From Owenia fusiformis (taxonomy: Eukaryota > Annelida > Polychaeta > Sabellida > Oweniidae): a stretch of 64,000 nt of DNA. A program made the position numbers and the translations under genes. This document shows, piece after piece, positions 1 through 64,000 of the stretch; within the stretch, counting starts at the first letter, position 1, and every line of letters starts with the position of its first letter. Below the pieces are notes generated by a model. The model did not search any database. It worked only from the letters and a program-made list of their open reading frames with translations, and had not been told where the DNA came from. Location of the stretch: NCBI GenBank assembly GCA_903813345.2, contig CAIIXF020000568.1, positions 62,001-126,000 of the forward strand, written 5' to 3'.

Positions 1-1473
1 GGGATTTTGGGTTTTTAACTTTAACTCATTTCAATACCCATCCCCTTTTCAGAAATTGTTAATATAGTGTAGAGGAGACTTTCGATATGTTTAAATTGAG
101 AAAAACAAGATCCTCTTTTTCGAAAATAAGCCTAACAGTTTTCAAAAAGTGCCAGGGTGGGGCCCTAATCCATAATTTTTCAGAGAGTTGGATTGATATT
201 TTACTATTATGGGTACTTCACTTGAAAGAAAACACATCGCTTTAATAAAAGCCATTGTATTTATGGCCAGAAAGTACTCATGGTGAAAGATATGACTGTC
301 TAAACTTGCCATACTGAGCGTGGTCTTTTAAAAAGTAGAGTTTAAAAGTAGGCTTTTCCCCCATAAGTGAATTCCAAAAAATAGTTTGTACAATGTGCTT
401 TTGTCAAACATGATATGGATGTGTTGGAGAAATTATATCATCGTGTTTTTACCTTACAGAGGTGTTTCGCAAAACGTTTTTAGCCCAAGAACGTATCTAA
501 AATTCGTCACGCTTTCCCCCTCTCTAATGTTTTCAAATGAATTTCAGATCCATGTTAATAACTGGTTCAAAATTAGAACTTATCAAAATACTAGAATGAA
601 TAAAGTATCTCAAATACCATACTGTACCTCAATATGTCAAGGACAATAAAACGTTCACACTTTGTGTTAACTGCGTTCCCGTTTGGAAGGTCCCAATGGT
701 CTTTCCCACGCCTGTGTCAAGAAATGACAAATTTCATTTAAAACCACGAATATATATACTCATCTTGAAATGATTTATGTATTTGCGGAAGCATGTTTCT
801 AAAATCACCATTTTTCACAAAACTTTTTTTACAAATTTTATTTTTAGAAACACCCTTTTTCGATGCGAACAGCCTACTCATATTGAAATTTCTTTTTAAT
901 ATGATCATTTAACCTTGACACAAGAACTAGTTGTCCCTTGTTGAGGTTTATTTATTTGATTTATTTTGAAAGTCATGATCGTCGGATCACTTCACAAATT
1001 GTTTCAGAGCAATTAAAACAGTAATAAAGCGTTTTAATAGGCATTTTCTATGTTTTAATCATGATGGTAATACCGAGAGGAAGTTATTTGATGTCTGAAT
1101 TCACCAGCAAGTGATGGCATGGGAGCCTTTAAAGTATAGATGATCAATGCTAGTCAAAAGCTAAGTGTCCTAAAGGTGCTGCTCGCGATCGAGATTAACT
1201 ACTTCAAATAATGTCGACTTGAGGGTCACACGTGAGGGTAACAAAATAGAATGCAATATTTTTTTGCTTCAAGTTTTCTTAGTCATACATATTTTTCCAA
1301 ATTGTTACAAGTTCATGACTTGATTTCATGATAATGCAAATATTTTTTAATGTTTGACTAAATCTTTGAAAGCGTATCCATATATAGATTTATGTTATTT
1401 GATACTCAGTACTTGTAGGACACTGGACGAAGTTAATTCCATGAGGAGTTCAGAGGGTAAATGTCGAGTGCAT
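1..1473. other. AT-rich intergenic DNA, no gene seen
   Basis: I see no convincing coding exon, RNA gene or clear repeat boundary here. Open frames are short (under 90 codons), lack codon structure and match no family I recognise. Confidence 0.5.
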
Positions 1474-1992
1474 GATACCTTTCAACACGATAGGCTCCTT
1501 TTGGCACCACTATTTTTTATTTACATCCATCAATAAAATAACAATATCCACTGGCGGATTTGGGGTCCCTGGACCCCCCCCCCCTTGGGTGGATCCAGAA
1601 AAAAATCGGAGCCTAAAACTTTTTAAAGGCCCTTTTAATGGGTCTTATTTGGCAAAAATGGGCCATATTTCTTAATTTAAGGCCAAATTTTCAGGAAAAT
1701 GGGCCTTAAATTTTGGTTTTAGGGGCCCAAAACTTTTTTAAGACTCTCAGAGTCTTAAAAAAGTGTTGGTTTCTGGATCCGTCCCTGATATCTCCAGTTC
1801 TATTCAGCATTTTCTACACCTTGACAGTTGACAAGTTGTTGCCATGTAATAATGCTTATTAAAATTGTACTTATAGTGATAAAAGTTCAAGTATTGGTCC
1901 CGAGGTATACAATCATTTCCAGTTTTTACCTAAAAACAGCTCTTGCTTATCCGTCACTAGGCCAACATTTTTCCACTATATTCACGTCGGGG
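1474..1992 (+). mobile_element. piggyBac-like MITE, degraded copy A
   Basis: This matches the complete copy at 27163-27487, in the same orientation. Shared stretches include the block around AGGCTCCTTTTGGCACCA, the block around CTCCAGTTCTATTCAG, and the end CTTATCCGTCAC...TTCACGTCGGG. Its left terminus is missing and its right terminal repeat is decayed. It is split by another small element at 1549-1787. It is non-coding. Confidence 0.75.
1549..1787. mobile_element. CA-ended MITE with 5-bp target duplication, inserted in copy A
   Basis: A 239-bp insert flanked by the direct repeat ATATC (1544-1548 and 1788-1792). Its ends are imperfect inverted repeats: CACTGGCGGATTTGG at the left, and CAGGGACGGATCCAG when the right end is read in reverse. 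The uninterrupted MITE copy at 27163-27487 reads straight through (ACAATATCTCCAG), giving an empty site. It contains a C-homopolymer and no coding capacity. The 5-bp duplication with CA(G) ends would fit hAT5-like elements (inference). Confidence 0.75.
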
Positions 1993-2546
1993 ATGTTATC
2001 TTTGATAAAATCAATTGAATAGCAAATCAATATTCTAAAATCGTTGCTTGGGATGAGAGTTAAACCGTGGTTTTGACGTTTGGATCTAAACAATTTCATT
2101 TACGGCCTAACTTAATTCAACGTTGTATTGTTCAATCTTTCAATGTTTAGTTCCACTTCCGAGACAGAGTCTTCCACCCACTTGACCATCCACCCACACA
2201 TAGACAGTTCTCCATCACATGGCTCAATAGTAAAGGATGACCCAAAATGAATGCAACCCATAACAAAATTGATAAAATCGTAAATAATGATAGTGATAAT
2301 AGGGCTAATGCATAATTCATTTAGGTTATCCCAATTTAGGTTTCAAATAAATCTAGCCAATCAACCTTGGTTTCATAGATCCATCAAAAGAGTCAAGAAT
2401 ATTTTATTATATTAAACCATTACATGCTCAGAAAAGTATACATCATGAATATATATCTTCGTTAAAACATATTCATTAACCCTTAGAATATCATTAAAAA
2501 ATAACCTGAGAGAAACATACAAATTAAAATATTAAAAGTAAAGCTA
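1993..2546. other. Intergenic DNA, nothing recognised
   Basis: AT-rich non-coding sequence with no supported gene, RNA or repeat end. Confidence 0.4.
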
Positions 2547-2769
2547 CTGTACTTCTACTTAATTTGCCAGCTGTTTTAATTTGGTGGATCCGCCTAATTG
2601 TTAAAGTCCGCTAAATTAAGTAGCCGCCAAATTCTCAAGTAATTTTAGTACCATGTAAATTAGTACCATTAGTACTTTGTATTGCAAGTCTGCCAAAATA
2701 AGTATCCACCAAGTGTTCAAAACAGCAAAAATGCTGCAATTAAGTTGTGCCAAATTAAGTGAAGTACAG
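2547..2769. mobile_element. Tc1/mariner-type MITE, TA target
   Basis: A 223-bp element bounded by inverted repeats: CTGTACTTCTACTTAATTTG at the left, and CTGTACTTCACTTAATTTGG when the right end is read in reverse. Each end abuts TA (2545-2546 and 2770-2771). TA duplication with short inverted ends is the Tc1/mariner MITE pattern. No coding capacity. Confidence 0.8.
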
Positions 2770-2771
2770 TA

Positions 2772-3639
2772 TTTTAAATCACACCTCTGACTGTGTCCAT
2801 CCCTCTATCTTAAATAATGACTGAGAAAAGGGAAGGAAAGTACCATTATTTGAAAATCTACCATAATTCTATTTGAAAATTCTACCATAAACGTGGTAGA
2901 TTGGCAGATAATTTTGTTTCAGGGCTCTCACGAGGCTTTTGGACTTTGGAACAGTACCAGAGTCTATTTAACTCCCAGTTACCCAGTCTTTTGACAAGCC
3001 ATGATTGTTGCAACAGAGTCACAGTAAAACCTATTTAAGTGGAACACCATTGGTATCTCAAAAAAATAGTGTCACGCTTTGGAGGTGTTCCATTTACTGA
3101 GGTTCATTTACATCAAATTTATGGGAAATATGACTTGGAAACATGTTCCACTTAAAAGGTGTTCCACTTTTTGGACTATACAAATCTATAAAATAAAATA
3201 TATGATATAAAATCAAACATGATTCATCATGACTGACCAATTATATCGAAAAAATTCTGCTACAAACTAATATTTCTTGCAGGTAAAAGCCCAGACTGTG
3301 TATGGTACTAGAAAGGAGTTGGCAATAGCAGATTTGATGTACAGTGAAACATGTATATCAGAACACCTCTCAATGTGAACACTTTTCTCTGTCCCAATTT
3401 TGTTATCTCTCATTGACTCACATACAACTTATTTCACATATAACCTATTTCACATATAACTTATCTATTTTCAGATATTGATTATCTGTTAGTCTGTTAG
3501 ACTAGAGACTTCATAAAATACTAAATATCTGTAATCAGTACTCATATACTTATGGTATTTGCCATATAAAAGAATTGCATGCTTACAATTATTGTACTGA
3601 AGGGGGGGGGCAGTTCCTAAGAAGATGCTGACTAAGCAC
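2772..3639. other. Intergenic DNA with decayed MITE ends
   Basis: Around 2922 the sequence CAGGGCTCTCACGAGGCTTTT resembles the left end of the MITE at 5855-6227, probably a worn single end. At about 3025-3170 there are GTGTTCCACTT-like blocks in both orientations, a further degraded repeat. No gene is seen. Confidence 0.4.
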
Positions 3640-3645
3640 TTTATT
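3640..3645 (-). promoter_or_regulatory. Candidate poly(A) signal of gene A
   Basis: TTTATT on the plus strand reads AATAAA on the minus strand, only about 20 bases past the gene A stop codon at 3662-3664. If used, the 3' UTR would be very short. Further signals downstream are possible. Confidence 0.45.
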
Positions 3646-3661
3646 CAAGGTTGCATATCCA

Positions 3662-6600
3662 TCATGAATGTCCACTTGTAGTGCTGACATCTTTTATCAA
3701 AGAATCTGCAGCTGCATCAACATTATGAACCTCAGTAAAATGCGTCATAAAACAATTTCGATCTTGGAATTCTTCACGACACTGAGGACACTTTAAAACC
3801 TCATGAACTTTTTGGTGGTTCCACAATTGTCCCACACTGTTCAAAACCTTTCCACACATTTTACATGGATGTCTTCGACTTATCTCAGGTCGGTAGTCAC
3901 TATTGGTTGATTTTGAGCTCTGTATTAGAATAGAGTTCGCTGATTTGCGTTTTTTATCTTGTCTTGAAATGATAAGATTTTCAAATGATCGACGATTTGA
4001 TTTGATCGGAAACTGCCCTGAGTCTACTCGTGTCCTGCGTTCTTCTTTAACCCAATTGTGTGAGAGATCCCTAGATTGATCAACTAAAAATGACCTATCA
4101 AGATTAAAAAGATCAGGTTTGGTTTGTTTTTGTGTATCCGTAGTAGAGTCCTTAAGGTGGCTCTTGTCCTTCACTTCTACAGTCTTGGTATTATTTAAAA
4201 TGCTATCCATTTTCTCCATAGACATGTAGTCACAATTATCAGAATCACTCGTCCATGCCTTTCTATCCAGGCTTTTACCCCCATTCAACATTATAAGCTT
4301 TTGTTTGACTGGAGCATCAATAACACTTCTGTTTTGGGGTTTGTCATTCATGTCCATAGATTCATCGGATTCTATCGTCTTCTGGTTAGATAGTTTTCTT
4401 GCACGTGATGATTTACGTCCACTTATCCTGCGCTTACGTTGAATGTTAATATAATTATCATTTGACACTATAGTTGTTTTTGGCATGGGGTATGTCATGT
4501 CACATTTTGAGTCCCCTATTCGGGGGATGGGATGAGTCATATTTTGAGTTTTTGTGGGATTATGTTTTGACGGAGATCTTTCTGAGCTTTCAAACCTAAC
4601 TCCTCTGTTTTGAGATCTGAGGCTTTTTCCACGTGATATACAGGATTTTTTCTCTGAAACTTCAATTTGACGATAATTTTGATCAGCTTTGGAAAAACTA
4701 TTTTGAAGATTTGTGCGACACGAGCTACCACGTCTCACATGATGGCGTTGTCTGGATTTGAAACTATCATTAGGGGATCGTTTATATTTATATATCTTTA
4801 TCCCTTCTAATTTTGAAACACTCACAGATTCAGAAAGAGATTGCGCCAGTCTCTGCGAACTGGAGGAGTACTCCTGGGCCACATCAGTTTCTCCCGGGGT
4901 CACACCAATAGGCTTTGCAACACCGGTAATCCTCACACCATTCTTTGTATCTATAGTTTCCTCTGGCTTAGTTTGAGCTTTAGAGAATCTCCTTTGCTTA
5001 GATTTTGCAATTTTTGATGGTTTTGATTTTGGGCTTATGTTTGGCTGGTCTGTATTGAGCGTGCCTGAATAAACACTAACATTATGCTGTGATATATTCT
5101 GTGATTCAAGACCATTCACAGTAGATAATGTTCCCATAGATGAACTCTCCAAAACTTTTGAGTTATGCCCTGGTATTTCAGGCACAGCTGAACTGTTTGT
5201 AGCTCCAGGTGTACCAGTTGATAACTTTACTCTGTTCATGATGTCCAATGTGGAGGCTTGTTTAGCCATGATGCCCCCAAGGACACAACTCTCAGGAAAA
5301 CCTAAAATCAGATGCAAAATGTATTGTTTAATTCTAAGACTATATCAGGCATTATAGTTGGGTAGCTATAGTAGGGTGCATTATGTAGCACAGAATTGGC
5401 TGAAGTATGGTTACATTTAGAAGATCTATAGATATATGGACCTAGGTCTAAAAGAATGGGCCTAAAGCTTTATATTTTCAAAAAATCTTCACTTTCTCCA
5501 AAATAGGGGATGCATATTCATTTTTCTATTATGCTTCTCTGATATGATTTAATTGTTCTCACTGTACATTGCACATAAAAGTCAAGATTTATGTTAAAAA
5601 TTTACTTATTTCAGTAAAAAAATATACTAACCTGGATCATCCATGGCACTTGTACTATCTTGGCTTGCTTGACTGGTTTCTATATCTTGCATTTGTTGAG
5701 TTTTAGGTTCACGTCTCTGAGACTTTGGTGAAAGATGCTCAATGGATTCCTCATTTTGACGCTTGTTACGAGTCCATGTATTGTCATCTATAAATAATAA
5801 CAATTTGGTCAAAATTTAGGCAATTATATTTTACAACATGTAATGTACATGTATCAGGGTTCTCACTCGGCTTTTAGACTATGGAGTCTAATGTCTTAAA
5901 ACACTCTTGCTCCAGAGTCTAATAGCTTTTCCGGAGTCTAAAGTGTTTTTCTGGAGTCTAATTTTACATTTTTGTCACATTATTTGCGGTAAAACTCTTG
6001 AGAAAATACATAAAACTGGATACAAACAAGGAATAGGAAGTCAGAAACCTTTTAGAAATAAACATTGGGATTAAAATAGCAAGATGATCTTAAGAAGTAT
6101 GTTGAAAAGTATACCAATAGGATATCTCTGATCTCACATGGGGGAGAAGTAGTTGCGATACCGCAAAAACAGTAGTCACAATACCGCTAAAAATTTGGGG
6201 TCTAAAAATTTACTGGTGAGAACCCTGTGTATAGTAATAACCAAGCAACAGATGTATTTTTTGTATAACAGTGCAGTGATCACTGTCAGCTGATATAGCT
6301 TTTATGGTTTCTTTATTTTAGTGTGCAGTTATGATTTTGGGCAAGTCCAAATCGCAGGATGGTATCGAAAGATGTGTCATGTCATTTTTTATAAAAACAC
6401 TAAGAATACTTCATGATTTATTTTATAACTCACATGTTTCATTATATCAACGAAAATGACTTACTCCATGCAATGGATATATCATGTGTGGGTAACCTTC
6501 ACTTCTGTTTGAAGTCCCATAACGCTAGGAGGAAAAGCAATTGGAATGGCGTCGGAGCATCATACTCCAAAATGTACCAAATCTTCAAAATAGTTTTTCA

Positions 6601-7689
6601 AAAGCTGATGAAAATTATCGTCAGATTGAAGTTTCATAGAAAAAATTAAAAAGACCCCATATATCCAGATCTCATTAATACATTCAGGGTTACGCTGAAA
6701 ATATAAGTAAATATTATTGTGTCACTATATCATGCCATTAACAAGGTTAAAAAGAAATGGTATGGCGCCGTTTTCAATAGCTTTTACACCTAGCGTTATC
6801 CGACTTCAAACAGAAGTGAAGGTTATGCGCAAATGATACATCCATTGCATGGAGTAAGCAATAACGCAGATGCGAGTAGGTAGTTACCAGATTCACCACC
6901 AGGTGGCTCGTTCGTTTCATATAACCCTTATGTATCTAATAGTTATGCAAATTAAAATATGTCCAGTAAAAGAAAATGTTATCTGTCCAATACAAGAAAA
7001 GATAATTCACTTTTTGTGATTTTGTAACATGGGGTCTATGGGGAGTCAACCCGAACGAGAAGTCACATTTTCACAAAATTTAAATTTTTAAAGTTGATAG
7101 ACTTTTCGAAACCATATTTCTAGATGTAATTTTACATGCAGATTTCAAATATGACATCACTTTGACTGAATTTTGAATATTTAATGACGTAAATCAAGAT
7201 TATTTCTACTCGCATCAAGTCTATTACATGGAGTGAGTAATTTTCATTGAGTAAAAAAATTAATTTTGAATTTGAAGTAATCTTAGTGTTTTTATGAAAA
7301 ATAATGAAAAGTGAGATACACTGAGACCTACCTCCACTATTGCACTGTACTTCCACTGTGACATCACCACTGGAGGCATTCAATGGGAAATTAATTTTCT
7401 TCCTCTGTGATTTACGTCGAGTTGATTGTCTCAATACATCCCTTGCAGCTTCAATCGATCGCCTCAGACGGGATGATGTCTTCATTTCTCGTGAACCATC
7501 AAGAAACTGTTTTGGTTTTAATATTGTCCGATGCATCTTTACTACAATGTTGTTCTCTTGTTTTCCATGTGATATACATATTATTCCATCAATTTCAATT
7601 GTTCGGTCACTTTTAAGTCGCTCCAGACATAGTTTCAGTACACTGTCTTGAATATCTTTAATGAGTGGAATGTTCTCAGTTGATCCCAT
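3662..7689 (-). CDS. Gene A: two-finger C2H2 zinc-finger protein, 3 exons
   Basis: Coding exons on the minus strand: 7689-7332, 5787-5632 and 5301-3662. They total 2154 nt, giving 717 aa plus stop. Donors are GAG|GTAGGT and CAG|GTTAGT, acceptors are TTATAG| and TTTTAG|, and both introns are phase 1, so the frame closes exactly. The start ATGGGATCAACT opens exon 1; an acceptor-like TTTCAAG lies a few bases upstream, so a 5' UTR exon is likely. Residues about 10-55 hold the block around EIDGIICIS, shared with gene B. The middle is long, polar, Lys/Ser-rich and predicted disordered, with several basic clusters. Two C2H2 fingers close the protein (about 651-671, CKMC...HQKVH; about 676-697, CPQC...HFTEVH). 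Probable role: nuclear DNA- or RNA-binding regulator (inference from the fingers). Intron 1 is filled with a MITE and a foldback element. I cannot name an orthologue. Confidence 0.85.
5855..6227. mobile_element. CAG...CTG MITE with TGTAT duplication, in gene A intron 1
   Basis: A 373-bp element with inverted ends CAGGGTTCTCAC...GTGAGAACCCTG, flanked by the direct 5-bp repeat TGTAT (5850-5854 and 6228-6232). Inside are several short repeats of the type GGAGTCTAA. Non-coding. CAG ends plus a 5-bp duplication suggest a hAT5-like non-autonomous element (inference). Confidence 0.85.
6373..7318. mobile_element. Foldback element carrying a gene A fragment, in gene A intron 1
   Basis: Outer arms at about 6373-6485 and 7203-7318 are inverted copies; both contain TAAAAACACTAAGA(A/T)TACTTCA, seen in reverse at the right. 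An inner inverted pair lies at about 6453-6530 and 6787-6865, sharing CTTCACTTCTGTTTGAAGTC and TCCATTGCATGGAGTAAG-like blocks. Between the inner arms is a piece of the zinc-finger gene (6575-6650). The right outer arm stops about a dozen bases from the exon 1 donor. I cannot define exact termini or a target duplication. Confidence 0.65.
6575..6650 (+). pseudogene. Inverted fragment of gene A exon 3
   Basis: Read on the plus strand, this stretch matches gene A exon 3 (minus strand, about 4650-4715) at nucleotide level over about 70 bases: both have CAAATCTTCAAAATAG, AAAATTATCGTCA(A/G)ATTGAAG and GTTTCA(G/T)AGAAAAAAT. The encoded peptide NLQNSFSKAD-NYRQIEVS is recognisable and then meets a stop. 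It lies opposite to its parent gene, inside a foldback element in that gene's first intron. It is a captured or copied gene fragment, not an exon. Confidence 0.8.
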
Positions 7690-8139
7690 GATTCAGCAGA
7701 ACTTGAAACAAAGAACATTTATGTACATATGAATATAGTGTTAAGGTATAGTTTCACTGGGTTTAATACTGACTAACAGGGTACCTGGGTGGCAAAGTGT
7801 AGCTGGACCTTTATCTTCATATGCAGACCATTTAGGAACAATAAAATCAAATATGCAGTGATGACCTTGACCACTAAATTTGACCTCAAACTACCGTTCA
7901 AATTTGTGAATCTTATAAATTTGGAAAGGCAACCATTAACTAGAAAACAGCAACTCCACGGAGTAGCAAATCCCAACTAACACTATAAATCTATTAAAAT
8001 ACATGCATTCAGAATATCAACTGATTTAAGCATTTTGGTGACCATTTAAGAGTTTCAAAGGCACACAAATAATAAAAAAAACTATATTTTAGATCTTTAA
8101 TAAAGTATCATGTCACCATACTTAAAAGAAATCTCTACG
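7690..8139. other. Upstream region of gene A, no coding seen
   Basis: This should hold the promoter and 5' UTR of gene A. I see an acceptor-like TTTGTTTCAAG just before the start codon (minus strand) but no clear TATA or CpG-rich core. Confidence 0.35.
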
Positions 8140-8650
8140 CAACAGCGAATTCCTGCTAGGCAGCCGTTTTGAGGCACAAAATAGAAAGACAATACCATAA
8201 TTGTGATTTACCCCGGTCCCCATATTTCCTTCAATTTGAGTAAAATATAGCCATACTTTACAGAGATCAGAAAATTATTGTGAAATCCCACATAAGGTGG
8301 CCATTTTGAATTTTGTGAGGCTCGAATCAGAAAAATGATACTATATTTGCATTCTACTCTAAATTACCTTTCATTTGAGTATAATAAAGCTATTCTTCAG
8401 AAAGATCTCAAAATTGATGCAAATTCCTGTTGGCAGCCATTTTGAATTTTTTGAGGCATAAATCTCTAAATTTCCTTCAATTTGAGTATAATATAGCCAT
8501 ACTTTTATTAGTATAAAAATTTTACTTTTTTAAATTATAGCCAAACAAAATTATTGCAAAATCCCACATACTAAGGCGGCCATTTTGAATTTTACGATGC
8601 CCAAATTACAAAAACGATACAACATTTGCAATCGACTCTAAATTGGCTTT
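8140..8650. repeat. Degenerate tandem repeat with GGCGGCCATTTTGAATTTT motif
   Basis: About four diverged units of roughly 120-170 bp. Each contains a version of GGCxGCCATTTTGAATTTT followed by GAGGC-, TTTGCAxTCxACTCTAAATT and CATTTGAGTATAATA blocks. The same GGCCATTTTGAAT motif recurs in unrelated arrays at 22680-23720 and 27950-28130. Non-coding. Confidence 0.7.
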
Positions 8651-8967
8651 CATTTAAGAAATATAGACCGAAGGGGTAATATTGTCGAATACACTCCGCA
8701 AACCAAAGATTGACAGTCATTCAAACAATAAGCCTGTATGGATTAGGAATATACATTTATCATGATTATTCAATTAAATAGTTCATTATGTTTCTAATAA
8801 AAAGTATATGAAGAACAGTTTTAAATGTCAGAGTCCACTTGCATTTTTCTCATCGGGTTGCCCAAATAATTTGCGATTGCTCATGGTCAAATTATATATT
8901 GAAGTAAATAATATTCATCATACTGTACTAGTTTGCATTTTAACTGCAATTCAAAGCTTAATTACAG

Positions 8968-9155
8968 GCCCGTATAGTCAAGGAGTGGGGGGGGGGGGGG
9001 GGCGGAAGGAGTGACCGCTCCCCCTCCCAGAAATTCTTTAAAAATCATGCAGTTTTTTATCATTCTGAACACTTTTCGTATGATTTTTTTGCCAAAACTG
9101 TCAAAAAGCTCTCCCTTAGTAAAATCGCTCCCCCAGGTAAATCCTGACTACGGGC
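8968..9155. mobile_element. Small MITE-like insert with poly-G tract
   Basis: Inverted ends GCCCGTATAGTCAAGG and, read in reverse from the right, GCCCGTAGTCAGGAT bracket about 188 bp containing a long G run and its C-rich partner. No certain target duplication, so the borders are approximate. Confidence 0.5.
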
Positions 9156-11941
9156 TAAGTGAATTGCAGGAGTTTCTCTCTTGTAGGTCTACGTCCAAAA
9201 ATATCCTGATAGTTCTCTAAAAAGATCGATATTTATAAGAACGCCCATGGGCTTTTCAAGAGATAAATCTCTTCAAATAGACAATCGTGGGTAAAACAAG
9301 CAACTCTGGTACATTGTCTCAAAGCATACATGAACGGCTTTAACATTGTTCAATGAAATTAGTCATCACTCATGTAACCATTGTCAAATTCTTTGGCAGA
9401 CATAAAAGTAACATTGTCATGTGGTATAATAGTTGGCTGAACGCAAGTGATAATAACGCACCGTTGGCCCAGATTTGAGAGTTGAATACTTTTTCTTCAA
9501 GGTTAAGCCGTATCCCCCTTTTCACCCCATGAGAAAATATTACACGAACTTAAGATTACCATGAGATGTTGAGATTTTGACAGTCGAGAACTAAACATGG
9601 GGTTTTGTACAATCGACGTAATTTGAAAATGTACAGGAAACATTGGACTCTTCACATTAATATTTCTCTATTTATTTGATTCCCCAGAACAATATAAAGA
9701 AGGGGGAATATAGACATGAGTATAATTAATTCAATTCCATGACATTTATCATAAATATTATTACTACTCAACATAATTTGACAATAGAATTAACCCGTTT
9801 CCGTCACCATTCACATTGACTCCTTATGTGTTTAGATTTTCCCGCAAAAATCTGCCCTACTCTGACGTCGGAGATTTCAGATTTGCTAATTATAATATTC
9901 ATGAGCTGACTTTGGGGAAAGGTGAATACTTTAGAAAAATCTTAAAATTAACACAAATACCCAGCCCCCCATACACAGCCCATCGGGGCCAGGCTGAAAA
10001 ACTTGGATTTTATAGATACATGTACATGGATAGATGTTGTGAATATACTGCCATAATTCAAACAATAATATAAATTTGTTTGGTTTAAAATGAACTAACG
10101 ATTTGGGCAAAATATTCCCGCCATTTAAAAAGAGGCTGACATCTTGAAAAAAATTTCTTTTGCGTAAAACTATTCACCAATATAAGCTTTTGAACCAGGA
10201 CTGAGGAGACATAGGGGAGTTTTCTGTATTAATGTTGAACAAAAATAACTTAAAATGGGAATTCTATCGACAGAGGTTTTAAAACGGGCCAGTTGTTGAC
10301 AGACAGACGGGCAGTAACAAATGTCCGCAAACCGTTGAATGAATTTCTTTGAAGCATGACTGCAGATAACCAAACCCGTCTGGCCTCACCTTCTTCTAAG
10401 GCCACTGTATCGTGGCCTTCCGGTAAAGATATATTCCTGCATGAACAAATGGTCATGTCGTAATAATAAAATTTGAAATCATATGTCCGCCATTTTTCCA
10501 CATCACAATTTGAATTGCCAGTTTTGGTCTTATTACCTCACCAAAAATTCCAAAACACATATAAAGTGATCAGTGTATTAGTTCACATCTTCTGGATCGC
10601 TAACTTAGAATTTACAGCCAGTTACTAATGTAAGACGTTAACGACATTTCGTCCAGTTTTCGAACATCGCCATTTTTCTTGGAGCCATTTTGTTTTAATT
10701 TTAGACGAAATCCTCATGAAATCATGTCATATCTCATCAAGGAGCCGAGCTGGATCCGTTTTAATTAATGATTTATTTATCTGGCGATTTTTAAAATATT
10801 CAATTAATTTATGACACGGCGGCCAGCTTTTTTCAAATAGAGTTCACAGTATTCCCGATGAAATCCCCTCTAGCCAAGTATTGGCTAGAGACTCGAGTAA
10901 GTCTGGCCCAGTTATCTAATCCAGATGTGTACGACATTTCAGAATCGGTGAGTAGATAACTGGGCCAGACGAGTTTGGTAAGACTGCAGACTCATGATGA
11001 GACTCATGCTGTGACTGGCAAAATGGACAATTTGAGATTTCAACACTTGAAATGTGGTAGTTGCTACCTTATATTACTTTCACTATTGTGTTTGGCTGAA
11101 TATGACTAGGTAACCTAAGGCACTGGGGCAAAGAACAACATGAATTTTTGCTCCAAAGTAAACTTTACCCCCCCCCCCCCCCATCCATTGTTTTACCTTA
11201 GATCCAGAGATGAAAGAGTATTTCCAACAATGAAAAGATAAGACAACATCTGAACATAATTTCCGTGAGTATGACAAGTTCCAAACTTATGCATTAATCC
11301 TTATTACCTGAATACTGTAGAAAACTTCCAAAAGCTTTTTAAAATTCGCAAATCTCGTGCACTTGCAAATCTCGCGAGAGTTGTTGGCGGGTGTTTCGCG
11401 GACATTTTGCGGAGATATTCTAGCAGAATTTCCAGGTATTTGTCCTATTTTCTAACGATATAAGGCTTCATGTTTAATACTTTATTGTAATTTATATAGC
11501 GCATTTATCAGGCTTAAACACAAACGATTAATATTGACGTCATATGATCTGAAATCGAAAATAGATCTAATTCATGTTTATTTTGTCTGAAAAATTCCGG
11601 ATTTTTCAAAAGTTTTCACTGTTTTTTTGAGGAAATTAAAAAATTATCATTCAAGGCCTTCAACGACAACTTTAAAAACTTGTCTAGATAGACAGATATA
11701 CTTATCTAATTTGTTGATTGGTCTGTTACTGTATTGAGTTTTCCAAATCAATACTCCTATTCGCGATAAGGGTTCAGGTGGTAATTTTCATAAATATCTC
11801 CCATGATGCATTGCTTTGGAAGGGACAAATTTTCATTGGCCCACCGAACGAGTCGATTACTCTGAACGTTTCTCAGCTTCTGATCTTCCATCAGCCCCCA
11901 AGCATAATTATAATATGATCCAATCTATTCAATAATTATTA
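9156..11941. other. Long intergenic stretch without a supported gene
   Basis: I see no exon with splice context and no RNA gene. Two local features stand out: a perfect 17-bp inverted repeat TCTGGCCCAGTTATCTA (10902-10918 and 10953-10969), and a locally CpG-rich patch near 11340-11420. A C-homopolymer lies near 11170. The short open frames show no domain. Confidence 0.45.
10902..10969. repeat. Short perfect hairpin, 17-bp arms
   Basis: Arms TCTGGCCCAGTTATCTA and its exact complement are separated by 34 bases. This could be the ends of a tiny MITE or a structured element. No T-run follows, so there is no case for a Pol III terminator. Confidence 0.6.
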
Positions 11942-12676
11942 ATTCGAAAGATAATCGTAGATTTAAGGCGACGCTATATTAAATAAAAAGTACAAAAAAT
12001 GACTGCCATATTTTTTTGATAAAGACACATGTTTTTAAAATCTGTTTACCTTGTATATGAATTGTGTATCTTGACTAATGAGTAATGAAACATGTCAAAG
12101 TTAACATCACACATAAACGCATTTTTCCAAACTAGTGTAACAAATTTTTAATTTTTCAATTTTTTATTTTTGGAGTCCAGTACCATTTTCTAGCAGTTCA
12201 GACAGTTTTGACAGTAGGAAACTGTTTCCCAGTCAAGCTTGATAGGTGTTATACTTACATTAATGTGTGGAACACTTTAGATGTACAGGGAGTCGTTTTA
12301 ACTGCTATTTTCTGTGAGATTTATTTTTGTTTTTATCTGTACATTTTTCTCACTTCCTGCTGACCTACATTCACTTACTCGTTTTTCCTTGCAATTTCAC
12401 CATAATTAGAGCCAATGATGATTGGTTTTTGTTATATTTATCTAGTTTATATCTTAATCTAGCTAATACATTACAAGATATGTGTTCGTTTTGTGTTAAA
12501 CAGCAGAAATCGTGATTGCTAGGCAAAGTCATTTATTTTGCAAAAGTTATTTCCTCATTGCACCATGGTTGTTTATTTTGCACTAGTGATATCCTGCCTG
12601 GGATTCTAGTGGACTGACTGGGTATTGCATCAGCCCATTAATCACTTGTTAGGTTCGTGTGCAAAACCTGTCTGGG

Positions 12677-12686
12677 GTATAAAAGC
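12677..12686 (+). promoter_or_regulatory. LTR TATA box
   Basis: GTATAAAAGC stands alone in a moderately GC-rich segment of the LTR, followed about 30 bases later by a likely start region. The same box occurs in the 3' LTR at about 17735-17744. Confidence 0.7.
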
Positions 12687-12783
12687 AGAGCACTGATCGC
12701 TCCTAGCAGACACGTACACCACTTTTGAAGAGGAAGGAGCTCCTATGTCAGTGTCTCATCTACAGACGAGGGACTAAGAGGCT

Positions 12784-13655
12784 GAGAAACTTGGAATATT
12801 TACGACATCCCAGAAAGATAGAATATTCCCGGCAACTGATGTCCAGAAACTTAGAATATTTACGACATCCCAGAAAGATAGAATATTCTCGACAATTGAT
12901 GTCCAGAAAGATAGAATATTCCCGGCAACTGATGTCCAGAAACTTAGAATATTTCGTATAACTGATGTCCAGAGAGATAGAATATTCCCGATAACTGATG
13001 TCCAGAAACTTAGAATATTTCGATAACCGATGTCAGAAAGATAGAATATTCCCGGCAACCGATGTCCAGAAACTTAGAATATTTACGACATCCCAGAAAG
13101 ATAGAATATTCTCGACAATTGATGTCCAGAAACTTAGAAGATATAACTGATGTCAGAAAGATAGAATATTCTCGACCAATGATGTCCAGAAACTTAGAAT
13201 ATTTCGATTACTGATGTCCAGAAACTTAGAATATTTCAACGACTGATGTCTAGAAACTTGGAATATTTCGTGTAACTGATGTCCAGAAACTTAGAAGATA
13301 TAACTGATGTCAGAAAGATAGAATATTCTCGACCAATGATGTCCAGAAACTTAGAATATTTCGATTACTGATGTCCAGAAACTTAGAATATTTCAACGAC
13401 TGATGTCTAGAAACTTGGAATATTTCGTGTAACTGATGTCCAGAAACTTAGAATATTTCAACGACTGATGCCTAGAAACTTGGAATATTTCGTGTAACTG
13501 ATGTCCAGAAACTTAGAAGATATAACTGATGTCAGAAAGATAGAATATTCTCGACCAATGATGTCCAGAAACTTAGAATATTTCGATTACTGATGTCCAG
13601 AAACTTAGAATATTCTCGATAACTGATGTCAGAAAGATAGCAATTTTCGACAACT
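12784..13655 (+). repeat. LTR tandem array, about 28 units of 27-33 bp
   Basis: Units alternate between two types, roughly CAGAAAGATAGAATATTC-CGacaactgatgt and CAGAAACTTAGAATATTTCG-taactgatgtc. Blocks of several units are themselves repeated. About ten units carry the palindrome AGAATATTC, which fits the nGAAnnTTCn arrangement of heat-shock elements. An identical-looking array is in the 3' LTR (17842-18713). The array lies downstream of the TATA box, so it would be transcribed. Confidence 0.9.
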
Positions 13656-13936
13656 GATATAGAGAAGAATAGACACTCTTTAATATAAACTTTGATATTT
13701 CACATAAACAAAGGACTTTCAAGTAGCCTCTCTACAACTTAATTTTACATCGATTTATTCTGTATACATTTTTGGGCTGAATAAGCAACAATATATGTGT
13801 GTTTATTTTATATTCGATGTTGTGACGCTATATCTTCACGTGCATTTAATGTGCACCAAGTATCCCTCGAAGTGACCTAGCCTAATAAAATAAATAACAA
13901 CCATCCACACTACCCAAATTAGGCTAGTTGTTACAT

Positions 13937-13954
13937 TGGTGGCAGTGGTGGGAT
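13937..13954 (+). promoter_or_regulatory. Primer-binding site, tRNA-Leu type
   Basis: TGGTGGCAGTGGTGGGAT begins one base after the left LTR. It is complementary, apart from one base, to the 3' end (including CCA) of a eukaryotic tRNA-Leu of the AAG/TAG group, recalled from known tRNA sequences. This is the usual place and length for an LTR element's minus-strand primer site. Confidence 0.75.
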
Positions 13955-13983
13955 TGTGTTGATTAGTAATACAATATTCGAAA

Positions 13984-16848
13984 ATGGAACAAGGAACTGA
14001 CTTTCCACCTCCTCCAGCTGTTGAGGACGTAACTGAGGGGGACCTGGAGAAAACAGTTTTTCTTAATTCAGATGATATAGAAATCGATAATCCAGGTGCC
14101 GCTGATGAGACAGCACCAGTGATAGAAGATAATGCGGAACAGGAACAGTCCCCTGGGAAGGTGACCCTGGCAGAAGGAGCCAGACCCAAAATGACTGAGA
14201 TTAATACTGAGCAGAGAGGGTTGCCCAGTTTATCGAGTACAGGATATTGGACAGGAGGTGTAATGTCAGAACTTGAGACGCCATTTGACCCCATCTCTCA
14301 AAGAAGAGATCCCCAAGGAAAACAAAGATTTCCTTTAACTTCTTCTGTTGTTGGCGGATCAACCAGGAGGTTTAGAGAAGAGGATCCAAGGAGACCAGAC
14401 TTAAACGTAATAGAAAGCAAGATTGAGAGAAGGATTGAGATGTTTAGTGAATCTTTGGTGGCTCAACAAAGACAGATGCAAAAATTGGCTGAAACCCAAC
14501 AGAAGTGTATGAAGCAAGTATTTGAGACTCAAAGTACTCAAGTACACAACATTACTCAGATCGCAGAGCAAGTTCGACGTTGTCAGGATCAACAAAAGAC
14601 ACAACTACAAGGTATAAAGAGCCAGATAGAAACTATTCAAGAGACAATGGAGAGTTCCATCATTGAGAACATTCAGAATAGTTTTCCTTGTGAGATTGAC
14701 ACTCAGGAACTCTCGAGAAAGACACCATCATATGATTACACCAGTCATAGAGAGCATGTCGCCAGAATGCAGACTCCCTTGATCGAGGGTAGCCAACACC
14801 AACCTACAATGCCGGCATTTACACCCGCCCCATTGGCTTCAGATGTGACAAAGCCTTGGAAACTGCATAGGCAGGATGAAGTTTCATTGAAACCTGGTAC
14901 AAAGTTGATGGAGGATAATAGCCCGGAATTCAACCAGCAACCTGAAGATTTAGAAGGTTGTGGTTCAATTGGGAATAAATTACGGGATGAGCTTGCTGAT
15001 TTTACCTCTCCATACCAGAGGGAAGAGCCGTTTAATCAACCAAAGGATTCACCACTGAAGAGATCTCCTAGTCAGAAGCCGGCTGGTCCAGAGGACCGAA
15101 CGGAAAATGATGATAGCCTTCATGGTTCAAATCTATCAGCAGAGCTTGTCAAAATGTGCTCCAAGTTATGTGATAAGCTTGTAAAAGGAACTTCTGAACA
15201 ATCCAGCAAAAGCAAAATCAAACCTGACGTTTATTCTGGAACTACACCATGGCAAGATTACAGAGCATATTTCGAGATTTGTGGGGAGGCTAATAAATGG
15301 TCGGAAAAGGAGAAGAGGAGGTTCTTAGCAACAAGTCTGAGAGGACCTGCCCAACAAATAGTGCTAGAGATGGGACATGATTATAGCTACGATCAACTCC
15401 TCCTAGCCCTGGAGAAGCGTTTTGGCCCTGGGGGTAAAGCTGACGTCTATGAGGCAGAGTTAGTTGGCCGAATTCGAAAACCAAAGGAATCCCTTCCGGC
15501 ATTGGGCCAGGACATCCGCAGGCTCACAGCCTTAGCTTATCCGGAGATGAGCCAGTCAGCCCAAGATCGCCTAGCGAGACGGAGTTTTGAGCAAGCTATT
15601 CAGGATGATGATATAAGACGAACAATACACTTGAAGGAATGTATTACACTCGATAAGGCCATAGAAGTAGCCCTCAAGGAGGAGTCGTTTCTAGAATCAG
15701 AACGAATAAGGAAAGGCCAAAAACCAAAGTTAAGGGTGAACTTCATCGATTCCGAGGAAGAGTACTGCAACTCTGTAAGTACTCCTGATAATAAGGAAGA
15801 TGTGTTCCAGAAGATGGCTCAAATGATAGAACAAATGCAACAAGCTGTGCATGAAACTTGCACCAAGAACCTGGAGAAAATGGTTGACCTGATGAAGTTA
15901 ACCAGATTGGAATCTACAAATAGGGAGAACATGAACAATAGACCTAAATGTTTCTATTGTCACAAGCCTGGTCACCGGATAGCTGATTGTTATTCAAGGA
16001 AGCGTGCCGAAGAGCGAGATAAAACAGCACAGGAGAGATCTGGCCAGATTGCTACCATTGAATTTCTTTCTCTGCAGGGGAATGATGTTAAGTCTTCCAA
16101 GGACACTCAGAAGATAGTGGCACATGGTACAGTTTGCGACACCAATGTTTCATTTTTAGTTGACTCTGGAGCAGCTAGTACTATCATGAGTTCAAAGGTC
16201 TACCAGAATATACCTAAACACAGAAGACCCAAGCTTGAGCCGCCTAAGAGAGTTATCTTGCAAGCTGGTGGACAACCGCTGCAAATGAAAGGTGTTTCAT
16301 GTCTTGAGGTTAACATTGATGGTCATACAGAGAACATAGAGGTTGTTGTGGCCGATATTGGCTTTGACGGAATCTTAGGCACCGATTACTTAGCTGCCTC
16401 TGGAGCTGTGTTGAACTATCGTCAGTGTAAAATGACATTTGAACAAGAGTATCCTGGAAGTTTTTATGATCACCCTATAGACTCAAGAGTGCCTAAAGAT
16501 CAAGCGAGTGAAGTCAAAGACAGAGAGGTAGATCAACGAGAAAGATTCGGGACAAGAGACAGCTCGACATATCCCAAGAGATCGTCTAGGAGGACAGCTG
16601 CGGATCTAGCTGGTTTTTCCCGCTTCAGAGGACATAGATGTGCCAGGAACAAAAGATGTTGTAAAGTGTCTGGGCTAAGTGAAGACTACAACCTTAGAAT
16701 TGACAGTAAGGATGAGAAACCCAGAACTTACTCAGCTAAGGCACCCCTATCCAAAATTTATAGAATGAGACATTTGAGGACTCAACCTGAACGTGACTTG
16801 GATGGCGACTGGAGGGATCATTGTTATTCCCATAGAGTGAAGCACTAA
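13984..16848 (+). CDS. Gag and protease region of the LTR element
   Basis: A 954-codon frame starting 49 bases after the left LTR. The first third is acidic and polar with Gln-rich coiled-coil-like stretches (about residues 150-220). Residues about 400-560 look like a retrotransposon Gag capsid domain (WQDYRAYFEI, LRGPAQQIVLEM and LLALEKRFG are typical). A CCHC knuckle CFYCHKPGHRIADC lies at about 656-669. An aspartic protease follows, with LVDSGAAST (Asp about 727) and GFDGILGTDYL. The tail after the protease is basic and unassigned. The order Gag-knuckle-protease is Ty3/Gypsy-like. Confidence 0.85.
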   Translation: MEQGTDFPPPPAVEDVTEGDLEKTVFLNSDDIEIDNPGAADETAPVIEDNAEQEQSPGKVTLAEGARPKMTEINTEQRGLPSLSSTGYWTGGVMSELETPFDPISQRRDPQGKQRFPLTSSVVGGSTRRFREEDPRRPDLNVIESKIERRIEMFSESLVAQQRQMQKLAETQQKCMKQVFETQSTQVHNITQIAEQVRRCQDQQKTQLQGIKSQIETIQETMESSIIENIQNSFPCEIDTQELSRKTPSYDYTSHREHVARMQTPLIEGSQHQPTMPAFTPAPLASDVTKPWKLHRQDEVSLKPGTKLMEDNSPEFNQQPEDLEGCGSIGNKLRDELADFTSPYQREEPFNQPKDSPLKRSPSQKPAGPEDRTENDDSLHGSNLSAELVKMCSKLCDKLVKGTSEQSSKSKIKPDVYSGTTPWQDYRAYFEICGEANKWSEKEKRRFLATSLRGPAQQIVLEMGHDYSYDQLLLALEKRFGPGGKADVYEAELVGRIRKPKESLPALGQDIRRLTALAYPEMSQSAQDRLARRSFEQAIQDDDIRRTIHLKECITLDKAIEVALKEESFLESERIRKGQKPKLRVNFIDSEEEYCNSVSTPDNKEDVFQKMAQMIEQMQQAVHETCTKNLEKMVDLMKLTRLESTNRENMNNRPKCFYCHKPGHRIADCYSRKRAEERDKTAQERSGQIATIEFLSLQGNDVKSSKDTQKIVAHGTVCDTNVSFLVDSGAASTIMSSKVYQNIPKHRRPKLEPPKRVILQAGGQPLQMKGVSCLEVNIDGHTENIEVVVADIGFDGILGTDYLAASGAVLNYRQCKMTFEQEYPGSFYDHPIDSRVPKDQASEVKDREVDQRERFGTRDSSTYPKRSSRRTAADLAGFSRFRGHRCARNKRCCKVSGLSEDYNLRIDSKDEKPRTYSAKAPLSKIYRMRHLRTQPERDLDGDWRDHCYSHRVKH

Positions 16849-17185
16849 CCAGAGAGTTGAGCCTTGAACGAGACATTTAGCATGAGTATAATTTTGTATT
16901 CATACTTAACAATTAGCTGAGAGCTAAAACTGAAAGGTTTTTGTACATAGTAGTTAGACATTTGTATTAAGTAGGTAGTTAGATATTTAGTGTTAAGTTT
17001 TGAGATACCAGCGTTTAATGAGTTTAGGTTTCTGAACTTTCGTTGTGCATTGTAGTTGCAGCTAGTTGACCCTGGGGTTAAGTTTATTTGGCAGGTTATA
17101 TTTTTTAGAAAATATCTAGTTAGGAAAAATTTGTTATCTTTTTATGTACTTAGGCTTGGTGTTGTAAACACCAAAATCATTGGAT

Positions 17186-17193
17186 GGGAGGAG
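17186..17193 (+). promoter_or_regulatory. Polypurine tract
   Basis: GGGAGGAG directly abuts the right LTR, the standard plus-strand priming position. Confidence 0.75.
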
Positions 17194-18993
17194 TGTAACA
17201 AATTTTTAATTTTTCAATTTTTTATTTTTGGAGTCCAGTACCATTTTCTAGCAGTTCAGACAGTTTTGACAGTAGGAAACTGTTTCCCAGTCAAGCTTGA
17301 TAGGTGTTATACTTACATTAATGTGTGGAACACTTTAGATGTACAGGGAGTCGTTTTAACTGCTATTTTCTGTGAGATTTATTTTTGTTTTTATCTGTAC
17401 ATTTTTCTCACTTCCTGCTGACCTACATTCACTTACTCGTTTTTCCTTGCAATTTCACCATAATTAGAGCCAATGATGATTGGTTTTTGTTATATTTATC
17501 TAGTTTATATCTTAATCTAGCTAATACATTACAAGATATGTGTTCGTTTTGTGTTAAACAGCAGAAATCGTGATTGCTAGGCAAAGTCATTTATTTTGCA
17601 AAAGTTATTTCCTCATTGCACCATGGTTGTTTATTTTGCACTAGTGATATCCTGCCTGGGATTCTAGTGGACTGACTGGGTATTGCATCAGCCCATTAAT
17701 CACTTGTTAGGTTCGTGTGCAAAACCTGTCTGGGGTATAAAAGCAGAGCACTGATCGCTCCTAGCAGACACGTACACCACTTTTGAAGAGGAAGGAGCTC
17801 CTATGTCAGTGTCTCATCTACAGACGAGGGACTAAGAGGCTGAGAAACTTGGAATATTTACGACATCCCAGAAAGATAGAATATTCCCGGCAACTGATGT
17901 CCAGAAACTTAGAATATTTACGACATCCCAGAAAGATAGAATATTCTCGACAATTGATGTCCAGAAAGATAGAATATTCCCGGCAACTGATGTCCAGAAA
18001 CTTAGAATATTTCGTATAACTGATGTCCAGAGAGATAGAATATTCCCGATAACTGATGTCCAGAAACTTAGAATATTTCGATAACCGATGTCAGAAAGAT
18101 AGAATATTCCCGGCAACCGATGTCCAGAAACTTAGAATATTTACGACATCCCAGAAAGATAGAATATTCTCGACAATTGATGTCCAGAAACTTAGAAGAT
18201 ATAACTGATGTCAGAAAGATAGAATATTCTCGACCAATGATGTCCAGAAACTTAGAATATTTCGATTACTGATGTCCAGAAACTTAGAATATTTCAACGA
18301 CTGATGTCTAGAAACTTGGAATATTTCGTGTAACTGATGTCCAGAAACTTAGAAGATATAACTGATGTCAGAAAGATAGAATATTCTCGACCAATGATGT
18401 CCAGAAACTTAGAATATTTCGATTACTGATGTCCAGAAACTTAGAATATTTCAACGACTGATGTCTAGAAACTTGGAATATTTCGTGTAACTGATGTCCA
18501 GAAACTTAGAATATTTCAACGACTGATGCCTAGAAACTTGGAATATTTCGTGTAACTGATGTCCAGAAACTTAGAAGATATAACTGATGTCAGAAAGATA
18601 GAATATTCTCGACCAATGATGTCCAGAAACTTAGAATATTTCGATTACTGATGTCCAGAAACTTAGAATATTCTCGATAACTGATGTCAGAAAGATAGCA
18701 ATTTTCGACAACTGATATAGAGAAGAATAGACACTCTTTAATATAAACTTTGATATTTCACATAAACAAAGGACTTTCAAGTAGCCTCTCTACAACTTAA
18801 TTTTACATCGATTTATTCTGTATACATTTTTGGGCTGAATAAGCAACAATATATGTGTGTTTATTTTATATTCGATGTTGTGACGCTATATCTTCACGTG
18901 CATTTAATGTGCACCAAGTATCCCTCGAAGTGACCTAGCCTAATAAAATAAATAACAACCATCCACACTACCCAAATTAGGCTAGTTGTTACA
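17194..18993 (+). repeat. 3' LTR
   Basis: 1800 bp, the same length as the 5' LTR and with the same TATA box, tandem array and terminal TGTAAC/GTTACA. I found no differences in the stretches compared. Confidence 0.9.
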
Positions 18994-20015
18994 CTATGAA
19001 TTGGAGGTGCATGGATCCCCAAAGCCAGCATGAAGAGTGTGAAGTGAGGCTAATTTTTGAAAGTTTCTAGGAGTAGCCTTGCAACAGTCACACATTTGCA
19101 AGAGTCTAAAATTTCCACAAATCATCTTACCTTTCCCAGGAACAACGAAGGAGCATGAAAATGTGCACTTCTTGCATTCTTAGAGTATAATAAAGCTCAA
19201 ACCATTGTAAATTCTAAATATTTCATGTCCACATTTTGTTTGCCGGAACTACTTCTAGACTTCCTGATTAATCCTCATGCAAGTTTTGTGACTACACCAA
19301 GTGGCATGGATTATCACTTGTATGTTTTATCTATTACAGTGTAATTATCATGATAGATACATGATAGAGGCTTTATGAATGATAAACAATGGAAACATGA
19401 ATGAAGATAACTCTGGACTAAAAAATAGTTCCAGGAAACAAAATGGTGGACATGAAATATTTAGAATTCACAATGGTTTGAGCTTTATTATACTCTAACA
19501 ATGCAAGAAGTACACATTTTCATGCTCCTTCGTTGTTCCTTGGTAAGGTAAGACTATATCTAGAAATTTTGAATTCATGCAAATGTGTGACTGTTGCAAG
19601 GCTACTCCTTGAAACTTTCAAAAAATAGCCTCACTTCGCACTCTTCATGCTAACTTTTGGGAGCCATACACCTCCAATTCATAGTTATGAAAAATGCGTT
19701 TAAATGTGAGGTTTTCTTTTATGTGTCTCTTTAGTCAGGAAATGCATTCACATACAAGGAAAACAGTATACAAAATCTTCTGACTTTATCAAAAAAATAT
19801 GGCTCCCATGTTTTTGTACTTTTGATTAACTTAAATGTCACCTTAAAGTAACATTATTTATATTTTTTCAATCTTCGAATCGATGGCGTCTGAGCAATTT
19901 CTGGGATATCAGTGACGTCACTGGAATCGGACAGCATTTTCAACTACAGATATCTTCAAATTTGGGGATTATAGTTCAAAAAGCCTTGTCATAATTATTG
20001 TTAATTACATACATA

Positions 20016-21090
20016 CAGGGTGTCCGGAAAGTAAAGATACAAATGCTCTTGTTTTAAGAGATTTGGGTCTTTTGATATGAAACTGCTACAGATTGTAGAG
20101 GAAGATTATTACAATATATCTACCAACTCTCATCACATATAGTCTCAACGTGTTCAAGTTACGGTTGTTATGGTTACGGCTGTGAGGGGTATGCGGAGCA
20201 GTTCCAGAACATCGCTAAAATGTCAAAAATTGCTAAAATACAATAATCTGAAACAGCGTTTTTTGTCATATTTTCTATCAATGTTTTGCTTATTTTTGTT
20301 TGTTGTTTGTATTATTACTGCCATAGTTTTTTCTTTTATATAATGATATCATTGTTACATATCAGAACTATTTTATATCACTAACCAGTATAATCAAAAA
20401 AATATCATACAAGTGTTTAGAAAAAACAGCCTCTGGATTTAGTTGGAAAGTCAATATTGCATCTCCATAATACACCCATTCTCAAAGCAAAGAAAACAAT
20501 TCTTACAATGGATTGTCTTGACATTAAACCTTTCTATACAATGCCCAATATTCACCTGATAGAGCCTGTTTTTGACTTCTACCTTATGACCATCTGAAAG
20601 CAATATTTGTAAGAAGTTCAACATACAAAATGAGTCTCAGCTGGAAGTCAATGCTATAAGCAATTTGAGAGACGGACAGCAATGATTTTGTCAAGTCTTT
20701 GAATCGGCGGTCAAGATGCACCAAAAATGTTTAGATAATGGGGAAAATATTGAATATTCAATGATAGTAGTTATATGAAGAGATCAAGTTACGGTACCAA
20801 TCCTTATGTTGTTGTAGTACATGATTTGATGTAATATAGGAATAAATGGAAGAATGCCAAGATGCTGTGAGCAGGAAAGAGATTTATAAAACACATTTGT
20901 GATGTTGCTCCACATACCCTTGACTCCCGTTACCATAACGACCAAAACATTTTCATTTTAAAACTAAAAGCCATGACCGTTGCAGGATATATTACTATAA
21001 TGTCATTCTAAATTCTGGAGCAATTTCATCTCATAACATGTAAATCTCTTAAAATGAGAGCATTTGTATCTTTACTTTCCGGACACCCTT
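20016..21090. mobile_element. Tc1/mariner-type element, non-autonomous or decayed
   Basis: Inverted ends (C/A)AGGGTGTCCGGAAAGTAAA continue for about 50 bases with small differences, and both ends abut TA (20014-20015 and 21091-21092). The length (1075 bp) could once have held a transposase gene, but I see no long open frame or certain DDE motif now. Confidence 0.8.
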
Positions 21091-21092
21091 TA

Positions 21093-21360
21093 CCTATCGT
21101 TTGTGCAAATGAAACTCTACATAAATGTTTAATAGAGTCGCAGTGCGGCATTGAAAATAGCACCCCTGTTGGGAAAGAACCCGGATGAAGACGAAGTTGT
21201 ACCATATATGAGAGCTCTTCAATCGGGAGGTAGCTAAACTGAACTAAATTAAACGTTATCGTGTATTGGTATGACGCTGAGATCCTGTGAGACAGTTTTC
21301 CATCTGATTTGGATTGAAATTACCCTGTGCATTTGTTCGACTTCACTTCTTAACTTCTTC
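21093..21360. other. Short unassigned spacer
   Basis: Non-coding sequence between two elements; nothing recognised. Confidence 0.35.
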
Positions 21361-21641
21361 TTAACCCTTTCCCGACGTGAATATAAGAAGAAAATGTTGA
21401 CTTGATGACGGATAAGTAATCTAGCGTTTTTTAGGTAAAAACTGGAAACGATGTATACCCAAAACCCATTCTTCGTAAATGTTATCACTATTACAATTTT
21501 TAATAAGCATTGTCACATGTCAACACCTTGTCAAAATTTGGTGTAAAAATACAGAATAGAAATGGCATTGATGTACAGCATGTTAATAAAAAATAGTGGT
21601 GCCAAAAGGGGTCTATTGTTCTGAAAAGTATTATGTAATAG
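21361..21641 (-). mobile_element. piggyBac-like MITE, copy B (reverse orientation)
   Basis: It begins TTAACCCTTTCCCGACGTGAATA, matching the right end of the copy at 27163-27487 in reverse, and continues through the shared internal blocks. It is interrupted at 21641 by a 2.9-kb element. The MITE resumes after it for about a dozen bases (GGGCTCCA, 24530-24537) before decaying. Confidence 0.8.
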
Positions 21642-21679
21642 CAGACTTGCCAACCTAAAATGAAATTTTTTCGGGAGAT

Positions 21680-22330
21680 TTAAAAAAAATTGCGGTACAT
21701 TTACGGGAGTTTTATCAAAATCCGGTAGTTTTTGCGGGAGTATTTTTGAAAAAAACGGGAGTTTTTACAGGAGATTTTTGAAAAAAACTGTAGTTTTTAC
21801 GGGAGATTTAAAAAAAAACAGGAGTTTTTGCGGTAAATTTTGAAAAAAAAACGGGAGTTTTTACGGGAGATTTTACGGGAGATTTTTTTAAAAAGGTATT
21901 TTTCGCGGTAAATTTAAAAAAACGTGACATTTTTACGGAAGATTGCAGAAAAAACGGGAGTTTTTGCTGTAGGTTCTGAAAAAACTGGAGTTTTTACGGT
22001 ACGTTTTGAAAAACAGGAGTTTTTGCGGTAGATTTTTTAAAAAGAGTTTTTATGGTAGATTTCTGAAAAAACGGGAGGTTTTACGGTAGATTTCTGAAGT
22101 AACGGGAGTTTTTACGGTAGATTTTGAAAGAACGGGAGTTTTTACGGTAGCTTTCGGAAAAAACGTGAGTTCTTACGGTAGGTTTCTGAACAACGAGTGT
22201 CTTTACGGTAGGTTTTGAAAAAAACGTGAGTTTTTACGGTAGATTTCTGATAAAACAGGAGTTTTTACGGTAGATTTCTGTAAGAATGGGAGTTTTTACG
22301 ATAGATTTTGAAAAAACGGGAGTTTTTATT
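21680..22330 (+). repeat. Minisatellite, ACGGGAGTTTTTACGG units
   Basis: About 18 imperfect units of 30-40 bp with the core ACGGGAGTTTTTACGGTAG followed by an A-rich spacer. Part of the 21642-24524 element. A related array occurs near its right end (24190-24500). Confidence 0.85.
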
Positions 22331-22478
22331 ACTTTGGAAACGAATTGATCAAAGCTAAGTAAAATGTATATGTGGCGTTCACTATATGCTAAGGGCAATC
22401 TGCGTGAGGTTCCATTTTTAGATTCAGTTTTTCGTGCATGAGCATTAAATCCAGCGATTTAATTGGTTGAAATTATTA

Positions 22479-23765
22479 TCCCATCGAACGAAGTTCGGAG
22501 GGATATAGGGAACGCCTCCGTCCGTCCGTCCGTACGTCCGTCCGTCCGTCCGTCCGTCCGTACGTACGTCCGTCCGTCCGTACGTCCGTCCGTCCGTCCG
22601 TACGTCCGTCCGTCCGTCCGTCCGGGCAATAACTCAAATACCGTTGGCCCGATTTTGTTCATATTTTATACACATATACCCTATGGGGGTAGAAGTTCTG
22701 CTCGAAAGCTGATTTTCAAAATGGCCGCTCATTTCAAAATGGCGGCCATTTTAGTGCCAAATTTACAGTAATTTAGGTGCAATATGTAAAACTGTAATAG
22801 CAATATGTTTTAGATGTAAAAAAATTATATAGGACATTAATAAAGCTAGAAATGTAGATATTAAAGAAGCACATGGCAGCCATCTTGAAAAATGGCGGCC
22901 TTTACTCATTATTTTACGAATTTTGCTCTAACTCGAAAAGTAGTGGAGCGATTTTGTTCATATTTGGTATGTGAATACTATAAACATTGCACACTGTCTA
23001 AAGACACTTTTGGAAGAAGGTGGCCATTTTGAAAAATGGCCGCCATTTTGAAAAATGGTCACCATTTTAACGTATTTTACTATAACTCGAAAAGTAGTGA
23101 AGCGATTTTGTTCATATTTGGTATGTGAATACTATAAGCATGGCACACTGTCTAATGACACTTTTGGTAGAAGGCGGCCATTTTCAAAATGGCCGCCATT
23201 TTAACGTATTTTACTATAACTCGAAAAGTAGTGGAGCAATTTTGTTCATATTTGGTATGCGAATATTATAAGCTTGACACACTGTCATATGACACTTTTG
23301 AAAGAAGGCGGCCATTTTGAAATTTTTTTTGAAAAATGGCCGCCATTTTAACATATTTTACTATAACTCAAAAAGTAGTGAAGCGATTTTGTTCATATTT
23401 GGTATGTGAATACTGTAAGCATGGCACACCTTCTATTGACAGTTTTGGTAGAAGGCGATTATTTTTGCAAAATGGCCCCCATTTTAACATATTTTACTAT
23501 AACTTGAAAAGTAGTGGAGCGATTTTGTTTATTTTTGGTATGTAAATACTATAAGCACAGCACACTGTCTTATGGCACTTTTGGTAGAAGGTGGCCATTT
23601 TGAAAAATGGCCGCCATTTTAACGTTTTTTGCTATAACTTGAAAAGTAGTGGAGCGATTTTGTTATAAGCATGGCACATGGTTTAATGACACTTTTGGTA
23701 GAAGGCGGCCATTTTGAAAAATATACTTTGTTTGTAAAAATGCCATCCATAGCTGTTCGATGGGA
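22479..23765. mobile_element. Nested repeat element with (GTCC)n and GGCCATTTT arrays
   Basis: Its ends TCCCATCGAAC...GTTCGATGGGA are inverted. Inside, 22514-22623 is a CCGT/CCGTA microsatellite. From about 22690 to 23720 a unit of about 120 bp is repeated some seven times, containing AAAATGGCCGCCATTTT, CTATAACTCGAAAAGTAGTG and AGCGATTTTGTTCATATTTG. Open frames through it are repeat-encoded (Pro-Ser-Val-Arg) and not genes. Confidence 0.7.
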
Positions 23766-24529
23766 TTCGCTACGCTTTGGCGTTGCCGTTGTTCTGGTTA
23801 TGACGCATGCCCAGTTAATAAATTAATTAGAACTTATAATCTAAGATAGATGTCACTTACGTTCATTAAATTACAGCAGTCCCTACCCATAATGCGCCTT
23901 ATATTGCGGGAATATTTTGTTTAGCGCCATAGAAAAACAAAATGTATTCTCCCGACAGATGACAGAATATGAACTTGCCCCCGTTTGTGGACATTTGGTG
24001 TGCAAACTTATACCGGACTGATCGCAGAAAAGCAATTTGAATCATGGAAATGAAGTACTTTTAAGTTTTTTATGAAAGTTTCGATAGTGAACCATGGGAG
24101 CCAATCCTTCTTGGAGTAAAAGAAAGAAGCGTGCCTGCAATAATCAAGGTCACAAATTTGTCAAATTCCTTTTAAATACGGTAGATTTCGACAGCAAAAA
24201 ACTGAGATTTTACGGGAGTTATACCAAGAATACCGGAGATTTTACGGGAGTTATACCAGAAAACGGGAGATTTAACGGGAGTTATACCAAGAATACGGGA
24301 GATTTTACGGGAGTTATACCAGAATACGGGAGATTTAAGGGAGATTTCAGCAAAATGCGGGAGATTTTACGGCCATATTTTTAAAAAAATTACGGGAGAT
24401 TTTAGTAGAAATACGGTACGGGAGTTTTTACGGGAGAAAACGGTACGGGAGTTTGGTATTTTTTATGGAAAAACAAAAAATTTACGGGATATTCCCGTAA
24501 AAAAATGGGAGGTTGGCAAGTCTGAATAG

Positions 24530-24941
24530 GGCTCCAGAAATAACGGATGCCTTTTTATATATGTTAATTTCATCTGACGTCATTGCATAGTTAATAAGTA
24601 CGCATTTAGCATGTGTTCCTTCTAGCTCGCTGATTGGTTGACATATAATCAGCGTGGTCCAGGTTTGAAATGATTTATGACCCGGGCTGTCACAGGTATC
24701 GGTCATGGGGTAGACTATATCCTCTAGTCTGATATTTTTTTTAATTTGGTTGAAAATATTGAGACTAAAAGACTTAAGTGTCCTATGTAAATGTTCACAA
24801 ACACATTTGTTCACATGTAAATTGTAATTCAAAATGGCTGATGGAGTAAATTAATTTGCATATTTGTAAGTTCCACTAGCTTTATCTCAACTAGGCAATC
24901 TGCTGTGTTACTTTTAAAGGCATTTAATTGTACCTTGCTAC
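24530..24941. other. Unassigned intergenic DNA
   Basis: The first few bases are the tail of MITE copy B. The rest is non-coding and I recognise nothing in it. Confidence 0.35.
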
Positions 24942-24945
24942 TTAA

Positions 24946-25433
24946 ACCTGCACATCGCTCCAAAACGCAATCTTTGGTTGTTTCGGGGGTGAACTTTATC
25001 ATTTTGAGCTTAATGAAAGATTATAGAATGATGAACAAATGGGGCAAATCTTGTGTAGAAATACTTTCGATAAATGTGTCATTTCAAAGATTATTCATTG
25101 AATTGCTTCGATCGGCGCCGACGATATGATTTTGGAAAGGTTTCTAAATGAAGAACGTGACGTCACTTCCGAATCATAGCATTCAAAATAAGTAGCGTTT
25201 AATTACTTCCACATTTATAATAACCAATACGGTGGTCTAGCGGTACAATTCTCGCCTAGCACGCGGGAGGCCCGGGTTCGAATCCCGCATTCGCCTTTTT
25301 ATTTTTTTTAACAAAATGATTGTTCTTTGATATAACGCAGAAAAAAACAATTTTTATTTACATAAACTTTATATTAGAGCTTAAAAATGTAAAAACAATG
25401 TCAACATATTGCGTTTTGGAGCGATGTGCAGGT
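24946..25433. mobile_element. TTAA-flanked MITE carrying a tRNA-like sequence
   Basis: A 488-bp element whose ends form a perfect inverted repeat of about 26 bp starting ACCTGCACATCGCTCCAAAA. Both sides have TTAA (24942-24945 and 25434-25437). TTAA targeting is known for piggyBac and Kolobok elements. It contains a tRNA-Ala-like sequence at 25226-25295 and no protein coding. Confidence 0.85.
25226..25295 (+). tRNA. tRNA-Ala(AGC)-like sequence, probably a pseudogene
   Basis: Box A (TGGTCTAGCGG) and a perfect box B (GGTTCGAATCC) are present. The anticodon stem CTCGC/GCGGG holds a 7-base loop CTAGCAC (25256-25262), giving anticodon AGC. A T-run follows at once, as expected for Pol III termination. 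However, the seven bases at the 5' end (AATACGG) do not pair with those at the 3' end (ATTCGCC), so the acceptor stem cannot form. It could be transcribed without being a working tRNA. Confidence 0.6.
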
Positions 25434-25700
25434 TTAATTGAATTTGTATAATGTCTATTTTATTGAAGTAATGCTTCCTCTAATTGATAATTTTGTGCAA
25501 AAAATTTCACTGCAATTACCACACGACAGAACATTATGATAACAGACTGAGTACTACATGTAACTCAGTCTGTTGGATACATACTAGGTCACAGGGGCAG
25601 AGCTACTAAATTGTAATATAGTATTGTGAAACTTTTAAACAAGCGTTAAGATGTAATTTACTGAATGTTTTTTCACTTTCAGGTTGTGGCACAATCAAAA

Positions 25701-28700
25701 ATGGCGCCATCTTCTGTCATCCTTGATGATACTCTGACTAATGAGGTTTCCCAGGCCATTTTCACAATATGTAAGAGACGGCTTGAGAATGTCAGCGATA
25801 CAATGGAAATAGATGGCATTATCTACATCTCCCAGAGCACCAAGGAGAATTATGTCATTCAACTTCATAGTAAAGTGCAGCAAACAACGTCACCAAAAAC
25901 GCCAGAGAAGAAACCTAAAAACAAAAATCCGAACGAGATTACTGGGTCTGAACTTGAACATGAAATAGACATTAATGACCCAAAGGAAGATATTTCAGTC
26001 GGAAAGAAAAGGAAACCAAAGCGATCACTCGTGAAGATACATCAAAAACATGATGACAATTTTGAACCACCACAAGTGATAAAGCGCCATCTTGAGGAAG
26101 AATCTGGAATCAGGCGTTCAAGTAGAAAGAGATTTAAACCAGGAAAATTCAAAAATGTCACTGGTAAGTGATGTACATTAAGATATGAATTTGTGTATAA
26201 CATTGTCTGATAGTAATAGGTAGTCTTTTGTCGGATTTGTCATTCACTTTATAATCAAACATTAGTTTAATCGATAAAATGTGTTGGCTTGTATTTCTAA
26301 TGTTTCCCATTTGCTTTTTGTATCATGAAAATAAAATATTTGTGTTAAACCCTTAATTATAACATAAACAAGTATTATCACATTATTATTGAATAATATT
26401 TGTTATCACCTTTAGGGAATGTAGATGACCTTATACTGAGAGTTGAGACTGGAGAGGAGTGGGATGAAACCCATAATTCTCCACAAGAGATGAGAGAGGA
26501 AGGTGAGACCCACAATTCCCCACAAGAAGCAATGGAGGAAGGTGAGACCCATAATCAAAAGGTTGGGGCAGGAGAAGAAGGAAATGAGACCCACAATCCT
26601 CAGGCTGTGAAGGGAGATGATACCCACAATGAAGGTAGACAAGGTGGTATTGAATGGACTGAAAAAGGTACATCTAAAACTATGGTAACTATGTATGTAA
26701 CATATATTTGTTTTTCAGGTCCTCACAATTCAATTTAATTTAATTCAATTTATTTCAATTTTTCAGATAATACATGGGCATAGCCAGGGGGGGGGGAGAG
26801 TGATGGGTGCAATTCCCACCCCACCTAAAAAAAAGCTAAAAACAATTGTGTAAAATATGTTGAAAAAATTAACAAATTTTAGTTTGAAATGTTTAAAATG
26901 CACATACAAATAAAGTGATAAAACTAATACATGTTGAATTTATAGATGTCACTTGTAGTAAGTAAATACTGCACTTGTCGGCCATCTATATTGGTCAGCA
27001 GGATATTGAGTTCACAGAAATAAACTTTGGATTTTTAATGAAGTCTGATGATATTTCTTAATATGATTATTACTAAATAATTCATTCAACTCACTGGCAT
27101 TGGAATATATAAGTAATAATAAATAACATAATCTTCCATTTTTAACTGAACAAAATGGGATTTTAACCCTTTCACGACGATAGGCTCCATATGGAGCCCT
27201 ATTATGTAATACCTTTCAGGACGAAGGCTCCTTTTGGCACCATTATTTTTATTCATATACATCAATGAAATGACAATATCTCCAGTTCTATTCAGTATTT
27301 TTACATCAATTCTTGACAAGTTGTTCAAATTTGATAATCCTTACTACAAAATTTTATTTTAGTGATAAAATTCAAGGTATAGGTCCTGGGGCATAGGTTA
27401 TTTGCAGTTTTCCCCTAAAAACCGTTCTTACTTATCCGTCACCAGGGCCAACATTTTTCTTTTATATTCACGTCGGGAAAGGGTTAATACTGTCAACATA
27501 CTCATTAACATTTTAGAGAGGCTTAAGAAAATAAGAACAAAAACAGTATGAGAAGTCCAGAGATCTGTGTTTGTTCATTTTTGATTGAAAAGATGGCGTA
27601 CTTGGTTGTTGGGTTGTCACATAGAACAAAAAATGAATGACTATGTGATATGAACATCGTTGCCATCTTTCATTTAATATTGCAAAAAACTTGACTTAAA
27701 ATTTTTACAGATCAAACATTTGAAAAAGTGCTATATTGTCGTCGTCTTGTGCTGTTGGGCGGGCGTTTGGGCGTGCGGGTGTGCGGGCGTGCGGGCGGGC
27801 GGGACATAAACTAAATCTTGTCATCAAATTTCCAGGATAACTGCTTACCTGTTCAACTTGAAATTTTAACAGATGCAAGAGCAGACTAGTACCAAGATCT
27901 GATTAGGTTAAGGGCATGCTGGGTAAACTATGTGGCGGCCATTTTGAATTTTTCAACAAATCTTGTCATCAAAATTCCAGGAAAACCACTTATCCGTTCA
28001 ACTTGAAATTTTTACAGATGCAAGAGCAGACTATTGCCAAGATCTGATTAGGTTTTGGGTATGCTGGCTGAATTACATGGTGGCCATTTTGAATTTTTTA
28101 ATTTGGCGGCCATTTTGAATTTTTCAACTTGCTCCAAATTGACCAAATTTTTTTTTTAAAAACATCTACAAGTTCTCAGAAGTTCAAATCTGACCTTAGA
28201 TTTCAGATTTGACCTTTCGTTGACCTTCAGTGGCCTTGAAAAGGTAAAAAATTTGATTTTCTAAATTGATATTTTGGATTTAAATTTAGGTCAGCTAATT
28301 ACAAAAGACCTACTGAGGTCTGAAAAAGTGAAATTTTCAAGGTCGAAGGTCATCAAATTAGGTCACAAACAATGTTATCTAAATTTTCCCAAAGTTCAAG
28401 ACTACAAATAAATTCTTGTCATCAAAATTGCAGGAAAACCGCTAACCTTGTCAACTTGAAATGTTTACAGATGGAAGAGCAGACTAGTGCCACGGTCTGA
28501 TTAGGTTTTGGCCATGCTGGGTAAATTGCATGGTGGCCAGTTTGCTCTTCAAAGTGCGATATTTATCACTGTGTGTCTTGTTGATAATTTATTGTAAGAT
28601 CAAATTTGTACTAAAATCAATCCATTGGAAATATAAGGGGGTGAAAAGTAAGTCTTCATTTTGCGAAAGATACTGAAAAGATATGTTCATGTATTGAATC

Positions 28701-31700
28701 ACTTAAACATAGCCAACACATATATTTCTATAAATGTTAAGTTCTTTTTATTAAGTCTATTATCTTCTTATACCACTACAATAAATCATTGAATATTTTA
28801 TTTTTCTTCAGAAGAAATAGAGAGTGGGAAAGAAGAGAACCACAAGAAAGAACATGATCAGCTTAATGAACAAAGTGTTAAAGATAGTGTTGGAAATGAA
28901 GAGCAGATTAACGCTGTGGAGGAACCAGCTCAGGAAGACACTGGTAACCAAGAGGAAGATAATACAGATACTGTTAAAGATGGTGAGGCAAATGAGCATG
29001 ACTATGTAAAAGATAAAGGTGATGACCAATCCGAATCAGTTGATGTAAAAAATGCATTTAAAGATCCAGATGCTTTGAAAGCTGCCATTGAAATATTTAA
29101 CATGACATCTAAACCAGAGAAAAAATCATGTAAACTTCCCAATGGTAAATTCATGTGTGATCACCCGACATGTGGAAAAACATACATAGACTTTGGGAGC
29201 ATGTGTGTCCACAGAACCATCCATACTGATCATCGCTATGAATGTGAGCTTTGCCTAAAAAAGTACACCCGTAAGGATAGCCTAATGAAACATGTTTGTG
29301 CGAAAGTAAAAGTGAAAAATATGGAACAGAAGCATGTATGCGCAGTATGTGAGGAGAACTTCTTAAACTTGAAATATTTGGAGATTCATATGAAGACCGA
29401 GCACCCGACAAAACTTCTGTTCAGGTGTAAGATTTGCCCGAATTCAGTTTTCCGTACCCAGTACAAGCTGAGTCAACATGATTTGATTGTACACGGGGAA
29501 AAGAGTTTTATATGCCCAGAGTGTGGGGCTTCATTCACCAACAAAGTGAAGCTGAGATATCACGAAAACTCTCATAAGCAGAAGAAACTCAAATCTCAAA
29601 ATGAGACAGATCTAGAAGTTCTGAAAAAAGCATTTCACATTTGCAACGTCTGCTCTAAGAAATATGAATCATATGGTGGACTTCAAAAACATATGAGAAT
29701 ACATACTGGGAAATTATTCATGTGTGAGCTTTGCCCGAAGAGTTACATTTCCCAAGATTCCTTGAGCCAGCATATATATAACTCTCATGAGAAGCCCCAA
29801 ACTAAGCCGCAGCCTTTAAACAAGGCCAATGGTCCACCCTTCATCTGCCCAGAGCCTGACTGTGCGATGTCATTCCAACTGATGTATAAATTTAGGCGAC
29901 ACTATCGGTGGCACAGTGGTGATCTCTGGACCTGTACATATTGTGGTGAGTCATAACTTCGCTTGTTCCCTAATTCTTCAATTCAATTTTTAGTTCTAAA
30001 CTCCCAAATAGAAACTTAGAAGTCTTGGAATTTGAAATTTTATGTAACGTTACAAGATGTTAGTTTGAGAAATGAATAAAGAAGGCAAATCATTTGAGAA
30101 ATATGATGATGCTTATGTTTCTTGCCTAATAACCTTTTGCCTGTGAAACACATATTTTCACAAATACACAAAAAGCACTTTTACAGATGCCTCAACTTAG
30201 ATCTTTTGTCTGTTCATCAGTACACATTTGTGATTCCAATATGATACGTGACGTAACAATAACTTAAACTAGAACAATTGATTTACTGGTCTATATTGGA
30301 GTATGTATGACCGCTAAAATTCATAAATGCAAAAAGTTGTGTTACTTGTCTATATGTCTGTTTATCATATTAGAATCATAACAAAGACCGAGATTTTATG
30401 ATTTATGTCCAATATATGACCTCAAATTTTATGCTGGCCATTGCCGAAGAACAGAATAAAATTTTCAGTCATATATTACACCATAAATCATAAAACTTTG
30501 GTCTTTATTCCTTAATTCTAATCTTGGTCTTTATTCCTTAATTCTAATCTCGGTCTTTATTCCTTAATTCTAATCTCGGTCTTTATTCCTTAATTCTCAT
30601 CTCTGTCTTTATTCCTTAATTCTAATCTCGGTCTTTATTCCTTAATTCTAATCTCGGTCTTTATTCCTTAATTCTAATCTCGGTCTTTATTCCAATTAAT
30701 TCTAATCTCGGTCTTTATTCCTTAATTCTAATCTCGGTTTTTATTCCTTATTTCTAATCTCGGTCTTTATTCCTTAATTCTAATCTCGGTCTTTATTCCT
30801 TAATTCTAATCTCGGTCTTTATTCCTTAATTTTAATCTCGGTCTTTATTCCTTAATTCTAATCTTTGTCTTTATTCCTTAATTCTAATCTCGGTCTTTAT
30901 TCCTTTATTCTAATCTCGGTCTTTATTCCTTAATTCTAATCTCGGTCTTTATTCCTTAATTCTAATCTCGGTCTTTATTCCTTAATTCTAATCTCGGTCT
31001 TTATTCCTTAATTCTAATCTCGGTTTTTATTCCTTAATTCTAATCTCGGTCTTTATTCTTAAATTCTAATCTCGGTTTTTGTAGATAAAGCATTTGATGA
31101 GAAACACCGCATGGATCAGCATATGGAGGCTGTTCACAGTAATGTGCTCAAGTATAAATGCAGCGATTGTGCACGTGGGTTCACTACAAAGTAAGTATTG
31201 AGTTTACTTATTGTTCATTACAAAGTACTTCAAGTTTAATTTCTTCACTCCAAAGTAAGTACTGAGTTTCATCAATCCATTCAGCGCATGGATCAGCATA
31301 TGGAGGCTGTTCACAGTAATGTGCTCAAGTATAAATGCAGCGATTGTGCACGTGGGTTCACTACAAAGTAAGTATTGAGTTTAATTATTGTTCATTACAA
31401 AGTACTTCAAGTTTAATTTCTTCACTCCAAAGTAAGTACTGAGTTTCATCAATCCATTCAGTACAAAGTAAGAGTTTAATCATTCATTTAGTACAAAGTA
31501 AGAATTTAATCATTCATTTAGTACAAAGTAAGAGTTTAATCATTCATTCAGTACAAAGTAAGAATTTAATCATTCATTCAGTACAAAATAAGAATTTAAT
31601 CATTCATTCAGTACAAAGTAAGTACTGAGTTTAATCATCCATTCAGTACAACTTAAGAGTTTAATCATTCATTCAGTACAAAGTAAGTACTGAGTTTAAT

Positions 31701-32752
31701 CATCCATTCAGTACAACGTAAGAGTTTAATCATTCATTCAGTACAAAGTAAGTACTGTGTTTAATCATTCATTCGCTACAAAGTATACGTGTAATTCATG
31801 TCAAGTGGTATTTCTGGACCCCTCTAAGAATTTTGATACCAGTTTCTATAACGTTTGTTTATTTTTAATAAAAAACATTACAAATTGAAGAATTGTGTTA
31901 TTGATATTATGAGACAAATATGATTGTATGATTGATACAAGATGTAATTGTGCAAAATGTGACCTTGACACCACGCTGAATGATGAGTAATTAACGTTTT
32001 TGTGGTTCCTTTTTTGGCTCACCCTGTATAATTAATGTTCCAGGAGTGCCAGAGCAAAACATTATAAGCAGACCCATGGGACAGGGGCTCTAAAACAGCA
32101 AGCCAACACGACCAATCATGATAGAATAATGCTTGAAGGAGCTTTGGATGGCATTAGCAAATCAGTGGAGCTACTAGATAAGGACCCTGGCACTAAAATG
32201 ATCCTCATTGAGACAACTGATGGTGAATATATATCAATCCCCATGATTCAACCAGATGCTGATAATAATCAAATAGATCCTGCGGTTTATACCCATGGAT
32301 CGGATATCATAGCGCAAAATGCTGAAATTGCAACTACAGCTGGGTCGGAGATATCTAATACAGATAGCCCAGGAATTCAGAGCCATGAATCTGAGAATAT
32401 TACACATGGACTGCAAATTTTGACTCATGGATCCGAAATAGCCAGTCAAGTGTCGGGAATGATATCAGATGGGACTGAAGTCATAGCACATCCAGAGGAA
32501 ATCACATGCATTGCACAAGACACTGAAATGATAACTGAGAATTCAGAAGTTGTCCCCGAAGGATCGCAAATAATTATCAATGTTGAGGACTCGGAGCAGG
32601 TTTACGATTCCCAGAATGCAATTAATTATAATAATGTGAATTCGCAGGTTGCAGAGGATGGGGAATTTAAAATGCAGACAATGTTAATTTTGAAAGAAAA
32701 TGAAACAGAACATTGTGTACAAGTTGAAGTCGATCCCCAGAATTATTCTTGA
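25701..32752 (+). CDS. Gene B: multi-finger C2H2 zinc-finger protein, 5 exons
   Basis: Coding exons: 25701-26163, 26416-26667, 28812-29945, 31085-31190 and 32044-32752. They total 2664 nt, giving 887 aa plus stop. Donors are CTG|GTAAGT, AAG|GTACAT, GTG|GTGAGT and AAA|GTAAGT; introns 1-3 are phase 1 and intron 4 is phase 2. Every join keeps frame, and fingers 9 and 10 are completed only across joins 3-4 and 4-5, which supports the model. An acceptor TTTCACTTTCAG lies 19 bases before the ATG, so a 5' UTR exon is expected. The N-terminus has the gene A block (EIDGIIYIS). Exon 2 encodes five ETHN/DTHN repeats in an acidic stretch. Exon 3 encodes eight fingers (the second is imperfect) and half of the ninth; the tenth is CSDCARGFTTK...HYKQTH. 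The tail (about 180 aa) is acidic, Ser/Glu/Ile-rich with loose HGSEI-type repeats, perhaps an activation region. Likely a nuclear DNA-binding regulator (inference); no orthologue named. Confidence 0.9.
26164..26415. other. Gene B intron 1
   Basis: A short AT-rich intron, GTAAGT at the start and CACCTTTAG at the end. Nothing else is seen in it. Confidence 0.7.
27163..27487 (+). mobile_element. piggyBac-like MITE, complete copy C, in gene B intron 2
   Basis: A 325-bp unit that starts and ends with TTAA and has inverted ends CCCTTTCACGACG / CCCTTTCCCGACGTG. It is the best-preserved of three copies in this window (others at 1474-1992 and 21361-21641) and provides the empty sites for the insertions in those copies. 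Near its left end is a palindrome around GGCTCCATATGGAGCC. Non-coding. Confidence 0.85.
27719..28567 (+). repeat. Interspersed repeat with GC-rich microsatellite, gene B intron 2
   Basis: It begins with a GGGCGTGCGGGC-type tract (27757-27804). Three diverged units of about 130-200 bp follow, each with CTTGTCATCAAA(A/T)TTCCAGG, CAACTTGAAATTTTTACAGATG and TGCTGGGTAAATT plus a GGCGGCCATTTTGAATTTTT block. Non-coding. It resembles the array at 22690-23720 only in the GGCCATTTTG motif. Confidence 0.75.
30494..31081 (+). repeat. Minisatellite at the 3' end of gene B intron 3, about 22 units of 26 bp
   Basis: The unit is TTCCTTAATTCTAATCTCGG plus TCTTTA. Each unit holds a branch-point-like TTCTAAT followed by a pyrimidine-rich stretch. 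The last copy is altered to read CTCGGTTTTTGTAG and supplies the acceptor of exon 4 at 31084. Most units are near identical, so expansion is recent. Confidence 0.95.
31108..31461 (+). repeat. 177-bp tandem duplication of the exon 4 end and its donor
   Basis: 31108-31284 and 31285-31461 are nearly identical (one difference seen). The unit contains the last 83 bases of exon 4, the donor AAA|GTAAGT and the start of intron 4. The second copy begins right after an AG (CCATTCAG|CGCATGG), so it could be read as an exon, but its 83 bases would shift the frame at either join. Confidence 0.9.
31462..31779 (+). repeat. Donor-derived minisatellite in gene B intron 4, ten units
   Basis: Units of 30-35 bp read TACAAAGTAAGAGTTTAATC plus ATTCATTCAG. 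Each is bounded by an acceptor-like TTCAG and includes a donor-like CAAA|GTAAG; eight of ten keep GTAAG. The sequence is plainly related to the exon 4 donor region just upstream. Confidence 0.95.
31780..32043. other. Rest of gene B intron 4
   Basis: AT-rich intron sequence ending in AATGTTCCAG. No other feature is recognised. Confidence 0.6.
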
Positions 32753-33285
32753 TTTGAATACTTGTACATTGTACATTGTTTGAAATATGCATAGACAGTA
32801 AATACAACCTGTGTTATCAGAATAGCTTGTGTACCTCAAAAAGTGTTCCACAAACAGAGGTGTTTCACTCCTGTGTTTGAAATGCTAGGGTTATTCCAAA
32901 CAAAAACAATTTAAACATAACCTACAAACATCGCTATTTTGAAACATTCAATTTGAAAATTTCTATATAATGGACTACTACGAGAAATGTTACAATTTGA
33001 AATATTTCAAAAACATGCTCCATGATTTTTTAACCATAAGTATAATATTGAAATGTGTGTAGGTCATTATTGAAGATAGATTTAGAACAATTGATGTTTG
33101 ATTTTTGTAGTGATGTATTGACTAAGTACTAGTACACATGCTCTTTGTTAAAGTAATATAATTTATGATTTAATTTATGACCTTTATATAATTATTACCA
33201 TTGCCCATTTTAATTTACTTTATAATTTTCTGTTTATTTAGAAATTATCTCATGCAGCCTTGTTAAATTATTTTTATGTGCTGCA

Positions 33286-33291
33286 AATAAA
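33286..33291 (+). promoter_or_regulatory. Candidate poly(A) signal of gene B
   Basis: AATAAA in CTGCAAATAAATGTATGG, about 535 bases after the stop codon. The sequence between is AT-rich and non-coding, as expected of a 3' UTR. Confidence 0.55.
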
Positions 33292-33699
33292 TGTATGGCT
33301 TATCCTAATCTACAGTATATGATGCTGTAAAAATACATATATATAAGGGTTACTGGGAAGTAATGTCCTTGATATCACTTGATTCTCTTGTAAGAACATA
33401 CTCAACTAACCATCTATGATTACTGTAATTAATCCTCTATTGTAATTTAAACTACCTAGAATTCCTATGGCGATTGGTAGTAGATATTTTGTGTATTTTT
33501 TGTTTATGAAGGAAATAAATAATATGTTAAAAAAACAAAAAAAAACATACTCAATAAAGTGTTATCTTCCTAGACGTGGTTTCATTTTCCTTCTCTATGA
33601 TGAAATATTGTCAACTTCACATTTTTTTGCACTTGTCTGGCATCTTGAAATGTGTAGGAAATATGAGTTCTTTTACTGACCATGATAAGGATGGGTTCA

Positions 33700-34085
33700 G
33701 CTGTATGCTCCCAGCCCATATAGGGTCAATTGCAAGAGATATTCTGTTGCAACCTTGGCCATGTTAAAAAAGTCTGGTGCAACCGTGGTACATTGTAATA
33801 TATTTTCTGATACAACCGTGAGAATTACTTATTATTACTTATATAATCCCGGGTAATCTTTATCTATTTCTTGGGATCACATGGTATAAACCCAACTAGT
33901 GTTCAACTGAATATTGTCACATACAATACATACAAACAATATACTAAACATCCTACGGTTGTACTGGAAAATATGTTACAATGTACCACGGTTGCGCCAG
34001 ACCTTTTAAACATGGCCACGGTTGCTACAGAATATCTCTTGCAATTGACCCTACCTCTCCCAGCCTCAACGGTTGCAGGATGGAT
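33700..34085. repeat. Inverted repeat with GCAACCGTGG arms
   Basis: 33706-33822 and about 33957-34067 are inverted copies sharing GGTCAATTGCAAGAGATATT, GGCCATGTTTAAAA-like and CAACCGTGGTACATTGTAA blocks, with about 135 bases between. Probably a small foldback element. The open frames on both strands here merely reflect the palindrome. Confidence 0.75.
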
Positions 34086-34586
34086 ACAGCAATATTCATT
34101 CTGCTCTCTAGATACACTCTCCTGCACCTGCACTATATGTACTAAGAACCTTAGTAGGTATTTAATACTAGTGCATTGTACTCTAAACCTTGAAAATGAG
34201 CATTCAAGATATTTTTCTGGTAAATTATTGGACAAATAGGTTAATGCTAATTTTTGTTGGATGATTGAATTGAAGAATGCCAAATGTTATGTACAGAGTG
34301 TTTCGTAATGACTGTCTCGATCAACTCCAAATCCCACATGTAGATGGTATATTCCCATATGTTGTATTATATTAAATGAAAGTCTATCCAATTCTGGACT
34401 TTTTATAAAAATTCTGAATAAGCTCAACAGATTTTATCACTTGTTACGTATCTCCACTTAAAGTACCAATTTGACCTTCAGCATACAATTTAAGCACCAA
34501 ATAAAAGTTATGTACAAACATTTCTGGATGCTGAGATAACAATGGTATTTGAACAAAAAGTTTGTTTAAGCTTGTAGTTAGAAGTT
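34086..34586. other. Spacer between gene B and the satellite
   Basis: Non-coding. The satellite starts abruptly at about 34587 (AGTCCTTGGTAGAGCAAATG). Confidence 0.4.
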
Positions 34587-37500
34587 AGTCCTTGGTAGAG
34601 CAAATGCAACTATATATATTTTAACATCTCTCAAACTAACAACTGGACCGAAAATTGACATTTCGTCTAGAGGGCAATGTAAATTAGAGCTTTACGGCAA
34701 ATTAGATATTCAATATCTCTCAAATAGAATGACTAATCAACAAGTGCTTGGTAGACCAAATGTAAAAATATATCCTCAAAGTTCTCACTAATTAGCAAAT
34801 AACATGCTGCTACCAGCGCTACGTACCACTGGTCCGAAAATTGACATTTCGTCTAGAGGGCAATGTAAATCAGAGCTTTACGGCAAATTAGATATTCAAT
34901 ATCTCTCAAATAGAATGACTAATCAACAAGTGCTTGGTAGAGCAAATGTAAAAATATATCCTCAAAGTTCTCACTAATTAGCAAATAACATGCTGCTACC
35001 AGCGCTACGTACGACTGGTCCGAAAATTGACATTTCGCCTAGAGCGCAAACTGTATCAGAGATGTAAGACAAATTATATATAAAATATTTCACGACCAGA
35101 TACACCAGTGATTTAATCCCTTCTAGAAAAAACGTAGAAACATATACTGAAACGTCTTACAAATCAGCAAAGGACTAGCTAGTACCAGCGTGACGTAGGA
35201 CTGATCAGAAAATTGACGTAACGATAAGAGCAAACTGTTAATCAGAGATTTGTGACAAATTATATGTAGATACTCAATATCTCACGAATAGAATGACCAT
35301 ACAACAAGTCTCTGGTAGAGCAAATGCAAAAACGTTGCTCAAATAAGCAAACATCATGCTCTTACCAAAGACCGGTCCGAAAATTGACATTTCGTCTAGA
35401 GCGCAAAGTAAATTAAAGCTTTGCGACAAATCCTACAAATTAGATACTCTATATCTCACGAATAAACTGACCAATAAACAATTCCTTGGTAGGGCAAATG
35501 TGAAAATGCATCCTTGAACATCTCACTAATCAGCAAATATTCTGCTTCTACCAGCTTTACGTACGACTGGTCCGAAAATTGACATTTCTTCTAGAGCGCA
35601 AACTGCATCAGAGATTGAAGACAAATTAGATATAAAATATATCACGGATGGGAACACCAGTCATTAAATCTTTTGAAGAGCAACATATACTGAAACGTCT
35701 CTCAAATCTGCAAAGGAAGAGATAGTACCAGCATAAAGAACGACTGGTCAGAAATCAAAGCTTTATGACAAATAAGATACTCAATATCTCACGAATAGAA
35801 TGACCACTCAACCAGTCCTTGGTAGAGCAAATGCAAAAATATATAGTTTAACGTCTCTCCAACTAACAACCCACAAGCTGCTACCAGCGTTAAGTACGAC
35901 ATGTCAGAAAATTGACATTTCGTCTAGAGCGTAATGTAAATCAAAGCTTAATGACAAATAAGATACTCAATATCTCACGAATAGAATGACCACTCAACAA
36001 GTCCTTGGAAGAGCAAATGCAAAAATATATAGTAGCCCGGACAGAATTGTTCAATGGTCACTTTTTCTTTAATAACTTTTTTAATTTTCTGTATTATCAA
36101 AATCTGATCACATATTTGAAAACTAGAGTAAAATTCTGACATACAAAAAAAATATTTAATGAACATCTCTTAATTTATTGATATTTTAGGCATTCATAGT
36201 ATGAGTGACGCAAATACATAATTCATTATTTTACCTCATATTTGTTCAAAATGGCGACATATTTTGGGAATTTGAATGTTCAGTTGAAAGTTGATATTTA
36301 AAGATTGTCATTGGACTAAAGGGCCATGCTGCCACAGTTACAATCCTGATGTCATGCAGCAACTGACCATTTATCAAAAACAAGAAGTTAACTCCCTCCA
36401 AGGGTATTATGATATCAACTCTATTGAAATGTTAGGAGTTGTGTTCAAGAGGATGTGAAAAGGTGGCGCCCCAATGTGCGAGTTGTGTAGAGAGTAGGTC
36501 CTCAATCTTTTCAAGAGCTCCAAACAGCCATCTCAGAGGCTATTTAAAAGCTGAAGAACAATTCACATGCATGCCAAGGATGGGTTTGAAGGCATGTGAT
36601 TGGGAAAGACATTACAAACTGTGGCAGTATGACCCTATACGTAGTTGCACAGGTTAACAAACTAGTAGGTTGCTAATCCACTACGAGTAACAATGGAATG
36701 CCCAACATAAGACCTGTGACCTTACCAATATACTGTACATACAATGTACAAACCTTTTTCTTAAGTATTGGTATACATACAAGTCAATTTAAAACAAAAG
36801 GTTATAAATGCAGTCATTACCTCATACCAAGGCAGCAGCCTACATGATTTCGTAGGCCTATGATATTTCTTAAATATTAACTTTCAACTGAACATTCAAA
36901 CCACAAAACATGCCGCCATTTTTGAAAAATATGAGTCAAAATGGTGAATTATGTATTTGCGTCACTCATACTATGAACGTCTATAATATCAATAAATTAA
37001 GAGATGTTCCTTAAAAAAAAATTTCTTTGTCCATTGAACAATTCTGTCCGGGCTACTATTTTAACGCCTCTCCAACTTATACCCCACATGCTGCCGCCAG
37101 CGTGACGTAAGACTGGTCCGACATTTCGTCTAGATCGCAAGCTGTATCAGCGATTTAAGCCAAATTACATATAAAATATTTCACGACCAGAAACACCAGT
37201 CATTAAATCCTTCGTAGAGAAAATGTAGAAACATAAACTGAAACGTCTCACAAATCAGCTGAGGACTAGCTAGTGCCAGCGTGACGTACGACTGGTCAGA
37301 AAATTGGCATTTCGTCTAGAGCGAAATGTAAATAGATCCTACAAATTAGATACTCTATATCTCATGAATAGATTGACCAATCAAGTCCTTGGTAGGGAAA
37401 ATGTAAAATTGTATCCTCAATTATCTAACTAATTAGCAAATACCCTGCTGCCACCAGCGTTACGTACGACTGGTCCGAAAATTGACATTTCGTCTAGGCC

Positions 37501-39764
37501 AAACTTCATCAGAGATTTAAGACGAATTAGATATGAAATATATCACGAAGGGAAAACACTAGTCATTAAATATATTCAATAGCATACTTCAACATATACT
37601 TTTAAAAGCGTCTCACAAAATAACAAAGGACTGGCTAGTAGCAGTGTGACGTACGACTGGTCCGAAAATTGACAGTTCTTTTAGAGCGCAAACTGCATCA
37701 GCAATTTAAGACAAATTAGATATAAAATATTTCACGAACGGAAACACAAGTCATTCAATCTTTCATAAAGCAAACGGAGAAACATATTCTGAAACGTCTC
37801 TCAAATCAGCAAAGGACGAACTACCGTAGTACCAGCGTAAAGTACGACTTGTCAGAAAATTGACATTTCGTCTAAAGCGCAATGTAAATCAAAGCTTTAT
37901 GACAAATAAGATACTAAATATCTCACGAATACAACGAACACTCAACAATTCCTTGGTAGAACAAATGCAAAAATATATACTTTAACGTCTCCCAAACTAA
38001 CAAATTACATGCTGCTACCAGCGTAACGTAAGACTGGTCCGAAAATTGACATTTTGTCTAGAGCACAATGTAAATCAGAGCTTTACGAAAAATTAAATAT
38101 TCCATATCTCTGGAATAGAATGAATAATCAACAAGTCCGTGGTAGAGCAAATGTAAAAATGTATCCTCTAAAATCTCATTAATTAGCAAATAGCATGCTG
38201 CCACCAACGTTACGTACGACTGGTTCGAAAATTGACATTTCGTCTAGATCTCAAACTGTATCAGCGTTTTAAGACAAATTAGATATAAAATATTTCATTG
38301 AAGAGAAATAAGATATAAAATATATCACAAGTCATTTGTGGTGCATATGTAAAATATAAACTTTAACGTCTCTCAAACTAACAACCCACATGCTGCTACC
38401 AGCATGGCGTAAGACTGGTCCAAAAATTGACATTTCGTCTAGAACGAAATGACGCTTGATGACAAATAAGATACTCATAATCTCACGAATAGAATGACCA
38501 TACAACAAGTCCTTGGTAGAGCAAATGAAAAAATTATATAATTAAACGTTGCTCAAATAATCCTACCAGCGTGACGTAAGATCGGTCCGAAAATTGACAT
38601 TTCGTCTAAAGCGCAATGTAAATAGGAGCTTTGCAACAAATCCTACAAATTAGATACTCTATATCTCATGAATAGAATGACCAATCAACAAGTTCTTGGT
38701 AGGGGGCCAATGTAAAATTGCAATTTCAAATATCTCACTAATTAGCAAATACCCTGCTGCCATCAGCGTTACGTACGATTGGTCCGAAAATTGACATTTC
38801 TTCCATAGCGCAAACTGCATGAGAGATTGAAGACAAATTAGATATAAAATATATCACGAAGGGGAACATAATTCATTCAATCCATTGATGAGCTTACTTC
38901 ATAAGAAATACTTAAACGTCTCTTAATATAGATAAGGACTACCTAGTAGCAGTGTGACGTACGATTGATCCGAAAATTGGTAGCGATTTCAGACAAATTA
39001 GATTTAAAATATTTCACGAACGGAAAGTAAAACACAGGTCATTCAATCATTCGTAGAGCAAACGGGAAAACATATTCTGAAACGTCTCTTAAATCACTTA
39101 AGGACTAGTACCAGAGTAAAGTACGACTGGTCAGAAAATTGACATTTCCTCTAAATCGCAATGTTAATCAAAGCTTTATGACAAATAAGATACTCAATAT
39201 CTCACGAATACAACGACCACTGAACAATTCCTTGGTAGAGCAAATGCAAAAATATATACTTTACACGTCTCTCAAACTAACAAATTACACGTTGCTACCA
39301 ACGTGGCGTAAAAGTGGTCCGAAAATTGACATTTTGTCTAGAGCACAATTTAAATCAGAGATTTACGACAAATTAAATATTCCATATCTCTCGAATAGAA
39401 TGACTAATCAACAAGTCCTTGGTAGGGCAAATGTAAAAATGTATCCTCCAAAATCGCATTAATTAGCAAATAGCATGCTGCCACCAACGTTACATACGAC
39501 TGGTCCAAAATTGAATTTTCGTCTAGATCGCAAACTGTATCAGCATGTAAATTAGATATAAAATATTTCACGACCAGAAACACCAGTCATTATAATTCGA
39601 AGAGAAAACGTAGAAAAATATACTGAAACGTCTCAAAAATCAACAAAGGACAAGCTAGTACCAGCGTAAAGAACAACTGGTCAGAAAATTGAAATTTCGT
39701 CCAGAGCGGAATGTAAATCAGAGCTTTCTTACAAATTAGATACTCATAATCTCACGAATAGAAT
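34587..39764 (-). repeat. Satellite, diverged monomers of about 186 bp (first orientation)
   Basis: Repeated landmarks are GACTGGTCCGAAAATTGACA, TTCGTCTAGAGCGCAA, GACAAATTAGATACTC, ATCTCACGAATAGAATGACC and AAGTCCTTGGTAGAGCAAAT, at spacings of about 185-190 bp. Monomers differ by substitutions and small deletions. Two neighbours (about 34650-34836 and 34838-35024) are nearly identical. An inverted-repeat element interrupts at 36032-37056. The strand is given relative to the 39.8-50 kb core. Confidence 0.9.
36032..37056. mobile_element. Long-TIR element in the satellite, TA target
   Basis: Inverted ends start GTAGCCCGGACAGAATTGTT and continue, with breaks, for about 180-270 bases, including AGTATGAGTGACGCAAATAC and CTTTCAACTGAACATTCAAA blocks in the two arms. 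Both ends abut TA (36030-36031 and 37057-37058). The surrounding satellite reads ATATATA|TTTTAACG once the element is removed. The middle (about 36400-36660) has a short open frame but no recognisable transposase. Confidence 0.85.
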
Positions 39765-42700
39765 GACCAGCTGTACATCGCACTGGTAGCAGCGACTAGT
39801 TTGATATATTGTGAGACGTTTATGTATATATTTTTACGTTTGCCAAAGGAGGAATGTATCGATTGACTTCTCTGTTAGGGGGATATATACGGGGATATAT
39901 AATATCCAATTCGTCTTAAATCGCTTATGCAAATCATGCACTCTTGACGAAATGTAATTTTCCGACCAGTCGTACGTCACACTGGAACATGCCAGTCCTT
40001 TGCAATTTTGGGAGACGTTTAAGTATATAATTCGGAGTATGCTCTTGAATGGATTTAATGAATGATGTTCCCGTTCGTGATATATTTTATATTTAATTCG
40101 TCTTAAATCTATGATGCAGTTTGTGCTCTGGAGGAAATGTCAATTTTCGGACCAGTCGTACGTCACGCTGGTGGCAGCATGATATTTGTTATTTAGTGAG
40201 ATGTTTCAGGATACATTTTTACATTTGCCCTACCGAGAACTTGTTGATTGGTCATTCTATTCGTGAGATATTGAGTATCTAATTTGTCATACAAGTCTGA
40301 TTTACTTTGGGCTATGTACGGAATGTCAATTTTCGGACCAGCTGTACATCGCACTGGTAGCAGCGACTAGTTTGATATATTGTGAGAGGTTTATGTATAT
40401 ATTTTTACGTTTGCCAAAGGAGGGATGTATCGATTGACTTCTCTGTTAGGGGGATATATAATATCCAATTCGTCTTAAATCGCTTATGCAATTTGCGATC
40501 TTGACGAAATGTCAATTTTCCGACCAGTCGTACGTCACACTGGTACATGCCAGTCCTTTGCAATTTTGTGAGACGTTAAAGTATATATTTTGGAGTATGC
40601 TCTTAAATGGATTTAATGAATGATGTTCCCGTTCGTGATATATTTTATATCTAATTCGTATTAAATCTATGATGCAGTTTGTGCTCTGGAGGAAATGTCA
40701 ATTTTCGGACCAGTCGTACGTAACGCTGGTGGTAGCATGATATTTGTTATTTAGTGAGATATTTCAGGATACATTTTTACATTTGCCCTACCGAGAACTT
40801 GTTGATTGGTCATTCTATTCGTGAGATATTGAGTATCTAATTTGTCATGCAAGTCTGATTTACTTTGGGCTATGTACGGAATGTCAATTTTCGGACCAGC
40901 TGTACATCGCACTGGTAGCAGCGACTGGTTTGATATATTGTGAGACGTTTATGTATATAGTTTTACGTTTGCCAAAGGAGGGATGTATCGAATGACTTCT
41001 CTGTTAGGGGGATATATAATATCCAATTCGTCTTAAATCGCTTATGCAATTTGCGCTCTTGACGAATTGTTAATTTTAAGACCAGTCGTACGTAACACTG
41101 GTACATGCAAATCCTTTGCAATTTTGTGACAGGTTTAAGTATATATTTTGGAGTATGCTCTTGAATGGATTTAATGAATGATGTTCCCGTTCGTGATATA
41201 TTTTATATCTAATTCGTCTTAAATCTATGATGCAGTTTGTGCTCTGGAGGAAATGTCAATATTCGGACCAGTCGTACGTAACGCTGGTGGCAGCATGATA
41301 TTTGTTATTTAGTGAGATGTTTCAGGATACATTTCTACATTTGACCTACCGAGGAGTTGTTGATTGGTCATTCTATTCGTGAGATATTGAGTATCAAGTT
41401 TGTCATACAAGTCTGATTTACTTTGGGCTATGTACGGAATGTCAATTTTCGGACCAACTGTACATCGCTCTGGTAACAGCGACTAGTTTAATATATTGTT
41501 AGACGTTTATGTATATATTTTTACGATTGCCAAAGGAGGGATGTATCGATTGACTTCTCTGTTAGGGGGATATATAATATCCAATTCGTCTTAAATCACT
41601 TATGCAATTTGCGCTCTTGACGAAATGTCAATTTTCCGACCAGTCGTACGTCACACTGTTACATGCCAGTCCTTTGCAATTTTGTGAGACGTTTAAGTAT
41701 ATATTTTGTAGTATGCTCTTGAATGGATTTATTGAATGATATTCCCGTTCGTGATATATTTTATATCTAATTCGTCTTAAATCTATGATGCAGTTTGTGC
41801 TCTGGAGGAAATGTCAATTTTTTGGACCAGTCGTACGTAACGCTGGTGGCACCATGATATTTGTTATTAAGTGAGATTTTTCATGATACATTTTTACATT
41901 TGGCCTACCGTGGACTTGTTGATTGGTCATTCTATTCGTGAGATATTGAGTATCTAATTTGTCATACAAGTCTGATTTACTTTGGGCTATGTACGGAATG
42001 TCAATTTTCGGACCAGCTGTACATGGCACTGGTAGCAGCGACTAGTTTGATATATTGTGAAACGTTTATGTATATATTTTTACGTTTGCCAAAGAAGGGA
42101 TGTATCGATTGACTTCTCTGTTAGGGGGATATATAATATCCAATTCGTCTTAAATCGCTTATGCAATTTGCTCTCTTGACGAAATGTCAATTTTCCGACC
42201 AGTAGTACGTCACACTGGTACATGCCAGTCCTTTGCAATTTTGTGAGACGTTTAAGTATATATTTTGGAGTATGTTCTTGAATGAATTTAATGAATGATG
42301 TTCCCGTTCGTGATATATTTTATATCTAATTCGTCTTAAATCTATGATGCAGTTTGTGCTCTGGAGGAAATGTCAATTTTCACACCAGTCGTACGTAACG
42401 CTGTTGGCAGCATGATATTTGTTATTTAGGGATATGTTTCAGGATACATTTTTACATTTGCCCTACAGAGGACTTGTTGATTGGTCATTCTATACGTGAG
42501 ATATTGAGTATCTAATTTGTCATACAAGTCCGATTTACTTTGGGCTATGTACGGAATGTCAATTTTTGGACCAGCTGTACATCGCACTGGTAGCAGCGAC
42601 TAGTTTGATATATTGTGAGACGTTTTTGTATATATTTTTACGTTTGCCAAAGGAGGGATGTATCGATTGACTTCTCTGTTAGGGGGATATATAATATCCA

Positions 42701-44206
42701 ATTCGTCTTAAATCGCTTATGCAATTTGCGCTCTTGACGAAATGTCAATTTTCCGACCAGTCCTATGTCACACTGGTACATGCCAGTCGTTTGCAATTTT
42801 GTGAGACGTTTAAGTATATATTTTGGAGTATGCTCTTGAATGGATTTAATGAATGATGTTCACGTTCATGATATATTTCATATCTAATTCGTCTTAAATC
42901 TATGATGCAGTTTGTGCTCTGGAGGAAATGTCAATTTTCGGACCAGTCGTACGTAATGCTTGTGGCAGCATGGTATTTGTTATTTAGTGAGATGTTTCAG
43001 GATACAATTTTACATTTGCTCTACCGAGAACTTGTTGATTGGTCATTCTAAACGTGAGATATTGAGTATCTAATTTAATTTTCGGACCAGCTGTACATCG
43101 CACTGGTAGCAGCGACAAGTTTGATATATTGTGAGACGTTTATGTATACATTTTTACGTTTACCAAAGGAGGTATGTATCGATTGAATTCTCTGTTAGGG
43201 GGATATATAATATCCAATTCGTCTAAAATCGCTTATGCAATTTGCGCTCTTGACGAAATGTCAATTTTCCGACCAGTCGTACGTCACACTGGTACATGCC
43301 AGTCGTTTGCAATTTTGTGAGACGTTTATGTATATATTTTGGAGTATGCTCTTGAATGGATTTAATGAATGATGTTCACGTTCATGAAACACTTTATATC
43401 TAATTCGTCTTAAATCTATGATGCAGTTTGTGCTCTGGAGGAAATGTCAATTTTTGGACCAGTCGTACGTAATGCTTGTGGCAGCATGGTATTTGTTGTT
43501 TAGTGAGATGTTTCAGGATACAATTTTACATTTGCTCTACCGAGAACTTGTTGATTGGTCATTCTATACGTGAGATATTGAGTATCTAATTTGTCATACA
43601 AGTCCGATTTACTTTGGGCTATGTACGGAATGTCAATTTTCGGACCAGCTGTACATCGCACTGGTAGCAGCGACAAGTTTGATATATTGTGAGACGTTTA
43701 TGTATATATTTTTACGTTTGCCAAAGGAGGGATGTATCGATTGAATTCTCTGTTAGGGGGATATATAATATCCAATTCGTCTAAAATCGCTTATGCAATT
43801 TGCTCTCTTGACGAAATGTCAATTTTCCGACCAGTCGTACGTCACACTGGTACATGCCAGTCCTTTGCAATTTTGTGAGACGTTTAAGTACATATTTTTG
43901 AGTATGCTCTTGAATGGATTTAATGAATGATGTTCCCGTTCGTGATATATTTTATATCTAATTCGTATTAAATCTATGATGCAGTTTGTGCTCTGGAGGA
44001 AATGTCAATTTTCGGACCATTCGTACGTAACGCTGGTGGCAGCATGATATTTGTTATTTGGTGAGATGTTTCAGGATACATTTTTACATTTGCCCTACCG
44101 AGGACTTGTTGATTGGTCATACTATTCGTGCGATATTGAGTATCTAAATTGTCATACAAGTCTGATTTACTTTGGGCTATGTACGGAATGTCAATTTTCG
44201 GACCAG

Positions 44207-45718
44207 CTGTACATCGCACTGGTAGCAGCGACTAGTTCGATATATTGTGAGACGTTTATGTATATATTTTTACGTTTGCCAAAGGAGGGATGTATCGATT
44301 GACTTCTCTGTTATGGGGATATATAATATCCAATTCGTCTTAAATCGCTTATGCAATTTGCGCTCTTGACGAAATGTCAATTTTCCGACCAGTCGTACGT
44401 CACACTAGTACATGCCAGTCCTTTACAATTTTGTGAGACGTTTAAGTATATATTTTGGAGTATGCTCTTGTATGGATTTAATGAATGATGACGCCAATGT
44501 ACCGATTGACTTCTCTGTTAGGGGGATATATAATATCCAATTCGTCTTAAATCGCTTATGCAAATTGCGCTCTTGACGAAATGTCAATTTTCCGACGTCA
44601 CACTGGTACATGCCAGTCCTTTGCAATTTTGTGAGACGTTTAAGTATATATTTTGGAGTATGCTCTTGAATGGATTTAATGAATGATGTTCCCGTTCGTG
44701 ATATATTTTATATGTAATTCGTCTTAAATCTATGATGCAGTTTGTGCTCTGGAGGAAATGTCAATTTTCGGACCAGTCGTGCGTAACGCTGGTGGCAGCA
44801 TGATATTTGTTATTTAGTGAGATGTTTCAAAATACATTTTTACATTTGCCCTACCGAGGACTTGTTGATTGGTCATACTATTCGTGCGATATTGAGTATC
44901 TAAATTGTCATACAAGTCTGATTTACTTTGGGCTATGTACGGAATGTCAATTTTCGGACCAGCTGTACATCGCACTGGTAGCAGCGACTAGTTCGATATA
45001 TTGTGAGACGTTTATGTATATATTTTTACGTTTGCCAAAGGAGGGATGTATCGATTGACTTCTCTGTTATGGGGATATATAATATCCAATTCGTCTTAAA
45101 TCGCTTATGCAATTTGCGCTCTTGACGAAATGTCAATTTTCCGACCAGTCGTACGTCACACTAGTACATGCCAGTCCTTTACAATTTTGTGAGACGTTTA
45201 AGTATATATTTTGGAGTATGCTCTTGTATGGATTTAATGAATGATGACGCCAATGTACCGATTGACTTCTCTGTTAGGGGGATATATAATATCCAATTCG
45301 TCTTAAATCGCTTATGCAAATTGCGCTCTTGACGAAATGTCAATTTTCCGACGTCACACTGGTACATGCCAGTCCTTTGCAATTTTGTGAGACGTTTAAG
45401 TATATATTTTGGAGTATGCTCTTGAATGGATTTAATGAATGATGTTCCCGTTCGTGATATATTTTATATGTAATTCGTCTTAAATCTATGATGCAGTTTG
45501 TGCTCTGGAGGAAATGTCAATTTTCGGACCAGTCGTGCGTAACGCTGGTGGCAGCATGATATTTGTTATTTAGTGAGATGTTTCAAAATACATTTTTACA
45601 TTTGCCCTACCGAGGACTTGTTGATTGGTCATTCTATTCGTGAGATATTGAGTATCTAATTTGTCATACAAGTCTGATTTACTTTGGGCTATGTACGGAA
45701 TGTCAATTTTCGGACCAG
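44207..45718 (+). repeat. 756-bp tandem duplication inside the satellite core
   Basis: 44207-44962 and 44963-45718 are nearly identical and have the unusual length 756 bp (558 plus about 198). Both carry the rare junction AATGATGACGCCAATGTACC and the later CCGACGTCACACTGG variant. This shows unequal exchange after an internal rearrangement. Confidence 0.9.
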
Positions 45719-47527
45719 CTGTACATCGCACTGGTAGCAGCGACTAGTTTGATATATTGTGAGACGTTTATGTATATATTTTTACGTTTGCCAAAGGAGG
45801 GATGTATCGATTGACTTCTCTGTTAGGGGGATATATAATATCCAATTCGTCTTAAATCGCTTATGTAATTTGCGCTCTTGACGAAATGTCAATTTGCCGA
45901 CCAGTCGTACGTCACACTGGTACATGTCAATCCTTTGCAATTTTGTGAGACGTTTAAGTATATATTTTGGAGTATGCTCTTGAATGGATTTAATGAATGA
46001 TGTTCCCGTTCGTGATATATTTTATATCTAAATCGTCTTAAATCTATGATGCAGTTTGTGCTCTGGAGGAAAAGTCAATTTTCGGACCAGTCGTACGTAA
46101 CGCTGGTGGCAGCATGATATTTGTTATTTAGTGAGATGTTTTAGGATACACTTTTATATTTGCCCTACTGAGGACTTGTTGATTGATCATTCTATTCGTG
46201 AGATATTGAGTATCTAATTTGTCATTCAAGTCTGATTTACTTTGGGCTATGTACGGAATGTCAATTTTCGGACCAGCTGAACATCGCACTGGTAGCAACG
46301 ACTAGTTTGATATATTTTGAGAGGTTTATGTATATATTTTTACGTTTGCCAAAGGAGGGATGTATCGATTGACTTCTCTGTTAGGGGGATATATAATATC
46401 CAATTCGTCTTAAATCGCTTATGCAATTTGCGCTCTTGTCGAAATGTCAATTTCCGACGAGTCCTATGTCACACTGGTACATGCCAGTCGTTTGCAATTC
46501 TGTGAGACGTTTAAGTATATATTTTGGAGTATGCTCTTGAATGGATTTAATGAATGATGTTCACGTTCATGATATATTTTATATCTAATTCGTCTTAAAT
46601 CTATGATGCAGTTTGTGCTCTGGAGGAAATGTCAATTTTCGGACCAGTCGTACGTAATGCTTGTGGCAGCATGGTATTTGTTATTAAGTGAGATATTTCA
46701 GGATACAATTTTACATTTGCTCTACCGAGAACTTGTTGATTGGTCATTCTATACGTGAGATATTGAGTATCTAATTTAATTTTCGGACCAGCTGTACATC
46801 GCACTGGTAGCAGCGACAAGTTTGATATATTGTGAGACGTTTATGTATATATTTTTACGTTTGCCAAAGGAGGGATGTATCGATTGACTTCTCTGTTAGG
46901 GGGATATATAATATCCAATTCGTCTTAAATCGCTTATGAAATTTGCGCTCTTGACGAAATGTCAATTTGCCGACAATTCGTACGTCACACTGGTACATGT
47001 CAGTCCTTTGCAATTTTGTGAGACGTTTAAGTATATATTTTGGAGTATGCTCTTGAATGGATTTAATGAATGATGTTCCCGTTCCTGATATATTTTATAT
47101 CTAAATCGTCTTAAATCTATGATGCAGTTTGTGCTCTGGAGGAAAAGTCAATTTTCGGACCAGTCGTACGTAACGCTGGTGGCAGCATGATATTTGTTAT
47201 TTAGTGAGATGTTTTAGGATACACTTTTACATTTGCCCTACTGAGGACTTGTTGATTGATCATTCTATTCGTGAGATATTGAGTATCTAATTTGTCATTC
47301 AAGTCTGATTTACTTTGGGCTATGTACGGAATGTCAATTTTCGGACCAGCTGAACATCGCACTGGTAGCAACGACTAGTTTGATATATTTTGAGAGGTTT
47401 ATGTATATATTTTTACGTTTGCCAAAGGAGGGATGTATCGATTGACTTCTCTGTTAGGGGGATATATAATATCCAATTAGTCTTAAATCGCTTATGCAAT
47501 TTGCGCTCTTGACGAAATGTCAATTTT

Positions 47528-47601
47528 CCAGTATGTATTATATGTTACTAAACTAAAATGTACTCATCAAAAATGATGGATTAATAAACATAAATAATAA
47601 G
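47528..47601. other. Non-satellite insert in the core
   Basis: About 70 AT-rich bases (around ATGTATTATATGTTACTAAA) replace the few expected between TCAATTTTC and GTACGTCACACTGG. No inverted ends or duplication are seen, so it may be filler DNA from break repair. Confidence 0.6.
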
Positions 47602-50019
47602 TACGTCACACTGGTACATGCCAGTCCTTTGCAATTTTGTGAGACGTTTAAGTATATATTTTGGAGTATGCTCTTGAATGGATTTAATGAATGATGTTCC
47701 CGTTCGTGATATATTTTATATCTAATTTGTCTTAAATCTATGATGCAGTTTGTGCTCTGGAGGAAATGTCAATTTTCGGACCAGTCGTACGTAACGCTGG
47801 TGGCAGCATGATATTTGTTATTTAGTGAGATGTTTCAGGATACATTTTTACATTTGCCCTACCGAGGACTTGTTGATTGGTCATTCTATTCGTGAGATAT
47901 TGAGTATCTAATTTGTCATACAAGTCTGATTTACTTTGGGCTATGTACGGAATGTCAATTTTCGGACCAGCTGTACATCGCACTGGTAGCTGCGACTAGT
48001 TTGATATATTGTGAGACGTTTATGTATATATTTTTACGTTTGCCAAAGGAGGGATGTATCAATTGACTTCTCTGTTAGGGGGATATATAATATCCAGTTC
48101 GTCTTAAATCGCTTATGCAATTTGCGCTCTTGACGAAATGTCAATTTTCCGACCAGTCGTACGTCACACTGGTACATGTCAGTCCTTTGCAATTTTGTGA
48201 GACGTTTAAGTATATATTTTGGAGTATGCTCTTGAATGGATTTAATGAATGATGTTCCCGTTCGTGATATATTTTATATCTAAATCGTCTTAAATCTATG
48301 ATGCAGTTTGTGCTTTGGAGGAAAAGTCAATTTTCGGACCAGTCGTACGTAACGCTGGTGGCAGCATGATATTTGTTATTTAGTGAGATGTTTTAGGATA
48401 CACTTTTACATTTGCCCTACTGAGGACTTGTTGATTGATCATTCTATTCGTGAGATATTGAGTATCTAATTTGTCATTCAAGTCTGATTTACTTTGGGCT
48501 ATGTACGGAATGTCAATTTTCGGACCAGCTGAACATCGCACTGGTAGCAACGACTAGTTTGATATATTTTGAGAGGTTTATGTATATATTTTTATGTTTG
48601 CCAAAGGAGGGATGTATCGATTGACTTCTCTGTTAGGGGGATATATAATATCCAATTAGTCTTAAATCGCTTATCAATTTGCGCTCTTGACGAAATGTCA
48701 ATTTTGTGAGACGTTTAAGTATATATTTTGGAGTATGCTCTTGAATAAATTTAATGAATGATGTTCCCGTTCGTGATATATTTTATATCTAAATCGTCTT
48801 AAATCTATGATGCAGTTTGTGCTCTGGAGGAAATGTCAATTTTCGGATCAGTCGTACGTAACGCTGGTGGCAGCATGATATTTGTTATTTAGTGAGATGT
48901 TTCAGGATACATTTTTACATTTGCCCTACCGAGGACTTGTTGATTGGTCATTCTAATCGTGAGATATTGAGTATCTAATTTGTTATACAAGTCTGATTGA
49001 CTTTGGGCTATGTACGGAATGTCAATTTTCGGACCAGCTGTACATCGCACTGGTAGCAGCGACTAGTTTGATATATTGTGAGACGTTTATGTATATATTT
49101 TTACGTTTGCCAAAGGAGGGAAGTATCGATTGACTTCTCTGTTAGGGGGATATATAATATCCAATTGATCTAAAATCGCTTATGCAATTTGCGCTCTTGA
49201 CGAAATGTCAATTTTCCGACCAGTCGTACGTCACACTGCCACATGCCAGTCCTTTGCAATTTTGTGAGACGTTTAAGTATATATTTTGGAGTATGCTCTT
49301 GAATGGATTTAATGAATGATGTTCCCGTTCGTGATATATTTTATATCTAATTCGTCTTAAATCTATGATGCAGTTTGTGCTCTGGAAAAAATGTCAATTT
49401 TCGGACCAGTCGTACGTAACGCTGGTGGCAGCAATATATTTGTTATTTAGTGAGATGTTTCAGGATACATTTTTACATTTGCCCTACCGAGGACTTGTTA
49501 ATTGGTCATTCTATTCATGAGATATTGAGTATCTAAGTTGTCATACAAGTCTGATTTACTTTGGGCTATGTACGGAATGTCAATTTTCGGACCAGCTGTA
49601 CTTCGCACTGGTAGCAGCGACTAGTTTGATATATTGTGAGACGTTTATGTATATATTTTTACGTTTGCCAAAGGAGGGATGTATCGATTGACTTCTCTGT
49701 TAGGGGGATATATAATATCCAATTCGTCTTAAATCGCCTATGCAATTTGCGCTCTTGACGAAATGTCAATTTTCCGAGCAGTCCTACGTCACACTGGTAC
49801 ATGCCAGTCCTTTGCAATTTTGTGAGACGTTTAAGTATATATTTTGGAGTATGCTCTTGAATGGATTTAATGAATGATGTTCCCGTTCGTGATATATTTT
49901 ATATCTAATTCGTCTTAAATCTATGATGCAGTTTGTGCTCTAGAGGAAATGTCAATTTTCGGACCAGTCGTACGTATCGCTGGTGGCAGCATGATATTTG
50001 TTATTTAGTGAGATGTTTC

Positions 50020-52730
50020 AATTTGTCTTAAAAGAAAACGTAGAAAATACACTGAAACGTCTCACAAATCAACAAAGGACAAGCTAGTACCAGCGTAAAG
50101 AACAACTGGTCAGAAAACATTTCGTCCAGAGCGGAATGTAAATCAGAGCTTTCTTAGAAATTAGATACTCATAATTTCACGAATAGAATGACCATACAAC
50201 AAGTCCATGGAAGAGAAAATGCAAAAAGTATATCCTTACACGTTGCACAAATAAGCAAACATCATGCTCCTACCAGCATGACGTAAGACCGATCCGAACA
50301 TTGACATTTCGTCTAGTAGAGCGCAATGTAAATCAGAGCTTTGCGACAAATCATACAAATGAGATACTCTATATCTCATTAATATAATGACCAATCAACA
50401 AGTCCTTGGTAGGGCAAATGTGAAAATGTATCCTTAAACATATCACTAATTGTCAAATATCCTGCTACGACTAGCGTTACGTACGACTGGTCCGAAAATT
50501 GACATTTCTTCTAGAGCGTTGAAGACAAATGAGATATTAAATATATCACGAATGGGAACTTCAGTCATTAAATCTTTCGAAGAGCAAACGTAGCAACATA
50601 TACTGAAACGTCTCACAAATCAGCAAAGGACGAGCTGGTATCAGCGTGATGTACAACTAGTCAGAAAGTTGACATTTTGTCTTGAGCCCGAGGTCCGAGA
50701 ATGACCATACAACAAATCCCTGGTAGAGCAAATGCAAAAATATATTCTTACACGTTGCTTAACTAAGCAAACATTATGCTCCTACCAGCGTGACGTAAGA
50801 CCGATCCGAATATTGACATTTCGTCTACAGCGCAATGTAAATTAGAGCTTTGCGACAATTCCTATGACACGTCGCAAATAGTTCGCGCACGTATTGTTAC
50901 ACATTTTCGCTTTTTAACACACGACAGAATGTGACGTTTTTGAGAAAAATGTACACATTTGGAAATCCTTTCGTCCTCTACATTTGCCTCTATATCTCAA
51001 AATATATTAGACGAATAAATCTGATATCGTATACATATTAACAATGGGAGAGGAGCATTATCAAACACGAATCAATTTATATTTTAGATGAAATAAATAT
51101 TTGTGTTGCTATGTTTGAAAATAGGTGAATGGCCTAAAATTGCCATATTTTAATGAATTTTGAAAACCTTTCGTCCTCCACCTTTCCACATACAACAGAA
51201 AACACATACGTTTACGAACAAAAACAACTCTTTATTAATAAACTAGAGTTTATGAGCAAAATAATCATGTATGATTTATTTAAAATTGGTCTCGTAATTT
51301 TTGTTTAATGTATACCTGAAAAGTTGAAGGTAACAAAAAATGAGCAAAAAAGGTCGCTGTCGACAGATTCTATTTTTCAAACTTTATGACGTCACAATAA
51401 GGGACGCTTACTAGAATCCAGTCTTTGAAATAGCACTTCCATCTACCTCTATCAAGACCAAAAGAAAGTATCATAGTCAAATATTGTTTGAGTTATGAGC
51501 GTTTAACGATGAAAAATTATTCAAAATGTAACGTGTCGACAGCGGATATTTGCCAGATTTTTGGTTAAAAAACTCTTTTTTAAAAAGGAACGCGCAAGAA
51601 TTGTAAAAGGAATGTACTTGATTTGAAAACTTCATTAAAGCATCTTTAAAATGATATATAACTTTAATTAGAATATTATCTTATATTCCGAAGAATTAAA
51701 GTTACATTCATGCGATACCCTAAAAACACGACGTGTCTATGCATTAGATACTCTATATCTCACGGATAGAATGACCGATTGACAAGTCCTTGGTAGGGCA
51801 TATGGAAAATGTGTCCTTAAACATCTCACTAATCAGGAAATATTCTGCTTCCACCAGCGTTACGTACGACTGGTCAGAAAATGGACAAACTGCATCAGCG
51901 ATTTAAGACAAAAAGATATAAAACATTTCGCGAACGGAAACATAAGTCATTCAATCTTTAGATTGACCAATAAACAAGTCCTTGGTAGAGCAAACGCAAA
52001 AATATATACTTTAACGTCTCTCAAACAAAAACCCAAATGCTGCTACCAGCGTGAGGTAAGGCCGGACCGAAAATTGGCATTTCGTCTAGAGCGCAATGTG
52101 AATCAAAGCTTTATGACAAATAAGATACTCAATATCTCACGAATAGAATGACCACTCAACAAGTCTTTGGTAGAACAAATGCAAAATATATACTATAACG
52201 TCTCTCAGACTAACAAATTACATGGTGCTACAAGCGTGATGTAAGACTGGTCCGAAAATTGACATTTCGTCTAGATCGCAAACTGTATCAGCGATTTAAG
52301 AAAAATTAGATATAAAATATTTCTCGACCAGAAACACCAGTCATTAAATCCTTCATAGAAAAAACGTAAAAACATATACTGAAACGTCTCACAAATCAGT
52401 AAAAGACTAGCTAGTACCAGCGTGACGTACGACTGGTCATAAAATTGACATTTCGTCTGGAGCGAAAATCAGAGCTTTATGACAAATTAGATACTCAATC
52501 AGAGATTTATGACAAATTAGATACTCAAAACCACACGAATAGAATGACCGTACAACAAGTCATTGGAAAAGCAAATATAAAAATTATGTCCTTACAAGTT
52601 GCTCAAATAAGCAAACATCATGCTCATACCAGCGTGAGCTTTGCGTCAAGACCTACAATTTAGATACTCTATATCTCATGAATAGAATGACCAATCACCA
52701 AGTCCTTGGTAGGGCAAATGTAAAAATGTA
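50020..52730 (-). repeat. Satellite, diverged monomers (first orientation)
   Basis: Same monomer family and orientation as 34587-39764. The switch from the core lies at about 50019 (GAGATGTTTCAATTTGTCTTAAAAGAAAACGTAG). It is interrupted by the element at 50866-51737 and ends where the LINE begins. Confidence 0.85.
50866..51737. mobile_element. Short-TIR element, TAT duplication, in the satellite
   Basis: 872 bp with ends GACACGTCG...CGACGTGTC, flanked by TAT (50863-50865 and 51738-51740). Removing it restores a satellite sequence (CCTATGCATTAGATACTC, compare CCTACAAATTAGATACTC elsewhere). No coding frame. A 3-bp duplication fits several DNA transposon groups, so I leave the family open. Confidence 0.75.
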
Positions 52731-52849
52731 AATGAATGTTATTTTAGGATATAATTTGTATATGTTTTCATCTGGTATTTTAGATAGCAATATATGTCAA
52801 CATCTTACTTGCCACACTGAGGCTGCTGATATTTTGAAAAACATGGGTA

Positions 52850-55800
52850 ATGGATTCTAGAGCCATAATTAATTTTAATATGTTATCTTTCAACGTCCGG
52901 GGTCTAGGGCAATCAAAGAAAGATAAAATTTTGAATTGGGTCAAAAGTAAAAACAAAGATATTACATTTCTACAGGAAACACACACTACTAATGAATTAG
53001 AAACTGATTTTAGAAACAGGTGGAATGGTAACATTATTTTTTCACATGGTACGTCTAATAGTAGAGGTGTAATGATACTTATTAAGGAATCACTTGATGT
53101 AAAAATTAATGATCAGATATGTGATAGACACGGTAGATATATTATACTAGACATTACGATTCAAAATGAACGTTTTATTTTGACAAACATTTACGGGCCG
53201 ACAATTGATCAAGAGAAATTACCCTTTTGGACTAATATAGCCCAAAAGATTGAAAACCTGACACGAGAAAATACACGTTTAATATTAGGAGGAGACTTTA
53301 ATGTAATATTTGACGAAAATCTTGACAGAAAGGGCGGGAATCATAAAGTAAACAAACCTGTAATAGACTTTTTTAATGAGTTCAAATTGAATTTAGATTT
53401 AATTGATATTTATAGGGTTCGTAATCCAGACGTAAAAAGATTTACATGGCGACAAAAAAAACTAGCAATAATGAGTAGACTGGATATATGGTTATGTTCG
53501 GACGACCTTCAAAATGATATTGAAAAGGTGGATATTGACACTGGTATTCTTTCTGACCACTCTCCAATAACTCTTAGTTTAAATAATCTTCATATTAAAA
53601 GAGGTCCAAGTCATTGGAGATATAATAACAGCCTATCAAAAGATAAAGATTTTGAATCCGAATTAATTCAAAACATTGAAATATGGTCAAATGAGTCAAA
53701 AGATCTCAAAGATAAACGAGTTGTTTGGGACTTCATAAAATATATAATTAGAGAGTTTTCAATTAAATTTTCTAAACAAAAAGCAAAAGCTAGAAGAAAA
53801 TGTAGACAAGATCTTGAAAATAAACTGATAAAATTACAAGAGCAACTTGATAACAGCCCCAATGATATAGCCATTAAAGATGAATTTTACAAATGTCAAT
53901 TAGAACTTGAAAATATATTTGAATATATTACACAGGGAGAACTGATTCGATCAAGATCGCAAAATTTTATCGAAGGCGAAAAAGGCACAAAATATTTCTT
54001 GCAACTTGAAAAGAAAAATGTTGCAAAAAACAGTATAACACAACTTAAAAATTCAAAGGGTGATATAGTTAAAGATTTTTCAACTGTTCAGAGAAACATT
54101 TTAGACTTTTATAAAAATCTGTATTCTAAAAGTAACGCAAAAGTTGACGACAATAATGCAAATAAGTTTTTTAAAAATGTTAATATTCCTAAATTGTCCA
54201 ATAAGGATAAATTATCAATGGAGTCCCAAATAACAATCGAAGAATGCTTCAAGACAATGCAAACGTTTCAATTAAATAAGTCCCCGGGAAGCGATGGACT
54301 GACAATAGAATTTTATATTTTCTTTTGGAATAATATAAAGAGTTTTTTTATCGAGGCAATGAATTTTACTTTCACTAAAAAAGAAATGTCAGCATCTCAA
54401 AGAGAAATATTAATGCAACTTATTCCAAAAAAAGGTAGAGATGCTCTATTTTTGAAAAACCAAAGACCTATTTCCCTTATTAATGTCGATGCAAAAATAA
54501 TAGCTAAAGTAATTTATAAAAGAATTGAAGCTTTTTTGGATAAATTGATACAATCAGATCAAGCTGCATTTGTGAAAGATAGACATATGGCTGAAATAGC
54601 AAGACTCATTGAAGATTCGATATTTTATACAAATGATAGAAACACAGATGGCGCTCTAATCGCAATTGATTTCCTCAAAGCATTTGACTCATTAAACCAT
54701 GATTTCCTCTTCCAAGCATTAGAAACATTTAATTTTGGTGACTATATCAAATCTTGGATTAAAATACTTTATACTAACATACATGCCAAAGTTATGAATT
54801 TAGGATTTAGTGGAGAACAATTTGATATTGAAAGGGGTATTAAGCAAGGAGATCCTTTGTCCCCCATACTGTTTATTCTCTCAGTAGAGTTTCTGGCACA
54901 AGCAATTAGAGATGACCATTTAATCAAAGGGATTAAAATTGGGGAAGATAAGGAGATAAAACTTAGTATTTACGCAGATGACATGACACTTTTTGTAAGG
55001 GATAAAGAATCTGTACACCAAGCTATGAGAGTGCTAAAAGACTTTGAAAATTGTAGTGGGTTGAAAACAAATTTAGAAAAAACTGAACTCTTCACTATTG
55101 GCAAATCAAAAAATGAAATTTGGAAAATTGGTGCACTTAAACAAGTTAAAGAAATAAAAGTTTTGGGTGTTTTCTTTAACCATGATGAAACCAAGAAAAA
55201 TGAGCAAAATTTTAGAGTCGTGATAAATCACTTAAAACAAACTCTTAACCTGTGGAAAACTAGACAACTAACAATAATAGGGAAAATACAAATTGTGAAA
55301 ACATTTGGGTTATCAAAATTCAATTTTATTTGTTCGGTCATAGATACACCAGATAGATACCTTAAAGAAATCAATGATATTGTGTTTAAATTTTTATGGA
55401 ATGGCAGGGATAAAATTAAGAGGAAATCATTAATTTCCGACTTCAAAGAAGGGGGCTTGAGAATGAGTGATTTAAAAACAAAAATTAAAAGTGCCCAACT
55501 AAAGTGGGTTCAGAAATTAATTAAAGATACAGACAAGAATTCTCCATGGACTGTCATTCCAAATTATTACCTTCGTCAAAAAGGTGGCTTATTTGTATTG
55601 AATTGCAAGTATGATATAACTAAATTGAATATTGATATGCCAAAGTATTATATACACATGCTTCAAACATTTATGGAATTGCCCCGTTCACAAACCGATA
55701 TACCAGAGGAAATAATATGGAATAACAAAAAAATCACGATACAAAATAAATCACTCTTCTGGAAAGAATTTTTCAATAGAGGCATAATAAAAATTAAAGA

Positions 55801-56548
55801 TTTATTTATAGATGCATCAATTAAAACATGGCACCAGATTAAGGTACAAACAGGTCTATCTGATGTATACATGCTGAAATGGTTTGGAATTTTAAAAGCC
55901 ATCCCAAGAACTTGGCTTATAAGAAATAATGTATTTGAAAATAATGTCAATTTAGATGTAAAACACTGTAATTTTGATATTGTACATGGAAAAAAAATAT
56001 TTCAGTTTAACAAATGTACATCAAAGTTATTGTATTCTATTTTATTGTCACACATTGCTGAACAACCAACAGCAAAAGGAAAGCTTAGTATAAAATATAA
56101 ATTAAACGAAGAAGACTGGAATTTTTATTATACGTATTATCATTACATTTTAACGTATTCTAAACACAGGGCTTTTCAATTTAAACTTATAAATTGCATT
56201 TTATATACAAACAATGATCTATTTAAATATAATGTAATACAATCGCCGATGTGCGAATTCTGTCATACTGCATTTGAAACGATTGATCACTTATTTTATC
56301 TTTGTGAATATACAAATCAGTTTTGGAACAGTGTTAAGCAACACATTTTGAAAAAACTCAAATATTTTGATTTAAACAATGTGCTCTTTGGCTCTAAAAA
56401 ATGGAGCAAATACGAAAATATGATTATAATTATTGCAAAATACTTCTTGTATAATCAAAAATTGCTACGAGAACTACCAGTGTACAGAAAATTCGAAATG
56501 TATTTAAAATACTGTAAAGAAAATGATAATAAGATATGGAATGAATGA
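52850..56548 (+). CDS. LINE ORF2: endonuclease and reverse transcriptase, 1232 aa
   Basis: The start ATGGATTCTAGAGCC lies just upstream of the first conserved motif. An apurinic-type endonuclease occupies about residues 8-245: LSFNVRGLG, QETHT with Glu43, GGDFNV with Asp149, and SDHSPI with Asp236-His237. The reverse transcriptase lies at about 460-760: RPISLINVDAKIIAKV, the IDFLKAFDS block with Asp607, GIKQGDPLSPILFIL, and YADD with Asp710-Asp711. Near the end is a zinc knuckle C-x2-C-x8-H-x4-C (Cys1135, Cys1138, His1147, Cys1152), typical of L1/Tx1-type ORF2. No RNase H is seen. All catalytic residues I can check are present. It would nick DNA and copy its own RNA at the target (family knowledge). 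Confidence 0.93.
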   Translation: MDSRAIINFNMLSFNVRGLGQSKKDKILNWVKSKNKDITFLQETHTTNELETDFRNRWNGNIIFSHGTSNSRGVMILIKESLDVKINDQICDRHGRYIILDITIQNERFILTNIYGPTIDQEKLPFWTNIAQKIENLTRENTRLILGGDFNVIFDENLDRKGGNHKVNKPVIDFFNEFKLNLDLIDIYRVRNPDVKRFTWRQKKLAIMSRLDIWLCSDDLQNDIEKVDIDTGILSDHSPITLSLNNLHIKRGPSHWRYNNSLSKDKDFESELIQNIEIWSNESKDLKDKRVVWDFIKYIIREFSIKFSKQKAKARRKCRQDLENKLIKLQEQLDNSPNDIAIKDEFYKCQLELENIFEYITQGELIRSRSQNFIEGEKGTKYFLQLEKKNVAKNSITQLKNSKGDIVKDFSTVQRNILDFYKNLYSKSNAKVDDNNANKFFKNVNIPKLSNKDKLSMESQITIEECFKTMQTFQLNKSPGSDGLTIEFYIFFWNNIKSFFIEAMNFTFTKKEMSASQREILMQLIPKKGRDALFLKNQRPISLINVDAKIIAKVIYKRIEAFLDKLIQSDQAAFVKDRHMAEIARLIEDSIFYTNDRNTDGALIAIDFLKAFDSLNHDFLFQALETFNFGDYIKSWIKILYTNIHAKVMNLGFSGEQFDIERGIKQGDPLSPILFILSVEFLAQAIRDDHLIKGIKIGEDKEIKLSIYADDMTLFVRDKESVHQAMRVLKDFENCSGLKTNLEKTELFTIGKSKNEIWKIGALKQVKEIKVLGVFFNHDETKKNEQNFRVVINHLKQTLNLWKTRQLTIIGKIQIVKTFGLSKFNFICSVIDTPDRYLKEINDIVFKFLWNGRDKIKRKSLISDFKEGGLRMSDLKTKIKSAQLKWVQKLIKDTDKNSPWTVIPNYYLRQKGGLFVLNCKYDITKLNIDMPKYYIHMLQTFMELPRSQTDIPEEIIWNNKKITIQNKSLFWKEFFNRGIIKIKDLFIDASIKTWHQIKVQTGLSDVYMLKWFGILKAIPRTWLIRNNVFENNVNLDVKHCNFDIVHGKKIFQFNKCTSKLLYSILLSHIAEQPTAKGKLSIKYKLNEEDWNFYYTYYHYILTYSKHRAFQFKLINCILYTNNDLFKYNVIQSPMCEFCHTAFETIDHLFYLCEYTNQFWNSVKQHILKKLKYFDLNNVLFGSKKWSKYENMIIIIAKYFLYNQKLLRELPVYRKFEMYLKYCKENDNKIWNE

Positions 56549-56629
56549 AGAAGGATGTCTGTGAAATGGAGTGAATGTTTAAAATATACTTTGTAAGAAT
56601 ATATCACAGAAGTCAATATGTTTTTTTAA

Positions 56630-56658
<29 letters not shown>
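56630..56658 (+). repeat. LINE poly(A) tail
   Basis: A run of 29 A directly follows a T-rich AATAAA-like context at the end of the LINE 3' UTR. Confidence 0.9.
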
Positions 56659-56661
<3 letters not shown>

Positions 56662-59600
56662 AAACTTAAACATCTCACTAATTAGCAAATATCATGCTGC
56701 CACCAGCGTTATGTACGACTGGTCCGAAAATTGACATTTTTTCTAGAGCGCAAACTGCATCAGAAATTAAAGACAAATTAGACATAAAATATATCACGAA
56801 GGGAAACATCAGTCATTCAATTCATTAATGAGCATACTTCAAAATAAAAACTTAAATGTCTCAAGAAATAGCAAAGGACTAGCTAGTAGCAGTGTAACGT
56901 ACGACTGGTCCAAAAATGGCATTTCTTTTAGACCGCATCTGCATCAGCGATTTAAGACAAATTAGATATAAAATATTTCACGAACGGAAACATAAGTCAT
57001 TAAATCTTTCGTAGAGCAAACGTAGAAACATATTCTTAAACGTCTCTCAAATCAGCAAGGGACGAGCAAGTACCAGCGTGAAGAACGACTGGTCAGAAAA
57101 TGTACATTTAGTCTAGAGCGCAATGTAAATCAAAGCTTTATGACAAATAAGATACTCAATATCTCACGAATAGAATGACCACTGAACAAGTCCTTGGTAG
57201 AGCAAATGCAAAAATATATAGTTTAACGTCTCTAACGCCAATGTGACGTATTAATACGACGTTTTAAGCCATTAACAATCTACATACTACTACCAGCGTG
57301 ACGTAAGACTGGTCCGAAAATTGACATTTCGTCTGGAGCGCAATGTAAATCAGAGCTTTACGACAAATTAGATATTCCATATCTCTCAAATAGAATGACT
57401 AATCAACAAGTCCTTGGTAGATAAAATGTAAAAATGTATCTTCAAAAGTCTCATCAATTAGCAAATAGCATGCTGCCATCAACGTTACGTACGACTGGTC
57501 CAAAAATTGACATTTCGTCTAGATCGCAAACTGTATCAGAGATTTAAGACAAATTAGATTTCACGACAAGAAATGTCTGTCATTATATATTTTGTAGAGA
57601 AAACGTAGAAACATATTCTTAAACGTCTAACAAATCAGCAAAGGACTAGCTAGTACCAGCGTGACGTACGACTGGTCAGAAAATTAACATTTTGTGTAAA
57701 GTGAAATGTAAATCAGAGCTTTATGACAAATTAGATACTCAATATCTCACAAATAGAATGACCATACAACAAGTCCTTGGAAGAGAAAATGCAAAAATTA
57801 TATCCGTACACGTTGTATTAAGCAAACATCATGATGCTACCAGCGTGACGTAAGACCGGTCCGAAAATTGACATTTCGTCTAGTGAGCAATGTAAATCAG
57901 ACCTTTGCGACAAATTCTACAAATTAGATACTCTATATCTCATTAATGGAATGACCAATCAACAAGGCCTCGGTAGGGTAAATGTAAATATGTATCCTAA
58001 ACATCTCACTTATTAGCAAATATCCTGCTGCGACCAGCGTTACGTACGACTGGTTCGAAAAATGTCATTTCTTCTAGAGCACAAACTGCATAAGAGATTG
58101 AAGACAAATTAGATATAAATTGATCACGAAGGGGAACATCAGTCTTTAAATCTTTCAAAGAGCAAACGTAGCAACATATACTGAAAGTCTCACAAATCAG
58201 CAAAGAATGAGCTAGTATCAGCGTGAGGTACGACTAGTCAGAAAAATGACATTTCGTCTAGAGCGCAATTTAAATCAAAGCTTTATGTCAAATTAGATAC
58301 TCAATACCTCACGAATAGAATTACTACTCAACAAGTCTTCGGTAGAGCATATACAAAAATATATCCTTTAACATCTCTCAAATTAACAACCAACATAGTG
58401 TTCCCAGCGTAACGTTAGACCGGTCCGAAAATTAACATTTCGTCTAGAGAGCAATGTAGATCAGAGCTTTACGACAAATTGGATATTCTATATCTCAGGA
58501 ATAGAATGACCAATCGACAAGTCCCTGGTAGGGCAAATGTAAAAATGAATCCTTAAAACATCTCACTAATTAGCAAATATCCTGCTTCCACGAGCATTAC
58601 GTAAGACTGGTCCGAAAATTGACATTTCGTCTAGAGCGCAATGTAAATCAAATCTTTATGACAAATAAGATACCCAATATTTCACGAATAGAATGACCAC
58701 TCAACAAGTCCTTGGTAGAGCGTATGCAAAACTTAAATCCCTCCACGCTGCTGAAATAACAAAACAACATGCTGCTACCAGCGTGCTGTAAGTCAGGTGC
58801 GAAAATTGACATTTCGTCTAGAGCGCAATGTTAATCAAAGCTTTATGTCAAATAAGATACTCAATATCTCACGAATAGAATGACCACTCAACAAGTCCTG
58901 GGTAGAGCAAATGCAAAAATATATACTTTAACGTCTACCAAACTTACAACCCACATGCTGCTACCAGCGTGACGTAAGGACGGAGCGAAAATTGACATTT
59001 CGTCTAGAGAGCAATGTAAATCAAAACTTTATGATAAATAAGATACTCAATATCTCACGAATAGAATGACCACTCAACAAGCCCTTGCGTGGTAGAGCAA
59101 ATGCAAAGATATATACTTTAACGTCTCTCAAACTAACAACCCACATGCTGCTACCAGCGTGACGTAAGGCCGGACCGAAGATTGACATTTCGTCTAGAGC
59201 GCAATGTAACTCAGAACTTTACGACAAATTAGATATTCTATATCTCTCGAATAGAATGACTAATCAACAAGTCCTTGGTAGAGCTAATATTAAAATGTAT
59301 CCTGAAAGATCTCACTAGTTAGCAAATAACTTGCTGCCACCAGCGTTACGTACGACTGGTCCGAAAATTGACATATCGCCTAGAGCACAAACTGTATCAG
59401 AGATTAAAGACAAATTAGATATAAAATATTTCACGACCAGACACATCAGTCGTTAAATCCCTTGTAGTAAAAACGTAGAAACATATACTGAAACGTCTTA
59501 CAAATCAGCAAAGGATTTGCTAGTACCAGCGTGACGTAGGGCTGATCAGAAAATTGACATTATGATTAGAGCGAAATGTTAATCAGAGCTTTGTGACAAA

Positions 59601-60240
59601 TTAGATACTCAATATCTCTCGAATAGAATGACCATACAATAAATCCTTGGAAGAGCAAATGCAAAGATTATATCCTTACACGTTGCTCAAATAAGCAAAC
59701 ATCATGCTCCTACCAGCGTGACGTAAGACCGGTGTTAAAGGGTGTTAAGACAAATTACATATAAAATATTTCACGACCAGAAACAACGGTCATTAAATCC
59801 TTCGTAGAGGAAACTTATAAACATAACTATATCGTCTAGAGCGCAATGTAAATCAAAGCTTTATGACAAATAAGATACTCAATATCTCACGAATAGAATG
59901 ACAACTCAATAAGTCCTTGGTAGAGCAAATGCATAAATACATACTTTAACAGCAGACCTTAAATCCTTCGTAGAGAAAACGTAGAAACATAAACTGAAAC
60001 GTCTCACAAATCAGCTGAGGGCTAGTTAGCACCAGCGTGACGTACGACTGGTCAGAAAATTGACATTTCGTCTAGAACGAAACGTTAATCAGAGCTTTAT
60101 GACAAATTAGATAATCATAATCTCATGAATAGAATGACCATACAACAAGTCCTTGGTAGAGCAAATGAAAAAATTATATCCTTACACGTTGCTCAAATAA
60201 GCAAACATCATACTCCTACCAGCGTGACGTAAGACCGGTG

Positions 60241-60402
60241 TTAATGGGTAGGAGGTCCTATCAAATTACTTTCCATTGATTTTAATTATATAGTGACCTT
60301 AATACAACTCTTTCCCTTATTATCGTATCCACAATCGGGGCCAGTAAGGGACTTTAAGAAAGGGACCATAATACACAGGGGGCCGTAATTTCACTTACAC
60401 CG
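60241..60402. other. Non-satellite insert
   Basis: About 160 bases without satellite landmarks, between GTAAGACCGGTGTTAATGG and CACCGGCCCGAAAATTGAC. No inverted ends recognised. Confidence 0.5.
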
Positions 60403-61140
60403 GCCCGAAAATTGACATTTCGTCTAGAGCGCAATGTAAATAGATCCTACAAATTATATACTCTATATCTCATAAATAGATTGACCGCTCAAGTCCTTGG
60501 TAGGAATCTCACTAATTTACAAATACCCTGCTGCCACCAGCGTTACGTACGACTGGTTCGAAAATTTACATTTCTTCTATGACATCAGAGATTGAAGAGA
60601 AATGAGATATAAAATATATCAAAGGTCATTGGTGGTGCATATGTAAAAATAAAAAAACTTTAACGTCTCTCAAACTAACAACCCACATGCTGCTACCAGC
60701 ATGGCGTAAGACAGGACCGAAAATTGACACTCATAATCTCACGAATAGAATGACCATACAACAAGTCCTTGGTAGAGCAAATGAAAAAATAATATCCTTA
60801 CACGTTGCTCAAATAAGCAAACATCTTAATCCTACCAGTGACGTAAGATCGGTCCGAAAATTGACATTTCGTCTAAAGCGCAATGTAAATAGGAGCTTTG
60901 CAACAAATCCTACAAATTAGATACTCATATATCTCATGAATAGAATGACCAATCAACAAGTTCTTGGTAGGGCCAATGTAAAATTGTATTTTCAAATATC
61001 TCACTAATTAGCAAATACCCTGCTGCCACCAGCGTTACGTACGACTGGTCCGAAAATTGGCATTTCTTCTATAGCGCAAACTGCATCAGAGATTGAAGAC
61101 AAATTAGATATAAAATAGATCACGAAGGGGAACATAATTC

Positions 61141-61638
61141 CAGGCCTGTCAACTGTCCCGCAATTTGCGTATTTGTCACGCATTTGCTGAAGAATTTGAA
61201 GTCACGCCAGTTATTTTTGCGTGACAGAAAATGTCACGCAAATACGCATTTTACCTGGTAATTGTCACGCAAAAATATTTCTGTAGAAAAATTTCTAAAA
61301 AAGATCGTCTACACAGCAAAAATACGAACGCCGGAAAAAAATGTACGCATTTCGTTCGGACTTTTCACGCGAATTACGTACATGTCACGCATTCCGTTCG
61401 AAATTTTCCGTACCTCCCCCCCCCCCCCCCCCCGTTGACGGATGTTTGAAACGCGAGCGTAGCGAGCGCGAAAAATTTGAGGTGTTCAAAATTTGGCAAG
61501 ATGTAATAAAATTTAAACCAAGGTGTTCAAAATTTGGATCAAGGTGTCCAGATTTGGACCAAGGTGTCCACATTTTGAGGGGAGGTGTTCAACATTTCCA
61601 AGTCACTCATGTTAGGTGTTCCCAAGTTGACAGGCCTG
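61141..61638. mobile_element. CAG...CTG MITE with TAATTC duplication, with empty site
   Basis: 498 bp with inverted ends CAGGCCTGTCAACTG...CAAGTTGACAGGCCTG, flanked by TAATTC (61135-61140 and 61639-61644). The duplicated copy of this locus has a single TAATTC (38869-38874) and no insert. Inside are repeated GTCACGCA blocks, a C-homopolymer and GGTGTTC(A/C)A-type repeats. Non-coding. Confidence 0.9.
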
Positions 61639-62719
61639 TAATTCATTCAATCCATTGATGAGCTTACTCCATAAGAAATACTTAAACGTCTCTTAATATA
61701 GATAAGGACTACCTAGTAGCAGTGTGACGTACGATTGATCCGAAAATGGTAGCGATTTCAGACAAATTAAATTTAAAATATTTAACGAACGGAAACACAA
61801 GTCATTCAATCTGTCGTAGAGCAAACGGGAAAACATATTCTGAAACGTCTCTTAAATCACTTAAAGACTAGTACCAGAGTAAAGTACGACTGGTCAGAAA
61901 ATTGACATTTCCTCTAAATCGCAATGTTAATCAAAGCTTTATGACAAATAAGATACTCAATATCTTACGAATACAACGACCACTGAACAATTCCTTGGTA
62001 GAGCAAATGCAAAAATATATACTTTACACGTCTCTCAAACTAACAAATTACACGTTGCTACCAACGTGGCGTAAAAGTGGTCCGAAAATTGACATTTTGT
62101 CTAGAGCACAATTTAAATCAGAGCTTTACGACAAATTAAATATTCCATATCTCTCGAATAGAATGACTAATCATTCACTAAAATCACTAAAAAAGTATAT
62201 CCTTACACGTTGCACAAATAAGCAAACATCATGCTCCTACCAGCATGACGTAAGACCGATCCGAACATTGACATTTCGTCTAGTAGAGCGCAATGTAAAT
62301 CAGAGCTTTGCGACAAATCATACAAATGAGATACTCTATATCTCATTAATATAATGACCAATCAACAAGTCCTTGGTAGGGCAAATGTAAAAATGTATCC
62401 TCCAAAATCGCATTAATTAGCAAATAGCATGCTGCCACCAACGTTACATACGACTGGTCCAAAATTGAACTTTCGTCTAGATCGCAAACTGTATCAGCAT
62501 GTAAATTAGATATAAAATATTTCACGACCAGAAACACCAGTCATTATAATTCGAAGAGAAAACGTAGAAAAATATACTGAAACGTCTCAAAAATCAACAA
62601 AGGACAAGCTAGTACCAGGGTAAAGAACAACTGGTCAGAAAATTGAAATTTCGTCCAGAGCGGAATGTAAATCAGAGCTTTCTTACAAATTAGATACTCA
62701 TAATCTCACGAATAGAATG

Positions 62720-64000
62720 ACCAGCTGTACATCGCACTGGTAGCAGCGACTAGTTTGATATATTGTGAGACGTTTATGTATATATTTTTACGTTTGCCAA
62801 AGGAGGAATGTATCGATTGACTTCTCTGTTAGGGGGATATATACGGGGATATATAATATCCAATTCGTCTTAAATCGCTTATGCAAATCATGCACTCTTG
62901 ACGAAATGTAATTTTCCGACCAGTCGTACGTCACACTGGAACATGCCAGTCCTTTGCAATTTTGGGAGACGTTTAAGTATATAATTCGGAGTATGTTCTT
63001 GAATGGATTTAATGAATGATGTTCCCGTTCGTGATATATTTTATATTTAATTCGTCTTAAATCTATGATGCAGTTTGTGCTCTGGAGGAAATGTCAATTT
63101 TCGGACCAGTCGTACGTCACGCTGGTGGCAGCATGATACATGTATTTGTTATTTAGTGAGATGTTTCAGGATACATTTTTACATTTGCCCTACCGAGGAC
63201 TTGTTGATTGGTCATTCTATTCGTGAGATATTGAGTATCTAATTTGTCATACAAGTCTGATTTACTTTGGGCTATGTACGGAATGTCAATTTTCGGACCA
63301 GCTGTACATCGCACTGGTAGCAGCGACTAGTTTGATATATTGTGAGAGGTTTATGTATATATTTTTACGTTTGCCAAAGGAGGGATGTATCGATTGACTT
63401 CTCTGTTAGGGGGATATATAATATCCAATTCGTCTTAAATCGCTTATGCAATTTGCGCTCTTGACGAAATGTCAATTTTCCGACCAGTCGTACGTCACAC
63501 TGGTACATGCCAGTCCTTTGCAATTTTGTGAGACGTTAAAGTATATATTTTGGAGTATGCTCTTAAATGGATTTAATGAATGATGTTCCCGTTCGTGATA
63601 TATTTTATATCTAATTCGTATTAAATCTATGATGCAGTTTGTGCTCTGGAGGAAATGTCAATTTTCGGACCAGTCGTACGTAACGCTGGTGGTAGCATGA
63701 TATTTGTTATTTAGTGAGATATTTCAGGATACATTTTTACATTTGCCCTACCGAGAACTTGTTGATTGGTCATTCTATTCGTGAGATATTGAGTATCTTA
63801 TTTGTCATGCAAGTCTGGTTTACTTTGGGCTATGTACGGAATGTCAATTTTCGGACCAGCTGTACATCGCACTGGTAGCAGCGACTGGTTTGATATATTG
63901 TGAGACGTTTATGTATATAGTTTTACGTTTGCCAAAGGAGGGATGTATCGAATGACTTCTCTGTTAGGGGGATATATAATATCCAATTCGTCTTAAATCG
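62720..64000 (+). repeat. Satellite core, second block, continues past the window
   Basis: 558-bp higher-order repeat in the same orientation as 39765-50019 (CTGTACATCG at 62725, 63302 and 63860). It runs off the right edge. Confidence 0.92.

Follow-up and report, generated by a model that had tools for sequence, protein, structure and literature searches.

Exon 4 of a zinc-finger gene in the annelid Owenia fusiformis lies between two arrays of splice-type signals, and these arrays are, in our judgement, probably tolerated by-products of tandem amplification and not a regulatory device, with the true sites most likely still used. We analysed a stretch of 64,000 nucleotides (the window; contig CAIIXF020000568.1, positions 62,001 to 126,000), in which a first-pass annotation, made from the letters alone, had described this arrangement. 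Its anatomy is borne out (Table 1).

Table 1. Features around exon 4, in positions of the window
Feature	Position	Strand	Basis or remark
Exon 3: zinc fingers 1–8 and start of 9	28793..29945	+	open frame, donor GTGAGT; C2H2 fingers (Pfam)
Dispersed repeat of ~260 bp with internal palindrome	30233..30495	+	diverged copies on C1–C12
Upstream minisatellite, 22 × 26 bp, no internal AG	30501..31074	+	unit counts, TRF
10-nt partial unit with exon 4 acceptor at its end (GTTTTTGTAG)	31075..31084	+	identical in C2 haplotype
Exon 4 (106 nt): last part of finger 9, first part of finger 10	31085..31190	+	identical in both haplotypes
177-bp duplication	31108–31284 / 31285–31461		176/177 identical
Decoy exon 4b (83 nt) in second 177-bp copy, between TTCAG and GTAAGT	31285..31367	+	window haplotype only
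Downstream 'mirage' minisatellite, ten 30–35-bp units and a degenerate end	31462..31785	+	TRF, unit inspection
Exon 5: remainder of finger 10 and C-terminal part, up to the stop codon	32044..32752	+	open frame

The reading frame is continuous through exons 3, 4 and 5 in both haplotypes, and exon 4 completes finger 9 and begins finger 10 just where the first-pass annotation had placed it (the fingers were counted by eye). Exon 3 is listed from 28793, where its open frame starts, but its acceptor is probably at 28811. Another open frame (25665–26168), for which a Pfam search returned no family, is taken as an upstream exon. No tRNA gene was found in a search of the whole window.

The upstream array has 22 full units, as had been estimated, and 13 of them equal the consensus; TRF gives 22.3 copies with 95% matches. 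The branch-point-like TTCTAAT, claimed for every unit, is present in 20 and missing from the other two. Neither the units of the window haplotype nor the consensus unit contain an AG, so the array repeats branch-point and pyrimidine signals, not decoy acceptors; it carries no exon sequence (the longest match to the exon is 4 nt). At its 3' end the array does pass into the acceptor, the partial unit terminating in the acceptor AG. Seven of the 78 possible substitutions in the unit would create an AG; 12 substitutions are seen in the 26-base units of the window haplotype and five in those of the second copy of the locus, on C2, where one creates an AG, and these are too few to claim selection against AG. 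A 29-base pattern of the unit (at most two mismatches) has 31 matches in the 498-Mb genome, all here or at the C2 counterpart, and its reversed control has none. The neighbouring ~260-bp repeat (40 candidate copies scored out of 611, and out of 726) contains in the inverted arm of its palindrome the 13-mer AATCTCGGTCTTT, which is also present in the 26-bp unit; positions 30186–30411 of the window have no counterpart in the C2 haplotype.

On the other side of exon 4 both the 177-bp duplication and the ten shorter units are present as described, but the figure of about ten decoy donor–acceptor pairs was slightly high: seven of the ten units have the intact layout of a putative mini-exon (AG/TACAAA/GTAAG), one reads TACAAC/GTAAG (with the GT kept) and two have no GT. 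The donor junction of exon 4 and the downstream unit align as the same sequence. The nonamer of this donor, AAAGTAAGT, recurs six times in the window haplotype and four times in the other; the decoy donors equal the real one in strength, and by splice score the exon 4 donor is itself weaker than that of exon 3.

The C2 copy (17,921,775–17,867,473) is most likely the other haplotype of C483, the window's contig: the two are joined by a collinear match chain with 32.6 kb aligned. Unit number, which had been suspected to vary, differs between these chromosomes, with 22 upstream units in the window haplotype versus 10 in C2; the 177-bp duplication is found in the former only, and the downstream array of C2 differs in composition. 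The last two upstream units and the partial unit, by contrast, are identical in both. The zinc-finger coding sequence is under purifying selection, with 23 synonymous versus nine nonsynonymous codon differences in 655 (pN/pS 0.095).

Transcripts that skip exon 4, take exon 4b in its place, contain both exons or carry an extended exon 4 are each predicted to have a frameshift or an immediate stop, and use of a decoy donor would lead straight into a stop codon (AAG TAA). Inclusion of TACAAA would preserve the frame, as had been pointed out (six bases are added), but the spacing between the second Cys and the first His of finger 10 would become X14, against the X12 that is the rule for zinc fingers. 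Intact mini-exons are only 24 nt apart in three of six gaps in the window haplotype and in four of five gaps in the other, which leaves too little room for an ordinary metazoan intron. These predicted products and short gaps lend no support to the suggestion of the first-pass annotation that the arrays modulate the use of exon 4, and the predicted products, together with the purifying selection on the coding sequence, lead us to read the arrays as tolerated by-products.

We consider it improbable that the arrays tune the use of exon 4, in such a way that splicing is rendered noisy by the many branch points and matching donors and unit number sets the share of nonproductive, stop-containing mRNA and thus the protein level. 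Such tuning could draw on decoy donors that share the real nonamer and predict an immediate stop, on unit numbers that differ between haplotypes, and on the reported precedent of TERT VNTR6-1, likewise a polymorphic intronic minisatellite and one linked to splicing. However, arrays of the same kind stand at exons of unrelated genes, which fits a mutational process more readily than control of a single gene, and neither the exon nor its adjacent units differ between the haplotypes, although the remainder does. Decidedly less likely is an intermediate of exon or intron gain, in which exon 4b or the TACAAA mini-exon is under recruitment: exon 4b is flanked by an acceptor-like AG and by the sequence of the real donor, tandem genomic duplication is described as a recognized way in which introns are gained (PMC3443670) and mirages have been proposed as another (PMC3087553), but exon 4b breaks the frame whether it replaces or accompanies exon 4, TACAAA would alter the spacing of finger 10, and the 177-bp copy, confined to one haplotype, must be recent because it is nearly identical. 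There is only a very slight chance that the extra units and the duplication are assembly errors, or that C483 is a diverged paralogue and not a haplotype, for although C483 is a 317-kb contig separate from the chromosome-sized ones and the match chain covers only about half of the window, both copies share the same array build with private differences in each, the matches along the window are consistent in order and orientation, and a third copy of the locus was not found in the genome.

If the arrays are by-products, the last bases of exon 4 with about 25 first bases of intron 4 would have been copied in tandem, and the downstream array would then have expanded and shrunk. The upstream array would have arisen separately in intron 3, beside the dispersed repeat, and the exon 4 acceptor would now draw its branch point and pyrimidine tract from the truncated last unit of that array. 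The 177-bp duplication would be a recent gain of one chromosome. The spliceosome most likely stays with the exon-adjacent donor and with the AG that closes the upstream array. The arrays would thus be length-variable, nearly neutral passengers, such as other exon boundaries in this genome carry too, and are probably inconsequential for the zinc-finger gene.

Comparable boundary arrays occur at exons of unrelated genes. In a sample of 15 donor-motif arrays nine begin at apparent coding exon ends, and seven of these nine repeat 31–43 exon nucleotides up to the final base, followed by GTAAGT or GTGAGT; since, as a rough figure, about half of all occurrences of AGGTAAGT in a genome of this kind could be true donors, nine out of 15 may be no more than expected if arrays were indifferent to exons. 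Six of 20 acceptor-motif arrays on C1 adjoin apparent exon starts (four of the six repeat exon sequence from +1). None of ten reversed-motif control arrays is at an apparent coding exon, although the control was screened via open frames of at least 45 residues, which is less sensitive and could miss short exons. Four of the nine donor exons (L033, L034, L038 and L039) and one of the six acceptor exons (L060) were read by eye; we take L039, which has no PDB match, to be DIP2 and L060 to be an ankyrin, and neither piece has a Pfam match. An exon of UPRT has arrays on both its donor and acceptor sides, with 17 GTAAGT including the true donor, and the arrays of L031, L037 and L041 contain CAG/GTAAGT.

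Arrays scattered away from splice sites had been named in advance as evidence against a splicing role, and they are seen in part: the 26-bp unit is confined to this locus and the corresponding place on C2, but the TACAAAGTAAG array on C6 lies where no exon is evident by eye. The donor motif has fewer raw matches than the reversed motif (213 versus 357), which could reflect selection against such arrays, i.e. a cost. We dropped these counts as evidence that arrays ignore splice sites: matches are not arrays, large arrays dominate the numbers, and TGAATGGA, the reversed motif, readily occurs in tetranucleotide repeats. The counts for TTTCAGG (880 versus 164) are inflated by large arrays (42 among the matches listed come from one ankyrin-like array), and neither pair of counts settles whether arrays prefer splice sites.

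The closest known systems are the mirages of amphioxus, described for Adh3, TnC, the globin genes BflGb6 and BflGb9, and PGBD5, with units of 10–160 bp, six versus three units in BflGb6 haplotypes and reported somatic length instability for Adh3; the papers suggest that splicing is left undisturbed (PMC3087553, PMC3902484). Like them, the downstream array consists of tandem units that span the exon–intron boundary and repeat its splice signal (TACAAA tail, GTAAG and intron), the authentic boundary is kept in an intact gene, and the length differs between haplotypes (given that C483 is a haplotype of C2); mirages lie on the donor or the acceptor side, and both sides are also found in this genome. 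In contrast, the host is an annelid (a lancelet is the host in published cases, not a structural criterion), the downstream unit includes no more than ~7 bases of the exon, the upstream array lies wholly within the intron and has no boundary-spanning units, and one exon combines arrays with a 177-bp duplication. A literature search for 'mirages' outside lancelets found none, yet boundary repeats as such are already known there: in human duplicated genes, variable tandem repeats (~30-bp units) are described as reaching exon–intron boundaries, where they can create novel introns (PMC2812944). Those repeats are likewise minisatellite-type and number-variable, but mostly exonic, within segmental duplications, and lengthen exons or form introns, whereas here a splice-site array stands beside an intact exon. 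Introns from tandem duplication (PMC3443670) share the duplicated AG and GT signals, while the decoy products here are predicted to be off-frame. Human UBC also has tandem potential splice sites, reported to be used stochastically (PMC10809524), but these are AGGT at the borders of coding repeats; the present repeats are noncoding and their units have no AGGT core, AG and GT being 6 nt apart. By analogy with UBC and the human boundary repeats, some use of the decoys is possible.

We suggest only tentatively that splice-boundary minisatellites are genome-wide and ongoing in this annelid and arise more often at exon edges than elsewhere, by a process shared independently with lancelets. If so, the multiplied splice sites would be material from which new introns and exons could form, and in perhaps hundreds of genes the spliceosome would have to disregard tandem copies of a true site. 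Were the arrays as common as our sample suggests, they would offer many natural tests of how a true site is chosen among near-identical copies (e.g. the 16 further GTAAGT after the donor of the UPRT exon) and would make exon boundaries vary from one chromosome to the other; mirages would widen from a lancelet oddity to a broader animal phenomenon, and the tandem-duplication model of intron gain would have many starting points.

A COX1 search for a mitochondrial contig gave no match, and transcriptomic profiles of Owenia fusiformis across its life cycle are described in PMC9977687. A lancelet origin, suspected at first because lancelets have mirages, was rejected on the fluorescent-protein and linker searches that follow. 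A search of the genome for a lancelet-type fluorescent protein gave a best match of E 0.98, and the GFP Pfam model, run without a positive control, gave no match. The erythrocruorin linker model PF16915, presumably specific to annelids, scored above its cut-off at three places on C6 in a profile search.

We find that exons 3, 4 and 5 join into a single open frame on the + strand of the window (C483:62001–126000; the genome holds 498,259,871 bases in 525 contigs). The frame encodes a C2H2 protein with ten fingers by visual count (Pfam zf-C2H2, E 9.5e-26), and exon 4, as proposed in the first-pass annotation, is confirmed, with the frame continuous from exon 3 into exon 5. Directly 5' of the exon 5 acceptor lies GGCTCACCCTGTATA (32010–32043), which may resemble a transposon terminal repeat.

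Features of the zinc-finger locus (window positions) and arrays adjoining apparent exons elsewhere in the genome
Feature	Position	Strand	Remarks
Exon 3	end at 29945	+	open frame
Dispersed ~260-bp repeat	30233–30495		internal palindrome; copies on large contigs C1–C12
Upstream array	from 30501	+	22 x 26 bp plus 10-nt partial unit ending in acceptor; 3' end of intron 3
Exon 4	31085–31190	+	open frame
177-bp duplication	31108–31284 / 31285–31461		176/177 identical
Decoy exon 4b	31285–31367	+	inside second copy of duplication
Downstream array	after 177-bp duplication	+	ten units, 30–35 bp
Exon 5	start at 32044	+	open frame
L031, KIAA0895-like			donor array at exon end; PDB E 6.2e-5
L035, NCS-1			donor array at exon end; 2e-10
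L037, kringle			donor array at exon end; 5.6e-5, below Pfam cut-off
L040, Rab27			donor array at exon end; 1.5e-8
L041, Pfam PF15874			donor array at exon end; 3.2e-8
L033, L034, L038, L039			donor arrays at apparent exon ends; by eye only
L043, ligand-gated channel			acceptor array at exon start; Pfam 1.1e-14
L048, GABA-B receptor			acceptor array at exon start; PDB 2.9e-8
L055, nSTAND3			acceptor array at exon start; Pfam 5.4e-5, below cut-off
L059, UPRTase			acceptor array at exon start; Pfam 5.7e-7
L060, ankyrin-like			acceptor array at exon start; by eye
L061, coatomer beta'			acceptor array at exon start; PDB 5.4e-9
L062, UPRT exon	C1:58370900–58373300	reverse	both arrays

The first-pass annotation had described about 22 TTCTAAT-bearing units before exon 4, the last becoming the real acceptor: 22 were found, 20 of them with the motif, and the partial unit carries the acceptor at its end. 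The window copy of this array contains no AG; its units are therefore repeated branch-point and pyrimidine signals all directed to one AG, rather than decoy acceptors. The array starts at the end of the dispersed repeat (copies scored: 40 out of 726 candidates for its left part, 40 out of 611 for its right part), whose inverted arm has AATCTCGGTCTTT in common with the 26-bp unit (by inspection). The unit gave 31 genome matches (reversed control: 0). The upstream array is an intronic minisatellite extending as far as the acceptor, and not a mirage (tandem copies of an exon–intron boundary) in the structural sense.

The 177-bp duplication 3' of exon 4, noted earlier, is indeed present; its junction shows no clear microhomology, and it copies the 3'-terminal 83 nt of exon 4 along with the donor, creating exon 4b. 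About ten decoy donor/acceptor pairs had been proposed beyond it: the ten units exist, but AG/TACAAA/GTAAG is intact in only seven. Further copies of the true donor's nonamer, AAAGTAAGT, stand at 31255, 31368, 31432, 31618, 31683 and 31748; four copies of AAAGTAAGA and one of AACGTAAGA have donor scores below it (consensus values plus computed U1 pairing energy). A unit aligns with the genuine exon 4/intron 4 junction, and the downstream array is structurally a mirage. As to whether such arrays also lie scattered away from splice sites, the 26-bp unit is found at this locus only, but three copies of TACAAAGTAAG gave 17 genome matches (reversed control: 6): six belong to this locus and the remaining 11 to a distinct 41-bp array on C6, alongside which no exon was seen by eye within 1.8 kb.

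The consequences of decoy use were predicted from the sequence: skipping exon 4, swapping it for 4b or adding 4b would shift the frame and give an early stop, and extension to a later donor would create an instant stop (AAG TAA). Insertion of the TACAAA mini-exon would be frame-neutral, as the annotation held, with finger 10 becoming CSDC-X14-H instead of X12. Intact mini-exons are spaced by 24 nt at three of six gaps in the window and four of five on C2. In seven of eight further donor arrays elsewhere in the genome, read-through from the exon into the array hits a stop in 80 codons or fewer (scored regardless of the next donor's position, leaving out L034 and with the UPRT exon outside the eight); for the UPRT exon, in phase 1, the stop comes after 4 codons.

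A single other copy of the locus was found, at C2:17900153–17900899 (minus strand). The best match chain places window 207–63805 along C2 17,921,775 to 17,867,473 in 31 pieces (32.6 kb aligned, mean identity 92%; the 200 kb of C2 used include 9,000 N), interrupted by satellites and by sizeable indels; from this collinearity, C483 is most likely the other haplotype of C2. The suspected variation in unit number is borne out, with 22 upstream units in the window and 10 on C2, where an AG has arisen in one unit and the AG-free run ahead of the acceptor is 241 nt (614 nt in the window). C2 lacks the 177-bp duplication and the dispersed repeat's left part, and its downstream array has six intact AG/TACAAA/GTAAG units. 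The two units and partial unit next to the acceptor are the same in both haplotypes, as is exon 4. Across the 655 codons compared, about the first six of which precede the probable acceptor of exon 3, the haplotypes differ by 23 synonymous and nine nonsynonymous codon changes (uncorrected pN/pS 0.095); the gene is constrained, its arrays variable. Elsewhere in the window, one 33-bp minisatellite occurs at 12785–13658 and 17843–18716 (identical TRF statistics, 5058 bp apart), which suggests that ~5 kb was recently duplicated in tandem; long arrays of a 186-bp satellite, running in either orientation, occupy much of the right half (34642–63999) and align poorly between haplotypes.

Boundary arrays are not peculiar to this gene. 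Triple AGGTAAGT at 10–40 bp spacing gave 213 genome matches (357 for the reversed motif). Among the matches listed were 17 donor-motif clusters on C1–C7, of which 15 were examined (L027–L041), leaving out C6:14336195 and 14337766, which repeat the L034 unit. An apparent coding exon ends where the array starts in nine out of 15; no exon was seen in the other six within the stretch examined. In seven of the nine, the unit includes 31–43 exon nt to base -1, then GTAAGT or GTGAGT, a strict pattern that L031 and L034 do not match. One 37-bp AGGTAAGT unit occurs at three C6 sites within 35 kb (14303382, 14336195, 14337766), possibly reflecting duplication of a gene along with its array.

Of the 12 clusters listed for the reversed motif TGAATGGA, ten were examined on both sides, and an exon adjoining the array was recognised in none. 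A BEACH exon (Pfam 5.8e-7) lies ~135 nt past one control array, and a frame weakly resembling Use1 (0.01, below cut-off) >100 nt from another; a third flank gave only matches of 0.013–0.041, all below cut-off. The contrast with the donor and acceptor sets is indicative and yields no rate, judging being unblinded and the eight control frames compared with Pfam having at least 45 residues, as against some donor exons recognised from 22–44 codons (L034, L037, L040, L041).

On the acceptor side, TTTCAGG in triplicate gave 880 genome matches (164 reversed). Among the matches listed, 20 clusters on C1 were taken (L042–L061), and an apparent exon start adjoins the array in six. The exon is repeated from +1 in L043, L048, L059 and L060 (25–46 aligned nt, 76–100% identity) and matches less well in L055 and L061. 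The other 14 have no exon assignment; open frames from L044, L051, L053 and L058 lack a Pfam match, and L044 and L056 share one repeat unit. C1:61142782–61145232 holds 42 of the matches listed, in 47-bp units of acceptor plus ankyrin-like exon start. The UPRT exon is laid out like exon 4, with arrays on either side: three copies at the acceptor, the last being the true one, and 17 GTAAGT downstream, true donor included.

Lancelet mirages are haplotype-variable tandem repeats over exon–intron boundaries, and RT-PCR suggests normal splicing (PMC3087553, PMC3902484). The downstream array resembles them in spanning such a boundary and varying between haplotypes; the upstream array falls outside their structural definition. 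Tandem repeats at exon–intron boundaries are already published for human duplicated genes (PMC2812944). No report of mirages under that name outside lancelets was found, subscription literature lying mostly beyond the search's reach; as far as these searches show, the downstream array extends mirages to a new phylum. Most probably the arrays arose by tandem amplification and are tolerated. Their worth is their number, and this genome may be a natural laboratory for splice-site choice. In a profile search, the erythrocruorin linker PF16915, presumably annelid-specific, scored above cut-off at three clustered places on C6.
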